DNA from: Aeromicrobium tamlense
GTDB taxonomy: Bacteria > Actinomycetota > Actinomycetes > Propionibacteriales > Nocardioidaceae
Direction of reading: 5' to 3'
Length of the DNA stretch: 64,000 nucleotides
NCBI RefSeq assembly: GCF_013408555.1
Contig: NZ_JACBZN010000001.1
Coordinates: forward strand, 3,100,001 to 3,164,000
Numbering within the stretch: position 1 is the first letter of the stretch; every line of letters begins with the position of its first letter. This document shows positions 1 through 64,000 of the stretch, piece after piece. The notes below the pieces were generated by a model. The model did no database searches. It was not told the DNA's origin and worked only from the letters and a program-made list of their open reading frames with translations. The position numbers were made by a program, and so were the translations under genes.

Positions 1-537
1 CTTGCCCTTGCCGCCGACGATCACCGGGATCCGCTCCTGCGCCGGCTTGGGGAGGGCCGGCGAGTCGCTGATCGTGTAGTGCTCACCGTCGAACGAGTAC
101 GAGCCGGTGGTGTCCGCCCACAGACCCGTGATGACCTCGAGCTGCTCCTCCAGGCGGTCGAAGCGCTCCGGGGTGTCGGGGAACCCGATCCCGTACGCGC
201 GGTGCTCGGCGTCGAACCAGCCCGCGCCGAGGCCGAACTCCACGCGGCCCCGGCTCATCTGGTCGACGCCGGCCACCGTCACCGCGAGCGGTCCGGGCAG
301 CCGGAACGTCGCGCTCGTGACCAGCGTGCCGAGCCGGATCGTGGACGTCTCGCGGGCGAGGCCCGCCAGCGTGGTCCACGCGTCGGTCGGTCCGGGCAGG
401 CCGTCGCCGCCCATCGCGAGGTAGTGGTCCGAGCGGAAGAAGGCGTCGAAGCCGAGCCGCTCGGCCTCCTGCGCGACCGCGAGGAGGTCGTCGTACGAGG
501 CGCCCTGCTGGGGCTCGGTGAAGATCCTCAGCCGCAT
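1..537 (-). CDS. LLM-class (luciferase-like, F420-type) oxidoreductase, C-terminus cut by window edge
   Basis: The first 179 residues are visible and the gene runs off the left edge. The N-terminus (MRLRIFTEPQQGASYDDLL, then AERLGFDAFFRSDHY) and the segment GRVEFGLGAGWFDAEHRAYG are typical of the TIM-barrel bacterial-luciferase superfamily, whose actinobacterial members usually use coenzyme F420 as hydride carrier. The substrate cannot be told. The ATG (complement of 535-537) overlaps the stop of the upstream YtxH-like gene as TGATG, so the two are probably translationally coupled. The family is clear; cofactor F420 rather than FMN is inferred from family membership. Confidence 0.85.
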   Translation of the reverse strand, partial: MRLRIFTEPQQGASYDDLLAVAQEAERLGFDAFFRSDHYLAMGGDGLPGPTDAWTTLAGLARETSTIRLGTLVTSATFRLPGPLAVTVAGVDQMSRGRVEFGLGAGWFDAEHRAYGIGFPDTPERFDRLEEQLEVITGLWADTTGSYSFDGEHYTISDSPALPKPAQERIPVIVGGKGK

Positions 538-1169
538 CAGGCGCGCGAGTCCGGGTCGTCGGTGCCGAGCGGGTTCGGCGACGCGAGGTCGTCGGAGCCG
601 GCCTCGTCGATGTCGAACGGCGCCTTCTCGTCGGCCTTGCTCGCGTCGGCGCGCAGGCCCTCCGAGCTGGTGCTGTAGGCGAGCGACGTGGCGTCGGCCT
701 GGGGCGCCGCGGAGTCCTCCGAGCCGGTGTCGGAGGACGACGTGGTGCCGGAGGGCGTGCTCGTGGTCGGCGTGGCGGAGCCGAAGGTGGCGGCGGCGAC
801 GGTGGCCGGGCCCGGGGCGGGCGTCGGCGTGGCCTGGCTCGGCGACGAGTCGTCGTCCTTCGAGAAGTCGGCGGCGGTCTTGACCTTCTCGGTTGCGGTG
901 TCGGACGCATCCTTGGCCTTGCCGGCCACGTCCTTGGCCTTCTCCGCGACGGTGCCCGAGACGTCCTTCGCGGTCTCGGCGACGCGGTGGCCGGCCTCGG
1001 ACGCGGCGGCCTTGGCGGTGTCCTGGGCCTTGTGGGCGGTCGTCTGCACCGGCTCGGTGTGCCACACCTTCTCGGCCTGGCGCTTGATCTGCTCGTAGCG
1101 GCCGCGGCCGGCGCGGGTTCCGAGGACGTATCCGACGGCAGCGGCCGTCAGCAGCGCAAGCTTCTTCAC
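537..1169 (-). CDS. YtxH-like membrane-anchored, low-complexity protein
   Basis: A 210-residue protein with one short N-terminal hydrophobic segment (LALLTAAAVGYVLGTRAG), a GTRAGRGRYEQI motif typical of YtxH-like actinobacterial proteins, then an amphipathic Ala/Lys-rich repeat region (about residues 40-100, resembling apolipoprotein or LEA-like helices) and a disordered Pro/Thr/Ser/Asp-rich tail. The GTG start has an AGGAG 9 nt upstream. No catalytic motif is visible; a cell-envelope or stress role is only a guess from family behaviour. It shares an operon with the luciferase-like oxidoreductase downstream. Confidence 0.75.
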   Translation of the reverse strand: MKKLALLTAAAVGYVLGTRAGRGRYEQIKRQAEKVWHTEPVQTTAHKAQDTAKAAASEAGHRVAETAKDVSGTVAEKAKDVAGKAKDASDTATEKVKTAADFSKDDDSSPSQATPTPAPGPATVAAATFGSATPTTSTPSGTTSSSDTGSEDSAAPQADATSLAYSTSSEGLRADASKADEKAPFDIDEAGSDDLASPNPLGTDDPDSRA

Positions 1170-1231
1170 GAGGAATCACTCCTAGGTGTCGGGTGGGGAC
1201 TCGTCCATTGTGTCGTGCTTCGGTCCGATCC

Positions 1232-2089
1232 TCATGTCGTGGAACGCGCGGGCGGGGCCATCGCCCAGCCGATCGCGCGGGTGACGGCGACGCCGCCGGC
1301 ACGCACCGCGGTCGCCTCGGTCACCGGCAGCCACGGGAGTCCCAGGGGCCGCCGGGCGAAGCGCGGCAGCAGTCCCACCGCGGCCGCGGCGAGCATCCCG
1401 TACGGGGCGCGAACCGTCCACGGAACGGGCGGGTGGATCAGCATGAAGCGGGCGGCCGCGCGGGCGGCGGGCGTGCTCTCGAGCTCGGGTCGGTAGGCCC
1501 GGAGCGTCTCACGCAGCTGCTCGACGTCCTCGGGCACGTCGGTGGCGCCGAGCAGGCGTGCGGTGACCGCGGCCTGGGCCACGTAGCGGTCGCGCTCGGC
1601 CGGGGTCAGCGGCATGGAGCCGTAGCGGTCGTGCGCCCGCAGGAAGGAGTCGATCTCGGCGACGTGCACCCAGCGCAGCAGGTGCGGGTCGGACGCGGCG
1701 TAGGGCCGGCCGTCGGGCGCGGTGCCGGTGACGCGCTCGTGGATGCCCCGCACGGCGGCGATCGTGCGGTCGGCGTGCTCGATCGTGCCGAAGGTGGTCA
1801 TCGCGATGAAGCCGCTCGTGCGCTGGAGCCGTCCCCACGGGTCGCCGCGGAAGCCCGAGTGCTGGTCGACGCCGGCCATTGCGAGGGGGTGCAGCGACTG
1901 GAGCAGCAGTGCGCGGATCCCACCGACGAACATCGAGGCGTCACCGTGGACGCGCCACACGGGGTCGCCCGGCGCGAACCGCCGGGGGCCGGGCGTGCCG
2001 TGGATGCGGTCGCGACGGCCCTCGCCCTCGGGTCCGGCCACGCGGGCGAAGATCGCCGCACCAGCCTGGCCACGGACGCGCTCGATCAT
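1232..2089 (-). CDS. MpaB-family oxygenase (DUF2236)
   Basis: A 285-residue protein matching the DUF2236/MpaB family: VWRVHGDASMFVGGIRALLLQSLHPLAMAG near the N-terminus, then HSGFRGDPWGRLQRTSGF and LLRWVHVAEIDSFLRAH, the His-rich signature that binds heme b in the latex-clearing protein relatives. Members are oxygenases or uncharacterised heme proteins; the substrate here is unknown. A TACGTT hexamer lies 6 nt before the ATG, so the transcript is probably leaderless. The family call is good and the enzymatic role is inferred. Confidence 0.85.
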   Translation of the reverse strand: MIERVRGQAGAAIFARVAGPEGEGRRDRIHGTPGPRRFAPGDPVWRVHGDASMFVGGIRALLLQSLHPLAMAGVDQHSGFRGDPWGRLQRTSGFIAMTTFGTIEHADRTIAAVRGIHERVTGTAPDGRPYAASDPHLLRWVHVAEIDSFLRAHDRYGSMPLTPAERDRYVAQAAVTARLLGATDVPEDVEQLRETLRAYRPELESTPAARAAARFMLIHPPVPWTVRAPYGMLAAAAVGLLPRFARRPLGLPWLPVTEATAVRAGGVAVTRAIGWAMAPPARSTT

Positions 2090-2095
2090 GACGCC

Positions 2096-2101
2096 AACGT
2101 A
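2096..2101 (-). promoter_or_regulatory. Leaderless -10 element (TACGTT) of the MpaB gene
   Basis: On the minus strand TACGTT is followed by 6 nt and the ATG at 2089. Spacing places the transcription start on the start codon. Confidence 0.6.
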
Positions 2102-2206
2102 GCCCCGGCGGCGTGGGGTCGCCGCCGGGACTGCGGGTGGGAGGGCCTCCGGGGATCGAGGCCTCCGGGTCGGCCGGCGCCCGAGAAGAGGAGCGCGGGC
2201 CGGGAG

Positions 2207-2232
2207 GGCGGCCGGTGGTGCGGCCGGCCGCC
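2207..2232 (-). terminator. Hairpin after the universal stress protein gene
   Basis: Perfect 9-bp arms GGCGGCCGG (2207-2215) and CCGGCCGCC (2224-2232) with an 8-nt loop begin 6 nt after the USP stop codon. There is no T-tract, as is common for actinobacterial terminators. Confidence 0.5.
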
Positions 2233-2237
2233 GTGAC

Positions 2238-3985
<1,748 letters not shown>

Positions 3986-3994
3986 GCTGACCCC

Positions 3995-4618
3995 GTGAGC
4001 GAACCCATCCGCGTCTTCCTGCTGGACGACCACGAGGTCGTGCGGCGCGGCGTCGGCGACCTGCTCGAGGACTCGGGCGCCATCACGGTGGTCGGTCAGG
4101 CCGGCACCGTCGGCGAGGCCGCCACGCAGATCGAGAGCCTCCAGCCCGACGTCGCCGTCCTCGACGCGCGCCTGCCCGACGGCTCGGGCATCGAGCTGTG
4201 CCGCCGCGTGCGGATCATGGCGCCGCGCACCTCGGTGCTGATCCTGACCTCGTACGAGGACGACGAGGCGCTCTTCGACGCGATCATGGCGGGCGCCTCG
4301 GGATTCCTGCTCAAGCAGGTGCGCGGCAACGACCTGGTCGACGCGGTGCAGCGGGTCGCCGCCGGACAGTCGCTGCTCGACCCCGCCATGACCCGCGCGG
4401 TGCTCGACCGGCTGCGCCGCCAGGACGAGCCCGACCCGCTCGCCGAGCTCACCGCGCAGGAGCGCAAGGTCTTCGACGAGCTGCGCCTCGGCCGCTCCAA
4501 CCGCGAGATCGCCGAGACCCTCTTCCTCTCGGAGAAGACGGTGAAGAACTACGTCTCCACCGTCCTGTCCAAGCTCGGCCTCGAGCGCCGCGCCCAGGTC
4601 GCCGCCTGGGATCGCTGA
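3995..4618 (+). CDS. NarL/FixJ-family response regulator (DosR/DevR-like)
   Basis: A 207-residue regulator: receiver domain with acidic pocket D11/D12, phosphoacceptor D57 (VAVLDARLPDGSG) and conserved Lys in GFLLKQ, then a C-terminal LuxR helix-turn-helix (LTAQERKVFDELRLGRSNREIA...TVKNYVSTVLSKLG). The RLPDGSGIELCR and TSYEDDEALFDAIMAGA stretches are characteristic of the DevR/DosR branch. It follows its kinase by 9 nt. A neighbouring usp gene and DosR-like boxes upstream fit a hypoxia/NO dormancy circuit. The subfamily assignment is inference from motif similarity. Confidence 0.9.
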   Translation: MSEPIRVFLLDDHEVVRRGVGDLLEDSGAITVVGQAGTVGEAATQIESLQPDVAVLDARLPDGSGIELCRRVRIMAPRTSVLILTSYEDDEALFDAIMAGASGFLLKQVRGNDLVDAVQRVAAGQSLLDPAMTRAVLDRLRRQDEPDPLAELTAQERKVFDELRLGRSNREIAETLFLSEKTVKNYVSTVLSKLGLERRAQVAAWDR

Positions 4619-4645
4619 GACGGAAGACCCCTCTCGGTCCGGTCG

Positions 4646-7324
4646 TCAGGCCCCGGTGAGGAGGTCGCCGCGCTCGGCGCGACGACGGCGCTGCTCCACC
4701 GGGTCAGGCACGGGCACGGCCGCGATGAGGCTGCGCGTGTAGTCCTCGGTCGGCCGGCGCAGCACCTGGTCGCGGGGGCCGAGCTCCACCAGTCGCCCGC
4801 GCTGCATGACCGCCACCCGGTTCGCGAGCCGGTCCACCACGGCGAGATCGTGCGTGATGAACAGGCACGCGAACTGCAGGCGCTGCTGCAGGTCGAGGAA
4901 CAGCTCCAGCACGCGCGCCTGCACCGAGACGTCGAGCGCCGAGGTCGGCTCGTCCGCGATGAGCAGATCGGGCTCGAGCGCCAGGGCGCGGGCCAGGCTG
5001 ATGCGCTGGCGCTGACCACCCGAGAGCTCGTGCGGGTAGCGCTCGGCGAAGTCGCGCGGCAGCTCCACCGAGTCGAGCAGGCCCTGGACCTTCTCCCTCA
5101 CCTGCGCATCGGAGAGGTCGGTGTGCACCCGCAGCGGCTCGGCGATGCAGTCGAGGATCGACATCCGCGGGTTCAGCGACGAGGCCGGGTCCTGGAACAC
5201 GAACCCGAACCGCTTGCGGAACGGCCGCAGCTCGGCGTCGCTCAGCCCCGAGATCTGCTCGCCGCCCACGCGCACGATGCCCGAAGTCGGCTGCTGCAGG
5301 CCCACGGCGGTGCGGCCCAGCGTGGACTTGCCCGATCCGGACTCGCCCACGAGACCGAGCACCTCTCCGCGGTGCACCTGCAGGCTCACGTGGTCGACGG
5401 CGCGGAAGGTGGGCTCGCCCCAGCCGCCCGGGAACTCCACCACGATGTCCTCGAGGTCGAGCACGACGGGCGCGTTCTCCAGCGGCGCCGGGCCCGTCTC
5501 GCCCTCGACGACCTTCGGCCGGCCGAGGTGAGGGACCGACTCCAGCAGCGCCCGCGTGTACGGGTGCTCCGGCGCGGAGAACAGCCGGTCGACCGGTGCC
5601 TGCTCGACGATCTTGCCGCGGTACATGACCACGACGCGGTCGGCGATGTCGGCGACGACGCCCATGTTGTGCGTGATCAGCACGATCGCGGTGCCCAGCC
5701 GGTTCCGCAGGTCGAGCAGCAGCTCGAGGATCGCGGCCTGCACCGTCACGTCGAGGGCCGTGGTGGGCTCGTCGGCGACGATCACGTCGGGCTCGCAGGC
5801 GATCGCGATCGCGATGACCACGCGCTGCTTCTGCCCGCCGGACAGTTGGTGCGGGTAGTAGTCGACGCGCCGCTCGGGGTCGGGGAGGCCGACCAGCTCG
5901 AGCAGCTCGATCGCACGCTTCTTCGCCTCCGACTTGCTGGTCTCGCGGTGGGCGCGGATCGCCTCGATGATCTGCCAGCCCACGGTGCGCACGGGGTCGA
6001 GCGCGGTCGAGGGCTCCTGGAACACCATGGAGATCTCGTCGCCGCGGATCGGCCGCAGCGCCTGCGGGCTCATGCCGATGAGCTCGCGCTCGCCGTCGCC
6101 ACCCGTGCGCAGGACCGCCGAGCCATCGACCTTGGCCGTGCCGGGCAGCAGACCCATGACGGCACGCGAGGTGACCGACTTGCCCGAGCCGGACTCGCCG
6201 ACCACGGCGACGACCTCGCCCGGCTCGACGTCGAAGCCGACGCCGTCCACCGCGACCACGCGTCCCGCGTCCGTGCCGAAGCTGATCCGGAGGTCGGACA
6301 GCGACAGGACCGCCGTCCGGTGGGGCGGCTCCGCGCCGGCGGAGGTCCCGGCCAGGTCGTCGCCCAGCTCGGGCGCGGCCGAGACGTCCTCGGCCAGCTC
6401 GACCTCGAGCTCGCCCTCGGCCTTGTCGGCGGCGCGCGTGCGCAGCAGCGGGTTGGTGATGTCGTTGAGGCTCTCGCCGAGCAGCGTCACGCCGAGGACG
6501 ACCAGCACGATCGCCAGGCCCGGGTAGAGGCCCGTCCACCAGATGTCGTTGGTCGCGTCGGGCATCGCCTTGTTGAGGTCGTAGCCCCACTCGGCCGCGG
6601 CCGACGGCTCGATGCCGAAGCCCAGGAAGCCCAGGGCCGCGAGGGTCAGGATGGCCTCCGACGCGTTCAGGGTGGCGATGACCGGCAGCGTCTGCGCGAC
6701 GTTGGACAGGATGTGGCGGAACAGGACCCGCGGGGTGCGCACGCCCACGACCTTCGCGGCGTCGACGTACGGCTCGGTCTTCACCGAGACGGTCGCGTTG
6801 CGGATCACGCGGTAGTACTGCGGGATGAAGATGACGGTGATCGAGATCGCCGCCGACGCGATGCCGCCGAGCGCGCCGCTCGAGCCGCCCGAGACCACGA
6901 TCGACACGACGATCGCCAGCAGCAGCGACGGGAACGAGTACAGCGCGTCCATGATCAGCACGAGCGTCTTGTCGAGCCAGCCGCCCAGGTAGCCCGAGAC
7001 GAGGCCGAGCGGCACGCCGATCACGCTCGAGACGATCACGGCCAGGACGATGACCTCCATCGCCGTGCGGGCGCCGTAGACCACGCGCGACAGCACGTCG
7101 GCGCCGCCGACGGTGGTGCCGAACAGGTGGTCGGCGCTCGGTGGCTGCTGCGTGCCGAACAGGACGCCGTCGTCGCCGCGCACCTGGTTGAAGTCGTAGG
7201 GCGCGATCCACGGCGCGAAGATCGCGAGCACGAGGAAGAACAGGATCAGCCCGACGCCGAGCAGCAGCATGAACCGCTGCAGGCCGTGGGACTGCTGGAT
7301 GACGGAGCGACCGGGGTAGCGCAT
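4646..7324 (-). CDS. Fused peptide ABC transporter: DppC-type permease plus two DppD/DppF-type ATPases
   Basis: One 892-residue reading frame holds what are usually three proteins. Residues 1-300 are a BPD-type permease (DppC/OppC) with about six membrane segments and the EPYVDAAKVVG loop that docks the ATPase. Residues 301-340 are an acidic linker. Residues 341-600 are ATPase 1 (Walker A GESGSGKS 376-383, LSGGQ 494-498, Walker B VADE 516-519). Residues 620-892 are ATPase 2 (Walker A 660-667, LSGGQ 767-771, IADE 789-792). All catalytic motifs are intact. The ATG overlaps the dppB-like stop as TGATG. The frame stays open much further upstream, but that part is antisense to or out of frame with the preceding permease and is not coding. 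Confidence 0.93.
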   Translation of the reverse strand: MRYPGRSVIQQSHGLQRFMLLLGVGLILFFLVLAIFAPWIAPYDFNQVRGDDGVLFGTQQPPSADHLFGTTVGGADVLSRVVYGARTAMEVIVLAVIVSSVIGVPLGLVSGYLGGWLDKTLVLIMDALYSFPSLLLAIVVSIVVSGGSSGALGGIASAAISITVIFIPQYYRVIRNATVSVKTEPYVDAAKVVGVRTPRVLFRHILSNVAQTLPVIATLNASEAILTLAALGFLGFGIEPSAAAEWGYDLNKAMPDATNDIWWTGLYPGLAIVLVVLGVTLLGESLNDITNPLLRTRAADKAEGELEVELAEDVSAAPELGDDLAGTSAGAEPPHRTAVLSLSDLRISFGTDAGRVVAVDGVGFDVEPGEVVAVVGESGSGKSVTSRAVMGLLPGTAKVDGSAVLRTGGDGERELIGMSPQALRPIRGDEISMVFQEPSTALDPVRTVGWQIIEAIRAHRETSKSEAKKRAIELLELVGLPDPERRVDYYPHQLSGGQKQRVVIAIAIACEPDVIVADEPTTALDVTVQAAILELLLDLRNRLGTAIVLITHNMGVVADIADRVVVMYRGKIVEQAPVDRLFSAPEHPYTRALLESVPHLGRPKVVEGETGPAPLENAPVVLDLEDIVVEFPGGWGEPTFRAVDHVSLQVHRGEVLGLVGESGSGKSTLGRTAVGLQQPTSGIVRVGGEQISGLSDAELRPFRKRFGFVFQDPASSLNPRMSILDCIAEPLRVHTDLSDAQVREKVQGLLDSVELPRDFAERYPHELSGGQRQRISLARALALEPDLLIADEPTSALDVSVQARVLELFLDLQQRLQFACLFITHDLAVVDRLANRVAVMQRGRLVELGPRDQVLRRPTEDYTRSLIAAVPVPDPVEQRRRRAERGDLLTGA

Positions 7325-8406
7325 CAGAACCTCACTCGGGGGTCGACGAGCGCCACGATGGCGTCGATGAGGAAGCTCGCGATGCACACGATGAACGCGA
7401 TCGCGGTGACGATGCCCTGCACCGCGAGGAAGTCGCGCCGGATCAGGTACTGCGCCAGCTCGTAGCCGATGCCCTTCCACTCGAACGTGGTCTCGGTCAG
7501 CACCGCGCCACCCAGCAGGATCGCGATCTGCATGCCCATCACCGTCACGACGGGGACGAGCGCGTTGCGGAAGGCGTGCTTGCGCTCGACCTGCCGCTCC
7601 GAGACACCGCGCGCGCGGGCCGCGGTGACGTAGTCCGCGCGCAGCGTCTGCAGCAGGTTCACCCGCACGAGGCGCAGGAAGATGCCGCCGGTGAGCAGGC
7701 CCAGGGCGATCGCCGGCAGCACGGCGTGCTGCAGGACGTCCCAGATGTACTCGGGCTCGCCCCACAGGATGGCGTCGATGATCATGATGTTCGTCTGCGG
7801 CTCGACCTTGGCGAGCGTCAGCTCGGTGGCCGTCGAGGCCCGGCCCGAGGTGGGCCAGCCGAACGGCGCGACGGCGAGCTTGAGCAGCAGGCCGACGAAG
7901 AAGACGGGCGCGGCGTAGGCGACGATCGCGAAGAGCCGCAGCAGCACGTCGGGCCCGCGGTCGCGGTGCCGCGCGGCGATGCGACCCAGCGGGATGCCGA
8001 CGCTGAACGCCACGAGCAGCGCCCAGAACGTGAGCTCCAGGGTGGCCGCGCCGTTGACGATGAGGATGTCGGTGACCTCGCGGTTGTCCGTGAGGGTCGT
8101 GCCGAAGTCGCCGCGCAGGATGTTGCCGAGGTACTCGACGTACTGCACGAGGATCGGCCGGTCGAGGCCCGCCTCGGCCTTGCGCTCGGCGATCTGCTCG
8201 GGAGTGAGCCGGCCGCCCTGCGCCGCGGTGATCGGGTCGCCGATCACGCGCATCAGGAAGAACACGACGGTGACGAGCACCCACAGCATGGGGACGATGA
8301 GCGCCAGCCGGATCAACAGGTACCGCGCGAGCGGGCTGAGGCCGCCGCGGCGACCGGGGGGTTCGGCCGACGGTGTGTCGGCGGCGACGAGGACGTCTGT
8401 GGTCAC
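7324..8406 (-). CDS. Peptide/nickel-type ABC transporter permease (DppB/OppB family)
   Basis: A 360-residue inner-membrane permease. After a cytosolic N-terminus, the first membrane segment is [22 protein letters not shown]. The family signatures [29 protein letters not shown] and [31 protein letters not shown] (EAA loop) are present. It partners the permease half of the downstream fusion, which it overlaps by TGATG. A strong hairpin separates it from the substrate-binding protein gene upstream, probably setting lower expression of membrane parts than of binding protein. The peptide substrate is inferred from family. Confidence 0.93.
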
Positions 8407-8430
8407 GCTGCACTCCTCCTACGTGGAAGC

Positions 8431-8465
8431 GGGGCCCCGGCACGCGCTGGGCGTGCCGGGACCCC
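8431..8465 (-). terminator. Hairpin between binding-protein gene and permease gene
   Basis: 15-nt arms at 8431-8445 and 8451-8465 pair with a single mismatch around loop GCTGG. It lies after the binding-protein stop and before the permease start within one operon, without a T-tract. It most likely acts as partial terminator or 3'-end stabiliser that raises the binding protein relative to the transporter. Confidence 0.6.
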
Positions 8466-8480
8466 GGTTCCGGGTGTCCG

Positions 8481-10064
8481 TTACTTCGACAGTGCCGTGA
8501 ACCGGAACTTGAACGACGGGTCGAGCGTGTCGCTCACGCCCTTCACGTCCTTGCCGGCGACGGCCACCTGGGCGCCCGTGAGCAGCGGCAGGATCGGGAC
8601 CTGGTCGGCCACCATCTCCTGCGCCTTCGCGAGCGTCGCGTCACGCGAGGCCTCGTCGGCGTCCACGCGCTCGGCGTCGAGCAGCTTGGTCATCGCGTCG
8701 TCCTCGTAGTGCGACTGGAGGAAGTTGTTCGGCGCGAAGAACGGCGTCAGGTAGTTGTCGGGATCCGGGAAGTCCGGGAACCAGCCCAGCTGGAACGCCG
8801 GGTAGGCGTCCTTCACGCGCTCCTCGGAGTAGGTGTTCCACTCCGTCGACTGCAGGTTGACCGTGAACAGTCCGCCTTCCTCCAGCTGGCGCTTGACCGC
8901 CTGGTACTCCTGGTCGGAGCTGCCGCCGTAGTGGTCGGGGTTCCACTGGAGGTTGAGCTCGACGGGCGTCGAGACGCCGGCGTCGTCGAGGGTCTTCTTC
9001 GCGGCGGCCTGGTCGGGCGCGTCGCCGTACTTGTCCTTGAACGCCTCGGTGGCGCCCTTCTGGCCCTCGGGGACGGCCGAGTAGGCCGGCGTGTAGGTGC
9101 CCTTGTAGACCTCCGAGGCGATCTCCTCGCGGTTCACGAGGTAGGCCGCGGCCTGGCGGACGGCCTGCTTCTGGGCGTCGTCGTCGCCGGGCATCGTCTT
9201 GAGGTTGAACACGATGTAGCGGAGCTCGCCGCCGGGTCCGGTGTGGACCGTGACGTCGTCGGACTTCTTGAGGCTGTCGATGTCGGTCGGCGTCAGCGAG
9301 CGGTACGCGACGTCGATGTCGCCCTTCTCCACGTCGAGCTTGAGGTTGTTCGAGTCGGCGTAGTAGCGCATCGTCACGTCGGACTTGGCCTCGCCGTACG
9401 TGCCGTCGTAGTCCGGGTTGACCGTGAACTCGGCCAGCTCGTTCTTCTTGTACTCGCCGATCGTGTACGGACCGGAGAATGCGTTGGCCTCGACCGCGGC
9501 GTCGTCGTCCAGCAGGCCGTCGGCGGGGTACGTGTCCTCGTCGACGATCGGGCCGGCCGAGGTCACGAGCACCTGGGCGAAGGTCTGGTCGTTGGGTGCC
9601 TTGAGGGTGAACGCGACGGTCTTGTCGTCACGCGCCTCCACCGACTCCATCGCGCCGAGCAGCGAGGCCGGGCCGTTGGGGTCGTTGATGTCCACGATCC
9701 GCTTGAACGAGAAGGCCACGTCGGACGCGGTCAGCTCGTTGCCGTTGGCGAACTTGAGTCCGTCCTTCATGGTGCACACGTAGACCGTCGGCTTCTCGAA
9801 GTCGCACTTCTCGGCCGCGTCGGGGGTCAGCTCGGTGCTGCCCGCGGGGAAGTTGAGCAGGTACTGGTAGACCTGCGTCTGCACCGCCATGGAGCCGTTG
9901 TCGTACGAGCCGGCCGGATCGATCGAGACCACCTTGTCGGTCGTGCCCACGATCAGGGCCGCATCGCTGTCGTCGTCGTTCTGTCCCGCTCCGCAGGCCG
10001 CCAGCACGGAGCCGGCCAGTGCCGCGGTCGCCAGGACGGTGACGCGTCGCCGCATCGAGTTCAT
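8481..10064 (-). CDS. Peptide ABC transporter substrate-binding lipoprotein (SBP family 5)
   Basis: A 527-residue extracytoplasmic binding protein. I start it at the ATG at 10064, which has GGAGGAA 7 nt upstream, rather than the longer frame. A basic n-region, hydrophobic stretch and lipobox LAAC (SVLAACGAG) predict lipid anchoring. The body carries the SBP_bac_5 pattern: [60 protein letters not shown]-like helix ([18 protein letters not shown]) and [15 protein letters not shown]. It is first gene of the importer operon. Oligopeptides are the expected ligand; other ligands of this family (nickel, opines) cannot be excluded. Confidence 0.93.
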
Positions 10065-10208
10065 CTGTGTTCCTCCCCGGAGTTGTGTCCACCATCCGGA
10101 CACTCGCTGCGACGCTACTCCCGTCGCGGAGTCGGGGCCATCCGCAGGACGGTTGCGTTTTGGTTACGCTCCCGGGGGCGCGCGGATCTGGGCTCGCGGC
10201 GCGGGCGA

Positions 10209-10214
10209 TATCCT
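10209..10214 (+). promoter_or_regulatory. Leaderless -10 element (TATCCT) of glyA
   Basis: TATCCT followed by 6 nt and the ATG at 10221; no Shine-Dalgarno sequence is present. Confidence 0.6.
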
Positions 10215-10220
10215 CGGACC

Positions 10221-11498
10221 ATGAGCCACGACCAGCATCTCGCCGATTTCGATCCCGACATCGCCGCGCTCCTCGACGCCGAGCTGGTCCGCCAGCAGAC
10301 GACGCTCGAGATGATCGCTTCGGAGAACTTCGCTCCCGTCGCCGCCCTCGAGGCGCAGGGCAGCGTGCTCACGAACAAGTACGCCGAGGGCTACCCCGGC
10401 AAGCGCTACTACGGCGGCTGCGAGTTCGTCGACCAGGTCGAGCAGCTGGCCATCGACCGGCTCAAGCAGCTCTTCGACGCGGACTACGCCAACGTGCAGC
10501 CCCACTCGGGCGCCTCGGCCAACGCCGCCGCCCTGCACGCCATCGCCACCGCGGGCGACACGATCCTGGGCCTCGACCTGGCCAACGGCGGTCACCTCAC
10601 GCACGGCATGAAGCTGAACTTCTCCGGGCGCCTCTACAACCCGATCCCCTACCACGTGATCCCCGAGACCGGCCTGGTCGACATGGACGAGGTGCGCGCG
10701 CTCGCGATCGAGCACCGCCCCCGCGTGATCATCGCCGGCTGGTCGGCGTACCCCCGTCAGCTCGACTTCGCCGCGTTCCGCGCGATCGCCGACGAGGTCG
10801 ACGCGATCCTGTGGGTCGACATGGCGCACTTCGCCGGCCTCGTGGCCACGGGCCTGCACCCCAGCCCGCTGCCCCACGCGCACATCGTCACCACCACCAC
10901 GCACAAGACCCTCGGCGGCCCGCGTGGCGGCGCGATCCTCACGAACGACGAGACGATCGCCAAGAAGATGCGCTCGGCCGTGTTCCCCGGCCAGCAGGGC
11001 GGCCCGCTCGAGCACGTCATCGCCGCGAAGGCCGTGGCCTTCAAGATGGCGCTGCAGCCCGAGTTCGCCGAGCGTCAGCAGCGCACGATCGAGGGTGCGC
11101 GCATCCTCGCCGAGCGTCTGCTCGCCGACGACGCGGTGGCCGCGGGCATCCAGGTCCTCAGCGGCGGCACCGACGTGCACCTCGTGCTCGTCGACCTGCG
11201 CAACTCCGAGCTCGACGGCCAGCAGGCCGAGGACCGCCTCCACGAGGTCGGCATCACGGTCAACCGCAACGCGGTCCCGAACGACCCGCGTCCCCCGATG
11301 GTGACCTCGGGCCTGCGCATCGGCACGCCGGCCCTGGCCACGCGTGGCTTCGGCGCCGACGAGTTCCGCGAGGTCGCCGAGATCATCGCCGCGGCGCTCC
11401 AGCCGGGCGAGGTCGACATCGAGGGTCTGCGCAAGCGCACCCACGTGCTCGCCGAGCGCTTCCCGCTCTACCCCGGCCTCAAGCCGTTCACGTCGTGA
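10221..11498 (+). CDS. glyA: Serine hydroxymethyltransferase
   Basis: A 425-residue PLP enzyme interconverting serine and glycine with tetrahydrofolate, the main one-carbon source. N-terminal [17 protein letters not shown], the [18 protein letters not shown] loop and the PLP-Lys motif [11 protein letters not shown] (Lys229) are all present, and the length is normal. The open frame extends 1.8 kb further upstream, but the ATG at 10221 begins the family-typical N-terminus and has a leaderless -10. The SURF1 gene follows with a GTGA overlap. Confidence 0.98.
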
Positions 11499-12232
11499 AC
11501 GACCGGCCGGGGGTGGGTGCGTGGTTCCGCCCGGCCGTCCTCGGCCTGCACCTGTTCGCCATCGCGGCGATCGGGTTCTGCCTGTTCATGGGCACGTGGC
11601 AGCTCGGTGCGTACGACCAGCGGCAGGAGGACGAGCGCGCCGAGCAGGGTGAGACCGCCGCGGCGGTCCCCCTCGAGTCGGTGTGGGCACCCGGAGACGT
11701 CTTCACCACCGACCAGGACCAGCGCCCGGTCACGGTGACCGGCACGTTCCGTCCCGCGGCCGAGCAGCTCTGGGTCACCGACCGTGAACAGGGCGGTGCC
11801 ACCGGCGTGTGGCTGCTGGCGCCCGTCACGGTGGGAGACGCCCAGCTGATGGTCGTGCGCGGCTGGGCTCCCGAGGCCCCCGCGACGTTCCCCGACGTCC
11901 CGGTCGGCGAGGTCTCGTTCGAGGCCGTGCTGCAGCCGGGCGAGGAGTCCGCCTCCGGCTGGGACCCCGCCGCGCGCACGATCGGATCGGTCCGCATCCC
12001 CACGCTGCTCAATGAGCTCGGCTACGCGGACCTGTGGTCGGGCTTCGCGATCTCCACCGACCCGGCCGTGGCCGGCGGCCTCGACGTGGCCGAGGTCCCG
12101 GAGGCCGACGTGTCGTGGACCGCCGGCGGCCGCAACCTCGGATACGGCCTGCAATGGTGGGTCTTCGCGGCCTTCGCGCTGTTCATGTGGTGGCGCATGG
12201 CGCGTGAGATGGTGCTTGGCCGAGATCGATAG
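11495..12232 (+). CDS. SURF1-family protein (cytochrome c oxidase assembly)
   Basis: A 245-residue protein with an N-terminal membrane helix ([27 protein letters not shown]) and a C-terminal helix ([18 protein letters not shown]) flanking an extracytoplasmic domain with VTVTGTF and VVRGWAP, the standard SURF1 topology. SURF1 proteins help insert heme a into cytochrome oxidase. The GTG start overlaps the glyA stop (GTGA), so it is translated by coupling. The frame upstream of this GTG is antisense-type shadow of glyA. Confidence 0.9.
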
Positions 12233-12235
12233 GCT
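12230..12235 (+). promoter_or_regulatory. Leaderless -10 element (TAGGCT) of the DUF3817 gene
   Basis: TAGGCT, whose first bases are the SURF1 stop codon, is followed by 6 nt and the GTG at 12242. Confidence 0.5.
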
Positions 12236-12241
12236 GGGGCG

Positions 12242-12583
12242 GTGAACGACCGACTTCTGCGCGCCTACCAGGTCATGGCGACCATCGTGGGACTCAACCT
12301 CCTCATCGTGATGGCCGGCTTCATCGGCAAGATCGCCACCGACGAGGGCTCGTGGTGGAACCGCCACCAGGACACCTTCCTGGTGATCGACCAGCTGCAC
12401 GGCTTCCTCTTCATGGTGCTGATCGTCCTGGTCGCCCGCCTGACCCTGCGCGAGAAGTGGTCGTGGGGCTACATGCTCAGCGTCATCGTCCTGGCGTGCA
12501 TCCCGCTCGTGTCGTTCTGGTCCGAGCGCCGCACGACCCACCGCGTGCACGCCTCCCGGGCCTCCGCGCCCGCCACCGCCTGA
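12242..12583 (+). CDS. DUF3817-family small integral membrane protein
   Basis: A 113-residue protein with three membrane helices (VMATIVGLNLLIVMAGFIGKI, LHGFLFMVLIVLVARLTL, WGYMLSVIVLACIPLVSFWSE) and the DQLHGFLFM and FWSERRTTHRV motifs of DUF3817. The family often sits next to cytochrome-oxidase or SURF1 genes in actinobacteria, as here. Function is unknown. Confidence 0.85.
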   Translation: MNDRLLRAYQVMATIVGLNLLIVMAGFIGKIATDEGSWWNRHQDTFLVIDQLHGFLFMVLIVLVARLTLREKWSWGYMLSVIVLACIPLVSFWSERRTTHRVHASRASAPATA

Positions 12584-12584
12584 G

Positions 12585-12788
12585 TCAGTCCTCGGCCGGG
12601 TCGGGCTCGAACAGGTCCTCGATCCGACAGTCGAACGCCGCCGCGAGCCGGAACGCCAGCGGCAGCGACGGGTCGTAGCGACCCTTCTCGATCGAGATCA
12701 CGGTCTGCCGCGACACGCCCAGCTCGTCGGCGAGCCGGCGCTGCGACCAGCCGCGCTCCTCGCGGAGCCGCGGGACGTGGTTGCGCAT
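12585..12788 (-). CDS. Small XRE-type helix-turn-helix regulator
   Basis: A 67-residue protein that is almost only a HTH_3 domain: LREERGWSQRRLADELGVSRQTVISIEKGRYDPSLPLAFRLAAAF, ending in FEPDPAED. Its ATG overlaps the stop of the upstream membrane-protein gene as TGATG, so both come from one message. This regulator/membrane-protein pair resembles the common YozG/DUF2178-type arrangement. Its likely target is the tandem palindrome in its own promoter. Confidence 0.9.
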   Translation of the reverse strand: MRNHVPRLREERGWSQRRLADELGVSRQTVISIEKGRYDPSLPLAFRLAAAFDCRIEDLFEPDPAED

Positions 12789-13249
12789 CAGCCGTCCCGA
12801 CGCTTCAGCCACAGCATCCGCACGACGACGTCGCCCATCGCGAACGCCGTCAGCGCGATCAGTCCGATCCGCAGCGACACGTCGAGGTCGACGATGACCC
12901 CGGCGACGAGCGTGAGCCCGAGGACCAGCAGCAGGTCGGTGAACGCGCCGCTCTGCGCGCGCTGGAGCCACTGGGCCTCGATCGTGTCGTCGGGCCGGTC
13001 CACCGCGTCGCGCAGGCTCGTCCGGTCGACGAGGACGACCCACGTCAGCGCGAAGATCCACGGCAGCGCGACGACCGCGAAGACGACGATCTCCTCGCGC
13101 CGGGTCCCGTCGAGCGCCGCCAGCGCCCACGCCGCGACCCCGCCCGACACCACCAGTGCGACGGCCACGCAGACCCCGAGCAGCACCCCCGGCCCCCCAC
13201 CGAACCGCGCCCGCCCCCAGTACCCCCGCGTCTCCACCTGTTCGCTCAT
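12788..13249 (-). CDS. Four-helix membrane protein paired with a HTH regulator
   Basis: A 153-residue protein with about four membrane segments (VLLGVCVAVALVVSGGVAAW, IVVFAVVALPWIFALTWVVL, FTDLLLVLGLTLVAGVIVDL, LRIGLIALTAFAMGDVVVRML). I do not recognise a characterised family. It is transcribed with the XRE regulator it overlaps, a pairing often seen for membrane proteins expressed under autorepression. A TACGGT hexamer lies 6 nt before its ATG. Confidence 0.75.
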   Translation of the reverse strand: MSEQVETRGYWGRARFGGGPGVLLGVCVAVALVVSGGVAAWALAALDGTRREEIVVFAVVALPWIFALTWVVLVDRTSLRDAVDRPDDTIEAQWLQRAQSGAFTDLLLVLGLTLVAGVIVDLDVSLRIGLIALTAFAMGDVVVRMLWLKRRDG

Positions 13250-13255
13250 GCCCCC

Positions 13256-13261
13256 ACCGTA
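13256..13261 (-). promoter_or_regulatory. Leaderless -10 element (TACGGT) of the membrane-protein/HTH operon
   Basis: On the minus strand TTGACT, 18 nt, TACGGT, 6 nt, ATG at 13249: a full -35/-10 promoter with a leaderless start. Confidence 0.65.
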
Positions 13262-13263
13262 GG

Positions 13264-13296
13264 GTCAAGGTCGCTTGACAGTCAAGCACCCTTGAC
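13264..13296 (-). promoter_or_regulatory. Tandem palindromic operator, GTCAAG-N4-CTTGAC twice
   Basis: Two perfect palindromes GTCAAG-N4-CTTGAC at 13264-13279 and 13281-13296 are separated by one base. They cover the -35 hexamer and spacer of the membrane-protein/HTH operon, an ideal position for autorepression by the small XRE regulator. Confidence 0.65.
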
Positions 13297-13311
13297 GTCG
13301 GGTGAATGACG

Positions 13312-13383
13312 GTTTCCCCGGTTAAGCGGGGAAACCGTCACTTAGCGAGGTTCGCAAACCTCACTAAGTGACAGGAAACCTCG
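13312..13383 (+). repeat. 72-bp palindromic intergenic repeat, copy 1
   Basis: Two adjoining hairpins. Hairpin A has perfect 14-nt arms at 13307-13320 and 13327-13340. Hairpin B has 16-nt arms at 13337-13352 and 13357-13372 with one mismatch. The unit ends GTGACAGGAAACCTCG. It is 63/72 identical to copy 2 and 62/72 to copy 3, and lies upstream of the AbiEi-like gene. Confidence 0.9.
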
Positions 13384-13414
13384 CGAAGTCGGGGCTCGTG
13401 GACGACGTGCCGCG

Positions 13415-13423
13415 TTGTCCACA
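13415..13423 (+). promoter_or_regulatory. Consensus DnaA box (TTGTCCACA)
   Basis: An exact match to the actinobacterial DnaA-box consensus between repeat copy 1 and the AbiEi-like gene. A single box; may be chance. Confidence 0.3.
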
Positions 13424-13474
13424 GGGTCCGAAGTCAGGACCGTTCTCGTGGCTGGGATCCGCGAGAGTTCACGA

Positions 13475-14452
13475 ATGGAGCCCTTCTTCGAGACCTTGGC
13501 CGATCGCCGAGGTGGTTACATCCTGCGTCCCGATCTGCTCGACCTGGGCGTGTCCGACCGCCAGATCAAGGACGCGCTCCGGCAGGAGCTCATCGTGCGA
13601 ATTCGCCCGGGGACGTACGCGCCGCGCGGACACGCCGACCTCTCGCCGGAGGAGAGGCACCGGCTGCTGGCCTTCGCGGTGCAGGACAAGCTGCCCTCGG
13701 GAGTCGTGCTCAGCCACCAGTCCGCCTCGGTGATCCACAGCGGCGTCTCGTACGGCCTCGACCTGAGCCAGGTCCATGTGACGCGTCTGGGTCGGACGAC
13801 CGCCCGTGCCGAGGCGAAGGTGACCCATCACGGGGGAACCCTGCCGGACGAGGACATCGTCGAGGTCGACGGGCACCTCCTCGTGGTCCCTGGGCGCGCC
13901 GCGCTCGAGACGGCGGTGGTCGCCGGCACGGAGGCCGGCCTCATCCAGACGTCCCTCGCGCTACGGCATGGTGTGACGCCGGAAGAGCTGCACGAGCGCC
14001 TCGGCGCGATGGCGCGATGGCCCGGCGTCGCCAAAGTTCGTCTGTCCGTCATCTGGGCCACCCCGGAGTGCGAGACCGTTGGGGAGCTCCGCTCCCTCTA
14101 CATGTTTCGTATGGGCGGTGTCCCCGTTCCCCGGATGCAGGTGGAGTACTTCGACGCGAACGGAGTCTCGCTCGGTCGGGTGGACTTCGACTGGGAGGAC
14201 TTCTGGCACTGCGGCGAGTTCGACGGCCTACTCAAGTACGGCCGTCTGAACCCGTACGGCGGCGGCAACCTCGGTCAGGTGATCGTCGACGAGAAGCGCC
14301 GCGAGGACCGCATTCGCGAGACGGGCCGTGGGATGAGCCGGTGGGTGTGGTCCGACCTGCACTCGCCTCGGGCTACCTGCCAGCGGATCCTGGCAGCCCT
14401 CGAGCAGTCGCGTCGCCTTCACGGCCGTCGCTCGCCCACCGTCCTCGCCTGA
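13475..14452 (+). CDS. AbiEi-antitoxin-like HTH protein with a nuclease-fold-like C-terminus
   Basis: From the ATG at 13475 the protein has 325 residues. Residues 10-50 (RGGYILRPDLLDLGVSDRQI..LIVRIRPGTYAPRG) are the winged-helix AbiEi_4 domain of type IV antitoxins. The C-terminal third has VDFDWE (236-241), GEFDGLLKY (247-255) and DEKRREDRIRETG, which resembles the PD-(D/E)xK / DUF559-Vsr fold with candidate acidic residues D237, E248, D250 and K254. No AbiEii toxin gene is adjacent. The gene is bracketed by inverted copies of a 72-bp repeat, and its codon use looks slightly less extreme than neighbours. In-frame upstream starts (TTG 13415, GTG 13448) are possible. Function is unproven: antitoxin, regulator or nuclease. 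Confidence 0.8.
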   Translation: MEPFFETLADRRGGYILRPDLLDLGVSDRQIKDALRQELIVRIRPGTYAPRGHADLSPEERHRLLAFAVQDKLPSGVVLSHQSASVIHSGVSYGLDLSQVHVTRLGRTTARAEAKVTHHGGTLPDEDIVEVDGHLLVVPGRAALETAVVAGTEAGLIQTSLALRHGVTPEELHERLGAMARWPGVAKVRLSVIWATPECETVGELRSLYMFRMGGVPVPRMQVEYFDANGVSLGRVDFDWEDFWHCGEFDGLLKYGRLNPYGGGNLGQVIVDEKRREDRIRETGRGMSRWVWSDLHSPRATCQRILAALEQSRRLHGRRSPTVLA

Positions 14453-14457
14453 CTTCA

Positions 14458-14529
14458 CGAGGTTTCCTGTCACTTCACGAGGTTCGCGAACCTCCGTCAG
14501 TGGCAGTTTCCCCGCTTAACCGGGGAAAC
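14458..14529 (-). repeat. 72-bp palindromic intergenic repeat, copy 2 (inverted)
   Basis: Reverse-oriented copy, 63/72 identical to copy 1 and 64/72 to copy 3. Hairpin A arms are 14501-14514 and 14521-14534, with one mismatch. The core palindrome GAGGTTCGCGAACCTC is at 14479-14494. It fills the gap between two convergent genes. Confidence 0.9.
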
Positions 14530-14536
14530 TGTCACG

Positions 14537-15310
14537 TCACCGCCCGACGAACGTGGCGTTCCCGGGGCCGTCGGCGAGGAAGGAGGCCATGCCGTGCTGG
14601 AGGTCCTCGGTGTCGAAGAGCTCGGCGGCGATCTCGGTGGTGCGGGCGATGGAGCCCGGGACGCCGGAGGCCTCGAACTCGCGCAGGATCTGCTTCGCGG
14701 CGCCGAACGCGCGGGTCGGGCCGGAGGCCAGGTCGGCGGCGAAGGCCGCGACGCCGGCGTCGAGCTCGTCGGGAGCGAAGACCCGGTTGACCACGTTCCA
14801 GCGCTCGAGCGTGGCGGCGTCGAACGGCGCGCCCGTGAACACGAACTCCTTGGCGCGCGCGACACCCGCGCGGCCGGCGAGCCGCTGCGTTCCGCCCATG
14901 GTCGGCGTCAGCCCGATGACCCGCTCGACGAGGCCGAACTTCGCCTTCTCCGAGGCCAGCAGCACGTCGCACGCCAGCGCGACCTCGAACGCCCACGTCA
15001 GCGTCAGGCCGTGCGCGACGAAGATCGTGGGAACGTCCAGCGCCGCGAACCGCTCGGGCAGCTCGATCATCCGGTCGTAGAGCTCGCGCGTGGCGGCCTT
15101 GGTGGTGCGGGCGTGGAACTGCGCCACGTCGACGCCGCCGGACACGAGCTTGCCCCCGGCGCGCACCACCAGCACGCGGGGCGGCTCGGCCTCCACGCGA
15201 TCCAGGGCCGCGTCGAACTCATCGTGGAACTCCAGCGAGTACAGGTTCACGGGCGGGGCGGAGAAGGTGAGCGTTGTCACACCACCCTCGGAGTGCAGGT
15301 TGACGGTCAC
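14537..15310 (-). CDS. Enoyl-CoA hydratase/isomerase family protein
   Basis: A 257-residue crotonase-fold protein. The first oxyanion-hole region (LVVRAGGKLVSGGVDVAQF) and the second (HGLTLTWAFEVALACDVLLASEKAKFGL) are recognisable. The second has Leu-Thr-Trp where hydratases have Gly-Gly-Gly, so activity may differ from a classical hydratase. The usual catalytic Glu position (LVERVIGLTPTMGGTQRL) holds a Glu in FGLVERV. The GTG start overlaps the stop of a 35-codon ORF upstream as GTGA. Substrate unknown. Confidence 0.85.
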   Translation of the reverse strand: MTVNLHSEGGVTTLTFSAPPVNLYSLEFHDEFDAALDRVEAEPPRVLVVRAGGKLVSGGVDVAQFHARTTKAATRELYDRMIELPERFAALDVPTIFVAHGLTLTWAFEVALACDVLLASEKAKFGLVERVIGLTPTMGGTQRLAGRAGVARAKEFVFTGAPFDAATLERWNVVNRVFAPDELDAGVAAFAADLASGPTRAFGAAKQILREFEASGVPGSIARTTEIAAELFDTEDLQHGMASFLADGPGNATFVGR

Positions 15311-15414
15311 CGATCGATCCTCGGATCGTAGGAGCCGCCGCGCTCGGCGGTGGCCTTGCGGACGACCACGACGGCCGCCGCGGCAGCGATCAGGAGCAAC
15401 ACCAGTCTCGACAT
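15307..15414 (-). CDS. Putative 35-residue single-helix membrane protein
   Basis: An ATG at 15414 opens a 35-codon frame: MSRLVLLLIAAAAAVVVVRK, one hydrophobic helix followed by a polar tail ATAERGGSYDPRIDR. Its TGA overlaps the GTG start of the enoyl-CoA hydratase (GTGA), which supports real translation by coupling. I know no family for it. Confidence 0.5.
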   Translation of the reverse strand: MSRLVLLLIAAAAAVVVVRKATAERGGSYDPRIDR

Positions 15415-15483
15415 GCCCCCACGCTAGCGGGAGACGTTCGGCGTCTCGTGCAAGGATGGAACCAACCCCTGAAAGGACGTGAA

Positions 15484-16014
15484 GTGCCCACCATCGCCAC
15501 GCTCCACACCAACCGTGGAGACATCAAGATCGAGCTGTTCGACCACCAGGCACCCAAGACGGTGGCGAACTTCGTCGGCTTGGCCGAGGGCACCAAGGAA
15601 TGGGTCGATCCCGCCACCGGCTCGGTGTCGACGAAGCCCTTCTACGACGGCCTCACGTTCCACCGGGTGATCTCCAACTTCATGCTGCAGGGCGGCGACC
15701 CGCTCGGCGACGGCCGCGGTGGCCCGGGCTACGAGTTCGACGACGAGTTCCACCCCGAGCTCCAGTTCGACCGTCCCTACCTGCTCGCCATGGCCAACGC
15801 GGGCACCAAGCCCAACGGCGCCGGCACGAACGGCTCGCAGTTCTTCATCACGGTCGCGAAGACCGACTGGCTCAACCGGAAGCACTCGATCTTCGGTGAG
15901 GTCAAGGACGCCGACAGCCGCGCTGTCGTCGACGCGATCGCCGCGGTCGAGACCGATCGCTTCGATCGTCCGACCCAGCCCGTCGTGATCGAGTCCGTCA
16001 CCATCGAGAAGTGA
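15484..16014 (+). CDS. Cyclophilin-type peptidyl-prolyl cis-trans isomerase
   Basis: A 176-residue cytosolic cyclophilin catalysing proline isomerisation during folding. The motifs FHRVISNFMLQGGDP (catalytic Arg), LAMANAGTKPNGAGTNGSQFFIT and NRKHSIFGEV are all intact. The GTG at 15484 follows AAAGGACGTGAA, a good Shine-Dalgarno site, so I prefer it to the upstream ATG at 15448. The rhomboid protease gene overlaps its stop (GTGA). In mycobacteria ppiA likewise lies close to the rhomboid and crgA genes. Confidence 0.95.
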   Translation: MPTIATLHTNRGDIKIELFDHQAPKTVANFVGLAEGTKEWVDPATGSVSTKPFYDGLTFHRVISNFMLQGGDPLGDGRGGPGYEFDDEFHPELQFDRPYLLAMANAGTKPNGAGTNGSQFFITVAKTDWLNRKHSIFGEVKDADSRAVVDAIAAVETDRFDRPTQPVVIESVTIEK

Positions 16015-16883
16015 CCGACCAGAACGCCGGCCAGACCTGCTACCGCCATCCGGGTCGGCCTGCGTTCATCCAGTGCCAGCGCTGCTCGCGCTACATCTGT
16101 CCTGAGGACATGCGCGAGGCCAGCGTCGGCTTCCAGTGCCCCGAGTGCGTGAAGCAGGGGCAGGCGTCGGTGCGTCAGCCGCGCACGCTGGCCGGAGGCG
16201 CGATCTCCACCAACGCCGGCGCGGTCACGATGGTGATCATCGCTCTCAACGTCGCGGCCCAGCTGATCGTCATGGTCACCGGCGGCACGAGCGGCCGCTT
16301 CTTCCAGGACGGCGCGATGCTGGGCCTGGGCGTCTACGACGGCGAGGTCCACGGCGTCGCCCACGGCGAGTACTGGCGTCTCGTGACCGCGGCCTTCCTG
16401 CACGGCGGACTGCTGCACCTCGCGTTCAACATGTACGCGCTGTACCTGTTCGGCCCGTTCGTCGAGCAGACCCTCGGGCGCGTCCGGTTCATTCTCACGT
16501 ACCTGACGCTCGCCGTGGGCTCGTCGGTGCTGGTCTACCTGCTCACCGACTTCCGCACCCTGACGATCGGCGCCTCCGGTGCCGTCTTCGGCCTGTTCGG
16601 ACTGGCGCTGGTCTTCCTCGTGCGCACGCGCCAGAACATCACCGGCATGCTCGTCCTGCTGGCGATCAACGGCCTGATCAGCCTGCAGTCGGGCATCAGC
16701 TGGCAGGGCCACCTCGGCGGCTTCCTCACCGGCCTCGTGCTCGGCCTGGTGTTCGCCTATGCGCCGCGTGAGCGCCGCACGCTCGTGCAGGTCGCGACGT
16801 TCGTGGTGCTCTGGGCGGCCTTCGTCGCCGCCGTGTTCTGGCGCACGAGCGACCTCGCCGGGCGCTTCATGATCCTCAGCTGA
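16011..16883 (+). CDS. Rhomboid intramembrane serine protease with N-terminal zinc-finger
   Basis: A 290-residue protein. Residues 10-46 form a B-box-like zinc finger (CYRHPGRPAFIQCQRCSRYICPE.., then CPEC). A six- to seven-helix rhomboid domain follows, with HGGLLHLAFNMYALYLFG, the catalytic serine in GASGAVFG and the catalytic histidine in WQGHLGGFLTG. Rhomboids cleave membrane-protein helices; substrates here are unknown. The gene is translationally coupled to the cyclophilin, and the same order (ppiA, rhomboid, crgA) is found in mycobacteria. Confidence 0.95.
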   Translation: MTDQNAGQTCYRHPGRPAFIQCQRCSRYICPEDMREASVGFQCPECVKQGQASVRQPRTLAGGAISTNAGAVTMVIIALNVAAQLIVMVTGGTSGRFFQDGAMLGLGVYDGEVHGVAHGEYWRLVTAAFLHGGLLHLAFNMYALYLFGPFVEQTLGRVRFILTYLTLAVGSSVLVYLLTDFRTLTIGASGAVFGLFGLALVFLVRTRQNITGMLVLLAINGLISLQSGISWQGHLGGFLTGLVLGLVFAYAPRERRTLVQVATFVVLWAAFVAAVFWRTSDLAGRFMILS

Positions 16884-16901
16884 AGCACCCGCGTCCACAC
16901 C

Positions 16902-16910
16902 TTGTCCACA
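16902..16910 (+). promoter_or_regulatory. DnaA-box cluster between rhomboid and crgA genes
   Basis: TTGTCCACA at 16902-16910 is an exact DnaA consensus. A TCCACA half-box lies 9 nt upstream, and an imperfect reversed box (TGTGGGGAA, 16926-16934) follows. The 66-bp gap lies in the crgA region, which is near oriC in relatives. Confidence 0.4.
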
Positions 16911-16949
16911 GCTGTGTGCACAGCCTGTGGGGAATCACAGGGGTGTGAT

Positions 16950-17204
16950 TCACTCCCACTTCATCGCGAAGCCGAACGCGGCGAGGATGAAGCCCATGCC
17001 GATCATGAGGTTCCAGCCACCGAGGTCGCTGTACCAGGGGATCGTCACGTCGGTGTTGGAGATCGTGTAGAAGACGACGATCCAGGCCAGGCCGATGACC
17101 GCGCACGCGACCATCAGGGGAGCCGCCCAGCGGTTGCCGATGCGCACCGGCTTGGGGCCGTTGTCGTCGACGGACTTGCGCTTGAACCTGTTGAACACGA
17201 GCAT
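16950..17204 (-). CDS. crgA: Cell division protein CrgA
   Basis: An 84-residue protein with two membrane helices (RWAAPLMVACAVIGLAWIVVFY and WNLMIGMGFILAAFGFAMKWE) joined by SNTDVTIPWYSDLGG, the CrgA signature. CrgA tethers FtsZ, FtsI and FtsW at the septum. The start is uncertain: ATG at 17204 abuts GGGAG directly, while a GTG two codons later (17198) would have ideal spacing to the same GGGAG. It sits beside the pknB-rodA-pbpA cluster as in other actinobacteria. Confidence 0.93.
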   Translation of the reverse strand: MLVFNRFKRKSVDDNGPKPVRIGNRWAAPLMVACAVIGLAWIVVFYTISNTDVTIPWYSDLGGWNLMIGMGFILAAFGFAMKWE

Positions 17205-17249
17205 CTCCCGGTCGGGCGGCTGGGACGGCCGCTGTGTGTCGTACCCCGC

Positions 17250-17255
17250 TAGCCT
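17250..17255 (+). promoter_or_regulatory. Leaderless -10 element (TAGCCT) of the DUF881 gene
   Basis: TAGCCT followed by 7 nt and the GTG at 17263. Confidence 0.55.
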
Positions 17256-17262
17256 AGTCGTC

Positions 17263-18006
17263 GTGCCGGAAACTCCACGCGAGGAGGGGAAGATCAAGGT
17301 CGTCAGCAGGTGGAGCCTGCTCGGCCTCGTCCTCGCCTGCGTGTGCGGCATCGTCCTGGTGGCGGCCGCGGTGACCTCCGACGGCTCCGACCTGAGGCCC
17401 GCCGGCGGCGACCTGAACTCGGTGGTGCGCGACCGCGCCCACGAGGTGGAGAACCGTCGCGGCGAGGCCGCGCGGCTGCAGCGCGAGGTCGACGAGCTCA
17501 CCGGCCGCGCCGACGACGCGGACCTGCGCCGCGAGGCGCGTCGCGTCACGCGGCTCTCCGACCCGGCCGGCCTGACGCCCGTCGAGGGGCCGGGTCTGCG
17601 CATCGCCCTGGAGGACGCTCCGCGCTCGGTGGAGGTCCCCGGACTCGATCCCAACCTGCTCGTCGTTCACCAGCAGGACATCCAGGCGTTCGTGAACGCC
17701 CTGTGGGCCGGCGGTGCCGAGGCGATCACGCTGCAGGGGCAGCGGCTGATCTCCACCACGGGCATCAAGTGCGTCGGCAACACCGTGGTGCTCGACGGCG
17801 TGCCCTACTCGCCGCCCTACGTGATCGAGGCGATCGGCGACCGTAGCCGCCTGCGCGGCGCGATGACCGAGTCGCCCGAGGTCACCACCTACACGCAGTA
17901 CGCGCAGAAGTACGGCCTCGGCCTCGACCAGCGCGAGGTGGACGTCGTGAAGGCGCCCGCCTACGGCGGCAGCGTGTCGATGAGCCACGCCACCGTCGTG
18001 GACTGA
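17263..18006 (+). CDS. DUF881-family membrane-anchored protein
   Basis: The GTG at 17263 gives 247 residues: N-terminal membrane helix (WSLLGLVLACVCGIVLVAAAVT), a coiled-coil stretch (VRDRAHEVENRRGEAARLQREVDELTG, about 60-90), then the DUF881 domain with VEGPGLRIALEDAP, DIQAFVNALWAGGAEAITLQGQRL and GNTVVLDG. The family is common next to division genes in Gram-positives and its biochemical role is unknown. The frame is open 168 nt further upstream, but that part is antisense to crgA and the GTG has a leaderless promoter. Confidence 0.88.
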   Translation: MPETPREEGKIKVVSRWSLLGLVLACVCGIVLVAAAVTSDGSDLRPAGGDLNSVVRDRAHEVENRRGEAARLQREVDELTGRADDADLRREARRVTRLSDPAGLTPVEGPGLRIALEDAPRSVEVPGLDPNLLVVHQQDIQAFVNALWAGGAEAITLQGQRLISTTGIKCVGNTVVLDGVPYSPPYVIEAIGDRSRLRGAMTESPEVTTYTQYAQKYGLGLDQREVDVVKAPAYGGSVSMSHATVVD

Positions 18007-18012
18007 GTCCCC

Positions 18013-19755
18013 TCAGGGGGTGGGCAGCGTGGTCGGCGGACCGTTCGGGTCGGGCGTCGGCTCGGTCTCGGGCTCCGGCGGACGCGACACCGTGAGGGTG
18101 ATCGTCGTGCCCGGCGCGACCATCGAGCCCGGCTCGCGGCTCTGCGCGGTGACGGTGCCGTCGGGCGCCGTGCCGTTCGGGTCGTCCTGCACCGACACCT
18201 TCAGGCCGGCGTCCTCGAGCGTCTTCGTGGCCGCGTCGACGGACTGACCGACGACGTTGGGCACGTCGACCTGACCGCGGGACACGATGAGCGTGACCGT
18301 GCTGCCGCGCTCGACCTGGGTGCCCGGGGGCGGGTTGCTGTTCAGGACGCGGCCCTTGGGCTGGTCGCTGTCGGTGTTCTGGCGTTCGACCTTGAGGCCG
18401 TACCGGTCGCCCTCGAGCAGGTCCTTGGCCTCGTCGTACGAGTAGCTCGTGAGGTTCGGGATGTCGACGAGCTCGGGCCCGGCGCTGACGACCAGGTCGA
18501 CCGTCGTGCCCTCGTCGACGGTGGTGCCGGCCTCGGGGTCGGTGGACATGACCTGGCCCTCGGGAATGTCGGCACTGGTCTGCTCGCTGGTGTCGCCGAC
18601 GACGAGGTTCTTGGACTCGAGCCGGTTGGTGGCGGTCTCGACGTCGAGGCCTTCCACGCGCGGCACGTCCACCTGCGGCGTGTTCACCTCGGGGTCCTTG
18701 TCGTTGAGCATCAGCGCGATGCCCACCGCGGCCGCGATCGCCAGCAGAACGAGCGCGAGCGCCCACCACTTGCCGGCGCCCTTCTTCTTCTCCTCCTCCT
18801 CGGAGGCGGGCGGCAGCACGGGCGCGGCGACGGCGGGCGCGACCTGGGTGGCCCCGGCGGCGCCGACGGCCGTGACGGCCTGCGTGGGCGCGTCGACCGA
18901 GCCGCCGGCCAGCACACGCTCGATGTCCTTGCGCATGTCGCCGGCGCTGGAGTAGCGGTCGTCGACGCGCTTGGCGAGCGCCTTCGCGACGACGTGGTCG
19001 ACCTCGACCGAGACGTCGGGGTTCAGCTGCGACGGGGGACGGGCCTCCTCGCGCACGTGCTGGTAGGCCACCGAGACGGGGCTGTCGCCCACGAACGGCG
19101 GACGGCCGGTGAGCAGCTCGTAGAGCACGCAGCCGGTGGAGTAGATGTCGCTGCGGGCATCGACGGTCTCGCCGCGCGCCTGCTCGGGCGAGAGGTACTG
19201 CGCGGTGCCGATGACGGCCGCGGTCTGGGTCATGGCGCTGGAGGTGTCGGCGATCGCGCGGGCGATGCCGAAGTCCATCACCTTGACCTTGCCCTCGGGC
19301 GTCAGCATGACGTTGGCGGGCTTGATGTCGCGGTGGATGATGCCGGCGCGGTGGCTGTAGTCCAGGGCGGCCAGGATGTCGGCGGTGATCGACAGGGCGC
19401 GCTCGGGCAGGATCTTGCGGCCGTCGCGCAGGACGTCGCGCAGCGTGCGGCCCTCGACGAGCTCCATCACGATGTACGGCACGTGGGCGCCGGACGCGTC
19501 GGTGGCCTCGCCGGTGTCGTAGACGGCGACGATCGAGGGGTGGTTCAGCGAGGCCGCGGACTGCGCCTCGCGGCGGAAGCGCTCCTGGAACGTCTCGTCG
19601 GCGGCCAGGTCGGCGCGCAGCAGCTTGATGGCGACCGGGCGGCCCAGGCGCATGTCGTGTCCGGCCCTGACATCGGCCATGCCTCCACGGCCGACCAGCT
19701 CGCCGACCTGGTAGCGGTCGCCGAGCGGGCTCATGTACGCGTCAGTCTCGGTCAT
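18013..19755 (-). CDS. pknB: Serine/threonine protein kinase PknB with three PASTA domains
   Basis: A 580-residue membrane kinase. The kinase domain (about 15-280) has VGRGGMADV, VAIKLL, the HRDIKPANVML catalytic loop, DFGIAR and GTAQYLSPEQARGE. A single helix (WWALALVLLAIAAAVGIALML, about 335) leads to three extracellular PASTA repeats (DVPRVEG, DIPNLTS and DVPNVVG units), then a Pro/Thr-rich end. Mycobacterial PknB has four PASTA domains. PknB senses peptidoglycan fragments and phosphorylates division and wall-synthesis proteins. Here it ends the fhaA-fhaB-pstP-rodA-pbpA-pknB operon; PstP is its phosphatase and the FHA proteins its readers. Confidence 0.97.
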   Translation of the reverse strand: MTETDAYMSPLGDRYQVGELVGRGGMADVRAGHDMRLGRPVAIKLLRADLAADETFQERFRREAQSAASLNHPSIVAVYDTGEATDASGAHVPYIVMELVEGRTLRDVLRDGRKILPERALSITADILAALDYSHRAGIIHRDIKPANVMLTPEGKVKVMDFGIARAIADTSSAMTQTAAVIGTAQYLSPEQARGETVDARSDIYSTGCVLYELLTGRPPFVGDSPVSVAYQHVREEARPPSQLNPDVSVEVDHVVAKALAKRVDDRYSSAGDMRKDIERVLAGGSVDAPTQAVTAVGAAGATQVAPAVAAPVLPPASEEEEKKKGAGKWWALALVLLAIAAAVGIALMLNDKDPEVNTPQVDVPRVEGLDVETATNRLESKNLVVGDTSEQTSADIPEGQVMSTDPEAGTTVDEGTTVDLVVSAGPELVDIPNLTSYSYDEAKDLLEGDRYGLKVERQNTDSDQPKGRVLNSNPPPGTQVERGSTVTLIVSRGQVDVPNVVGQSVDAATKTLEDAGLKVSVQDDPNGTAPDGTVTAQSREPGSMVAPGTTITLTVSRPPEPETEPTPDPNGPPTTLPTP

Positions 19756-19786
19756 GGTGTCCAGTCTCCCAAAGGGTGGATGGTGG

Positions 19787-21253
19787 TCATCGCAGCACCG
19801 CCTCCATCACGGAGCGGGCGATCGGGCCGCCGAGGCGGCCTCCGCCGATGTCGCTGGTGTTCTGTGCGGACTCGACCAGCACCGCCACGGCGACCTGCGG
19901 GTCGTCCGCCGGGGCGAAGCTGATGAACCAGGCGTAGGGCGGGCGGTCGGGCGCCGACTCGGCGGTGCCGGTCTTGCCGCCGACCTTCACGCCGGGGATG
20001 GCCGCGGGCGAGCCGGTGCCGTCGTCGACGACCGCGACCATCATGTCGTTGAGCTCGCGGGCGTCGCTCGCGGACATCGCCCGCTCCAGCTCCTGCGGCT
20101 CGGGCTGCTCGAGAATCGACAGGTTCGGCGCGCGGACGGTGCGCACGACGCGCGGCTTCATCAGCACGCCGTCGTTGGCCACCGTGCCGGCGACCATGGC
20201 CATCTGCAGCGGCGTGGCGGCGACCTCGTACTGGCCGATGCCGGACTGGGCCAGCTGCGGCGCCTCGAGCTCGGCGTCGGGGTCGGCGGTGAAGCGGCTG
20301 GCGGCCGAGGAGAGGTCGTCCAGCGGGCGCGAGCCGAAGCCGAACTTCGTGGCCTGCTCGGCGAGCTTGTCCTGGCCGACCTTGCCGGCCATCCAGCCGA
20401 ACGAGACGTTGCACGAGACCTCGAGCGCCCGCTCGAACGTGATCGGGTTGCCGCCGCAGTCGCTGCCGCCCTGGTTGGTCAGCTTGTAGTCGATGCCGGG
20501 GAAGCCGAGGGTGGCGCCGCCGCGGACGTCGTCGTCGGCCTTCAGCCCGAGGTCCTCGATGCCCGCGGCCGCCGTGACGGCCTTGAAGGTCGAGCCCGGG
20601 GGCAGCGTGGTCTGCGTGCCGCGGTTGATGAGCGGCTGGTTCTCGTCGTTCTCCAGGCGCCGCATCGCCGTGGTGACCTTGTCGAGGTCGTGGCTGGCGA
20701 GCGCGTTGGGGTTGTACGTGGGCTGGCTGACCATCGCGAGGATGTCGCCGTTCTGCGGGTTGAGCGCCACGACGGCGCCGCGCGTCTTCTCGCCGAGATC
20801 GGCCAGGCCGTCGAACGCGGCCTTCTGGGCGGCCGGGTCGAGGGTGAGCTCGACGCTGCCGCCCTGCGGCTGGTCGTTGGAGATGACGTCGATGACGCGG
20901 TTGACGAACAGGCGGTCGTCGCTGCCGGACAGGATGTCGTTGTACGACTGCTCGATGCCCTCGCGGCCGTAGATGTAGGAGAAGTAGCCGGTGACCGGCG
21001 CGTACAGCTTCGGGTCGGTGTACTTGCGCTGGAACTGCCACTTGTCCTTCACCGGCACGGACTGCGCGATGGGCTCGCCGTCGACGATGATCGCGCCGCG
21101 CTCGCGGCTGAACTGCTCGTCGATGACGCGGCGGTTGCCCTCCTTGGCGTTCAGGTCGTCGGCCTGGACGAACTGCACGACGTTGGCGTTGAGCAGCAGG
21201 GCCAGGAACATCAGGAGGCACACGATGGCCATGGCGCGCACGGGCTTGTTCAC
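19787..21253 (-). CDS. pbpA: Penicillin-binding protein A (class B transpeptidase)
   Basis: A 488-residue monofunctional transpeptidase with an N-terminal signal anchor (VRAMAIVCLLMFLALLLNANVV). Active-site motifs are PPGSTFK (Ser nucleophile), SCN (SxN) and GGKTGTAE (KTG). It crosslinks peptidoglycan together with the RodA glycosyltransferase encoded immediately upstream, whose stop its GTG start overlaps (GTGA). Length is normal for actinobacterial PbpA. Confidence 0.97.
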   Translation of the reverse strand: MNKPVRAMAIVCLLMFLALLLNANVVQFVQADDLNAKEGNRRVIDEQFSRERGAIIVDGEPIAQSVPVKDKWQFQRKYTDPKLYAPVTGYFSYIYGREGIEQSYNDILSGSDDRLFVNRVIDVISNDQPQGGSVELTLDPAAQKAAFDGLADLGEKTRGAVVALNPQNGDILAMVSQPTYNPNALASHDLDKVTTAMRRLENDENQPLINRGTQTTLPPGSTFKAVTAAAGIEDLGLKADDDVRGGATLGFPGIDYKLTNQGGSDCGGNPITFERALEVSCNVSFGWMAGKVGQDKLAEQATKFGFGSRPLDDLSSAASRFTADPDAELEAPQLAQSGIGQYEVAATPLQMAMVAGTVANDGVLMKPRVVRTVRAPNLSILEQPEPQELERAMSASDARELNDMMVAVVDDGTGSPAAIPGVKVGGKTGTAESAPDRPPYAWFISFAPADDPQVAVAVLVESAQNTSDIGGGRLGGPIARSVMEAVLR

Positions 21254-22635
21254 GAGAGCTTCACCACCTGCGTCTGGTCGTCCCCGCTGATCGTGGAGAC
21301 CTCGGGGGCGGGACGACGGGTCTGGTCGCTGATGCGCAGCAGCAGCGCGACGATGATCCAGTTCATGATGATCGACGAGCCGCCGGCGGCCAGGAACGGC
21401 GCCGTCAGGCCGGTCAGCGGGATGAGGCGCATGACGCCGCCGGCGACGACGAACACCTGCAGCGCGAACGAGACCGACAGGCCCACCGCGAGCAGCTTGC
21501 CGAACGCGTCACGGCAGGTCAGCGCGATGCGCAGACCGCGCTCGACGATGAGGCCGTAGGCCACGAGCACCGCCATGAGGCCGGTGAGGCCGAGCTCCTC
21601 GCCGATGGAGGACAGGATGAAGTCGGAGAAGCCGAAGGGCGTCATCTCGGGGCTGCCCTGGCCCCAGCCGCGACCCAGCAGGCCGCCGTGCGCGAGGCCG
21701 TAGAGCGCCGTGATGATCTGGTAGTTCTTGTCCGGGTCGGCCCACGGGTCGAGCCAGGCGTCGAAGCGGTCGCGCACGTGCCCGAAGGCCGCGTAGCCGA
21801 ACCAGGCGCCCGCCGCGAACAGCAGGCCGCCGACGACGAGCCAGCCCGGCCGCTCGGTGGCGACGTAGAGCATCACGACGAAGAGGCCGAAGAACAGCAG
21901 CGACGAGCCGAGGTCGCGCTGGAAGACGAGGATGCCGACGCTGACGAGCCAGCCCAGCAGGATGGGGCCGAGATCGCGGCCGCGCGGCAGGTCGACGCCG
22001 AGCACCCGGCGGCCGGCCAGGGCGAGCGCGTCGCGCTTGGCCACGAGGTAGCCGGCGAAGAAGATCGCCAGCGCGATCTTGGCGGCCTCGGCGGGCTGGA
22101 AGCTGAACGGGCCGAGCTGGATCCAGATCTGCGCGCCGCGCTTCGCGTTGCCGATGACGGGCAGGATCGGCAGCACCAGCAGCACGATCGCGCCGAGGCC
22201 GAACGTGTAGGTGTACTGCTGCAGGCGGCGGTGGTCGCGAATGAGCGCGAGCACCGCGACGAACATGAGGACGCCCAGGATCGTCCAGCGCAACTGGCCC
22301 TGCGCGAACGGGCCGAAGCCCGATCCGTTGGCCTCGAGGCCGAGGTCGATCCGGTAGATCATCGTCAGGCCGATGCCGTTGAGCGCCACGACGACCGGCA
22401 ACAGCACGGGATCGGCGTAGCCGGCGAAGCGGCGCACGGCGACGTGGGCACCGAGCGCGACGACGGCGTAGACCGCGCCGACCGTGTAGATGCCCGCGGG
22501 AACGGTGCCGTCGATGCCCAGGCCGACGGCGGCGTAGGACCCGATGCCGATTGCGATCGCCAGCAGCAGCAGTCCGAGCTCGGCGGTGCGGCGCTTGCGA
22601 GGGATCCAGGCGGGGGTGGCGCCCGGGGAGCTCAT
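21250..22635 (-). CDS. rodA: RodA/FtsW-family peptidoglycan glycosyltransferase
   Basis: A 461-residue SEDS protein with 10-12 membrane segments. Signatures include GPFSFQPAEAAKIALAIFFAGYL, FQRDLGSSLLFFGLFVVMLYVAT, DPDKNYQIITALYGLAHGGLLGRGWGQG and FILSSIGEELGLTG. It polymerises lipid II with PbpA. The ATG at 22635 overlaps the pstP stop as ATGA. The frame continues upstream only as shadow of pstP. Confidence 0.96.
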   Translation of the reverse strand: MSSPGATPAWIPRKRRTAELGLLLLAIAIGIGSYAAVGLGIDGTVPAGIYTVGAVYAVVALGAHVAVRRFAGYADPVLLPVVVALNGIGLTMIYRIDLGLEANGSGFGPFAQGQLRWTILGVLMFVAVLALIRDHRRLQQYTYTFGLGAIVLLVLPILPVIGNAKRGAQIWIQLGPFSFQPAEAAKIALAIFFAGYLVAKRDALALAGRRVLGVDLPRGRDLGPILLGWLVSVGILVFQRDLGSSLLFFGLFVVMLYVATERPGWLVVGGLLFAAGAWFGYAAFGHVRDRFDAWLDPWADPDKNYQIITALYGLAHGGLLGRGWGQGSPEMTPFGFSDFILSSIGEELGLTGLMAVLVAYGLIVERGLRIALTCRDAFGKLLAVGLSVSFALQVFVVAGGVMRLIPLTGLTAPFLAAGGSSIIMNWIIVALLLRISDQTRRPAPEVSTISGDDQTQVVKLS

Positions 22636-23951
22636 GGTGCCTCCGTCGGCGCGGACGTGGCCGGGGTGCGACGCGGCGAGGCCGTGGCGGTGGGGGTCGG
22701 CGTCGGCGTGGGGGTCGGTTCGGTGACCTGGATGCTGAGGTTGGTGACGATGCGCTTGGCCTCGGCGTGATCGGCGGCGGCGATGCCCGCGGCGACGCGG
22801 TCGCGCTGGTACGGCGGCAGCGTGTCGATCTGGATGCGGGTGACCTCGTCGACCGTCTTGAGGGTCAGTCCGGGGATGTCGACGTCGACGCCGCGGTAGA
22901 TCGCGACCTGGTCGCCCGACGGCGCGACGAAGTACTGGCGCTGCGACCAGTCGTAGGCGTAGGCGCCGGCCCCGCCGACGAGGCCCAGGATGACGAGGAT
23001 CGCGAGCAGCCACGTGAGGCCGCGGCGGCGGGGCGCGGCACGCGGCGCGTAGCGGAGCTCCTCGGGGTCGGGCTCGACGGCGTCGTCGGCTCCGGCCGGG
23101 AGCGTGGCCGGAGCGGTGGCGGCCCGGACCGAGCCCGTGCGCGGGCGGGGCTGCGAGGTGGCGGCGCCCACGATCTGGGGCTGGCCGTCGGCGCAGACGA
23201 GGCTCTCGTCGACCGGCTCCTCGCCGTCGACGAACTCGGCCAGCACGACGGTGACGTTGTCGTAGCCGCCGCCCTCGAGCGCGAGCCGGACCAGCTCGGT
23301 GGCGGCCGCGTCGATCGTCTCGAGCTTCATCGTCCGCTCGATCGTCTCGTCGTCGACCATGTCGGTGAGGCCGTCGCTGCACAGCAGGTAGCGGTCGCCG
23401 GCGGCGGGCTGGAGCCACGTGAAGTCGGGCTCGAAGTCGTCGCGTCCCAGGATGGCCTTGAGCAGCAGCGAGCGGTGCGGGTGGACGCGCGCCTCCTCGG
23501 GCGTGATGCGTCCCTCGTCGACGAGGCTCTGCACGAAGGTGTGGTCGATGCTCAGCTGGCTGAGACGTCCCTGGCGCAGGCGGTAGGCGCGCGAGTCGCC
23601 GATGTGGGCGACGGCCAGCTTCTCGCCGTCCCACAGCATCGCCTCGAGCGTGGTGCCCATGCCCTCGACCGCGGGGTCGTCGGCGATCAGCTGGGCGAGC
23701 CGATGGTTCGCGGTGGCCACCGCGGTGCGCAGGGCCTCGAGCGCGTCGCCGTCGTCCTCGGGGTCGAGGTCGCGGTCGAGATCGCGGATCTCGGCGAGCG
23801 TGGCCGAGGAGGCGAGGTCGCCGGCCGCGGCGCCGCCCATGCCGTCGGCGATGACCAGCAGGCGCGGGCTGGCGTAGCCCGAGTCCTGGTTGTTCGAACG
23901 TCGCAGACCGACGTCGGTCAGCGCCACGTAGCGGTAGGTCAGCGGCGCCAT
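22632..23951 (-). CDS. pstP: PP2C-type serine/threonine phosphatase
   Basis: A 439-residue membrane phosphatase that reverses PknB-type phosphorylation. The N-terminal PP2C domain has DVGLRRSNNQD, VIADGMGGAAAGDLAS, LLCSDGLTDM and GGYDNVTVVLAEF, the metal-binding Asp residues. A single helix (GLTWLLAILVILGLVGGAGAYAY, about 315) precedes an extracellular domain. The stop of fhaB (TAG) lies directly against its ATG. It is part of the conserved division and wall-signalling operon. Confidence 0.96.
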   Translation of the reverse strand: MAPLTYRYVALTDVGLRRSNNQDSGYASPRLLVIADGMGGAAAGDLASSATLAEIRDLDRDLDPEDDGDALEALRTAVATANHRLAQLIADDPAVEGMGTTLEAMLWDGEKLAVAHIGDSRAYRLRQGRLSQLSIDHTFVQSLVDEGRITPEEARVHPHRSLLLKAILGRDDFEPDFTWLQPAAGDRYLLCSDGLTDMVDDETIERTMKLETIDAAATELVRLALEGGGYDNVTVVLAEFVDGEEPVDESLVCADGQPQIVGAATSQPRPRTGSVRAATAPATLPAGADDAVEPDPEELRYAPRAAPRRRGLTWLLAILVILGLVGGAGAYAYDWSQRQYFVAPSGDQVAIYRGVDVDIPGLTLKTVDEVTRIQIDTLPPYQRDRVAAGIAAADHAEAKRIVTNLSIQVTEPTPTPTPTPTATASPRRTPATSAPTEAP

Positions 23952-24437
23952 CTACTTGCGCAACTCCACGATCGTCTTGCCCAGTCGCACGGACGTGCCG
24001 AGCGCGACCGGCACCGGGGAGGTGACGCGCTGGCTGCCGATGTAGGTGCCGTTCGTGGAGCCGAGGTCCTCGACGAACCACTGCTCGCCGTTGGTGGCGA
24101 AGCGGGCGTGACGGGTGGACACGTAGTCGTCGTCGAGGCGGATCGCGGCGTCGGTGCCGCGGCCGAGCAGGATCGGCTCGGTGCCCAGCGGCACGCTCTG
24201 GCCGGCGTTGGGACCGTCGACGACCTGCAGCATGCTGGGCGCACCCCGCAGCTTGCGGTTGCGACGGGCCTTCTCGGGCTTCGCCTGCTTCTGGGCCTTC
24301 TGCCCCTTGGGCGCCTTCGCCGCCTGGACCTTCGTGCCGAAGATGTCGGTGCGGATGACCGAGACGGCCGACAGCACGAACAGCCACAGCACGGCCAGGA
24401 AGCCGAGCTTGATCAGGGTCAGGGTCAGCTCGCTCAC
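23952..24437 (-). CDS. fhaB: FHA-domain protein FhaB
   Basis: A 161-residue protein: N-terminal membrane helix (LIKLGFLAVLWLFVLSAVSVI), a basic linker, and a C-terminal FHA phosphothreonine-binding domain (LLGRGTDAAIRLDDDYVSTRHARF, then DLGSTNGTYI). FHA domains read PknB-family phosphorylation. GTG start overlaps the fhaA stop (GTGA). Confidence 0.95.
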   Translation of the reverse strand: MSELTLTLIKLGFLAVLWLFVLSAVSVIRTDIFGTKVQAAKAPKGQKAQKQAKPEKARRNRKLRGAPSMLQVVDGPNAGQSVPLGTEPILLGRGTDAAIRLDDDYVSTRHARFATNGEQWFVEDLGSTNGTYIGSQRVTSPVPVALGTSVRLGKTIVELRK

Positions 24438-25144
24438 ACGACCTCCTCGCTGATCTGCACGGAGATCGTCGTGTTGCCGAGACGGATGGAGGAGCCGTTG
24501 CGCAGGAACGCGGCGTCGACCCGGCGACCGTCGACGATGACGCCGTTGGTGGACCCGAGGTCGCGGATCTCCACGCCCGTGCCCAGGAACGAGATCTCGG
24601 CGTGGTTGCGGCTGATGCCCGGGTCGTCGATCTTGAGGTCCACCGAGGAGCCGCGGCCGATCGTGATGCCGGGCGGGTTCACGGGGTGACGCAGGCCGCC
24701 GATGTCGAGCACGACCTTGGCGCGGCGGACGGCGGTGTCGGTGATCGGCTCGCCGCGCACCGGCGTGACCGACGCGTTCGAGGCGCTGACGATCGTGAAG
24801 CGACCGGTGTGCAGGGCCTCGTCGAGGGCGAACTCGATGTGCAGCGGGCCGGCGGCGGTGTAGTGCTGCTCGGCGAGGTGCTCCTTGAGCAGCGTGGCCA
24901 GCTCGGTGGCCAGCGTGGCGCCGTAGGGGGCCAGGCGGTCGTGGTCGGCCGGCGAGAGCTCCACGGTGAAGTCGTTGGGCACGAGCGTGCGCTCGCGGCT
25001 GAGGACCGACGCGTTCTGGTCGACCTCGCGCTGCAGGGCCGCCGCGATCTCGACGGGCTGCACCGCGCTGCGGAAGGCACGAGCGAACGCCCCGGTGACG
25101 GCACCCTCGAGGCGCTTCTCGAAGCGCTGCAGGACTCCGGCCAC
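24434..25144 (-). CDS. fhaA: FHA-domain protein FhaA (DUF3662 plus FHA)
   Basis: A 236-residue protein with an N-terminal DUF3662 domain (GVLQRFEKRLEGAVTGAFARAF, 1-125) and a C-terminal FHA domain (GRGSSVDLKIDDPGISRNHAEI.. STNG). The mycobacterial homologue is about 530 residues because of a long low-complexity linker missing here. FhaA binds phosphorylated MurJ/MviN and other PknB targets. The GTG start has GAGGAGG about 9 nt upstream and heads the operon. tRNA-Leu lies divergently upstream as in mycobacteria. Confidence 0.95.
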   Translation of the reverse strand: MAGVLQRFEKRLEGAVTGAFARAFRSAVQPVEIAAALQREVDQNASVLSRERTLVPNDFTVELSPADHDRLAPYGATLATELATLLKEHLAEQHYTAAGPLHIEFALDEALHTGRFTIVSASNASVTPVRGEPITDTAVRRAKVVLDIGGLRHPVNPPGITIGRGSSVDLKIDDPGISRNHAEISFLGTGVEIRDLGSTNGVIVDGRRVDAAFLRNGSSIRLGNTTISVQISEEVV

Positions 25145-25304
25145 AGGTGCTCACCTCCTCGGGCATGCCACATCGACGACGGTCGGTCCTGTCGATCGTA
25201 TCGACACGGGGCCAGAACGGCGTCCTCCGTGGCTGCGACCCGCCGCACACGGACGCGATCGCGGGAGGGGGACCCGCGGAGTTCGCGTCCCCGACGCTGC
25301 CTGT

Positions 25305-25310
25305 TAGACT
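25305..25310 (+). promoter_or_regulatory. -10 element (TAGACT) of the tRNA-Leu promoter
   Basis: TAGACT with TTCGCG 17 nt upstream as weak -35; the predicted start falls about 23 nt before the mature tRNA. Confidence 0.45.
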
Positions 25311-25339
25311 CTGACGTCGGTCCGGTTCACCGGATCAAC

Positions 25340-25422
25340 GCGCGAGTGGCGGAATGGTAGACGCGCTGGCTTCAGGTGCCAGTGTCCGCAAGGGCGTGGG
25401 GGTTCAAATCCCCCCTCGCGCA
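25340..25422 (+). tRNA. tRNA-Leu, anticodon CAG
   Basis: An 83-nt class II tRNA. The acceptor stem GCGCGAG pairs with CTCGCGC. The anticodon stem CTGGC/GCCAG encloses loop TTCAGGT with anticodon CAG (reads CUG). A long variable arm follows (around TGTCCGCAAGGGCG), then a T-arm GGGGGTTCAAATCCCCC. CCA is not encoded. It precedes the fhaA operon divergently, the same position as leuT in mycobacteria. Confidence 0.97.
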
Positions 25423-25428
25423 CAGCAG

Positions 25429-25461
25429 AAGGGCCGGATCCTTAGGGATCCGGCCCTTTCT
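25429..25461 (+). terminator. Intrinsic terminator of tRNA-Leu
   Basis: Perfect 13-bp arms (25429-25441 and 25446-25458), loop TTAG, followed by TCT. It starts 7 nt after the tRNA. Confidence 0.85.
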
Positions 25462-25489
25462 CGTGCTCGGGGACCGATCACCGCGGACA

Positions 25490-25528
25490 CGACGATGGCC
25501 GCGGGGTGGAGTCCCGCGGCCATCGTCG
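25490..25528 (-). terminator. Hairpin downstream of the whiB-DUF4235 operon
   Basis: Perfect 16-bp arms (25490-25505 and 25513-25528) with a 7-nt loop, 50 nt past the DUF4235 stop and between convergent transcription units. The rest of 25462-25578 shows nothing else. Confidence 0.7.
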
Positions 25529-25578
25529 GTGTGCGTCGACCGGCAGGAGGAGGATCCGGTCGTCGCGGGGTCGTGCGC

Positions 25579-25881
25579 TCAGTCGCCGGGCCACTCGCCC
25601 GTCGCCTTGGCGAACGCGCGGGCGCCCTGTCGCTGGACGAGCGCGCGAACACCGGAGAAGATCGCGCCCTGGATGACGGCGGCGAGCAAGATCTCCTTGA
25701 GCGGGAACTCGGACTGCGTCGGGTTGGGCGGATCGCCCTCGCTGTTCGGGCTGGCCCGCTTCCAGACCTGCTTGAACACCGCCGACGCGATGAGTCCCGC
25801 GAGGATCGACGAGATGAGCCCGACCGGCTGGTAGAGGATCTTCGCCGACGTGCTGGACCTCGCGGGCTTGGACGCGGCCAT
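25579..25881 (-). CDS. DUF4235-family small membrane protein
   Basis: A 100-residue protein with two hydrophobic segments (PVGLISSILAGLIASAVFKQVWKR and LLAAVIQGAIFSGVRALVQRQGA), matching DUF4235 of actinobacteria. The function is unknown. Its ATG overlaps the whiB stop as TGATG, so it is expressed with the WhiB protein. Confidence 0.85.
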   Translation of the reverse strand: MAASKPARSSTSAKILYQPVGLISSILAGLIASAVFKQVWKRASPNSEGDPPNPTQSEFPLKEILLAAVIQGAIFSGVRALVQRQGARAFAKATGEWPGD

Positions 25882-26171
25882 CAGCCGACGGCCACCTGAC
25901 GGCCCGCGAGGATCTCGGTGCGCTCGGACTCGGTGAGACCGCCCCAGACGCCGTACGGCTCCTGGACCGCGAGCGCGTGCTCACGGCACCGGTCGATGAC
26001 CGGGCACGTGGCGCAGACGGCCTTGGCGTTCTCCTCACGGCGGTGCCGCTTCATCCCGCGCTCTGCTTCGGGCGAGAAGAAGACGGAGGAGTCGGCACCC
26101 ATGCAGGCGCCCTCCCACTGCCATTCGTAGGACTCGATGATGGGCGACGGAAGTCGCTTGATGTTGACCAT
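25881..26171 (-). CDS. WhiB-family Fe-S transcription factor (WhiB3/WhiD type)
   Basis: A 96-residue protein with the four cluster cysteines C23, C53, C56 and C62, followed by EPYGVWGGLTESER. The CMGADSSVFFSPEAERG and EEHALAV-like segment (CREHALAVQEPYGVWGG) match WhiB3 of mycobacteria and WhiD of Streptomyces rather than WhiB1, WhiB2 or WhiB4. Such proteins bind SigA and respond to O2, NO or redox via a [4Fe-4S] cluster. GCAGGA precedes the ATG. It is divergent from a B12-domain MerR regulator, with two palindromes in the shared gap. Confidence 0.93.
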   Translation of the reverse strand: MVNIKRLPSPIIESYEWQWEGACMGADSSVFFSPEAERGMKRHRREENAKAVCATCPVIDRCREHALAVQEPYGVWGGLTESERTEILAGRQVAVG

Positions 26172-26228
26172 GTTTCCTGCCCCTTCCCCAAGGGTGAGGA
26201 CTGACGCGAGCTGGTGTGCACAACTCGG

Positions 26229-26252
26229 TGAGTAGTCCGACCGTACTACTCA
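26229..26252. promoter_or_regulatory. Palindrome 1 in the whiB/merR gap
   Basis: Perfect inverted repeat TGAGTAGT-N8-ACTACTCA, placed between the whiB and MerR start codons. Candidate regulator-binding site. Confidence 0.5.
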
Positions 26253-26285
26253 ACCTATTCACTAGGCAAGCGACTTGAATAGGTT
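26252..26285. promoter_or_regulatory. Palindrome 2 (operator of the B12-domain MerR gene)
   Basis: Perfect 10-bp arms AACCTATTCA (26252-26261) and TGAATAGGTT (26276-26285) with a 14-nt spacer. The right arm ends one base before the -10 hexamer TATGAT, a repressing position. The region is markedly AT-richer than its surroundings. Confidence 0.6.
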
Positions 26286-26286
26286 T

Positions 26287-26292
26287 TATGAT
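26287..26292 (+). promoter_or_regulatory. Leaderless -10 element (TATGAT) of the MerR gene
   Basis: TATGAT followed by 6 nt and the ATG at 26299, a near-consensus -10. Confidence 0.7.
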
Positions 26293-26298
26293 TTCCCC

Positions 26299-27180
26299 AT
26301 GCACCGCCGCTGGACCGTGGGGACTCTCTCCGAGATGTTGGGCATTGCCGCGCCCACTCTTCGTACGTGGGAGCGCCGCTACGGAGTGGGTCCCACCTTC
26401 CGCACCGCCGGCGGTCACCGCCGCTACACGATCGTCGACGCGGACCGCGTCGCCACCATGGCACGCTTCATCGAATCGGGGATTCCGGCGCATGACGCGG
26501 CCGAGCGGGTCAAGCGCCTGTCGCCCCACGAGCTCGCCGCGATCGTCGGCGCCGGACCGGCCGGCCTGCGGGCCTCGGCCCACGAGCAGGCGGTCTTCGA
26601 CATCATCGAGGGCGCCAAGGAGCTCGACGCCGCGCGGGTCCAGGAGGCCGCCGAGAAGGCGATCGACCGCTTCGGGATCGAGGAAGCCTGGGACGCCGCC
26701 ATCGCGCCGGCCATGATCGAGATCGGCCTGCACTGGGAGGACGGACGGATCGGGGTCGCGGCGGAGCACCTCGTCACCGCGTGCGTGCTCAGTGCCCTGC
26801 GCGCCGCCGCGCACCAGTACCCGACGAAGGGCCCGGCGCGTGTGGTGCTGGCCAGCGTCGAGGACGAGCAGCACAAGCTGCCCGTCGTCGCGCTCGGCGC
26901 GGCCCTGGCCCGTCACGGTCACGCCTGGACCGAGCTCGGCGCGCGGCTGCCCATGGAGTCGCTGGAGCAGTTCGTCGAGAGCAGCGAGCCCGACGTCGTC
27001 TTCCTGTGGTCCTCGGTCATCGTCCCGGGCGAGGAGGAGCTGGAGCGGTTCGCCGCCCTGGGCAAGCGCACGCACCTCTTCCTCGGCGGCACGGGCTGGC
27101 CGCACGGCGTCGCCACGTCGCACTCGCTGACCGAGACGGTGCAGCAGTTGCGGCGCGCTCTCGGCGACCCCCTACCCTGA
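26299..27180 (+). CDS. MerR regulator with B12-binding domain (CarH/LitR-like photoreceptor family)
   Basis: From the ATG at 26299 the protein has 293 residues: MerR helix-turn-helix (TVGTLSEMLGIAAPTLRTWERRYG, 5-30), a helical-bundle B12 cap, and a Rossmann B12-binding domain ending in FLGGTG (GG 263-264). The Wx9EH motif that caps adenosylcobalamin in CarH is intact (W146, E156, H157). H192 in EDEQH sits 35 residues later, like the lower cobalt ligand. The residue after W146 is Glu, where Thermus CarH has the His that ligates cobalt after light (numbering recalled). So B12 binding is plausible and the photoproduct may differ. No carotenoid genes are adjacent. The upstream ATG at 26275 lies inside the operator and is unlikely. 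Confidence 0.88.
   Translation: MHRRWTVGTLSEMLGIAAPTLRTWERRYGVGPTFRTAGGHRRYTIVDADRVATMARFIESGIPAHDAAERVKRLSPHELAAIVGAGPAGLRASAHEQAVFDIIEGAKELDAARVQEAAEKAIDRFGIEEAWDAAIAPAMIEIGLHWEDGRIGVAAEHLVTACVLSALRAAAHQYPTKGPARVVLASVEDEQHKLPVVALGAALARHGHAWTELGARLPMESLEQFVESSEPDVVFLWSSVIVPGEEELERFAALGKRTHLFLGGTGWPHGVATSHSLTETVQQLRRALGDPLP
27173..27178 (+). promoter_or_regulatory. -10-like TACCCT before the enoyl-CoA hydratase
   Basis: TACCCT, 7 nt before the ATG at 27186, inside the end of the MerR gene. Confidence 0.4.
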
Positions 27181-27185
27181 GCCCC

Positions 27186-27992
27186 ATGAGCGAACAGCAC
27201 GTCGTCACCGAGATCGAGGGGCCCATCGCCCGCGTCTGGCTCAACCGCCCGGACAAGCTGAACGGCATCACGTTCGGCGTGCTGGACGGCCTGCTCGAGG
27301 CGGCCGACCGCATCGAGGCCGACCCGAACGTGCGCGCCGTGCTGCTCGAGGGCCGCGGCCCGTCCTTCTGCGCGGGCCTGGACTTCGGGCAGGTCATGAC
27401 CGACAAGAAGCGCGTCGCCAAGTACTTCCTGCCCAACCCCCTCAAGGGCACGAACAAGTTCCAGCAGCCGCTGTGGGCCTGGCGTGAGCTCTCGGTGCCG
27501 GTCATCGCCGTCACGCGCGGCCACGTCTTCGGCGGCGGCATCCAGCTGGCGCTCGCCGCCGACTTCCGCTTCACCACGCCCGACTGCCAGTGGTCGATCC
27601 TCGAGGCCAAGTGGGGCCTGGTCCCCGACATGAGTGGCACGGTCGCCCTGGCCGAGCTGGTCAACGCCGACCTCGCCAAGCGTCTCGTGATGACCGGTGA
27701 GGTCTTCTCCGGCGAGCAGGCCGTCGAGTACGGCATCGCCTCGGGCGTGGCCGAGGACCCGACCAAGCCCGCGCTCGAGCTGGTCGACCAGCTGCTGACG
27801 CGCTCCCCCGACTCCGTCGCGGCCTCCAAGAGGCTCCTCAACGAGACGCGTCGCGCCACCCCGCGCCGCGCGTTCGCCCTCGAGCGCAAGTTGCAGAAGG
27901 CCATGTTCAAGGCGCCCAACACGGCCGCTGCGCGCAAGGCGGGCATGGAGAAGACCGAGCCCGAGTTCGGCCCGCGCACCTTCGGTCGCTGA
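27186..27992 (+). CDS. Enoyl-CoA hydratase/isomerase (crotonase) family protein
   Basis: A 268-residue crotonase with oxyanion-hole segments GRGPSFCAGLDFGQVM and GHVFGGGIQLALAADFRF, and EAKWGLVPDMSGTVALAELV at the second catalytic region. The Asp in VPDMSG suggests an isomerase or related activity rather than a classical two-Glu hydratase. It begins 5 nt after the MerR stop. Substrate unknown. Confidence 0.88.
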   Translation: MSEQHVVTEIEGPIARVWLNRPDKLNGITFGVLDGLLEAADRIEADPNVRAVLLEGRGPSFCAGLDFGQVMTDKKRVAKYFLPNPLKGTNKFQQPLWAWRELSVPVIAVTRGHVFGGGIQLALAADFRFTTPDCQWSILEAKWGLVPDMSGTVALAELVNADLAKRLVMTGEVFSGEQAVEYGIASGVAEDPTKPALELVDQLLTRSPDSVAASKRLLNETRRATPRRAFALERKLQKAMFKAPNTAAARKAGMEKTEPEFGPRTFGR

Positions 27993-28029
27993 AGCCGTCG
28001 CGCGATTCGGGACGTGGGGTCCGGATTGC

Positions 28030-28035
28030 TAGGGT
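28030..28035 (+). promoter_or_regulatory. Leaderless -10 element (TAGGGT) of the methyltransferase
   Basis: TAGGGT followed by 7 nt and the GTG at 28043. Confidence 0.55.
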
Positions 28036-28042
28036 TTGCCCG

Positions 28043-28810
28043 GTGAGCGAGGACAACAAGCCCAGCAAGAAGGTCGCCGACCAGTACGACCGGGGGTACG
28101 ACTACACCCAGTACTGGAACAACCGCGACTACGAGAACGCCGCCGAGCAGGTCGCGATCCGTCGTCTGCTCCAGGGCCGCCGATTCGCCAAGGCCGCCGA
28201 CGTGGGCGGTGGCTTCGGCCGCCTCGCCCTGCTGCTGCGCGAGTACGCCGACCGCGTGACGCTCGCCGAGCCCAGCCAGACCCAGCTCGACGCCGCCGAG
28301 AAGTTCCTCGAGGGCACCGACGTCATCAAGGCGCGCCAGCAGGCCGACGCGCTGCAGTTCGAGGACGGCGAGCTCGACCTCATCACGATGGTGCGCGTCA
28401 TGCACCACATCCCCGAGCCCACCGACGAGTTCGCCGAGATCGCGCGCGTCCTCGCGCCGGGCGGCACCGCGATCATCGAGGTCGCGAACTACGGACACTT
28501 CAAGAACCGTCGTGCGTTCAAGAAGGCCGGCAAGGCGCTCCCGAAGGAGCCCGTCAGCATCCGCACGGTCGCGGCCGACCAGCCCGACGCGATCGCGTTC
28601 GTGAACCACAACATCGACACCGTCGTGAGCCAGCTGGCCGCCGCCGGCCTCGTGCTGGAGCGCAAGCTCTCGGTCTCGAACCTGCGCAGCCAGAAGCTCA
28701 AGCGGATCGTGCCCACCAAGGCCCTCGTCGCGGTCGAGCGCGTGCTGCAGAAGCCGCTCGCGGCCAGCGACTTCGGTCCCTCGATCTTCCTGGAACTGCG
28801 CAAGCGCTGA
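28043..28810 (+). CDS. Class I SAM-dependent methyltransferase
   Basis: A 255-residue methyltransferase of the Methyltransf_11/UbiE type. SAM-binding motif I is DVGGGFGRLALLL, acidic residue after strand 2 in TLAEPSQTQL, motif for strand 4 in GELDLITMVRVMHHIPEP, then APGGTAIIEVAN. A long lysine-rich C-terminus follows. The substrate cannot be predicted. The YigZ gene follows after one base. Confidence 0.9.
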   Translation: MSEDNKPSKKVADQYDRGYDYTQYWNNRDYENAAEQVAIRRLLQGRRFAKAADVGGGFGRLALLLREYADRVTLAEPSQTQLDAAEKFLEGTDVIKARQQADALQFEDGELDLITMVRVMHHIPEPTDEFAEIARVLAPGGTAIIEVANYGHFKNRRAFKKAGKALPKEPVSIRTVAADQPDAIAFVNHNIDTVVSQLAAAGLVLERKLSVSNLRSQKLKRIVPTKALVAVERVLQKPLAASDFGPSIFLELRKR

Positions 28811-28811
28811 G

Positions 28812-29411
28812 GTGTCGTACCGCACGATCGACCGGCCCGTCGGCGGCTTCGCCGAGGCCGAGATCGTCGTGCTGCGGTCGCGGTTCCTGGCGCGGGCGGG
28901 CCGGGTCGAGGACGAGGCGTCGGCGCGGGCGCTGATCGCCGAGGTGCGGTCGACGCACCACGACGCCCGGCACCACTGCACCGCGTTCGTCATCGGTCCC
29001 GACGGTGCGCTGCGGCGCAGCAACGACGACGGCGAGCCCTCCGGGACCGCCGGCCGGCCGATGCTCGAGGTCCTCGCCGGGCGTGAGGTCAGCGACGTCG
29101 TCGCCGTCGTCACGCGGTGGTTCGGCGGCACGCTGCTCGGCACCGGCGGTCTCGCCCGGGCGTACGCCGACGCCACGGCCGCCGCGCTCGACGTCGCCGG
29201 CACGCGCCAGCGCGTCCTGTGGCAGCGGGCGCGCGTGACCGTCCCGGTCACCGAGGTCGGCGCGATGGAGAGCCGGCTGCGCCGCGACACCGACGTCCTC
29301 GCCGTCGCCTACGGCGCGGCCGAGGTCTCCTACGAGGTCGCCACCGCCGACCTCGCCGTCCTCGACCGGCTGCCCTTCGAGACCCTCGAGCCCGTCTGGC
29401 GCGATTCGTAG
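28812..29411 (+). CDS. YigZ/IMPACT-family protein
   Basis: A 199-residue protein with the UPF0029 N-terminal domain: SRFLARAGRVEDEASARALIAEVRSTHHDARHHCTAFVIG, then SNDDGEPSGTAGRPMLEVL and VVTRWFGGTLLGTGGLARAYADA. The second domain is YigZ C-terminal. The family is linked to translation regulation (eukaryotic IMPACT binds GCN1); the bacterial role is unclear. GTG start one base after the methyltransferase stop. Confidence 0.93.
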   Translation: MSYRTIDRPVGGFAEAEIVVLRSRFLARAGRVEDEASARALIAEVRSTHHDARHHCTAFVIGPDGALRRSNDDGEPSGTAGRPMLEVLAGREVSDVVAVVTRWFGGTLLGTGGLARAYADATAAALDVAGTRQRVLWQRARVTVPVTEVGAMESRLRRDTDVLAVAYGAAEVSYEVATADLAVLDRLPFETLEPVWRDS

Positions 29412-29416
29412 GGGAG

Positions 29417-29488
29417 GTTTCCCCGGTTAACCGGGGAAACTGTCACTTCACGAGGTTTGCGAACCACGTGAAGTGACAGGAAACCTCG
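29417..29488 (+). repeat. 72-bp palindromic intergenic repeat, copy 3
   Basis: Hairpin A has perfect arms around GGTTAACC. Hairpin B arms CACTTCAC/GTGAAGTG differ from copy 1 (CACTTAG/CTAAGTG) by compensating changes that keep pairing. The copy is bounded by GAGGTTTCC (29414) and GGAAACCTC (29487) inverted ends, and fills the gap between convergent genes. Confidence 0.9.
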
Positions 29489-29493
29489 TTCAG

Positions 29494-30015
29494 TCACTGG
29501 CCGAGGCGGCCCAGGACCTCGCGCACGTGGCCGAGGGCGTCGGGGCTGCCCAGGCCGGTGGTGTCGTCGAAGTAGAGCCCGTCGCCGATCAGCTGGATCG
29601 TGCGCGCGAGCGCCTCGTCGGCGAGGTGGTCGTTGAGCACGCCGAACCAGGCGTCGCGGATGTCGGCGAGGGCCGTGCGGGCGCCGTGGTCGTGCTCCTG
29701 GGCGATGCGCGAGGCCGCGATGAGGGCGCGGTCGAAGTCGCTGCCGGTGTCCACCGAGGTCTCGAGGTAGAACGCGACCGGACCCTGAGGGGCGGAGCGC
29801 ATCTGCTCGACGTCGCGCGCCGCCTGCTCCCGCAGCCGCTCGACCATCCCATCGACGAGGGCCTCGCGGCTGTGGAAGTGGTAGAGCAGACCACCCTTGG
29901 AGACGCCGGCCTCGGCCGCGACGGCGTCGAGCGTGGCCGCCCGGCTGCCCGCGCCGACCAGCAGTCGCTCGAAGGCGTCGAGGACGCGGTCACGGGTGCT
30001 GCGTTCCTCGGCCAT
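29494..30015 (-). CDS. TetR-family repressor of the adjacent MFS exporter
   Basis: A 173-residue regulator with N-terminal HTH (RVLDAFERLLVGAGSRAATLDAVAAEAGVSKGGLLYHFHSREALVDGM) and a TetR_C-type ligand domain. The start is the ATG at 30015, with TAGGCT 7 nt upstream. It is divergent from an MFS drug transporter gene. A perfect 22-base inverted repeat with 2-nt spacer lies on the transporter's -10, so it probably represses the pump until a ligand binds. Confidence 0.92.
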   Translation of the reverse strand: MAEERSTRDRVLDAFERLLVGAGSRAATLDAVAAEAGVSKGGLLYHFHSREALVDGMVERLREQAARDVEQMRSAPQGPVAFYLETSVDTGSDFDRALIAASRIAQEHDHGARTALADIRDAWFGVLNDHLADEALARTIQLIGDGLYFDDTTGLGSPDALGHVREVLGRLGQ

Positions 30016-30022
30016 GCGGCCC

Positions 30023-30028
30023 AGCCTA
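30023..30028 (-). promoter_or_regulatory. Leaderless -10 element (TAGGCT) of the TetR gene
   Basis: On the minus strand TAGGCT, 7 nt, ATG at 30015. Confidence 0.55.
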
Positions 30029-30112
30029 GTGATCGTCGAGCCGGCGAGGGCGAAACACGACGATCTCGTGACCCCGATCACCGGAAAGCGTTGTGATCAG
30101 AGTCATTTTGGA

Positions 30113-30136
30113 ACTGTACCGTCTGGACGGTACAGT
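30113..30136. promoter_or_regulatory. TetR operator on the MFS promoter
   Basis: Perfect inverted repeat with arms ACTGTACCGTC (30113-30123) and GACGGTACAGT (30126-30136). It starts at the end of the -35 (TTGGAA, 30108-30113) and covers the spacer and the whole -10 (TACAGT). Confidence 0.8.
30131..30136 (+). promoter_or_regulatory. Leaderless promoter of the MFS gene
   Basis: TTGGAA (30108-30113), 17 nt, TACAGT, 7 nt, ATG at 30144. Confidence 0.7.
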
Positions 30137-30143
30137 GGCGTTC

Positions 30144-31649
30144 ATGACGACGTACACGCCCGCCACGCACCGTGCCGGCCGACGCGAGTGGTTCGCGTTG
30201 GCCGTGCTGATGCTGCCCGTGCTGCTCGTCTCCGTCGACAACACGGTGCTCTCCTTCGCACTGCCCGAGATCAGCCGCGAGCTGCGCCCCAGCGGCAACC
30301 AGCTCATGTGGATCGTGGACGTCTACGCCCTCATGCTGGCCGGCCTGCTCATCGCGATGGGCAGCCTCGGCGACCGCGTGGGCCGGCGCCGCCTGCTCGT
30401 CGTGGGCGCCGTCGGCTTCGGCGTGGCCTCGGCGATCGCCGCGTTCAGCACGACCCCCGAGATGCTGATCGCCGGCCGCGCGCTGCTCGGCTTCTTCGGC
30501 GCGACGCTCATGCCGTCGACGCTGTCGTTGATCCGCAACATCTTCGAGGACGCGCGCGACCGCCGCACCGCCATCGCCGCGTGGGCCGCGATGTTCTCCG
30601 GCGGAGCCGTCCTGGGTCCCGTCGTCGGCGGCTACCTGCTCGAGCACTTCTGGTGGGGCTCGGTCTTCCTGCTGAACGTCCCGCTGATCATCGTGTTCGT
30701 GCCGCTGGCGCTCGCCGTGATCCCCGAGTCGCGCGACCCGCAGCCGGGCCCGTTCGACCCGATCTCGGTGCTGCTGTCGCTGCTGGCGATGGTGCCGCTG
30801 GTCTACGCGATCAAGCACGGCGCCAGCGCAGGTCTCGACGACGTCACCCTCGCGGCGCTCGCCCTCGGCCTGTCCTCGGGCTGGCTGTTCGTCCGCCGCC
30901 AGCAGCGCAGCGCGAACCCGATGCTCGACCTCTCCTTGTTCCGGAACCCGGTCTTCAGCGGCGCCCTGGCCGCGAACGCGCTGAGCCTCATGGCGCTCGC
31001 GGGCTTCCTGTACTTCGGCGCGCAGCTGCTGCAGCTCGTGCTGGGCCTGTCGCCGCTGGAGTCGGCGCTCGTCCTGGTGCCGGGCTCGGTGGCCACGATG
31101 GTGGCCGGCTTCGCCGCCGTGCGCCTCGTCGAGCGGGTGCCGGTGCGCACGCTGGTGCCGCTGAGCTTCATGCTCTCGTCGAGCGGCTACGCGATCGCCG
31201 CGTTCACCGGTCACCCGACGGTCCTGTCGGTCGCCGTGGCGTTCACGGTGCTCGGCATCGGCATCGGCCTGGCCGAGACCATCACGAACGACCTCATCCT
31301 GTCGAGCGTCCCCCCGCAGAAGGCCGGTGCCGCGTCGGCGATCTCCGAGACCGCCTACGAGATCGGCGCCGTGCTGGGCACGGCCGTGCTCGGCAGCGTG
31401 CTGACCGCGACCTTCCGCTCGCACCTCACGGTGCCCGCGGTGGCGAAGTTCGGCGAGCAGGAGAACGCGTTCGAGACCCTCGGCAGCACCCTGCAGTTCG
31501 CGGAGCAGTTCGGCGCGCCGGTCGAGGGCTGGATCCACGCGTCGGCCGCCTCGGCGTTCGACCTCGGCGTGCAGTTCACCGCCGGCGCCGCGATCTTCGT
31601 CGCGCTGGCCGCGGCGCTGGTCTCGCGACGCACCCTGCAGCACGGCTGA
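30144..31649 (+). CDS. MFS multidrug exporter (DHA2/EmrB-QacA type, 14 helices)
   Basis: A 501-residue transporter with about 14 membrane segments. Motifs: motif C region LGPVVGGYLLEHFWWGSVFLLNVPL, motif A GSLGDRVGRRRLLVVGAVGFG, and LSVDNTVLSFALPEISREL at helix 1 (here LVSVDNTVLSF), typical of QacA/SmvA-like proton antiporters with an acidic residue in helix 1. It should export cationic or hydrophobic compounds. Regulated by the divergent TetR through the operator covering its -10. ATG 30144 chosen because of the leaderless promoter. Confidence 0.95.
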   Translation: MTTYTPATHRAGRREWFALAVLMLPVLLVSVDNTVLSFALPEISRELRPSGNQLMWIVDVYALMLAGLLIAMGSLGDRVGRRRLLVVGAVGFGVASAIAAFSTTPEMLIAGRALLGFFGATLMPSTLSLIRNIFEDARDRRTAIAAWAAMFSGGAVLGPVVGGYLLEHFWWGSVFLLNVPLIIVFVPLALAVIPESRDPQPGPFDPISVLLSLLAMVPLVYAIKHGASAGLDDVTLAALALGLSSGWLFVRRQQRSANPMLDLSLFRNPVFSGALAANALSLMALAGFLYFGAQLLQLVLGLSPLESALVLVPGSVATMVAGFAAVRLVERVPVRTLVPLSFMLSSSGYAIAAFTGHPTVLSVAVAFTVLGIGIGLAETITNDLILSSVPPQKAGAASAISETAYEIGAVLGTAVLGSVLTATFRSHLTVPAVAKFGEQENAFETLGSTLQFAEQFGAPVEGWIHASAASAFDLGVQFTAGAAIFVALAAALVSRRTLQHG

Positions 31650-31656
31650 GCGGACC

Positions 31657-31662
31657 TACACT
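31657..31662 (+). promoter_or_regulatory. Leaderless -10 element (TACACT) of the lipoprotein gene
   Basis: TACACT followed by 6 nt and the ATG at 31669. Confidence 0.6.
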
Positions 31663-31668
31663 CGGCCC

Positions 31669-32475
31669 ATGCGGGGTCGGATCGCGCTCGTCGCAGCTCT
31701 TCTGGTGGCTGCCGGGTGCTCCGGCGCGCCCGAGCCGAGCGATCCGCCGGACGGCTTCACCGCCCAGGTGATGCAGTACCGCGGCAAGCGGCTGACCCGC
31801 GACATCGCGGTGGCGATCCGCAACGACACGCGGCGCGACCTCACGATCTCGGCGATGCGGCTGGAGTCGAATCGCTGGCCCGAGGCCGTCGAGTGGGACG
31901 GCGAGGAGGAGATCGGACCCGGATTCGGCACGGGCATCGACGTCGATCCGCCCGCCGGCACCTGCCCCGAGGGGAAGGAGCTGGAGGCGGTCGCGGACTT
32001 CACCTACCGGTACGGCGACGAGGAGCGGCGCTCGAAGGTGCCCGTCGCTGATCCGTACGGCGTGCTGCGCGACCTCGTCGACGGCGACTGCGGCGAGCAG
32101 GCGTTCGCCGAGGCCACGACCGTCACCGTCGGCACGCCCGAGGTCATCGGCGACACGTGGTCGGCGCCGCTGGACCTCGAGCCGCGCGGGCCGAACGAGG
32201 TCGTCCTCCTGGGCCTCGCGCCGACCCTGCGGTTCGCGTTCGGGCCCGCCACGCCCACCGAGGTGGAGCTGCCGCTCGACCTGCCCCAGCGGCTGCGGCT
32301 CGAGGTCGTCATGGGGCGCTGCGATCCCCACGTCGTGGCCGAGGACAAGGTCGGCTCGCGCTTCGGCGTGCGCGTGAGGACCGCCGAGATCGAGCACGCC
32401 TACTTCACGCTGGACCTGGCCGACGACGTGCGCGCCTCCCTCGAGGACTTCTACCGCGAGCGGTGTCGGCCGTGA
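31669..32475 (+). CDS. Putative secreted lipoprotein of unknown function
   Basis: A 268-residue protein with signal peptide and lipobox VAAGC (MRGRIALVAALLVAAGCSG). The mature part is rich in beta-type segments, with repeated phrases such as DIAVAIRNDTRRDLTISAMRLES and four further cysteines (C in GTCPEG, DGDCGEQ, MGRCDPH, RERC) that could form two disulfides. I recognise no family. It stands alone between an MFS gene and a NUDIX gene. Confidence 0.75.
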   Translation: MRGRIALVAALLVAAGCSGAPEPSDPPDGFTAQVMQYRGKRLTRDIAVAIRNDTRRDLTISAMRLESNRWPEAVEWDGEEEIGPGFGTGIDVDPPAGTCPEGKELEAVADFTYRYGDEERRSKVPVADPYGVLRDLVDGDCGEQAFAEATTVTVGTPEVIGDTWSAPLDLEPRGPNEVVLLGLAPTLRFAFGPATPTEVELPLDLPQRLRLEVVMGRCDPHVVAEDKVGSRFGVRVRTAEIEHAYFTLDLADDVRASLEDFYRERCRP

Positions 32476-32491
32476 GTGACACACTGGCGCG

Positions 32492-32977
32492 ATGACCGAG
32501 CACTACCCGCTGGACGACCACGCCGACTCCCGCTCGCTGCTCGTCGCCGCCGCCTACGTGGTGCTGCGCCGCGGCGACGAGGTCTTCGTGCAGCGGCGGC
32601 ACGGCACGGGCTACCGCGACGGCTACTGGGCCGTGATCGCCGGCCACGTCGACCCGGGCGAGTCCGTGCACGAGGCCGCCGTCCGCGAGGCCGAGGAGGA
32701 GGCCGGCGTCTCGATCGCGCCCGACGATCTCCACCCGCTCACCGCGATCCACCGCTTCGAGCGCGGGGGCCCCCAGGTGGAGCAGCGGATCGACCTCTTC
32801 TTCGAGGTCACGCAGTGGGGCGGCGACGCCGAGCTGCGCGAGGCCGACAAGGCCTCCGACATGGGCTGGTACCCGCTGTCGGCGCTGCCCGAGCCGTTCG
32901 TCCCGCACGAGCGCGACGTGCTCGACCTCCTCGCGACGGGCACCCCGGTGCCCGCGGTGATCTCGCTGCCCCTGTGA
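32492..32977 (+). CDS. NUDIX hydrolase
   Basis: A 161-residue NUDIX protein. The box reads GHVDPGESVHEAAVREAEEEAGV, fully matching G-x5-E-x7-R-E-x2-E-E-x-G. The N-terminal AAYVVLRRGDEVFVQRRHGTGYRDGYWAVIAG is like MutT/NUDT-type pyrophosphohydrolases acting on nucleotide substrates. The exact substrate is unknown. CACACT 6 nt before the ATG is a weak leaderless -10. Confidence 0.92.
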   Translation: MTEHYPLDDHADSRSLLVAAAYVVLRRGDEVFVQRRHGTGYRDGYWAVIAGHVDPGESVHEAAVREAEEEAGVSIAPDDLHPLTAIHRFERGGPQVEQRIDLFFEVTQWGGDAELREADKASDMGWYPLSALPEPFVPHERDVLDLLATGTPVPAVISLPL

Positions 32978-33060
32978 CCCACCGCCCCGTGGCGCGATCT
33001 TGACGCAACCTGGCGGGCCCTTCCGCTGTGCGGCGCGTGGCGCCCTGCGAGCATGGTCCG

Positions 33061-33972
33061 GTGACCCGACGCGACAGTCTTCTCGCGGTGCTCGTCGCGG
33101 TGCTGTGGGGCTGCAACTTCGTGGCCATCCACGTCGGCCTGCAGGGCGTGCCGCCGTTCCTCTTCCTCGCGATCCGGTTCACCCTCGTCGCGTTCCCGCT
33201 CGTGTTCTTCGTGGCCCGGCCGCAGGCACCGCTGCGCTCGGTCCTCGGCATCGGCCTGTTCATGAGCCTGGGCCAGTTCGGCCTGCTCTACCTGGCGATG
33301 GCGATCGGGATGCCCGCCGGCCTGGCGGCCCTGGTGTTGCAGGCCCAGGTCATCTTCACGATCCTCATCGCCGCCGCAGTCCTGGGCGAGCGCGCCTCGC
33401 GTCGCCAGGCGATCGGCGCCACCATCGGCACCGCCGGTCTCGCGATCGTCGCGTGGGGCTTCCACCAGGACGCGCCGCTCGTGCCGCTGCTCGTCACCGT
33501 CGGCGCGGCGCTCTCGTGGGCGATCGGCAACGTCATCGCCCGGGCGGCCAAGGTGCCCTCGGGCCTGTCGCTCGTGGTCTGGTCGGCGCTCGTCGTGCCG
33601 CTGCCCTGCCTGGCGATGTCGCTGCTGTTCGAGGGTCCCGCCGAGATCGGAGACGCGCTGGGGAACTTCGGCCTCGCCGCCTGGGGCAGCACGCTCTACA
33701 CGGTCGTGCTGGCGTCGCTGGTCGGCTACACGATCTTCAACCGCCTCATGGCGTCCTACCCCGCGGCCAGCGTGGTGCCCTACATCCTGCTGGTGCCGCC
33801 GGTGGGGGTCGCCGCGGCGTGGGCTGCGTTGGGCGAGGTGCCCAGCACGCTCGAGTGGGTGGGCGGCGTCGTGATGATGGTGGGCGTCGCGGTCGCGACG
33901 GTCACGCTCCGGAGGCGAGAAGCGCGTCCCGCGCCATCGTCGCCAGCAGTCGTGCCATCGAGTCCGAGCTGA
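33061..33972 (+). CDS. DMT-superfamily (EamA) transporter
   Basis: A 303-residue protein with about ten membrane segments in two EamA repeats (LLAVLVAVLWGCNFVAIHVGLQGVPPFLFLAIRF opens repeat 1; LLVTVGAALSWAIGNVIAR opens repeat 2). Such proteins export amino acids or metabolites (YdcZ/RhaT/EamA group). I start at GTG 33061, which begins the first helix directly. Its last 71 nt overlap the end of the convergent TetR gene, so its charged tail (RRREARPAPSSPAVVPSSPS) is encoded opposite that gene. Confidence 0.9.
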   Translation: MTRRDSLLAVLVAVLWGCNFVAIHVGLQGVPPFLFLAIRFTLVAFPLVFFVARPQAPLRSVLGIGLFMSLGQFGLLYLAMAIGMPAGLAALVLQAQVIFTILIAAAVLGERASRRQAIGATIGTAGLAIVAWGFHQDAPLVPLLVTVGAALSWAIGNVIARAAKVPSGLSLVVWSALVVPLPCLAMSLLFEGPAEIGDALGNFGLAAWGSTLYTVVLASLVGYTIFNRLMASYPAASVVPYILLVPPVGVAAAWAALGEVPSTLEWVGGVVMMVGVAVATVTLRRREARPAPSSPAVVPSSPS

Positions 33973-34456
33973 TCCGCGCCGAGTGCGGCGTGGAGTTGAT
34001 CAGGCCGAACACCGCCTGGGTGGCGGCTCGGGCCGTGCCTCGGTCGAGGTCGGGCCGCAGCTCGCGCAGCGTCTCGACCCACGCGTCGATGTAGGCCAGC
34101 TGCAGCTCGCGCACGGCGGCCTGCGCCCGCTCGGGCAGGTTCGACCACTCGCGGTCCTGGATCACGATGAGCGCCGGGTGCGTCAGGGCGAACTCGACGT
34201 GCCAGGCGACGAGGGCGTCGAGCGCGGCGGAGGCGTCGGGGGCCTCGGCCCGGCGGCGGCGCCCCTCCGACAGCAAGCGCTCGCTGATCGAGGTCAGCGA
34301 CTGCGCCAGCAGGTCCTCCTTGCCGGCGAAGTGCTTGTAGAGGGCGGGGCCGGAGATGCCGCACGCCTCACCGATGTCGTTGACCGAGACGCCGTGGTAG
34401 CCGCGCTCGGCGAACAGTCCGGCCGCGGTCTCGAGGATCTGCTCGCGCCGGCTCAC
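33902..34456 (-). CDS. TetR-family regulator of the leucine-catabolism operon
   Basis: A 184-residue regulator: HTH in RREQILETAAGLFAERGYHGVSVNDIGEACGISGPALYKHFAGKEDLL, then a ligand domain with HVEFALTHPALIVIQDREW. The GTG start at 34456 has TATGCT 6 nt upstream. It is divergent from the acyl-CoA carboxylase operon and shares with it a palindrome on that operon's -10. It likely senses a CoA thioester or branched-chain intermediate. Its 3' end overlaps the convergent EamA gene by 71 nt. Confidence 0.92.
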   Translation of the reverse strand: MSRREQILETAAGLFAERGYHGVSVNDIGEACGISGPALYKHFAGKEDLLAQSLTSISERLLSEGRRRRAEAPDASAALDALVAWHVEFALTHPALIVIQDREWSNLPERAQAAVRELQLAYIDAWVETLRELRPDLDRGTARAATQAVFGLINSTPHSARISSDSMARLLATMARDALLASGA

Positions 34457-34462
34457 GGAAGG

Positions 34463-34468
34463 AGCATA
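34463..34468 (-). promoter_or_regulatory. Leaderless -10 element (TATGCT) of the TetR gene
   Basis: On the minus strand TATGCT, 6 nt, GTG at 34456. Confidence 0.6.
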
Positions 34469-34475
34469 GCAGCGC

Positions 34476-34495
34476 AGGTTAATGAGTGTTAACCT
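34476..34495. promoter_or_regulatory. TetR operator of the carboxylase operon
   Basis: Palindrome with 7-bp arms AGGTTAA (34476-34482) and TTAACCT (34489-34495), spacer TGAGTG. It covers the -10 (TAACCT, 34490-34495) of the carboxylase operon and lies 20 nt before the TetR start. Confidence 0.7.
34490..34495 (+). promoter_or_regulatory. Leaderless -10 element (TAACCT) of the carboxylase operon
   Basis: TAACCT followed by 7 nt and the GTG at 34503. Confidence 0.55.
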
Positions 34496-34502
34496 TCGAG
34501 CC

Positions 34503-36041
34503 GTGAACATGCGAGAGCTCGTCGCCGAGCTGCGGGAGCGCACCGCGACCGCACGCCTGGGCGGCTCCGAGAAGGCCCGCGACCGCCACGTCGGGCGCGG
34601 CAAGCTGCTGCCGCGCGACCGGGTCGACCGGCTGCTCGACCCCGGGTCGCCCTTCCTCGAGGTCGGCGCGCTGGCCGCCTACGGGATGTACGGCGACGAC
34701 CCGTTCGCCGTGCCGAGCGCGGGCATCATCACCGGCATCGGCCGCGTCTCGGGCCGCGACTGCGTGATCGTGGCGAACGACGCCACCGTCAAGGGCGGCA
34801 CGTACTACCCGCTCACGGTGAAGAAGCACCTGCGCGCGCAGACGATCGCGGCCGACAACCACCTGCCGTGCCTCTACCTGGTCGACTCCGGCGGCGCGTT
34901 CCTGCCGATGCAGGACGAGGTCTTCCCCGACCGCGACCACTTCGGCCGGATCTTCTTCCACCAGGCGCAGATGTCGTCGCGCGGCATCCCCCAGGTCGCG
35001 GCCGTCCTCGGCTCGTGCACCGCCGGCGGCGCCTACGTGCCCGCCATGAGCGACGAGACCGTGATCGTCCGCGACCAGGGCACGATCTTCCTGGGCGGCC
35101 CGCCGCTGGTGAAGGCCGCGACGGGCGAGGTCGTCACGGCCGAGGAGCTCGGGGGCGGCGAGGTCCACGCCAAGGTCTCGGGCGTGGTCGACCATCTCGC
35201 CGACGACGACTACCACGCGCTGCAGCTGGTCCGCTCGATCGTCGACACGTTCGCCCGTCCGCAGCAGCCCACGATCACCCGCCGCGAGGCGCTCCCGCCG
35301 CGTGAGGACCCCGACGGCCTCTACGACGTGGTCCCGGTCGACTCGCGCACGCCGTACGACGTCCGCGAGGTCATCAGCCGCATCGTCGACGACTCGCGAC
35401 TTCACGAGTTCAAGCCGCTCTACGGCGACACGCTGGTCTGCGGCTTCGCGCACATCGACGGCTGGCCCGTGGCGATCATCGCCAACAACGGCATCCTGTT
35501 CAGCGAGTCGGCGCTCAAGGGCGCGCACTTCATCGAGCTGGCCAACCAGCGCGGCATCCCGCTGGTGTTCCTGCAGAACATCACCGGCTTCATGGTCGGC
35601 AAGGAGTACGAGAACGGCGGCATCGCGAAGGACGGCGCCAAGCTCGTCACGGCCGTCGCCTCGAGCGTCGTCCCGAAGTTCACCGTCGTCATCGGCGGCT
35701 CGTTCGGCGCCGGCAACTACGGCATGTGCGGCCGCGCCTACGACCCGCGCTTCCTGTGGATGTGGCCGAACGCGCGCATCTCGGTGATGGGCGGCGAGCA
35801 GGCCGCATCGGTGCTCGCCACCGTGCGCGGCGACTTCGAGTCGCCCGAGGCCGAGGAGGCGTTCAAGGCGCCGATCCGCGACCAGTACGAGACGCAGGGC
35901 TCGCCCTACTACTCCACCGCGCGGCTGTGGGACGACGGGATCATCGATCCCGGCGACACCCGCCGCGTCATCGCGCTCGGCCTCGCCGCCGCCGCGCACG
36001 CCCCCGTTCCCGCGCCGAATTTCGGCGTCTTCCGGATGTGA
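34503..36041 (+). CDS. Methylcrotonyl-CoA-type carboxylase, carboxyltransferase (beta) subunit
   Basis: A 512-residue carboxyltransferase of the AccD/MccB family. N-terminal [16 protein letters not shown].. [32 protein letters not shown] and C-terminal [24 protein letters not shown].. [38 protein letters not shown] are characteristic of methylcrotonyl-CoA carboxylase (AccD1 of mycobacteria). It transfers CO2 from biotin to 3-methylcrotonyl-CoA in leucine degradation. An upstream in-frame ATG (34482) lies inside the operator and is rejected for GTG 34503. First gene of the operon with the biotin subunit and HMG-CoA lyase. Confidence 0.95.
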
Positions 36042-36046
36042 GAGAC

Positions 36047-37837
36047 ATGGCCCTGGACTCCGTGCTCGTCGCCAACCGCGGCGAGATCGCCGCCCGCGTG
36101 CTGCGGGCCTGCCGTGAGCTCGGCATCCGCGGGATCGCGGTGCACGTCCCCGGCGACACCGCGCACCTCGCCCTCGCCGACGACGCGGTCGAGGTGCCGG
36201 GCTACCTCGACGGCGCCGCGATCGTCGAGGCCGCACGGGGGGCCGGCGCGACCGCCGTGCACCCGGGCTACGGCTTCCTCTCCGAGAACGCGCCGTTCGC
36301 GCGGGCCGTGGCCGAGGCTGGTCTGGTGTTCGTCGGTCCGGACGCCGACGTCATCGAACTGATGGGACGCAAGGACCGTGCCCGCGAGGTCGCCGAGCGC
36401 GCCGGGGTGCCGGTCATGCCGCGCTACGAGCCCGACGCGGTGCCCGCCGACGCCTATCCCGTGCTGGTCAAGGCCGCGGCCGGCGGCGGCGGCAAGGGCA
36501 TGCACGTCGTCCGCCGGCCCGAGCAGCTCGCCGACGCGCTCGCCACCGCCGCCCGCGAGGCGCGCGCCGCGTTCGGCGACGACACCCTGCTGATCGAGCG
36601 CTTCGTCGAGGGCGGCCGTCACGTGGAGGTCCAGGTCTTCGGCGACCGGCACGGCCACGTGGTGCACCTGCTCGACCGCGACTGCTCCGTGCAGCGCCGC
36701 CACCAGAAGGTCGTCGAGGAGGCCCCGGCGCCCGGCCTCGACCCGCGCGTCCGTGAGCGGATCCGCTCCGCCGCCGTGTCCCTGTGCCGCGAGGTCGGCT
36801 ACGTCAACGCGGGCACGGTGGAGTACCTCGTCCACGGCGACGAGGCGTACTTCCTCGAGATGAACACGCGCCTGCAGGTGGAGCACCCGGTCACCGAGGA
36901 GGTCACCGGCACCGATCTCGTCCACTGGCAGCTGGCGGTCGCCGCGGGCGAGCCGCTGCCGCTGGAGCAGGAGGACGTCGTCGAGGTGGGCCACGCGGTC
37001 GAGGTGCGCGTCTACGCCGAGGACCCCTACGCCGGCTTCCTCCCGCAGGCCGGCCGGATCCGCGAGGTCTGGTGGCCCGGCGCCCGCATCGAGTCGGTCA
37101 TCGAGGACTTCGACGGCGCCGACGTGAGCTCCTCGTTCGACCCGATGATCGCGAAGATCATCACGATCGGCGACGACCGCGACGAGGCCGTCGACGCGAT
37201 GGTCGAGGCGCTGGACGCGACCGCGGTCTTCGGCATCCGCTCGAACGTCGGCTTCCTGCGCCGGATCGTCGACTCGGCCACGTTCCGCGATGCGGCGATG
37301 GACACCGGCTGGCTGGACGCCGAGCCCGAGGACCTGCTCGCACCGCCCGAGGTGCCCCGGAGCGCGGCCGCCGCGGCGGCACGTCTGCTCTGGCCCGCGC
37401 CCGACGACGGCTGGCGCGTCGCCGGTCCCGCCGCGCCGCTCGTCCTGCCCGTCGTCGACGAGGAGGGCGTCCGCCACGAGGTCAGCGCGTGGCCCGACCA
37501 CGTCGTCCCGAACACCACCGACGGCGCCCGCGCGTGGGTGGCGATCGAGGGTGAGACGCACGTCTTCGAGCGGCCCGACGGCACGCGTCGGCCACGCACG
37601 CTGCACGCCGGCGACGCCGAGGTGACCGCGCCGATGCCCGGCACCGTCATCGCCGTCGAGGTCGAGCCGGGCCAGCGCGTCGAGGCCGGTCAGCGGCTCG
37701 GGGCGGTCGAGGCCATGAAGATGGAGCTGGCGCTCACCGCCGCCCACGCGGGCGTCGTCACCGAGGTGGCCGCCACGGTCGGGCGCCAGGTGAAGATGGG
37801 CGACCTGCTGTTCCACGTCGAGGCGCAGGAGGACTGA
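36047..37837 (+). CDS. Methylcrotonyl-CoA-type carboxylase, biotin carboxylase/carrier (alpha) subunit
   Basis: A 596-residue biotin-dependent subunit. The biotin carboxylase domain (1-445) has LVANRGEIAARVLRACRELGI, ATP-grasp KAAAGGGGKGMHVV, RDCSVQRRHQKVVEEAPAP and EMNTRLQVEHPVTE. The C-terminal biotinyl domain has AVEAMKMELAL with the biotinylated Lys. It starts 5 nt after the beta subunit stop. The gene pair together with HMG-CoA lyase identifies leucine catabolism. Isovaleryl-CoA dehydrogenase and methylglutaconyl-CoA hydratase are not in this cluster, although crotonases occur elsewhere in the window. Confidence 0.95.
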   Translation: MALDSVLVANRGEIAARVLRACRELGIRGIAVHVPGDTAHLALADDAVEVPGYLDGAAIVEAARGAGATAVHPGYGFLSENAPFARAVAEAGLVFVGPDADVIELMGRKDRAREVAERAGVPVMPRYEPDAVPADAYPVLVKAAAGGGGKGMHVVRRPEQLADALATAAREARAAFGDDTLLIERFVEGGRHVEVQVFGDRHGHVVHLLDRDCSVQRRHQKVVEEAPAPGLDPRVRERIRSAAVSLCREVGYVNAGTVEYLVHGDEAYFLEMNTRLQVEHPVTEEVTGTDLVHWQLAVAAGEPLPLEQEDVVEVGHAVEVRVYAEDPYAGFLPQAGRIREVWWPGARIESVIEDFDGADVSSSFDPMIAKIITIGDDRDEAVDAMVEALDATAVFGIRSNVGFLRRIVDSATFRDAAMDTGWLDAEPEDLLAPPEVPRSAAAAAARLLWPAPDDGWRVAGPAAPLVLPVVDEEGVRHEVSAWPDHVVPNTTDGARAWVAIEGETHVFERPDGTRRPRTLHAGDAEVTAPMPGTVIAVEVEPGQRVEAGQRLGAVEAMKMELALTAAHAGVVTEVAATVGRQVKMGDLLFHVEAQED

Positions 37838-38760
37838 TGGCACTGCCGATGGTCGAGCGCGACCCCAGCCTGCCCGCGCGCGTGACGATCTACGAGGTCG
37901 GCCCGCGCGACGGCCTGCAGAACGAGTCCGGGATCGTTCCGGTGGACGCGAAGGTCGCGTTCATCGAGGACCTCGTGTCCGCGGGGCTGCCGGTCGTCGA
38001 GGCCACCAGCTTCGTGCACCCGAAGTGGGTGCCCCAGCTCGCCGACGCCGGCGAGGTCGTGGCGCGGCTCCCCGTGGCGGGAAGCGTTCCGCTGCCGGTC
38101 CTGGTCCCGAACGAGCGCGGTCTCGACCGCGCCCTGGAGGCCGGCGTGCGGCACATCGCGATCTTCGCCAGCGCCACCGAGACCTTCGCGGCCAAGAACC
38201 TCAACAGCTCGGTCGAGGGCCAGTTCGCGCTGTTCGAGCCCGTCGTCCGCCGCGCGCTCGACGCGGGAGTCGACGTTCGCGCGTACGTCTCGATGTGCTT
38301 CGGCGACCCGTGGGAGGGCGCCGTCGACCCGGCCCAGGTCGTGGGCGTCGGACGGCGCCTGCTCGACCTCGGCGCGACCCAGCTCTCGATCGGCGACACG
38401 ATCGGCGTCGGCACCGCCGCGCACGTGGCCCGGCTCGTCGGCGACTTCGCCGACGCGGGCGTGCCGGCCGCCCGGCTCGCGATGCACTTCCACGACACCT
38501 ACGGGCAGGCGCTCGCGAACGCCCTCGCGGCGCTGCGCTGCGGGATCACCACGTTCGACGCCTCGGCCGGCGGTCTCGGTGGCTGCCCCTACGCCGAGAG
38601 CGCGACGGGCAACCTGGCCACCGAGGACCTCGTCTGGATGCTCACCGGCCTCGGCATCGAGCACGGCGTCGACCTGCCGGCGCTCGTCCGTGCCAGCGTG
38701 CGGATGGCCGAGGTCCTCGGTCGCGAGAGCCCCTCGGCCGTCGTCCGCGCCCTCGCCTGA
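37837..38760 (+). CDS. Hydroxymethylglutaryl-CoA lyase
   Basis: A 307-residue TIM-barrel lyase splitting HMG-CoA to acetyl-CoA and acetoacetate. Signatures: YEVGPRDGLQNE (catalytic Arg and metal Asp), EATSFVHPKWVPQLADA, MHFHDTYGQALAN (metal His residues) and DASAGGLGGCPYAESATGN (catalytic loop Cys). The ATG overlaps the alpha-subunit stop (TGATG). It is the last gene of the leucine operon and is followed by a very long hairpin. Confidence 0.97.
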   Translation: MALPMVERDPSLPARVTIYEVGPRDGLQNESGIVPVDAKVAFIEDLVSAGLPVVEATSFVHPKWVPQLADAGEVVARLPVAGSVPLPVLVPNERGLDRALEAGVRHIAIFASATETFAAKNLNSSVEGQFALFEPVVRRALDAGVDVRAYVSMCFGDPWEGAVDPAQVVGVGRRLLDLGATQLSIGDTIGVGTAAHVARLVGDFADAGVPAARLAMHFHDTYGQALANALAALRCGITTFDASAGGLGGCPYAESATGNLATEDLVWMLTGLGIEHGVDLPALVRASVRMAEVLGRESPSAVVRALA

Positions 38761-38769
38761 CCGCCCTGA

Positions 38770-38836
38770 CCCGAGATTTGCTCCATTTTCGACGTTTCAG
38801 AGGTGTTGAAAGGTCGAAAATGGAGCAAATCTCGGG
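38770..38836. terminator. Exceptionally long perfect hairpin between convergent genes
   Basis: 24-bp perfect arms (38770-38793 and 38813-38836) around a 19-nt loop whose TTTCA/TGAAA segments can extend the stem. Outside, CCGCCC (38761-38766) and GGGCGG (38839-38844) pair further. It lies between HMG-CoA lyase and the opposing EcsC gene, so a bidirectional terminator is likely. The arms contain a TTTTC/GAAAA tract. Confidence 0.75.
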
Positions 38837-38847
38837 ACGGGCGGAGG

Positions 38848-39525
38848 TCAGCGGCGACGGAGGCGGCGGTCCTTGAGCTCGGACTGCGCGTAGCGGCCGA
38901 CCTGCCAGGTGCCGAAGCCGTCGGCACCGGCGCCGACCGCGCCGCCGAGCAGCGGGATCTTCTTGCCGGCCAGCATGAGCGCGCGGCGGCCGATCGTGCG
39001 GCCGACCAGCTCGCCGGTGACCTCCTTGGCGATGCGGTCGTCGAGCACGGGGTCGTGCACCGGGGAGGTCGCGAGCGCCATCGGCGACGAGGGCAGCGTG
39101 CGCTTCTTGATCATCTCCTTGACCGTGTCCTCGCCGAGCATCACCGCGAGCACGGCGTTGCGCACGCGCGGATCCTCGATGTCGTAGCCGCGCAGGTGGG
39201 CGATGCTCGCGACGAGGTGGCACTGCACGATCGTGACGCCGACGACGTTGGCCGGGACCGTGGCGGGCGCCAGTGCGACGCCGCCGAGGTTCGTGACGAA
39301 CCCCTGCAGGCCCGCGAGGCTCGTGTGCGAGCGGACGAGCGAGGCGACGGCCTTCTCCACGTCACCGGCGTTCGCGGCGAGCTTGGCCCCGGCCGTCTCC
39401 ACGACGGGGCGCAGCGGCCCGATGCCATCGATGGCCTTGTCGAGGACCGTGCGGACGTAGCCCGAGGCCACGGAGGGCACCACCCGGGTGCCCGCCTCCT
39501 TCGCGATCCGGTCCTTCATTCCCAT
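38848..39525 (-). CDS. EcsC-family protein
   Basis: A 225-residue protein with the EcsC features: DRIAKEAGTRVVPSVASGYV, NLGGVALAPATVPANVVGVTIVQCHLVASIAHLRGYDIEDPRVRNAVLAVMLGE and AGKKIPLLGGAVGAGADGFGTWQVGRYA. EcsC proteins are membrane-associated with unclear function (linked to the Ecs transporter in Bacillus). The ATG at 39525 is chosen because TATGCT lies 6 nt upstream. Confidence 0.9.
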   Translation of the reverse strand: MGMKDRIAKEAGTRVVPSVASGYVRTVLDKAIDGIGPLRPVVETAGAKLAANAGDVEKAVASLVRSHTSLAGLQGFVTNLGGVALAPATVPANVVGVTIVQCHLVASIAHLRGYDIEDPRVRNAVLAVMLGEDTVKEMIKKRTLPSSPMALATSPVHDPVLDDRIAKEVTGELVGRTIGRRALMLAGKKIPLLGGAVGAGADGFGTWQVGRYAQSELKDRRLRRR

Positions 39526-39531
39526 GCCGCA

Positions 39532-39537
39532 AGCATA
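39532..39537 (-). promoter_or_regulatory. Leaderless -10 element (TATGCT) of the EcsC gene
   Basis: On the minus strand TATGCT, 6 nt, ATG at 39525. Confidence 0.6.
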
Positions 39538-39591
39538 GGAAGACGGCGCGAATGCGCTCGTTCGCCGCACGCGCAACGGCCCCGGGCCCCC

Positions 39592-39597
39592 TAGGGT
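39592..39597 (+). promoter_or_regulatory. Leaderless -10 element (TAGGGT) of the APH-family gene
   Basis: TAGGGT followed by 6 nt and the ATG at 39604. Confidence 0.6.
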
Positions 39598-39603
39598 GGG
39601 CCC

Positions 39604-40569
39604 ATGGCGCAGGAGCCGTTCTCGACGCAGGTGGCGACTCCCCAGTGGCGCGCCCTCGCCGAGGAGTGGACCGCGGAGGCGCTCGCGCGTCACGGCATCG
39701 CGGTCACGGGCCCGAGCGAGCAGCCGCGCATCCGCGCTTGGTCGACCCAGCTCACCGTGCCGACCGACGCCGGACTCGTCTGGTTCAAGGCCACGTGCCC
39801 GGCGATGGCGTTCGAGCCGGCGCTGCAGCAGGAGATGGCCAGGCTCGTGCCCGGCGCCGTCCAGGAGCCGCTCGCGATCGACGCCGAGCAGGGCTGGATG
39901 CTCACCCGCGACCACGGCCCCACGGTCGGCGACCAGCGCACGCCCACCGCGCAGGACTGGCGGCTCGCGGTCGCCGAGGCCGCGCGGGTCCAGCGGGCGC
40001 TCGTCGACCACCGCGAGGAGCTGCTCGCCACCGGACTGCCCGACGCGGCCCCGGAGACCGTCGTCGACCGCTTCGACCGCATGCTCGAGATCCACGAGCA
40101 GATGCCGGCCGAGGAGGGTCCGCACGTCGCGCCGGGCACGATCGAGGCGCTGCGCTCGCGGCGCTCCGAGCTCGTGGACGCCTGCGCCGAGCTCGCGGAG
40201 TCCACCGTGCCCTCCACGTGGCAGCACGGCGACCTGCACCCGTGGAACCTCTACGGCACCGACGGCCACGTCGCCCTGTTCGACCTCGGCGACGGCATGT
40301 GGGCCCACGCGGTCGAGCTGCTCTGCGTCCCCTACGGCGTGGTCACGTCGTCCGACGACGTGGCCTGGGCCGACGTCGTCCCCGCGTGGCGCGAGGTCTG
40401 GGAGGTCGAGCCCGAGGAGTTCGACCGGCTGTGGCGCGCCACCGGCTTCACGCACGCGGTGAACCGGGCCGTCACGTGGCACCGGGCCCTGCTGACCGCC
40501 ACCGCCGCCGAGGTCGCCGAGTGGGGGAGCGCGGTCGAGCACCACCTGGCCTCCATGCTGGACGCATGA
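39604..40569 (+). CDS. Aminoglycoside phosphotransferase-family kinase (substrate unknown)
   Basis: A 321-residue kinase-fold protein. The catalytic loop is WQHGDLHPWNLYG (Asp and Asn) and the metal-binding motif LFDLGDGMWAH stands where DFD/DxD is usual. The lysine region is LVWFKATCPAMAFEPALQQEM. APH-family members phosphorylate antibiotics, choline, homoserine or sugars, and nothing here points to resistance. It is coupled (ATGA) to the aat gene downstream. Confidence 0.9.
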   Translation: MAQEPFSTQVATPQWRALAEEWTAEALARHGIAVTGPSEQPRIRAWSTQLTVPTDAGLVWFKATCPAMAFEPALQQEMARLVPGAVQEPLAIDAEQGWMLTRDHGPTVGDQRTPTAQDWRLAVAEAARVQRALVDHREELLATGLPDAAPETVVDRFDRMLEIHEQMPAEEGPHVAPGTIEALRSRRSELVDACAELAESTVPSTWQHGDLHPWNLYGTDGHVALFDLGDGMWAHAVELLCVPYGVVTSSDDVAWADVVPAWREVWEVEPEEFDRLWRATGFTHAVNRAVTWHRALLTATAAEVAEWGSAVEHHLASMLDA

Positions 40570-41222
40570 CGCCGGTCCCCCTGCCGCCCTCGCCCTGGGC
40601 GTTCGAGCCCGCGGAGTGGCCCGACGACGACTGCGTCGCCTCCGGCGCCGACCTCGAGCCCTCCACGCTCTTCGAGGCGTACCGCCGCGGCGCGTTCCCG
40701 ATGCCCGACCGCCGCCGGCTGCTGTGGTGGTCGCCGACGCAGCGCGGCGTGCTCGGCCCGGGCGACCTGAGGGTCTCGCGGTCGCTGCGGCGCTCGATGC
40801 GGTCGTTCACGATCACCGTCGACACCGACTTCGAGGCCGTCATCGACGCGTGCGCCGACCCGCGCCGTCCCGGGGCCTGGATCGACGCCTCGATCCGCCG
40901 CGCGTACGTGCGGCTCTTCGAGCTCGGCCACGCGCACAGCGTCGAGACCCGCGACGAGGAAGGACGGCTGGTCGGCGGGCTCTACGGAGTCGGGATCGGC
41001 GCTCTGTTCGCGGGCGAATCCATGTTCCACCGCCGCACCGACGCGTCGAAGGCCGCGCTGGTCGGGCTGGTCGAGCGGATGTCGGTCCTGCCGGACTGGC
41101 TGATCGACACCCAGTGGCAGACCCCGCACCTGGCCACGCTGGGCGTCCGCGAGGTCCCGCGGGCGACCTACCTGGCCGCGATCGAGGCCCTCGTGGACCT
41201 CCCCGCACCCGATTGGGACTGA
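40566..41222 (+). CDS. aat: Leucyl/phenylalanyl-tRNA-protein transferase
   Basis: A 218-residue enzyme that adds Leu or Phe to N-terminal Lys/Arg of proteins, marking them for ClpS-ClpAP/ClpCP degradation (N-end rule). Motifs: EAYRRGAFPMPD, LLWWSPTQRGVL, WIDASIRRAYVRLFELGHAHSVE, GGLYGVGIGALFAGESMFHRRTDASKAAL and LIDTQWQTPHLATLG. The ATG overlaps the APH stop (ATGA). Confidence 0.96.
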   Translation: MTPVPLPPSPWAFEPAEWPDDDCVASGADLEPSTLFEAYRRGAFPMPDRRRLLWWSPTQRGVLGPGDLRVSRSLRRSMRSFTITVDTDFEAVIDACADPRRPGAWIDASIRRAYVRLFELGHAHSVETRDEEGRLVGGLYGVGIGALFAGESMFHRRTDASKAALVGLVERMSVLPDWLIDTQWQTPHLATLGVREVPRATYLAAIEALVDLPAPDWD

Positions 41223-41275
41223 AATCTCGCGACACGCCGGGGGCCCCCGGGAGGCGGACCCCTCCGCGTGCTCCC

Positions 41276-41281
41276 TAGACT
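41276..41281 (+). promoter_or_regulatory. -10 element (TAGACT) of the HU gene
   Basis: TAGACT lies about 38 nt before the GTG; unlike many genes here, the HU message has a leader with AGGAG. Confidence 0.45.
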
Positions 41282-41319
41282 GCACGCGTACCCATTTCAT
41301 CCATTTCAGGAGCAGAATC

Positions 41320-41607
41320 GTGGCACTTTCCCGCAACGATCTCGTGGCCGAGCTGGCCAACAAGACCGGCAGCACCAAGAAGGACGTCGACGAGTTCGTC
41401 ACCGCCTTCGCCGAGCTCGTCATCGACTCGGTCGCCAAGGGCGAGAAGATCTCGATCCCGGGTGTTCTCTCGGTCGAGCTCGTCGAGCGCGCCGCCCGCA
41501 CGGGTCGCAACCCCGCCACTGGTGAGACCATCGACATCCCCGCCGGCAAGGGCGTGAAGGTCAGCGCCGGCTCGCGCCTCAAGGCTGCCGCCAAGTCCGC
41601 GAAGTAA
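41320..41607 (+). CDS. HU-type nucleoid DNA-binding protein
   Basis: A 95-residue histone-like protein: SRNDLVAELANKTGSTKKDVDEFVTAFAELVIDSVAKGEKISIPGVLSVE, then the DNA-contacting arm RAARTGRNPATGETIDIPAG and KVSAGSRLKAAAK. This is a short HU without the Lys/Ala-rich C-terminal extension of mycobacterial HupB. GTG start with CAGGAG upstream. Followed by a strong hairpin. Confidence 0.97.
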   Translation: MALSRNDLVAELANKTGSTKKDVDEFVTAFAELVIDSVAKGEKISIPGVLSVELVERAARTGRNPATGETIDIPAGKGVKVSAGSRLKAAAKSAK

Positions 41608-41622
41608 TTCCTTGCGCGTTCC

Positions 41623-41660
41623 GACGCCCCCGCCCCTGTGGACACAGGGCCGGGGGCGTC
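41623..41660 (+). terminator. GC-rich hairpin after the HU gene
   Basis: GACGCCCCCG (41623-41632) pairs with CGGGGGCGTC (41651-41660), and CCCTGTG with CACAGGG inside. There is one mismatch and a minimal loop. No T-tract follows. Confidence 0.75.
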
Positions 41661-41685
41661 GCGCGTCGTGTGTGAGGATGCGGCG

Positions 41686-42762
41686 ATGACCACCTCGACG
41701 CCGTACCACCGGCTCGCCCGCGAGTCACCCGACTTCGCCCACTGGCGGCTGCCGGTCGCGGCCGTCGCGGGCACCGGTCTCTACCTGGCGCTCACGATCG
41801 TCCTGGTCGTCGTCGCCGCCCTGGTCGTGGTGGGCAGCGGCGCCAGCTTCGACGCGTGGCTGGACTCGATCGGCGCCACCGTCGACACCGACGAGCCGGG
41901 CGCCCTGCTGTTCCAGCTGCTCTCGATCGTCCTGCTGCTGCCGTGCGTCCTGGTGTCCGTCGCGGTGATCTGGCGCCGCCACGTGGGCTACCTCCACTCG
42001 GTGGTGGGTCACGTGCGCTGGCGCTGGCTGGGCTGGTGCGCGGTCCTGGCCTTCGTCGTCGTCGGCACCGCGCTGGGCCTCTCGATCGTCCTGGCCGCCG
42101 CGTCGGGCGAGTCCCTCGGCTTCGACGACCCCGGCGGCCGAGCGCTGCTCGTGCTGCTCATCGTGCTGCTGGTCGTCCCGTTCCAGGCCGCCGCCGAGGA
42201 GTACGTGTTCCGCGGCGCGCTGATGCAGCTGATCGGGTCGTGGACGCGATTCGCGGCCGTCCCGGTGATCGCCACCAGTCTGCTGTTCGCGGCCGGGCAC
42301 CTCTACAACATCTGGGGCCTGGTCTCGGTCTTCCTCTTCGGCGTGGTCGCGGCCCTGATCACGATCCGCACCGGTGGCCTCGAGGCCGCGGTCGCGCTGC
42401 ACGTCGCGAACAACATGGTGCTGCTGACCCTCGACGTCCTCGGCCTGATCGACTCCAGCGGCGAGGGCGCGGGCATGTGGAACGAGGTCGTCCCGTCCAC
42501 GGTCATGTGCCTGGTCTTCTGGGGGCTCGTCGAGCTCTCGGCGCGGCGCCGCGGACTGCAGCGCCGGCGCCCGCCGCTGCCGGCACCCGCTCCCGCTCCC
42601 GCCTACGTCGTCGTGCCCCCGCCGCCGTACGTGCCCGGCCCGTCGGACCACGCGCCGATCCCGGCAGCCCCGGTCCAGCCTGCCGCTCCGGTGCCACCGC
42701 AGTCGCTCGTGCCGCCGAACGCGCCGTCCTACCCGGGCGACCCGGGCGTCTGGGGACGCTGA
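41686..42762 (+). CDS. CPBP-family intramembrane metalloprotease (CAAX/Abi)
   Basis: A 358-residue membrane protein with about seven helices. The catalytic motifs are AAAEEYVFRGALMQ (EExxxR), FAAGHLYN (His) and HVANNMVLL (HxxxN/B). A proline-rich cytosolic tail (residues 295-358) is unusual in the family and may mediate binding. Bacterial CPBP proteases are linked to peptide maturation and immunity; the substrate is unknown. GAGGA before the ATG could be either Shine-Dalgarno or a -10. Confidence 0.92.
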   Translation: MTTSTPYHRLARESPDFAHWRLPVAAVAGTGLYLALTIVLVVVAALVVVGSGASFDAWLDSIGATVDTDEPGALLFQLLSIVLLLPCVLVSVAVIWRRHVGYLHSVVGHVRWRWLGWCAVLAFVVVGTALGLSIVLAAASGESLGFDDPGGRALLVLLIVLLVVPFQAAAEEYVFRGALMQLIGSWTRFAAVPVIATSLLFAAGHLYNIWGLVSVFLFGVVAALITIRTGGLEAAVALHVANNMVLLTLDVLGLIDSSGEGAGMWNEVVPSTVMCLVFWGLVELSARRRGLQRRRPPLPAPAPAPAYVVVPPPPYVPGPSDHAPIPAAPVQPAAPVPPQSLVPPNAPSYPGDPGVWGR

Positions 42763-42766
42763 GCCG

Positions 42767-43084
42767 CTACGACACCACCGGGCGCCCGGCAGCCTCCCAC
42801 GCGTCCATCCCGCCCTCGAGGTTCACCGCGTGGTGACCCATCGAGGTCAGCCACGCCGTCGCGTGCGCTGATCGCTGCCCGAGGTGGCAGACCACCAGCA
42901 TCGGGCGTTGCGGATCCAGCCGCTCCACCTGCAGGGGCAGCTGCCCGAGCGGGACGTGGACCGCCCCGTCGATGTGTCCCGCCTCCCATTCGAAGGGCTC
43001 GCGGACGTCCAGCACGACCCAGTCCTCGGGCAGCGGGTCGGGCACCTCGGTCACGGACACCTGGGGCAGACCGGAGTCACTCAT
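42767..43084 (-). CDS. Single-domain rhodanese-like sulfurtransferase
   Basis: A 105-residue rhodanese domain: VVLDVREPFEWEAGHIDGAVHVPLGQLP, active-site loop VCHLGQRSAHATAWL with the catalytic Cys, and EGGMDAWEAAG. It could transfer sulfur from thiosulfate or persulfides. AGGAGGT precedes the ATG. It converges with the CPBP gene (4-nt gap). Confidence 0.95.
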   Translation of the reverse strand: MSDSGLPQVSVTEVPDPLPEDWVVLDVREPFEWEAGHIDGAVHVPLGQLPLQVERLDPQRPMLVVCHLGQRSAHATAWLTSMGHHAVNLEGGMDAWEAAGRPVVS

Positions 43085-43108
43085 GGGGCGCGGGACCTCC
43101 TGTGGGTC

Positions 43109-43145
43109 TTGAAACCGGGAGAGTTGAATGGTTAATTGTTACTAG
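43109..43145 (+). promoter_or_regulatory. AT-rich putative promoter before the HATPase gene
   Basis: A rare AT-rich stretch holds TTGAAA (43109-43114), 17 nt, TTAATT (43132-43137), and then TACTAG. It gives a leader of about 80 nt before the ATG at 43223. Confidence 0.35.
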
Positions 43146-43222
43146 TCATGGCTGCGTGGCGCCCATTCGCGCGCCCCGTGATGCGTGCGGAGCGACCGCC
43201 GGCTGCGAGAGAGGAGGGACAC

Positions 43223-43615
43223 ATGGTGCAGAGCCGCGACCTCGTGCGACTGCCCTTCGAGTCCTCCACCCCGGGCATCGCCAGGACCAAGCTCGCGGCC
43301 TTCCTCACCCGCAACCGCACCGACCTCGCCGCGATCGACAACGCGTTGATCGTGCTGAGCGAGATGATCGCCAACGCCGTCGCGCACGGCACCCCCGACC
43401 AGGACGGCACGATGGAGATCGGCTGGGCCATCGAGGAGGGGCACCTCCTGCTCAGCGTCCGCGACTCCGGCCATGGCGTCGACATGGTGCCGCGCCCCTT
43501 CGACGAGGACTCCCTCGGCGGCCGCGGCCTCTCGATCATCAGCCGGGTCGCCGACAAGTGGTCGGTCGACCTCAGCGAAGGCACGTGCGTGCGTGCCGAG
43601 CTCACGCTGGCCTGA
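43223..43615 (+). CDS. RsbW-like ATP-binding anti-sigma/regulatory protein
   Basis: A 130-residue HATPase_c domain of the RsbW/SpoIIAB type: NALIVLSEMIANAVAHGTPDQDG (N box), VRDSGHGVD (G1), GGRGLSIISRVADKWSV (G2). Such single-domain proteins act as anti-sigma kinases or as output domains of PP2C/STAS switches, abundant in actinomycetes. No anti-anti-sigma or sigma gene is adjacent. The ATG at 43223 has GAGGAGGG 5 nt upstream, so the longer frame from 43136 is not used. Confidence 0.9.
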   Translation: MVQSRDLVRLPFESSTPGIARTKLAAFLTRNRTDLAAIDNALIVLSEMIANAVAHGTPDQDGTMEIGWAIEEGHLLLSVRDSGHGVDMVPRPFDEDSLGGRGLSIISRVADKWSVDLSEGTCVRAELTLA

Positions 43616-43640
43616 GCGACCGCCGTCGGCAGCCGACGGA

Positions 43641-43646
43641 TACCGT
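43641..43646 (+). promoter_or_regulatory. Leaderless -10 element (TACCGT) of the DUF5926 gene
   Basis: TACCGT followed by 7 nt and the ATG at 43654. Confidence 0.5.
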
Positions 43647-43653
43647 GTCGGCC

Positions 43654-44493
43654 ATGGGCAAGAAGTCGAGGCGTACCAAGCCGGCCAAGCAGCGCATGCC
43701 GTTCGTGGCGCGCACCTTCGAAGGACTCCCCGCCGAGGGCGACTGGGTCGCGATGCGCGAGTTCGTCCCGTCGGCCACCGCCGTGGTGGGCCTGCGCGAC
43801 GGCGGCACCGTCCGCGTCTGCTCGCTGCTCCCCGGTGCCGGCGCGGGCCTGGTCCGTCCTGACGGCGAGATCTGGGTGGCCCTGCAGGTACTGCACAACC
43901 ACGGCGACATCAGCCGCGACCTCGCGCACGTCATCGAGGTGGCGCGGGACACCGAGCCCGGCACCCCGATCCGGATGACGCCTCCCGGTGTCGGCGACCG
44001 CCTGCAGGACCTCATCGCGCCCGACGCGTCGTTCGAGCTCGAGCTGCACGACGGCTTCGACTGGTGGCTCGTCGAGGAGGACCGCGGCTCGTCCGCCGCC
44101 GCGTCCGCGCTCGAGGAGGCCAACGCCACCGTCGCGCCCACCACGCGCCTCACCGCGACCGACTCGGCCTACGTCACCGACATGGGCGACCACGCGTTCC
44201 TGCGCTGGATCATGCTCGACGAGGAGGGCCCGCTGCTCGACGCGTTCGCGCGGCTGCGCGCCGCGGGCACCGACGCGATCACGGAGGGCACCACGCTCAT
44301 CGGCATCTTCCGCGCGCACGGCCTGCTGGTCCCGGTCTGGGAGCTGGAGGGCGTCGGGGCCGAGGAGCTCGACGCGGCCCTCCCGGCGTTCGTCGCCTCG
44401 CTCGACGAGGCGAAGGCGCAGACGGCCGAGCTGTCCGCGGCAGAGCGCACCGCACGCCGCGACCTGGTCAGCCGACAGGTCACCATCCGCTGA
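43654..44493 (+). CDS. DUF5926-family protein
   Basis: A 279-residue actinobacteria-specific protein starting MGKKSRRTKPAKQRMPFVARTFEGLPAE, a basic N-terminus typical of DUF5926, with FVPSATAVV, DISRDLAHVIEVA and DMGDHAFLRWIMLDEEGPLLDAFARL. No catalytic motif or membrane segment is visible; function unknown. The basic start suggests nucleic-acid or ribosome contact but this is speculation. Confidence 0.85.
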   Translation: MGKKSRRTKPAKQRMPFVARTFEGLPAEGDWVAMREFVPSATAVVGLRDGGTVRVCSLLPGAGAGLVRPDGEIWVALQVLHNHGDISRDLAHVIEVARDTEPGTPIRMTPPGVGDRLQDLIAPDASFELELHDGFDWWLVEEDRGSSAAASALEEANATVAPTTRLTATDSAYVTDMGDHAFLRWIMLDEEGPLLDAFARLRAAGTDAITEGTTLIGIFRAHGLLVPVWELEGVGAEELDAALPAFVASLDEAKAQTAELSAAERTARRDLVSRQVTIR

Positions 44494-44555
44494 CACGGCA
44501 GCCACGATCGACGTGCCGTCGGTCACGGGGTTCGTGGTCACCGGCACCGAGCCCC

Positions 44556-44561
44556 TAGGCT
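44556..44561 (+). promoter_or_regulatory. Leaderless -10 element (TAGGCT) of the phosphoglucomutase/GH65 operon
   Basis: TAGGCT followed by 6 nt and the GTG at 44568. Confidence 0.6.
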
Positions 44562-44567
44562 GATTGC

Positions 44568-45281
44568 GTGGACTGGAACGACTACGACGCCGCGTTGTTC
44601 GACCTCGACGGAGTGATCACGCCCACCGCCGAGGTCCACGAGATGGCCTGGGGCCGGATGTTCACGGACTTCCTGGCCGGTCACCCCGACGCCGACCCCT
44701 ACACCGACGCCGACTACTTCGCGTACGTCGACGGCAAGCCACGGTACGAGGGCGTCCGGTCGTTCCTGGAGTCCCGCGGCATCGACCTGCCGTACGGCGA
44801 CCCGTCGGACGATCCCGCCGCCGAGACCGTCTGCGCGCTCGGCAACCGCAAGAACGACTACTTCTCCGAGGTGCTGCGCACCGAGGGCGTCGAGGCCTAC
44901 CCCGGCTCGGTGCGGCTGCTCGACGCGCTGGAGGATCGTGGCGTCAAGGCCGCGCTGGTCTCCAGCTCGCGCAACGCGAAGCTCGTGCTCGAGGCCGCGG
45001 GCCTCACCGAGCGCTTCGAGGTGATCATCGACGGCGAGGTCGCCGCGAGCGAGCAGATCGCCGGCAAGCCGGAGCCCGACACCTACGCCGCCGCGGCCGA
45101 GCGCCTCGGCGTGCCCACGCAGCGCTCCGTCGTGCTGGAGGACGCCGTCTCGGGTGTCCAGGCCGGCGCGGCGGGCGACTTCGGCCTCGTCGTCGGCGTC
45201 GACCGCGGTGCGGGCGCCGACGTCCTGCGCGAGAACGGCGCCGACGTGGTGGTCTCGGACCTCGCGGAGCTGCTGGCATGA
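44568..45281 (+). CDS. HAD-family beta-phosphoglucomutase-like hydrolase
   Basis: A 237-residue HAD protein: nucleophile loop ALFDLDGVITPT (two Asp), cap domain, SSS motif LVSSSRNAK, Lys in AGKPEPDTYAAAAERL and acidic EDAVSGVQAG. It resembles beta-phosphoglucomutases that convert beta-glucose-1-phosphate to glucose-6-phosphate. The overlap (ATGA) with a GH65 phosphorylase gene, which makes beta-glucose-1-phosphate, supports that role strongly. Confidence 0.93.
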   Translation: MDWNDYDAALFDLDGVITPTAEVHEMAWGRMFTDFLAGHPDADPYTDADYFAYVDGKPRYEGVRSFLESRGIDLPYGDPSDDPAAETVCALGNRKNDYFSEVLRTEGVEAYPGSVRLLDALEDRGVKAALVSSSRNAKLVLEAAGLTERFEVIIDGEVAASEQIAGKPEPDTYAAAAERLGVPTQRSVVLEDAVSGVQAGAAGDFGLVVGVDRGAGADVLRENGADVVVSDLAELLA

Positions 45282-47782
45282 GCTCGCACGAGGCGCCGCT
45301 GGCGGAGGACTTCCTGGACCGCGACCGCTGGCCCGCCGATCCGTGGCGGCTGGTGGAGACGCACCCCGACCAGACCGACCTCGGCGTCACCGAGACGCTG
45401 TTCGCAGTGGGCAACGGCTACCTGGGCATGCGCGGCAACGTCACCGAGGGCCGCGACTCGCACACCCACGGCACGTTCATCAACGGCTTCCACGAGACGT
45501 GGCGGATCCACCACGCCGAGGAGGCCTACGGCTTCGCCCGCGTCGGCCAGACGATCGTCAACGCCCCCGACGCGAAGGTCATCCGCCTCTACGTCGACGA
45601 CGAGCCGCTGCTGCTGAGCGTGGCCGACCTGCTCGAGTACGAGCGCTCGATCGACTTCCGCGACGGCGTCCTGCGCCGCGAGATCCTGTGGCGCACTCCT
45701 TCGAACAAGCTCGTGCGCGTCGTGGCCAACCGCATGGTCTCGTTCGCCGAGCGCCACCTCGCGGTGCTCGAGTTCGAGGTGGAGATGGTCGACGACCACG
45801 CGCCGATCGCGATCTCGTCGCAGATCCTCAACCGCCAGGACGGCGAGGACGAGTACCACGTCCGCTCCAAGGCGATGGGCGAGGGACACGACCCCCGTAA
45901 GTCCGACGGATTCGACCGCCGCGTGCTCGAGCCCAAGCACCAGTGGGGCGACGCCGACCAGGGCCGCGTCGAGCTGGGCTTCCGGTGCGCCGACAGCGGC
46001 ATGACCCTGGCCGTGGCGGCCGAGCACATCCTCGAGACCGACAACGAGTACACGACCCGCGTGCAGGTCGAGGACGACCTCGCGAAGGTGACCTACCGGA
46101 TCAACGCCGAGCCCGGCCAGAAGGTCCGCCTGACGAAGCTGGTCTCGTACCACACGTCGCGCGGCGTCCCGGTGCGCGAGCTCGTCGACCGCTGCCGCCG
46201 CACCCTCGACCGCGCCTGCTCCGAGGGCGTCGCCCACCAGCGCGAGGCGCAGGTCGCCTGGCTCGCCGAGTTCTGGGAGCGCTCCGACGTCGAGGTGCCC
46301 GGGCACGACAGCATCCAGCAGGCGATTCGCTGGAACCTGTTCCAGGTGGCCCAGGCCAGCGCCCGCGCCGAGGGCGCCGGCATCCCCGCCAAGGGCGTCA
46401 CGGGGTCGGGCTACAGCGGCCACTACTTCTGGGACACCGAGGTCTACGTCCTGCCGTTCCTGACCTACACGAATCCCGACCATGCCCGGAACGCCCTGCG
46501 GTTCCGGCACAGCCTCCTCGAGGCCGGACGCAAGCGCGCTCGTGAGATGTCGCAGTCGGGCGCGCTGTTCCCGTGGCGCACGATCAACGGCGAGGAGGCC
46601 TCGGCCTTCTACGCCGCGGGCACCGCGCAGTACCACATCGATGCGGACATCGCGTATGCCGTGACGCAGTACTACCTCGCCACCGACGACGAGGACTTCA
46701 TGATCCGCCAGGGCATCGACATCCTCGTCGAGACGGCGCGGATGTGGGTGGACCTCGGCTTCTGGCGCGACGAGGAGGTGGGCACGTTCCACATCCACGG
46801 CGTCACCGGACCCGACGAGTACACGACCGTCGTCAACGACAACCTCTTCACGAACGTCATGGCCCGGTTCAACCTGAGCGCCGCCGCGCTCGCGGTGAAG
46901 CAGTTGGAGAAGCGCGCTCCTGACGCCCACCGCCGGATGGTCACCCGCCTGGCGCTCCAGGAGCACGAGATCACCGACTGGGAGCGCGCCGCCCGCAACA
47001 TGGCGATCCCCTACGACGAGGCGCTCGGCGTGCACCCGCAGGACCAGCACTTCCTCGAGCGCGAGGTCTGGGACCTCGACCACACGCCGCTGGACAAGCG
47101 GCCGCTGCTGCTGAACTACCACCCGCTGGTGATCTACCGCTTCCAGGTGATCAAGCAGGCCGACGTCGTGCTGGCGCTGTACCTGCAGGGCAACCACTTC
47201 ACGGCGGAGCAGAAGCGCGCGAACTTCGAGTACTACGACCCGATCACGACGGGCGACTCCACGCTCTCGGCCGTGGTCCAGTCGATCATCGCGGCCGAGG
47301 TGGGCTACCGCGACCTCGCGTACCGCTACTTCCTCGGCGCGCTGTTCGTCGACCTCGCCGACCGGCACAAGAACGCCACCGACGGCGTCCACGTCGCCTC
47401 GACCGGCGGTGTCTGGAGCGTGCTGGCCGGAGGCTTCGGCGGGTTCCGCGACCACCAGGGCGAGTTCACGATCGACCCGCGGCTGCCCGACGACTGGGAC
47501 GAGCTGGTCTACCGCGTCACGGTGCACGGCACCCGCGTGCGCGTCACGGTGCGCCGCGACCAGCTCGAGCTCGTCGTCGAGGACCAGCTGCCCGACGCCC
47601 GCGGCCGGGTGGTCGACCCGCAGTTCTTCGTCCGCAAGCGCACGGTGACCGTGCGGCCGGGCGAGCCCGTCGTGGTGCCGCTCGAGGGTCAGGGACCGCA
47701 GATCGAGGGCACGCCGCCGTCGGTCTCGGGACGCCGCCGGGCCGACGGCACGGTCATCACCGCCATCGTCCCCGGCAGCTGA
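45278..47782 (+). CDS. Glycoside hydrolase family 65 disaccharide phosphorylase
   Basis: An 834-residue inverting phosphorylase. The N-terminal super-sandwich domain has ETLFAVGNGYLGMRGN. The (alpha/alpha)6 barrel has GVTGSGYSGHYFWDTEVYVLPFL and FHIHGVTGPDEYTTVVNDN with the catalytic Glu in GPDEY. A C-terminal beta domain follows. Members cleave maltose, trehalose, kojibiose or nigerose with phosphate to beta-glucose-1-phosphate plus glucose. Substrate specificity cannot be assigned by eye. The mutase encoded just upstream recycles the product. Confidence 0.96.
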   Translation: MSSHEAPLAEDFLDRDRWPADPWRLVETHPDQTDLGVTETLFAVGNGYLGMRGNVTEGRDSHTHGTFINGFHETWRIHHAEEAYGFARVGQTIVNAPDAKVIRLYVDDEPLLLSVADLLEYERSIDFRDGVLRREILWRTPSNKLVRVVANRMVSFAERHLAVLEFEVEMVDDHAPIAISSQILNRQDGEDEYHVRSKAMGEGHDPRKSDGFDRRVLEPKHQWGDADQGRVELGFRCADSGMTLAVAAEHILETDNEYTTRVQVEDDLAKVTYRINAEPGQKVRLTKLVSYHTSRGVPVRELVDRCRRTLDRACSEGVAHQREAQVAWLAEFWERSDVEVPGHDSIQQAIRWNLFQVAQASARAEGAGIPAKGVTGSGYSGHYFWDTEVYVLPFLTYTNPDHARNALRFRHSLLEAGRKRAREMSQSGALFPWRTINGEEASAFYAAGTAQYHIDADIAYAVTQYYLATDDEDFMIRQGIDILVETARMWVDLGFWRDEEVGTFHIHGVTGPDEYTTVVNDNLFTNVMARFNLSAAALAVKQLEKRAPDAHRRMVTRLALQEHEITDWERAARNMAIPYDEALGVHPQDQHFLEREVWDLDHTPLDKRPLLLNYHPLVIYRFQVIKQADVVLALYLQGNHFTAEQKRANFEYYDPITTGDSTLSAVVQSIIAAEVGYRDLAYRYFLGALFVDLADRHKNATDGVHVASTGGVWSVLAGGFGGFRDHQGEFTIDPRLPDDWDELVYRVTVHGTRVRVTVRRDQLELVVEDQLPDARGRVVDPQFFVRKRTVTVRPGEPVVVPLEGQGPQIEGTPPSVSGRRRADGTVITAIVPGS

Positions 47783-47785
47783 GCG

Positions 47786-49396
47786 TCACTCGGCGGGCGC
47801 CAGCGTCGCCGGCACGCGCACGAGCACCACGCCGGGGTGCACCTCGGCGGTGATCTCGCGGCCCTCGCCGGCCGGGTCGCCGTCGAGCTGCATCGGCACG
47901 GGCTTCTCGGCCTTCACGTGCACGCGCTGCGCGCACAGCCGGGTGAGGCGGGCGTCGTTGGTCTTGCGGCGCGTGATGACGCGGGCCACGATCGACAGCC
48001 AGCCGATGAAGCGCTTCGGCGCGACGATGACCACGTCGAGCAGGCCGTCGTCGATCTGCGCGTCGGGCAGCAGCGGGATGCCGCCCTGCAGGAAGCCCAC
48101 GTTGCCGATGACGACGGTGCGCGCGCGGAAGTGGCGCGGCTCCTCGTCGTCGAGGGTGATCTCGACCTTGGTGCGCGGGAAGGTGATGGCCTTGACGCCC
48201 GAGACGAAGTACGCGAGGTAGCCGACGCGCTTCTTCAGGTCCTCGTTGACGCCGGTCATGATCATCGCGTCCATGCCCAGGCCCGCCATCACCAGGAAGG
48301 ACGTCTCGGTGCCGCCGTCGGTCGTGAAGGTGGCGAGGTCGATCGCGCGGTCCTGGCCGCCGAACACCACGTCGAGCGCGTCGCGGGTGTTCACGGGGAT
48401 GTCGAGGTTGCGCGCCAGCAGGTTGCCGGTGCCGTGGGGCAGCACGCCGACGGCGACACCCGAGCGGGTGGCCTCCTCGCACACCGCGCGCACCGTGCCG
48501 TCGCCGCCCGCGGCGATGACCAGGTCGACGTCGGCGTCCAGCGCCGCGCGGGTCTGACCGTGGCCCGGGTCCTCGATCGTGGTCTCGAACCACTGCGGCT
48601 CGTCCCAGCCGTGCGAGGCGCCGACCTGGCGCACCTTGGCCTTGAAGTCCTCGATGTCGCCGACCTTGACGGGATTGAGCACGACCGCGGCGCGACGTCG
48701 ACCCGAGCCCGTGACCACGGCGAGGTCGGACGGCAGGCGGCCGCTGCCGCGCACCATGACGTGCCACAGGATCAGCGTGACGGCGCTGCCGAAGCACACG
48801 CCCGCGGTGACGTCGCTGAGGAAGTGCACACCGAGGAACACGCGGTCGGCGGCCACCAGCAGCGTGAGGACGACCCACAGGGTCAGCAGCAGCCGGCGCC
48901 GCAGGCCGCGGCCGGTGGCCACGATCGTCAGCAGCGCCATGACGGTGAAGAACAGGCCCGCGCCGGCCGAGTGGCCGCTCGGGAACGACCAGCCGCCGAT
49001 CTCGTGCAGCGGAAGGTCCCACACCGGCCGCTCGCGGCGGACGGCCAGCTTGATCAGGGCGTTCCCGCCCAGCACCACGACGCCGGACGCGACGACCCAC
49101 AGCGCGAGGATGCGCTCCTGGCGCCACCACAGCAGCCCGGCCAGCACCGCCAGGACGATCCCGACCGACCAGTTGCTGGTCACGATCGCGGTGATGTCGA
49201 GCAGGCTGACGAGCCACGCACGCGGCTCGGACACGTCGTACGCCCACTCCGCGACCGACTGGTCGAGGTCCATCAGGGGCTGCCAGCGCATCGACACGAG
49301 CACGGCCAGGGTGAGGAACAGGACGCACTCGACCGCCAGGAGAGCGTTCGGGATGAGCGGCCGGTCACCGTCGGCACGGCGCAGGTCGATCGTCAC
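47786..49396 (-). CDS. Bifunctional PAP2 phosphatase / diacylglycerol-kinase-family fusion
   Basis: A 536-residue membrane protein. Residues 1-205 are a PAP2 domain with six helices and KLAVRRERP, GWSFPSGHSAGAGL, RVFLGVHFLSDVTAG motifs (phosphatidic-acid-type phosphatase). Residues 225-536 are a DAGK/YegS lipid-kinase domain with AAVVLNPVKVGD, AAGGDGTVRAV and PHGTGNLLARNL. The two activities are chemically opposite (lipid phosphate removal and addition). Both motif sets look intact. The GTG at 49396 has AGAGGA 6 nt upstream. Substrates are unknown. Confidence 0.93.
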   Translation of the reverse strand: MTIDLRRADGDRPLIPNALLAVECVLFLTLAVLVSMRWQPLMDLDQSVAEWAYDVSEPRAWLVSLLDITAIVTSNWSVGIVLAVLAGLLWWRQERILALWVVASGVVVLGGNALIKLAVRRERPVWDLPLHEIGGWSFPSGHSAGAGLFFTVMALLTIVATGRGLRRRLLLTLWVVLTLLVAADRVFLGVHFLSDVTAGVCFGSAVTLILWHVMVRGSGRLPSDLAVVTGSGRRRAAVVLNPVKVGDIEDFKAKVRQVGASHGWDEPQWFETTIEDPGHGQTRAALDADVDLVIAAGGDGTVRAVCEEATRSGVAVGVLPHGTGNLLARNLDIPVNTRDALDVVFGGQDRAIDLATFTTDGGTETSFLVMAGLGMDAMIMTGVNEDLKKRVGYLAYFVSGVKAITFPRTKVEITLDDEEPRHFRARTVVIGNVGFLQGGIPLLPDAQIDDGLLDVVIVAPKRFIGWLSIVARVITRRKTNDARLTRLCAQRVHVKAEKPVPMQLDGDPAGEGREITAEVHPGVVLVRVPATLAPAE

Positions 49397-49469
49397 AACA
49401 GTCCTCTCGTCCGGAATGGGGCTGCCCCAGCGTAACCGCGCCGCGACACGTCGGCCGGTCACGCCTCGC

Positions 49470-49475
49470 TAGGCT
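49470..49475 (+). promoter_or_regulatory. Leaderless -10 element (TAGGCT) of serS
   Basis: TAGGCT followed by 6 nt and the GTG at 49482. Confidence 0.6.
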
Positions 49476-49481
49476 GGCGGG

Positions 49482-50765
49482 GTGATCGATCCTCGACTGT
49501 TGCGTGACGAACCCGACCTGCTGCGTGCCGCTCAGGAGCGCCGCGGCGAGTCGCCCGAGGTCGTCGACGAGCTGATCGCGGCCGACGAGGCCCGTCGCGC
49601 CGCCATCGTGCGGTTCGAGGCGGTGCGCGCGGAGCAGAAGCAGCTCGGCAAGCAGATCCCGAAGGCGCAGGGCGAGGAGAAGCAGGCGCTGCTCGCCCGC
49701 ACGAAGGACCTCAGCGCCGAGGTCAAGACCTCCGAGGCGGCGCAGGGCGCCACCGCCCAGGCGTTCGAGGAGCTCCTCAAGACCCTCCCGAACCCCACGG
49801 TCGACGCGCCTCCCGGCGGCGAGGACGACTTCGTCGTGCTCGAGGAGGTCGGCACGCCGCGCGACTTCGCGGCCGAGGGCTTCGAGCCGCGCGACCACCT
49901 CGAGCTCGGCGAGATGCTCGGCGCCATCGACATGGAGCGGGGGGCGAAGGTCAGCGGCTCGCGCTTCTACTACCTCACCGGCGTGGGCGCCCAGCTCGAG
50001 CTCGCGCTCGTGCAGCTGGCGATGTCGACCGCCGCCGAGTGGGGCTTCACGCCGATGATCCCGCCCGCGCTGGTCAAGCCGCAGGCGATGGACGGCACCG
50101 GCTTCCTCGGTCAGGCGGCCGACGACGTCTACCACCTGGAGAAGGACGACCTGTACCTCGTCGGCACGTCCGAGGTGCCCCTCGCGGCCTACCACGGTGG
50201 CGAGATCCTCCCCACCGAGTCGCTGCCGCGCCGCTACGCCGCCTTCAGCCCGTGCTTCCGCCGCGAGGCCGGCTCGTACGGCAAGGACACCCGCGGCATC
50301 TTCCGCGTGCACTGGTTCGACAAGGTCGAGATGTTCGTCTACACGACGCTCGACCAGGCCGCCGCCGAGCACGAGCGCCTGCTGGGCTGGGAGAAGGCCT
50401 GGCTGCAGAAGCTGGAGCTGCCGTTCCGCGTCATCGACGTGGCCGCGGGCGACCTCGGCCTCTCGGCCGTGCGCAAGTTCGACTGCGAGGCGTGGATCCC
50501 CACGCAGGGCAAGTACCGCGAGCTCTCGTCGGCCTCGAACTGCACCGAGTTCCAGGCCCGCCGCCTCGACGTCCGCACGCGCGGCGCCGCGGACGACGGC
50601 ACCAGCCACGTCGCCACCCTCAACGGCACGCTCTGCGCCATGACGCGCACGATCGTCGCGCTGCTCGAGAACGGCCAGCAGGAGGACGGCTCGGTGCGTC
50701 TGCCCGCCGCGCTGCACCCGTACCTCGGTGAGGTGCTGCGACCCCTCGGTCAGGCGTCCGCGTGA
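49482..50765 (+). CDS. serS: Seryl-tRNA synthetase
   Basis: A 427-residue class II synthetase. The N-terminal coiled-coil arm (about 25-105) contacts the tRNA-Ser variable arm. The catalytic core has motif 2 [31 protein letters not shown] and motif 3 [30 protein letters not shown]. Complete and of normal length. A HAD phosphatase gene overlaps its stop (GTGA). Confidence 0.98.
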
Positions 50766-51547
50766 GCTGGCGTCCCCGGCTCGTCGCCCTCGACGTCGAC
50801 GGCACGATCGTCGACCACCGCAACACGCTGAGCCCTGCCGTGCGCGACGCCGTGCTGGGCCTGCGCGAGCAGGGGATCCCCGTCGTCATCGCCACGGGCC
50901 GCGCCGTGCCGGGCGTGTACGACGTGCTGGAGAAGCTCGGCTTCCGCGAGGGGCTCGGCGTGGCCAGCAACGGCTCGGTCGTCTTCAACGTCGACCCGTT
51001 CGAGGTCGTCCACACCACCACGTTCGACGCCAGCGAGGCGGTCAAGCGCGTGCTCGAGCGGGTGCCCGAGGCACTCGTGGCGGTGGAGGAGGTCGGGGTC
51101 GGCTACCGCGTGAACCGTGCGTTCCCCAAGGGCGAGATCACCGGCGAGATCATCCTCGACGAGGTCAACCGGATGGTCTCGCAGCCCGTCACCCGTGTCG
51201 TGGTCCGCGCGCCCGACCACGACCGCGACGAGTTCTCCGCGCTCGTGGAGGACCTCGGCCTCGACGGCACGAACTACTACATCGGCTACACCGCATGGCT
51301 CGACCTCGCGCCCGAGGGCGTCTCGAAGGCCTCGGGCCTCGAGGTCGTGTGCGCGTCGATGGGCGTCACGGCGGCCGACGTGCTCGCCGTCGGCGACGGC
51401 AGCAACGACGTCGAGATGGTCCGCTGGGCGGGCCGCGGCGTCGCCATGGGCCAGGCGCCCGACGAGCTCAAGCAGGTCGCCGACCACGTCACCGGCTCCG
51501 TCGAGGACGACGGCCTCGCGGCCGAGCTCACCCGCTGGCTCGACTGA
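50762..51547 (+). CDS. Cof-type HAD-IIB phosphatase
   Basis: A 261-residue HAD protein: [19 protein letters not shown] (nucleophile), [12 protein letters not shown]2-type cap, and [48 protein letters not shown]. Cof-type enzymes dephosphorylate sugar phosphates, pyridoxal phosphate or FMN. The conserved Lys is in [11 protein letters not shown]. Coupled to serS by GTGA overlap. Confidence 0.95.
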
Positions 51548-51602
51548 CCGGGGAATCGGTCACCCTCGCGCCGTTCGTCGCAGCGCACCCGCCGCTCGTC
51601 GG

Positions 51603-51618
51603 TGTGCGCTGGCGCACA
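51603..51618 (+). promoter_or_regulatory. CRP/GlxR-type site upstream of acs
   Basis: TGTGCGCTGGCGCACA is a perfect palindrome that fits the TGTG-N8-CACA pattern of actinobacterial CRP/GlxR sites. It is centred about 40 bp upstream of the start predicted from the TAAAGT -10 (51639-51644), the class II activator position. Confidence 0.65.
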
Positions 51619-51638
51619 CCCGAGTCGGTGGGGCACCG

Positions 51639-51644
51639 TAAAGT
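51639..51644 (+). promoter_or_regulatory. -10 element (TAAAGT) of acs
   Basis: Near-consensus hexamer; predicted start about 51651, giving a leader of about 45 nt that contains AGGAGG before the GTG. A second small palindrome GTCAC-N5-GTGAC (51646-51660) covers the start point. Confidence 0.5.
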
Positions 51645-51695
51645 CGTCACCAGTTGTGACCTGCGACACCCCCGAACCCGCCAGGAGGCCCACCC

Positions 51696-53672
<1,977 letters not shown>

Positions 53673-53724
53673 CCCCGGGTCGGGGGTGCGGCGGTCACGA
53701 CGGGCTGCCGCGCCCCGACTTGGG

Positions 53725-53730
53725 TACGCT
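53725..53730 (+). promoter_or_regulatory. Leaderless -10 element (TACGCT) of the holin-like gene
   Basis: TACGCT followed by 6 nt and the ATG at 53737. Confidence 0.55.
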
Positions 53731-53736
53731 CGCACC

Positions 53737-54162
53737 ATGACGAAGCCCACGGACGACCCCACGATCGGACGACTCGTCGCAGATGTGACCCGCGATCTCT
53801 CCTCGATCGTCCAGCACGAGATCGCGCTGGCGAAGTCGGAGCTGCGCGTCAGCGTGAAGGCGGGTGGCCTGGGCATCGCGCTCGTGGCCGTCGCCGCGTT
53901 CCTGCTGCTGCTGGTGCTCATCCTCGGGTCGGTCACGATCGCGTACTTCCTGACGATGACCGGTCTGCACCCCGCGTGGGCGTTCCTGATCGTGACGGGC
54001 TTCTACCTGCTGCTCGCCGTGGTGCTCGTGCTGATCGCCTGGAGCCGCTTCAAGAAGGTGCGCGCCCCCGAGAAGTCGATCGGCACCGCCCGTCAGATCC
54101 CGTCGGCGCTCAAGCCCGGCGGCCCCGCCGGCACCCGCGTCAAGACCGTCGCGCGGAGCTGA
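53737..54162 (+). CDS. Phage-holin-3-type (DUF1469) membrane protein
   Basis: A 141-residue protein: VADVTRDLSSIVQHEIALAKSELRVSVKAGG followed by two helices (GIALVAVAAFLLLLVLILGSVTIAYFL and WAFLIVTGFYLLLAVVLVLIAWSRF), the actinobacterial Phage_holin_3_6/YqjE family. Despite the family name there are no phage genes nearby, so it is a host membrane protein of unknown function. Its 3' end overlaps the convergent gene by 23 nt. Rv3669 is at the same place in mycobacteria. Confidence 0.88.
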   Translation: MTKPTDDPTIGRLVADVTRDLSSIVQHEIALAKSELRVSVKAGGLGIALVAVAAFLLLLVLILGSVTIAYFLTMTGLHPAWAFLIVTGFYLLLAVVLVLIAWSRFKKVRAPEKSIGTARQIPSALKPGGPAGTRVKTVARS

Positions 54163-54946
54163 CCAGCCCCACCGCGGCGATCACCGCTCCGGCGACCGCC
54201 ACCCACAGCAGGGTGGTGTCGAGCGACTCCACGATGCGTGCCGTCAGCACGTGGTTGAGCTCGCGGCCGGAAGCCGTCCCGGTCGACTGCTGCTCGACGA
54301 CGCGCGGCACGCCCTCCCGCCCGATGACCCACCACGCGGCGGCCGCCAGCACCACGCCGACGCCCAGGGCGGCGAGCGTGATGGAGCGGCGCCGCGACAC
54401 GACGAGGGCGAGCAGCGCGGCGCCCAGCGCCACGGCGGCGGCGACCACCGCGAGCCCGGGCGAGCGCTCGGCCGCGGCCACGAGATCGCTCGGGTCCTCC
54501 TCGCTGAGGGTGACCACGAGCTCTTCCGGGCCGGTCAGGGGGATCGGCAGGTCGACCTCGCCCAGGGCGAGGCGCACCAGCGGCGAGACGTCGGCGCGGA
54601 CGGACGTGGGGGTCGGCTCGGCGAAGAGCTCCTGATGAGCGCTGCGCGTCGTCTCGCGCCACGCCTCGCTCCAGTCGGGCGACTCGGTGAGGCGCACGAT
54701 GGCGTCGCTGACGCCCGCTGCGATGCGGTCGTGCAGGGCGATGGGCAGGCCGGTCTGGTCGGCGAACGCCTCGCCCGCGAGGTCGGCCGCCCGCTCCTGC
54801 ACCTCGCGGTCGTCGCCCACCCGGGACGTGAGGTCGACGAACCCGTCCTCGCTCTGCAGGTGCGTGGCGCTCCAGCCGGCGCCGATCGCGACGAAGGTGG
54901 CCACGGTGGCGACGCACCACAGCAGCGCGGCGGCCAGCGCGCGCAT
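54140..54946 (-). CDS. Membrane protein of unknown function downstream of marP
   Basis: A 268-residue protein with an N-terminal helix (ALLWCVATVATFVAIGAGW), a large extracytoplasmic domain (residues 30-165), and three C-terminal helices (LAVVAAAVALGAALLALVVS, ITLAALGVGVVLAAAAWWVI, LLWVAVAGAVIAAVGLVS). No family recognised. The ATG overlaps the marP-like stop as TGATG, so it is probably part of the same pathway. Its last 23 nt overlap the end of the holin-like gene. Confidence 0.75.
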   Translation of the reverse strand: MRALAAALLWCVATVATFVAIGAGWSATHLQSEDGFVDLTSRVGDDREVQERAADLAGEAFADQTGLPIALHDRIAAGVSDAIVRLTESPDWSEAWRETTRSAHQELFAEPTPTSVRADVSPLVRLALGEVDLPIPLTGPEELVVTLSEEDPSDLVAAAERSPGLAVVAAAVALGAALLALVVSRRRSITLAALGVGVVLAAAAWWVIGREGVPRVVEQQSTGTASGRELNHVLTARIVESLDTTLLWVAVAGAVIAAVGLVSSARRS

Positions 54947-56112
54947 CAGGCGCAGCCTCCCGTGGAGACGGTGCGGTTCGCGCGCAGGGCCGCGGTGGCG
55001 ACCGGCACGGTCTCGGCGGCCGTGACCGCGTAGCCGGTCTCGGCGTCGGACACCGAGGCCGCGAAGATGACGCCGATGACGTCGCCGTCGGCCGAGATCA
55101 GCGGGCCACCGGAGTTGCCCGAGCGCACCAGCGAGCGGATCGAGAAGACGTCGCGCGAGACGCGCCCCTGGCCGTAGATGTCGGGGCCGCGCAGGTCGAG
55201 CCGGCCACGCACGCGCGCCGCGCGGGCGTCGAAGGGACCGTTCTCGGGGAAGCCGAGGACGGCCGCCGGATCGCCCTGCTGCGCCCCGGTGTCGAAGCGG
55301 AGCGGGTCGCCGTCGAGACCCGGCACGTCGACGACGGCCAGGTCGAGCTCGGCGTCGAACCACACGGGACGGGCGTCGAGGCGGCGGTCGCCCAGCGTGA
55401 CGGTGGGACGGGAGACGCCGGCGATCACGTGCGCGTTCGTCATGACCCGCTCGGGCGCGATGACGAAGCCCGAGCCCTCGATCGTGCGGCGGCACTCGGC
55501 CTCGCCGAGGACCCGCACGACGCTGCCGCGGGCGTCGCGGACCGACTTCAGCGCGAGCGTGTCCTGGTCCGGCGGATCCGTCTGCGGGATGATCTCGGTC
55601 TCGAACGGGTCCAGGTACCGCGGGAACACGTCGCCGGTGAGGGTGTCGGTGAACGACCGCAGCGCCGCGCCGGCCCGCTCGGGCATGAGCGTGTCGACCC
55701 GCGCCAGCACGGTGGAGTCGCGCACGGCCGAGCTGACGTAGGGCAGCGTGGACGCGCTCACCGCGTAGCCGAGCGCCCACGAGGCCGCCATCACGACGAC
55801 GGTGCCGAACGCCGCACCGAACACGGCGTCGATCGCCCGCCCGGGCCCGCGACCGATCCGCAGCGACCGCCCGATCAACGTCCCCAGGAAGTTGCCGATC
55901 CCCGCGATGACGAAGACGAAGACGATCGACATGACGGCCTTGAGTGGGTCGCCCTCGCCCTGGGCGAAGAACTTCGGCGCGAGCGCGATGCCGAGCAGGA
56001 AGCCCAGCAGCAGGCCGCCGCCGGAGAACACGTTGGAGACGAAGCCGTGCACCCACCCCGCGTAGGCGTAGACGATGAACGTCACGACCAGGACGATGTC
56101 GAGCCAGTTCAT
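54946..56112 (-). CDS. MarP-like membrane-anchored serine protease (CvpA domain plus trypsin-like domain)
   Basis: A 388-residue protein. Residues 1-165 are a CvpA/colicin-V-like domain with four helices. Residues 190-388 are a periplasmic chymotrypsin-fold protease with catalytic His in MTNAHVIAG, Asp in AELDLAVVDV and Ser in VRSGNSGGPL. In M. tuberculosis Rv3671c (MarP) gives acid and oxidative stress resistance by activating RipA. The gene order around it (acs, holin-like, marP, CoA-NUDIX, nth, crp) is the same here, which supports orthology. Confidence 0.93.
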   Translation of the reverse strand: MNWLDIVLVVTFIVYAYAGWVHGFVSNVFSGGGLLLGFLLGIALAPKFFAQGEGDPLKAVMSIVFVFVIAGIGNFLGTLIGRSLRIGRGPGRAIDAVFGAAFGTVVVMAASWALGYAVSASTLPYVSSAVRDSTVLARVDTLMPERAGAALRSFTDTLTGDVFPRYLDPFETEIIPQTDPPDQDTLALKSVRDARGSVVRVLGEAECRRTIEGSGFVIAPERVMTNAHVIAGVSRPTVTLGDRRLDARPVWFDAELDLAVVDVPGLDGDPLRFDTGAQQGDPAAVLGFPENGPFDARAARVRGRLDLRGPDIYGQGRVSRDVFSIRSLVRSGNSGGPLISADGDVIGVIFAASVSDAETGYAVTAAETVPVATAALRANRTVSTGGCA

Positions 56113-56114
56113 GC

Positions 56115-56756
56115 TCACTCCGGGATGGGTCGGGTCCGGGAGGCGTCCCACGGGCGCTCCCACCCGAGGCGCTCGAACAGTCGGGCGATGATGCCGGCGG
56201 TGAAGCCCCACAGCGGGACGTTCGTGCCGATGTCGAAGGCGGGCCCGGTCCAGCCCGAGGGGTGCACGACGCTGAAGCGGCGCTCGGGGTCGAGCAGCAG
56301 GTCGAGCGGGGTCGGCAGGACGCGCTCGACCTCGTCGGGGCTGTGCGCGTGCAGGGTGCGCGGGCTCGTCCAGTAGCCCAGTACCGGGGTCACGGCGTGG
56401 TTGCTCGGCGGCAGCCACAGCGTGGGCAGGCTGCCGAACACGATCACCTCGCGGGGGTCGAGCCCGACCTCTTCCTCGGCCTCTCGCAGCGCGGTGTGGA
56501 CCGCGTCGCGGTCGGTCGCGTCCTGGCGGCCGCCGGGGAACGAGATCTGTCGCGCATGGCTGCGCAGGGTGGCGGCGCGCTCGGTGAGCAGCAGCTCGCG
56601 GCCGTTCTCGCCGTCGGAGAAGAGCATCAGCACGGCCGCCGGGCGGGCCTCGGCCGGCGGGTGCGGGAAGCGAGGTGCGAGGTGCTCGGCCTCGACCGAG
56701 TCCAGCATCTCGGCCAGCGGGTGCAGCCACTCGGGCAGTGCGGCGACGTCGGTCAT
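56115..56756 (-). CDS. NUDIX CoA pyrophosphatase-type hydrolase
   Basis: A 213-residue NUDIX protein of the UPF0035/NudL group, which releases 4'-phosphopantetheine and 3',5'-ADP from CoA. The CoA motif precedes and overlaps the box: LLTERAATLRSHARQISFPGGRQDATDRDAVHTALREAEEEVG. ATG at 56756 chosen for AAGGCGG upstream, and because the domain starts there. marP-like gene begins 2 nt downstream. Confidence 0.93.
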   Translation of the reverse strand: MTDVAALPEWLHPLAEMLDSVEAEHLAPRFPHPPAEARPAAVLMLFSDGENGRELLLTERAATLRSHARQISFPGGRQDATDRDAVHTALREAEEEVGLDPREVIVFGSLPTLWLPPSNHAVTPVLGYWTSPRTLHAHSPDEVERVLPTPLDLLLDPERRFSVVHPSGWTGPAFDIGTNVPLWGFTAGIIARLFERLGWERPWDASRTRPIPE

Positions 56757-56815
56757 GCCGGCACCGCCTTCGGAAGGGCACAGTCTGGCAGTGCCGGCAT
56801 TCCCCACCTCATCGC

Positions 56816-56835
56816 CGCTCGCTGGCGCTCGCTCA
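56816..56835 (-). repeat. 20-bp motif at the nth stop codon, copy 1
   Basis: Minus-strand TGAGCGAGCGCCAGCGAGCG begins with the nth stop codon. The identical 20-mer occurs at 59813-59832, also beginning with a stop codon. It contains a direct repeat GCGAGC spaced by three bases. Confidence 0.6.
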
Positions 56836-57564
56836 TGCCGGCCCCTGCGTGGTGACGAGGGCCTCGGCGACCTCGGGGTCGGTGGGCCCGAGGCCGTACG
56901 AGGGGCACCACTGCGCCACGGGGCAGGCGCCGCACGCGGGCGTGCGCGCGTGGCAGCGACGGCGGCCGTGCCAGATCACGTGGTGGCACAGCATGGTCCA
57001 GTCGCTCTTCGGGAACAGGGCGCCGACGGCGTGCTCGGTCTTGACGGGGTCCTTCGCGGTGGCCTCGTCCACCCACTCCCAGCGCTTCACGAGGCGGGCG
57101 AAGTGGGTGTCGACGGTGATGCCGGGGACGTCGAACGCGTTGCCCAGGACGACGTTGGCGGTCTTGCGGCCGACGCCGGGCAGGCTCACGAGGTCCTTCA
57201 GCCGGCCCGGCACCTCGCCGCCGAAGTCCTCGACGAGGGCGGCCGAGAGGCGCAGCACGCTGTCGGTCTTGGCGCGGAAGAAGCCGGTGGGCCGGATGAT
57301 CTCCTCGACCGCCGTGCGGTCGGCGGCGGCCAGGGCCGCGGCGTCGGGATAGGCGGCGAAGAGGGTGGGCGTGATCGCGTTGACGCGACGGTCCGTGGTC
57401 TGCGCGGAGAGCACCGTGGCGACGAGCAGCTGGAACGGATCGGCGAAGTCGAGCTCGCACCGGGCGTCGGGGTACGTCTGCGCGAGCACCCGGTTGATCT
57501 TGCGTGCGCGCCGCACGAGGGACGTCGCCGGACGTGTCGTCGGGGGCGTCGAATCGGCTGGCAC
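56833..57564 (-). CDS. nth: Endonuclease III
   Basis: A 243-residue DNA glycosylase/AP lyase for oxidised pyrimidines. Helix-hairpin-helix [14 protein letters not shown] contains the catalytic Lys, VDTHFARL the catalytic Asp, and C-x6-C-x2-C-x5-C ([17 protein letters not shown]) binds the [4Fe-4S] cluster. I start at GTG 57564, 6 nt after TACGGT. Divergent from crp, the same as in mycobacteria. Confidence 0.97.
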
Positions 57565-57570
57565 GTTAAC

Positions 57571-57576
57571 ACCGTA
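57571..57576 (-). promoter_or_regulatory. Leaderless -10 element (TACGGT) of nth
   Basis: On the minus strand TACGGT, 6 nt, GTG at 57564. Confidence 0.6.
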
Positions 57577-57645
57577 TCCGGACTCTTCACACACGCACGG
57601 GCCCAAGGTGGGTGTGATCTGGGTTGCATGTGGGAAACTAGCGCT

Positions 57646-58323
57646 GTGACCGATGATGTTCTGCGCCAAGCCCCTCTGTTCAACGGCCTCGACGACGACG
57701 CCTCCGGCGCGCTCGAGTCCTCCATGTCCACGGTGACGCTGCGCCGTGGCGAGGTCCTGTTCGCCGAGGGTGACGAGGGCGACCAGCTCTACGTCGTCAT
57801 CGAGGGCAAGATCAAGCTCGGTCGTCGTTCGGTCGACGGCCGCGAGAACCTCATCGCGATCCTGGGCCCGGGCCAGATGTTCGGCGAGCTGTCGTTCTTC
57901 GATCCCGGCCCGCGTTCGGCCACGGCCACGGCCGTCACCGACACCGAGCTGCGCAGCCTCGGCCACGGCGCGCTCAACCCGGTCCTGCAGTCGCACCCCG
58001 ACGTGGCCTACGCCCTGCTGAACCAGCTGGCGGGCCGCCTGCGCCGCACCAACGAGGTCGTCGGCGACCTCGTCTTCTCCGACGTCCCGGGCCGCGTCTC
58101 CAAGGCGCTGCTCGACCTCGCCGCCCGCTTCGGCCGCGAGGCCGACGACGGCATCCACGTCAACCACGACCTCACGCAGGAGGAGCTGGCGCAGCTCGTC
58201 GGCGCCTCCCGCGAGACCGTGAACAAGGCGCTCGCCGACTTCGCCTCGCGCGGCTGGCTGCGCCTCGAGCCCCGCTCGGTCATCATCCTCGACCTCGAGC
58301 GCCTCAAGCGCCGCTCGCGCTGA
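57646..58323 (+). CDS. crp: Crp/Fnr-family cAMP receptor protein (Crp/GlxR)
   Basis: A 225-residue regulator. The cyclic-nucleotide domain (20-115) has [21 protein letters not shown] and the cAMP pocket [18 protein letters not shown] (Glu, Arg, Ser). The C-terminal winged helix has [34 protein letters not shown]. This is the GlxR/Rv3676 group. Targets visible in the window include a TGTG-N8-CACA site at acs. A half-site TGTGATC (57613) in its own upstream region may reflect autoregulation. Confidence 0.96.
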
Positions 58324-58327
58324 GTTG

Positions 58328-58963
58328 GTGGACGCCGCAGCGGTCCAGGAGCTCACCCACGGGGAACGCCGCCGGCTGGTCGAGATCCTCGACCGGCTGA
58401 CCCCCGAGCAGTGGGAGGCGACCTCGGCGTGCCCCCGCTGGTCCGTCGAGGGCGTCGTCGCCCACCTGAGCGCCGCCGCCAGCACCACCACGCGGCAGTG
58501 GATCGTCAGCATCGTCCGCTCGCGGTTCGATCCGGACCGGCACAACGACCGCCTCATCGCCCGTCATCGCGGCGCCACGCCGGGCGAGACGCTGGAGACC
58601 TTCCGCGGACTCGTCGCCAGCCGCACCGCCGCCGCCGGCGCCCACGTCGCCATGCTCGGCGAGGTCGTGGTGCACGCGCAGGACATCGTGCGGCCCCTCG
58701 GCCTCGAGCTCGTGCCGGATCAGACCGCGGTTCTCGAGGTCGCCCGCTTCTTCGCGACGAAGGACTTCGCGGTCAACAGCCGCACGCTCGTCCGCGGCCT
58801 TTCGCTCAAGGCGGACGACGCGCCCTTCGACGTGGGCTCGGGTCCCCTCGTCACCGGCGAGCTGCTGACGCTCACCCTGGCGATGGCCGGGCGCGCGGAC
58901 GCGGCCGCCGAGCTGGCCGGCCCCGGTGCGGAGGAGCTGCTCCACCGCATCGAGATCGCCTGA
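58328..58963 (+). CDS. Mycothiol-dependent maleylpyruvate-isomerase-family (DinB-like) protein
   Basis: A 211-residue four-helix-bundle protein of the TIGR03083/MDMPI_N family: [46 protein letters not shown] (metal-binding His residues in VVAHL and VVVHAQD). Family members use mycothiol for isomerase or transferase reactions. The metal His triad appears present, the substrate is unknown. GTG 58328 is preferred over TTG one codon upstream. Confidence 0.88.
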
Positions 58964-58985
58964 CCCGCGTCGCGCCGCCCGCGGG

Positions 58986-59753
58986 TCAGGTCGTCTCGAG
59001 GTACTCCAGCTGGGCGCGGACCGAGAGCTCGGCGGCGTCCCACAGGACCGGGTCGACGTCGGCGTAGACCAGCTCGACGACCTCGCGCGCCGTGGTGGCG
59101 CCGCGCTCGACGGCGGCGCGCACCTGCTCGAGCCGCTCCTCTCGGTGGGCCAGGTAGTAGTCCAGGACGGCCGCCGGGTCCTCCACGACCGGACCGTGGG
59201 CGGGCAGGATCGTGGTGGCGCGGCCCTCCTCGACGATCGCCCGGAACTTCCGGATCGAGTCGAGGTAGGGCCCGAGGGCGCCGTCGGGGTGTGCCACCAC
59301 GGTGGTGCCGCGGCCCAGCACCATGTCGCCGCTGAGCAGCGCCCGGTCCTGAGGCAGCAGGAACGCCACCGAGTCGCGCGTGTGCCCCGGCGCGGCCACG
59401 ACGTCGATCTGCAGGCCGTCGACCTCGATCCGCTCGCCGTCGACCAGCGGGTCGGCCTCGCGGGTGTAGTCCGGCGAGATCGCGCGCGTGGGCGCGCCCG
59501 TGGCCTTCACGAACGACGCGAGCGCGTCGGTGTGGTCCCAGTGGTGGTGCGTGAACAGCACGAGCGCCACCTCGCCCGCCGCCGCGGCGACCGCCTCGAC
59601 GTGCTCGGCGATGTCGGGACCGGGGTCGACCACGACCGAGCGCGCGGCGCCCGGCTCGCGCAGGATCCAGGTGTTGGTGCCGTCGAGCGTCATGATCCCG
59701 GGGTTGTCCGCCAGGATGAACGACGCGCGGTCGGTGATCCGCTGGTCACTCAC
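58986..59753 (-). CDS. MBL-fold metallo-hydrolase
   Basis: A 255-residue metallo-beta-lactamase-fold hydrolase with zinc motif FTHHHWDHTDAL (HxHxDH), AAPGHTRDSVAFLL, LLSGDMVLGRGTTVV and ILPAHGPVVEDP. It resembles the LACTB2/Rv3677c group (possible ribonuclease or thioester hydrolase). GTG 59753 has GGGAGG upstream. The position between crp and ridA is conserved with mycobacteria. Confidence 0.93.
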   Translation of the reverse strand: MSDQRITDRASFILADNPGIMTLDGTNTWILREPGAARSVVVDPGPDIAEHVEAVAAAAGEVALVLFTHHHWDHTDALASFVKATGAPTRAISPDYTREADPLVDGERIEVDGLQIDVVAAPGHTRDSVAFLLPQDRALLSGDMVLGRGTTVVAHPDGALGPYLDSIRKFRAIVEEGRATTILPAHGPVVEDPAAVLDYYLAHREERLEQVRAAVERGATTAREVVELVYADVDPVLWDAAELSVRAQLEYLETT

Positions 59754-59812
59754 GCCGACCTCCCCGAGATGAGTCGACGGTACGGGGAAGCCGGCGTGAC
59801 ATCCCCTCGGTT

Positions 59813-59832
59813 CGCTCGCTGGCGCTCGCTCA
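59813..59832 (-). repeat. 20-bp motif at the NUDIX stop codon, copy 2
   Basis: Exact copy of the 20-mer at 56816-56835, again starting with the TGA stop of a minus-strand gene. Confidence 0.6.
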
Positions 59833-60642
59833 CAGGTGCTCCTCACGCTCGGTCTCGAGCCACCACTCGCCGTCCTTGCGGACGAAGTGCGGCTCGATGG
59901 CACGGATGCGGCGCTCGGCCGCGGCGTCCAGCACCTCGGTGGCCGCCAGGGTCGAGAGCTCGCGACACGTGACCGCGGTGGGCGGCATCATCGCGGCCTG
60001 CTTCGTGTCGACGAGTGCGAGCACCTCCGACAGTGGCGCCCACAGCGACTTGTCGGCCTCGGTGCTCACGGTGCCGATGCGCTGGCCCTCGGGGAGCGCG
60101 GCGACGAAGAACCGCGTGTCGTAGCGCCGCGGCTCGAGGGCCGGGGTGATCCAGTGCGCCCACGCACCGAGCAGGTCGGCACGCAGCACCAGGCCCTGGT
60201 CGGCCAGGAAGCGCGCGAACGACATCTTCTTCGCCTCGAGGTCCTCGCGCGCCCACGCCAGGTCGGTGGTGTCGCCGACGACGGAGTGCTCGTCGGGCCC
60301 GGCCAGCAGCACGCCGGTCTCCTCGAACGTCTCGCGCACGGCAGCCACGACGAGCCGGGCCGCGCGGTCGGGTTCGCAGTGGAAGCGCTCGGCCCAGACC
60401 TCGGGGGCGGGGCCCACCCAGGTCATCGGCTCGCCGTCGTCGTCCTGCACGCCGCCGCCGGGGAACACGTACATGCCCGCGGCGAACGCCATGGCGGAGT
60501 GACGGCGCATGAGGAACGCCTCGATGCCGTCCTCGCCGTCGCGGACGACGGCGATCGTGGCCGCGTCCTTCGGGGTGACGGCCGTCTCGGGGTCGAAGTC
60601 CTTCAGCCGCTCCTGCATCCGGGCCGGGACCGGGACCAGCAC
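59830..60642 (-). CDS. NUDT19-like NUDIX hydrolase
   Basis: A 270-residue NUDIX-superfamily protein: AATIAVVRDGEDGIEAFLMRRHSAMAFAAGMYVFPGGGVQDDD begins the fold; the box is split by an insertion, with its second half in AAVRETFEETGVLLAG (RExxEExG). This layout is that of the NUDT19/CoA-diphosphatase-like group. The C-terminal part has MPPTAVTCRELS. GTG at 60642, 1 nt after the RidA stop, with GAGGTC upstream. Probably acts on CoA derivatives; substrate uncertain. Confidence 0.88.
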   Translation of the reverse strand: MLVPVPARMQERLKDFDPETAVTPKDAATIAVVRDGEDGIEAFLMRRHSAMAFAAGMYVFPGGGVQDDDGEPMTWVGPAPEVWAERFHCEPDRAARLVVAAVRETFEETGVLLAGPDEHSVVGDTTDLAWAREDLEAKKMSFARFLADQGLVLRADLLGAWAHWITPALEPRRYDTRFFVAALPEGQRIGTVSTEADKSLWAPLSEVLALVDTKQAAMMPPTAVTCRELSTLAATEVLDAAAERRIRAIEPHFVRKDGEWWLETEREEHL

Positions 60643-60643
60643 G

Positions 60644-61102
60644 TCAGCGGACCTCGACGACCGCGTCGATCTCGACGGGCGTGTCGAGGGGCAGCACGGC
60701 GACGCCGACGGCGCTGCGGGCGTGCGATCCGGCGGCGCCGAACGCGGCGGCCATGAGGTCGCTCGCGCCGTTGGCCACGGCGGGCTGGCCCGTGAACGAC
60801 GGGTCGCTCGCGACGAACACGGTCAGCTTCACGACACGGACGACCGAGTCGAGGTCGACCACCGAGCTGATCGCGGCGATGACGTTGAGCGCGCACAGCC
60901 GCGCGTACTCCTGCGCGTCCTCGGGCGTGACCTCGGCGCCGACCTTGCCGGTGCCGGGCAGGACGCCGTCGACGAACGGCAGCTGGCCGGACGTGAACAC
61001 GTGCGAGCCGCTGCGCAGGGCCGGGACGTAGGACGCGACGGGCGCCGCGACCTCGGGGACCGTGAGCCCCATCGAGGCCAAGCGGTCGACGACGGCGCCC
61101 AT
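60644..61102 (-). CDS. RidA/YjgF-family protein
   Basis: A 152-residue trimeric-type RidA protein: VPALRSGSHVFTSGQLPFVDGVLPGTGKVG, NVIAAISSVVDLDSVVRVVKLTVFVASDPSF and HARSAVGVAVLPLDTPVEIDAVVEV. RidA hydrolyses reactive enamines and imines. The usual arginine (R in HARSAVG) is present. Gene position matches Rv3678c. It lies 1 nt after the DUF4177 stop. Confidence 0.94.
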   Translation of the reverse strand: MGAVVDRLASMGLTVPEVAAPVASYVPALRSGSHVFTSGQLPFVDGVLPGTGKVGAEVTPEDAQEYARLCALNVIAAISSVVDLDSVVRVVKLTVFVASDPSFTGQPAVANGASDLMAAAFGAAGSHARSAVGVAVLPLDTPVEIDAVVEVR

Positions 61103-61103
61103 G

Positions 61104-61259
61104 TCAGGCCACCGGGCGCTTGAAGTAGGCGACGAGGTTCTCGGGGTTCATGCCGGGCACGATCTGGACCAGCTCCCAGCCGTCGCGCCCGAAGTTGTCG
61201 AGGATCTGCTTGGTCGCGTGGACGAGCACGGGGGCCGTCAGGTATTCCCACTTGGTCAT
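61104..61259 (-). CDS. DUF4177 small protein
   Basis: A 51-residue protein, MTKWEYLTAPVLVHATKQIL then NFGRDGWELVQIVPGMNPENLVAYFKRP. The WEY...L..GW.LV pattern is DUF4177. Function unknown; a homologue sits at the same place (between ridA and the ArsA-like ATPases) in mycobacteria. Confidence 0.9.
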   Translation of the reverse strand: MTKWEYLTAPVLVHATKQILDNFGRDGWELVQIVPGMNPENLVAYFKRPVA

Positions 61260-61266
61260 GGCCCCG

Positions 61267-61272
61267 ACTGTA
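61267..61272 (-). promoter_or_regulatory. Leaderless -10 element (TACAGT) of the DUF4177-ridA-NUDIX operon
   Basis: On the minus strand TACAGT, 7 nt, ATG at 61259. Confidence 0.6.
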
Positions 61273-61324
61273 TCCCCGCGCGGGCGGGTGCGGTTCTCGC
61301 CCGACGTTCCGGCCCGACCCTCGG

Positions 61325-61330
61325 TAGTCT
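61325..61330 (+). promoter_or_regulatory. Leaderless -10 element (TAGTCT) of the ArsA-like ATPase operon
   Basis: TAGTCT followed by 6 nt and the GTG at 61337. Confidence 0.55.
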
Positions 61331-61336
61331 CGACGC

Positions 61337-62317
61337 GTGGCCAACTCGACTCCACTGCACGTCGTGACGGGCAAGGGCGGCACCGGCAAGACCACGGTGG
61401 CGGCCGCGCTCGCACTGGCGCTCGCCGGCAAGGGACTGAAGGTCCTGCTGTGCGAGGTCGAGGGCCGCCAGGGCATCGCCCAGCTCTTCGACGTCCCGCC
61501 GCTGCCGTACGAGGAGCGCAGGATCGCCACGAGCGACGCCGGGGGCCACGTGCACGCGCTCGCGATCGATCCCGAGGCCGCGCTGCTGGAGTACCTGCAG
61601 ATGTACTACCGCCTCGGTCGGGCCGGCCGGGCCCTCGACAAGTTCGGCGTCATCGACTTCGCCACGACGATCGCGCCGGGCGTCCGCGACGTGCTGCTCA
61701 CCGGCAAGGTCTACGAGGCCGCCCGCCGCCGCACGGGCGACAAGTCCTCGCGGTTCGTCTACGACGCGGTCGTGGTGGACGCACCGCCCACGGGCCGGAT
61801 CGCGCGGTTCCTGGGCGTCAACGACGACGTGGCGGGTCTGGCGAAGGTCGGCCCGATCAAGACGCAGTCCGAGTCGATCATGAGCATGATGCGCAGCCCG
61901 CAGACAGCGGTGCACCTGGTCACCGTGCTGGAGGAGATGCCCGTGCAGGAGACCCTCGACGGCATCGACGAGCTCAGCCGCGAGGGGCTGCCGGTGGGGC
62001 ACGTCGTGGTGAACCTCGTGCGGCCGTCCCTGCTGTCCGACGACACCGTCGAGGCGCTCGAGGCGGGTCGCCTCGACGCGAAGGCCGTCGCGCCGGTACT
62101 GGAGAAGGCCGGGCTGCCGCGCGACGCCGCCGCCACGCTGGTCGCCGACGGGTTCGGGCACATCGAGCGCCAGCAGCTGCAGAACGAGCAGCGCACGATC
62201 ATCGAGGAGTGCGGTCGGCCGCACGTCACGCTCCCGCTGCTGACGGGCGGGATCGACCTGGGCGCGCTGCAGGACCTCGCCGCCGAGCTCGCGCCGCTCG
62301 TGGAGGACGCCCGATGA
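61337..62317 (+). CDS. ArsA/Get3-like anion-transporting ATPase, subunit 1
   Basis: A 326-residue P-loop ATPase of the SIMIBI class. The deviant Walker A is GKGGTGKTTVAAALALALA (signature Lys), with VVVDAPPTGRIARFL as switch region. In mycobacteria Rv3679-Rv3680 form a heterodimer (BagAB) implicated in export/detoxification and envelope stress. The second subunit gene overlaps its stop (ATGA). Synteny with whiB4 on the other side is conserved. Confidence 0.94.
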   Translation: MANSTPLHVVTGKGGTGKTTVAAALALALAGKGLKVLLCEVEGRQGIAQLFDVPPLPYEERRIATSDAGGHVHALAIDPEAALLEYLQMYYRLGRAGRALDKFGVIDFATTIAPGVRDVLLTGKVYEAARRRTGDKSSRFVYDAVVVDAPPTGRIARFLGVNDDVAGLAKVGPIKTQSESIMSMMRSPQTAVHLVTVLEEMPVQETLDGIDELSREGLPVGHVVVNLVRPSLLSDDTVEALEAGRLDAKAVAPVLEKAGLPRDAAATLVADGFGHIERQQLQNEQRTIIEECGRPHVTLPLLTGGIDLGALQDLAAELAPLVEDAR

Positions 62318-63513
62318 CCGCCCGCGTGACCACCACCCCGCGCGAGCGCCGTCCCCGCACCGAGCGCCGGCTCTCCGCCACCGAGCAGCCGGCGCGGATC
62401 GACGTCGACGGCCTGATCGCCGACCCGACCACCCGCATCGTCGTGTGCTGCGGCTCCGGAGGCGTCGGCAAGACCACCACCGCCGCGGCGCTCGCCCTGC
62501 GCGCGGCCGAGCAGGGTCGCACGGTGTGCGTGCTGACGATCGACCCGGCGCGACGCCTGGCCCAGTCGCTCGGCCTGCTCGAGCTCGACAACACCCCGCG
62601 TCCGGTCAAGGGCATCGACACCGAGCTCGGCGGCTCGCTCGACGCGATGATGCTCGACATGAAGACGACCTTCGACGAGGTCGTCGAGGCGCACGCCTCG
62701 CCCGAGAAGGCCGCCGAGATCCTCGCCAACCCCTTCTACGTCGCGCTGTCGAGCTCGTTCGCGGGAACGCAGGAGTACATGGCGATGGAGAAGCTGGGCC
62801 AGCTGCACGCCGAGGACCGGTGGGACCTCATCGTCGTGGACACGCCGCCGTCACGGTCGGCGCTGGACTTCCTCGATGCTCCCGAGCGGCTCTCGTCGCT
62901 GCTCGACGGCCGGTTCATCCGGCTCATGCTGGCGCCGGCGCGCGGCCCGGCCAAGCTGCTGTCGGCGGGCCTGGGCATCGTGACGGGCGCGCTCAACAAG
63001 GTGCTGGGCGCGCAGGTCCTCACCGACATGCAGACGTTCATCGCCGCGTTCGACACGCTCTTCGGCGGGTTCCGCCAGCGGGCCGAGGCGACGTTCTCGC
63101 TGCTGCAGGCCGACGGCACGGCGTTCCTGGTGATCGCGGCGCCCGAGGCGGCGGCGATGCGCGAGGCGGCCTACTTCGTGGAGCGGCTGGCGGCCGACGA
63201 CATGCCGCTGGCGGGCCTCGTGGTGAATCGCGTCCACGACGAGTCGGCGGCCGGCGTCACGGCGGCCGACGCCGAGTCGGCCTCGCCCCGCCTGGCGGAC
63301 GGGCGGGCCGCGGAGCGCCGGACCGCGGAGCTGCTCGACGTCCATGCCGAGCGGATGCGGCTGGCGGAGCGCGAGAACCGCCTGCGCGAGCGGTTCAGTG
63401 CGGCACACCGCAACGTGGAGGTGGTGCCCGTGCCGGCACTGGACACGGACGTCCACGACCTCGGTGGCCTGAGGGTGATCGGTGATCACCTCGGCGCCCC
63501 GCAGGGCGCCTGA
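62314..63513 (+). CDS. ArsA/Get3-like anion-transporting ATPase, subunit 2
   Basis: A 399-residue ATPase paralogous to subunit 1. A basic, probably disordered N-terminus (1-40) precedes the deviant Walker A CCGSGGVGKTTTAAALALRA; LTIDPARRLAQSLG and IVVDTPPSRSALDFLDAPERL are switch motifs. It is longer than subunit 1 because of insertions, as in Rv3680. Not a classical arsenic-resistance gene: no arsB, arsR or arsD nearby. Confidence 0.94.
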   Translation: MTARVTTTPRERRPRTERRLSATEQPARIDVDGLIADPTTRIVVCCGSGGVGKTTTAAALALRAAEQGRTVCVLTIDPARRLAQSLGLLELDNTPRPVKGIDTELGGSLDAMMLDMKTTFDEVVEAHASPEKAAEILANPFYVALSSSFAGTQEYMAMEKLGQLHAEDRWDLIVVDTPPSRSALDFLDAPERLSSLLDGRFIRLMLAPARGPAKLLSAGLGIVTGALNKVLGAQVLTDMQTFIAAFDTLFGGFRQRAEATFSLLQADGTAFLVIAAPEAAAMREAAYFVERLAADDMPLAGLVVNRVHDESAAGVTAADAESASPRLADGRAAERRTAELLDVHAERMRLAERENRLRERFSAAHRNVEVVPVPALDTDVHDLGGLRVIGDHLGAPQGA

Positions 63514-63520
63514 GGTCAGG

Positions 63521-63778
63521 TCAGCTGGCGGGAACGAGCAGCTCGCGCCACTTGCGGACGTGGGGCTTGCGACGCAGCAGGGCGCGGCGCTCACGCTCGG
63601 TCATGCCACCCCAGACGCCCCACTCGATCCGGTTGTCGAGCGCCTCGGCGAGGCACTCGGCGCGGACGCCGCAGCCGTTGCAGACGAGCTTGGCGCGGTT
63701 CTGCTCCGCGCCCTTCACGAAGAGATCATCGGACTTGCCGAGGCAAGCCGCGTTCTGAGACCAGTTGTCGTTCCACAT
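63521..63778 (-). CDS. WhiB-family Fe-S transcription factor (WhiB4 type)
   Basis: An 85-residue WhiB protein with cysteines C12, C33, C36 and C42, followed by EWGVWGGMTERERRALLRRKPHV and a basic C-terminus. The compact layout and location between the ArsA-like ATPase pair and a divergent gene match mycobacterial whiB4 (Rv3681c), a redox sensor and DNA-condensing repressor. The ATG at 63778 starts the family-typical N-terminus; AAAGGG lies about 10 nt upstream. The longer frame to 63910 is not needed. Confidence 0.94.
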   Translation of the reverse strand: MWNDNWSQNAACLGKSDDLFVKGAEQNRAKLVCNGCGVRAECLAEALDNRIEWGVWGGMTERERRALLRRKPHVRKWRELLVPAS

Positions 63779-63974
63779 GCGCAGAGACCCTTTCCCGAGA
63801 TCCTCCGGGTCCCCGTGACCGAGAGGTGAACTTGTTTCTGCTGAGAACGAGCCTAGGGATTTCCGCGGTAACCGGACAGATTCCTCCGGGTAGTTGATAC
63901 ATAGTCCCAAATAGTCATGTCGCTCCCGGGCCGCGCTGGTCTCGCCGGTGCCGGGGCGGGTTGCCGATCTCCCG

Positions 63975-63980
63975 TATCCT
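63975..63980 (+). promoter_or_regulatory. Leaderless -10 element (TATCCT) of the last gene
   Basis: TATCCT followed by 7 nt and the ATG at 63988. Confidence 0.5.
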
Positions 63981-63987
63981 CGTGCCC

Positions 63988-64000
63988 ATGGCGTGGCAGG
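63988..64000 (+). CDS. Start of a gene cut by the window edge (expected ponA2-like)
   Basis: Only MAWQ is visible. The ATG follows a TATCCT -10 at leaderless spacing. In mycobacteria the gene divergent from whiB4 here is ponA2, a bifunctional penicillin-binding protein, so that identity is predicted from gene order only. Confidence 0.35.

Follow-up and report, generated by a model that had tools for sequence, protein, structure and literature searches.

What is a gene for an AbiEi_4-domain protein doing between two inverted copies of a palindromic repeat? The question is raised by a locus of Aeromicrobium tamlense, whose genome (G000) is assembled as one contig of 3.37 Mb. The window analysed here is a 64,000-nt stretch of it (G000:C1:3100001-3164000), and coordinates refer to the window unless a genome handle is given. 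The original prediction had the gene at 13475-14452 enclosed by inverted copies of a 72-bp repeat, together forming a compact cassette. The enclosure is confirmed: two inverted arms (13307-13393 and 14448-14534) of 87 nt each, 86% complementary and 1054 nt apart, flank the gene, whose final 5 nt, with the stop codon, fall within the downstream arm. The repeat is real, but its unit is better given as about 87 nt, comprising two hairpins, one outer and one inner, and a tail that resembles the 3' arm of the inner one. The features of the locus are as follows.

13307..13393, + strand: upstream copy of the two-hairpin repeat, from the inverted pair and the copy alignment; fold z -6.4; outer hairpin at about 13307-13340
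13415..13423, + strand: TTGTCCACA, a DnaA-box-like site whose TCCACA begins at -57 from the start codon
13463..13468, + strand: GAGAGT, candidate -10 element of a leaderless transcript from the ATG, from homologues aligned on the box
13475..14452, + strand: gene of the AbiEi_4 + predicted nuclease protein (P0001, 325 aa)
13493..13624, + strand: AbiEi_4 DNA-binding domain, residues 7-50 (Pfam PF13338, E 3.5e-08)
14084..14341, + strand: predicted PD-(D/E)XK nuclease core, residues 204-289, from invariant residues and the DUF559 profile match
14448..14534, - strand: downstream repeat copy, inverted, over the stop codon; fold z -4.0
29410..29496 (about), + strand: solo repeat copy between other genes, from the inverted-repeat comparison; fold z -7.4

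We propose that the segment is probably a unit in which a chromosomal gene for a predicted nuclease is paired with its own repeat family. The bracket itself is seen directly, and chance is excluded as its source at this gene by the shuffle score, by the window's other genes and by the folding of the arms. The inverted-repeat score between the upstream and downstream flanks is 57, compared with a maximum of 15.5 in 100 shuffles; among the 42 genes of the window this gene alone passes the bracket test; and both arms fold better than all 200 dinucleotide shuffles (z -6.4 and -4.0). An Rfam scan of 12500-15500 gave no match at E values up to 1.

A look for the same bracketing around paralogues had been proposed as a check, and homologues and paralogues alike show it: it is found in 95 of 106 distinct homologues across the actinobacterial class. 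At each locus the 400 nt before the gene were aligned to the reverse-complemented 400 nt after it, and the score was set against those of shuffled sequences; the threshold, which was our choice, was a score more than 4 above the maximum of 50 shuffles. The first set, consisting of genus-level homologues plus Gordonia, was instead compared with 100 shuffles, and all 32 loci (31 of 31 distinct) exceeded the maximum by at least 11. A second set, mostly from other genera of the class, was bracketed at 50 of 60 loci (49 of 59 distinct), as were 15 of 16 further homologues from the genus. Duplicates (L069, the same as L040, and L124, the same as L121) are left out of the distinct counts, and the upstream coordinates of L177 are unreliable because its start codon is misplaced. 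A Gordonia homologue with 33% identity passes the test. None of 30 orthologous control genes, encoding enoyl-CoA hydratase (ECH), is bracketed. The 11 homologues that fail, one of them at a contig edge, count against the pairing of nuclease and repeat.

Throughout these homologues the layout is constant while the repeat sequence varies from genome to genome; in the first set the arms usually span roughly -170 to -90 relative to the start codon and 0 to +90 relative to the stop codon. Inverted arms with 86% complementarity are what a flipping switch would need, in which recombination between the copies inverts the gene to control it. However, across species the upstream arm keeps one fixed distance from the start codon and the downstream arm another from the stop codon, and an inversion would take along the candidate promoter signals, which are themselves enclosed by the arms. 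Such a switch is extremely improbable.

Relatives also carry the locus without the unit. Within a scope of about 1.5 kb, the AbiEi-like gene occurs at only one of 30 orthologous ECH loci, that of the window. Four genomes (G014, G003, G005 and G017) keep both neighbours, with ORF153 adjoining ECH and the AbiEi-like unit missing; the gap between ORF153 and ECH is 63 nt in G014 compared with 1287 nt in the window. These unit-free sites, which are seen directly, and the bracketed homologues both support the idea of a cassette. It had been stated beforehand that the idea would fail if gene and repeats occurred without each other in random combinations. Both separations do occur, in the 11 homologues without a bracket and at the ECH end of G004, where there is a solo repeat and both the AbiEi-like gene and ORF153 are missing; but judged against the control genes the combinations do not look random. 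Other hairpin-like sequences lie at the ECH 3' end (L076, L078 and L077), one in G005/G017 and a third in G009, and this end may be a hotspot for hairpin-like repeats. In G005 and G017 the corresponding place lacks the stretch around the solo copy of the window (about 29405-29512); the solo site was unmatched in 20-kb syntenic pieces of G014 and G003, two of the four pieces being usable.

Could the unit be an autonomous insertion sequence, with the gene as transposase, the repeats as terminal inverted repeats and the solo copies as MITE-like elements? It shares with insertion sequences the inverted terminal repeats around one gene, held at fixed distances, and loci without the unit in relatives; moreover, the 31 genus-level and Gordonia loci occupy more than 10 neighbourhoods within 1.5 kb. 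Yet ten of these loci share one neighbourhood, as under vertical descent, and the several near-identical full copies of an insertion sequence are missing: G000 has one strong copy of the gene, the next match being 24% identical. Only 3 of 72,556 plasmid records contain a homologue, all of them from Tsukamurella, and none of 50,697 phage records does. Comparison with the empty sites of G014, G003, G005 and G017 shows no target-site duplication, the junctions being too diverged to define one, and the compared sequences do not define a cut site in the repeat. We consider an insertion sequence unlikely. A scan of viral contigs found 32 stretches matching a search pattern and no relatives among them. 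A homologue at E <= 1e-10 is present in 145 of 394 genomes of the class, and paralogue numbers in the genus reach 4 matches per genome. The nuclease gene looks more like a domesticated gene with mainly vertical inheritance than a busy transposon.

The protein was labelled AbiEi-like from the start, and the label holds for its N-terminus, where Pfam finds AbiEi_4 at residues 7-50, as it does in 58 of 70 homologues. The C-terminal half is a different matter and is likely a PD-(D/E)XK nuclease of the DUF559/Vsr type, a prediction drawn from an invariant core and a two-step profile link. All 90 homologues compared share E204, D237, E248, D250, K254, R276 and R289, giving a conserved core of acidic residues and a lysine; 70 of the 90, by our choice, entered the motif alignment. 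Most of the family profile can be aligned to that of DUF559-bearing proteins (probability 100, E 1e-53 and 6.5e-40), and the profile of the DUF559-bearing relatives in turn matches PDB 3hrl (3.5e-11) and 3r3p, 'Mobile intron protein' (1.9e-5). We take the fold shared by DUF559 (PF04480), 3hrl and 3r3p to be the EDxHD-type homing endonuclease fold. The family alignment used directly in a PDB profile search gave only chance-level matches. Pfam itself sees DUF559 in 2 of 70 homologues, which counts against our reading, and a PF04480 search of G000 matches three other places and not the window gene. The window protein also differs from its DUF559 sisters in carrying ExDGxxK where they mostly have ExDGxxH, and no intron or intein context was seen as for homing endonucleases. 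In an AlphaFold2 model from three sequences (mean pLDDT 42), AbiEi_4 is the only part with fair confidence.

The Pfam scan found no Y1 transposase domain in P0001 or the 70 homologues. In NCBIfam the window protein falls in no family, and the 70 members gave one chance-level match. Identity as a carboxymuconolactone decarboxylase (CMD) was rejected, the Pfam match being below its cut-off. The closest named relative found is from an Aeromicrobium choanae MAG (72% protein identity), and a scan of genome contigs yielded two relatives only.

In AbiE, a type IV toxin-antitoxin system, AbiEi of Streptococcus is described as binding inverted repeats and repressing its own promoter (PMC3985639). The likeness to the window protein lies in the N-terminal AbiEi_4 domain and in the inverted repeats; the differences are the predicted nuclease at the C-terminus, the dispersed repeats and the absence of an adjacent abiEii. 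None of the five neighbour proteins scanned is an AbiEii toxin; they are an HTH protein, a protein of no family, ECH, a DUF3817 protein and a cyclophilin.

The repeat is not confined to the gene. It has strong matches at at least 30 places on the 3.37-Mb chromosome, a lower bound since 40 of 63 first-look candidates were scored; copy numbers in all genomes were merged by hand from overlapping matches and are likewise lower bounds. Five of 30 aligned copies end instead in a second half of the outer hairpin, and by eye the 30 copies have no constant GTAG at their ends. Twenty-three of the 30 strong places lie at 2.13-3.37 Mb, six below 0.41 Mb and one at 1.02 Mb. None falls within 1.03-2.13 Mb; if the contig begins at the origin, the repeat avoids the terminus region. 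By a rough ORF method, 15 of the places lie between tandem genes, 9 between convergent and 4 between divergent ones, with 2 undetermined.

This placement near gene ends, together with the repeat binding and self-repression described for Streptococcus AbiEi, would suit a DNA-binding regulator for which the repeats at gene ends act as terminators or operators and the bracket serves autoregulation. Against it, the nuclease residues are invariant in all 90 homologues, autoregulation needs no inverted downstream copy at the stop codon, and AbiEii is missing from the five neighbours. A regulator of this kind is very unlikely.

That the enzyme, as predicted, and the repeat belong together is well supported by their behaviour across genomes. 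In all five genomes searched (G000, Gordonia G049, G011, G040 and G007) the gene's own bracketing element is dispersed, occupying, besides the two bracket copies, at least 9 places in G049, at least 8 each in G011 and G040, and at least 22 in G007. The G011 element matches weakly in 2 of the other 48 genomes of the genus and in none of the rest. A pair of inverted G011 elements about 0.8 kb apart (L185, G011:C1:68715-69594) encloses no nuclease homologue, and thus an element pair can bracket something else. In G007, tandem copies of the element recur about every 61-62 nt at G007:C1:3435983-3436214 and 656898-657112, in an array-like arrangement.

The G000 element is present in 6 of 49 genus genomes (G000, G004, G003, G014, G034 and G046), with single weak matches each in G034 and G046. 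Only in G000, G004 and G003 does the best homologue reach 60% identity or more, and all three carry the element; in G004 it occupies about 14 places (a lower bound), two of which bracket that genome's own homologue. G014 carries the repeat without any homologue, which counts against the nuclease-repeat reading.

A natural test case is provided by three genomes, G007, G027 and G040, whose units sit between common flanks with 86-94% DNA identity. The G007 and G027 nucleases are 93% identical (97% over residues 1-60) and share one repeat type, which beyond the brackets occupies at least 22 places in G007 and at least 20 in G027. The G040 nuclease is 63% identical to that of G007 (43% over residues 1-60), and its bracket uses another repeat, found at at least 10 places in G040, at least one in G007 and none among the matches listed in G027. 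G040 also holds about 12 or more places of the G007-type repeat, which counts against our reading, so the pairing of enzyme and repeat is not exclusive. These copies are weaker (best 84 bits, compared with 109 in G007 and 118 in G027 for the best non-bracket copies), and we read them as leftovers; part of the dispersed G007 copies, though, have diverged as far as the ones in G040, which counts against the pairing.

Enzyme and repeat also co-vary over the whole sample. The test kept 89 of 108 loci, 46 of them in the genus, and left out loci scoring below 22 as well as L069, L070, L124 and L177; repeat distance was correlated with the distance of one protein part given the rest of the protein. 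Among the 46 genus loci the partial r is 0.23 for the N-terminal part and 0.25 for the middle part (reached in 0 of 500 permutations each) and 0.10 for the nuclease part (23 of 500), and among all 89 loci it is 0.19, 0.20 and 0.05, respectively (0, 0 and 29 of 500), although the permutations overstate the certainty of these values because the homologues are related.

In 12 hand-picked pairs of loci with a shared neighbourhood, the nucleases are 55-87% identical compared with 74-99.6% for the flank proteins. Divergence beyond that of the flanks fits replacement of the cassette or strong diversification. Such divergence would suit a nuclease of defence or conflict as well, one that cuts foreign DNA, diversifies in an arms race and uses the repeats as self-marks, decoys or operators. 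The PADLOC AbiEi models match the window protein weakly, and a sister protein, L192, matches the REase_MTES_1575 family below the cut-off, both in keeping with defence; but this explanation accounts neither for the dispersal of the cognate repeat (8 to at least 30 places per genome) nor for the bracketing of the gene, and we find it quite unlikely.

A further conserved signal, which had not been expected, precedes the genes. In 84 of 106 loci TCCACA is found in the 150 nt before the start codon, in the context YYGTCCACAG, compared with a background of 0.018 per 150 nt in the window and 0 of 60 windows at ECH ends. Of 122 boxes, 65 lie at -60 to -50 and 43 at -90 to -80, with peaks near -57 and -86, and the spacing between boxes is 28-31 nt in 28 of 38 cases. 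With the box near -57 as common reference point for 66 loci, two positions are conspicuous, -11 (A in 58%) and -7 (T in 67%); the pattern would suit a -10 element serving a leaderless transcript, for which it is a candidate. The window gene has one box upstream, TTGTCCACA at 13415; the only further exact match in the window is at 16902. In M. tuberculosis and S. coelicolor the same sequence is described as the DnaA box of high affinity (PMC4285127). We hypothesize from these sites that the window gene and its homologues may be controlled by DnaA.

The closest known analogue is the REPtron, a RAYT (TnpA_REP) gene with its REP or REPIN repeats (PMC8266576). In both arrangements a chromosomal gene present in one copy lies next to inverted copies of a palindromic repeat that is dispersed in the genome, and in both enzyme and repeat co-vary (PMC8266576); the homologues, too, are mostly single-copy and chromosomal. 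The REPtron enzyme, however, is an HUH tyrosine nuclease and its repeat is GTAG-tagged (PMC8266576), whereas the window enzyme is a predicted PD-(D/E)XK nuclease joined to AbiEi_4 and its repeat is longer, has two hairpins and no constant GTAG. With an unrelated enzyme lacking an HUH/Y1 domain and a repeat lacking the tag, the window pair is not a member of that group. TIRYTs are also similar, being tyrosine transposase genes with long inverted repeats, some in dispersed families, and CGTC REPs are a large group of palindromes said to have no dedicated transposase (PMC3733652). Both differ from the window pair in enzyme family and repeat sequences, and no word beginning with 'actinobacteri' occurs in the main text of that paper (PMC3733652). 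A search of the open-access literature (PMC) found no account in which dispersed palindromes bracket, or form a pair with, genes for AbiEi or DUF559 proteins.

The way in which REP-like palindromes spread is described as unresolved even for the one well-known enzyme class (PMC8266576). For the present pair, we hypothesize that the repeats are recognised and dispersed by the nuclease. Recognition would fall to the N-terminal and middle parts of the protein, and the predicted nuclease would nick or cut at repeats or at targets; repair or replication after cutting could then leave new solo copies, often beside gene ends. The gene would be mostly inherited vertically, and occasionally move or be replaced as a whole cassette. 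It would be transcribed from its own promoter inside the bracket under a host factor acting at the YYGTCCACAG boxes; DnaA is the simplest candidate and would couple the enzyme to replication.

While the arrangement thus has a known analogue, a restriction-type nuclease unrelated to the RAYT class appears here to own palindromic repeats. With dozens of enzyme/repeat pairs available in nature, recognition, cutting and co-evolution can be tested directly, and the three close species of which one has a changed pair are among the cases. If the reading is true, it gives a role to common actinobacterial genes known only by their AbiEi or DUF559 domains, and if the DnaA-box-like sites are real, it links a repeat-spreading enzyme to replication control.

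The DUF559 sisters extend the pattern in part. Among 30 DUF559-bearing loci from 20 relatives, 17 are bracketed and 13 fail, the failures counting against the nuclease-repeat reading; YYGTCCACAG-type boxes are found in 19 of 28 sisters. G000 holds a second bracketed AbiEi-like/DUF559 gene (L217, at G000:2481053; G000:C1:2480264-2481339). Its hairpin element (GACGAACGATGAGGCATT...) differs from that of the window and occurs, beyond the brackets, at at least 16 further places in G000 and at least 6 in G003, and G000 thus holds at least two enzyme-repeat pairs. The bracketed and boxed sisters and the dispersed L217 element fit an independent, class-wide analogue of REPtrons in actinobacteria, in which the members of a superfamily of AbiEi-DUF559-type nucleases, more than one per genome, would each maintain and spread their own palindromes. 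In this reading the paired DnaA boxes of the promoters, near -57/-86, would tie the dispersal of repeats to chromosome replication through the initiator itself. We put it forward tentatively, as a possibility with somewhat less than an even chance.

A further repeated motif lies just outside the unit. GTCAAG/CTTGAC motifs are repeated at 13264-13296, upstream of the ORF153 and HTH genes, and occupy the same place in G003, G005, G014 and G017; perhaps they are the operator of the HTH regulator.
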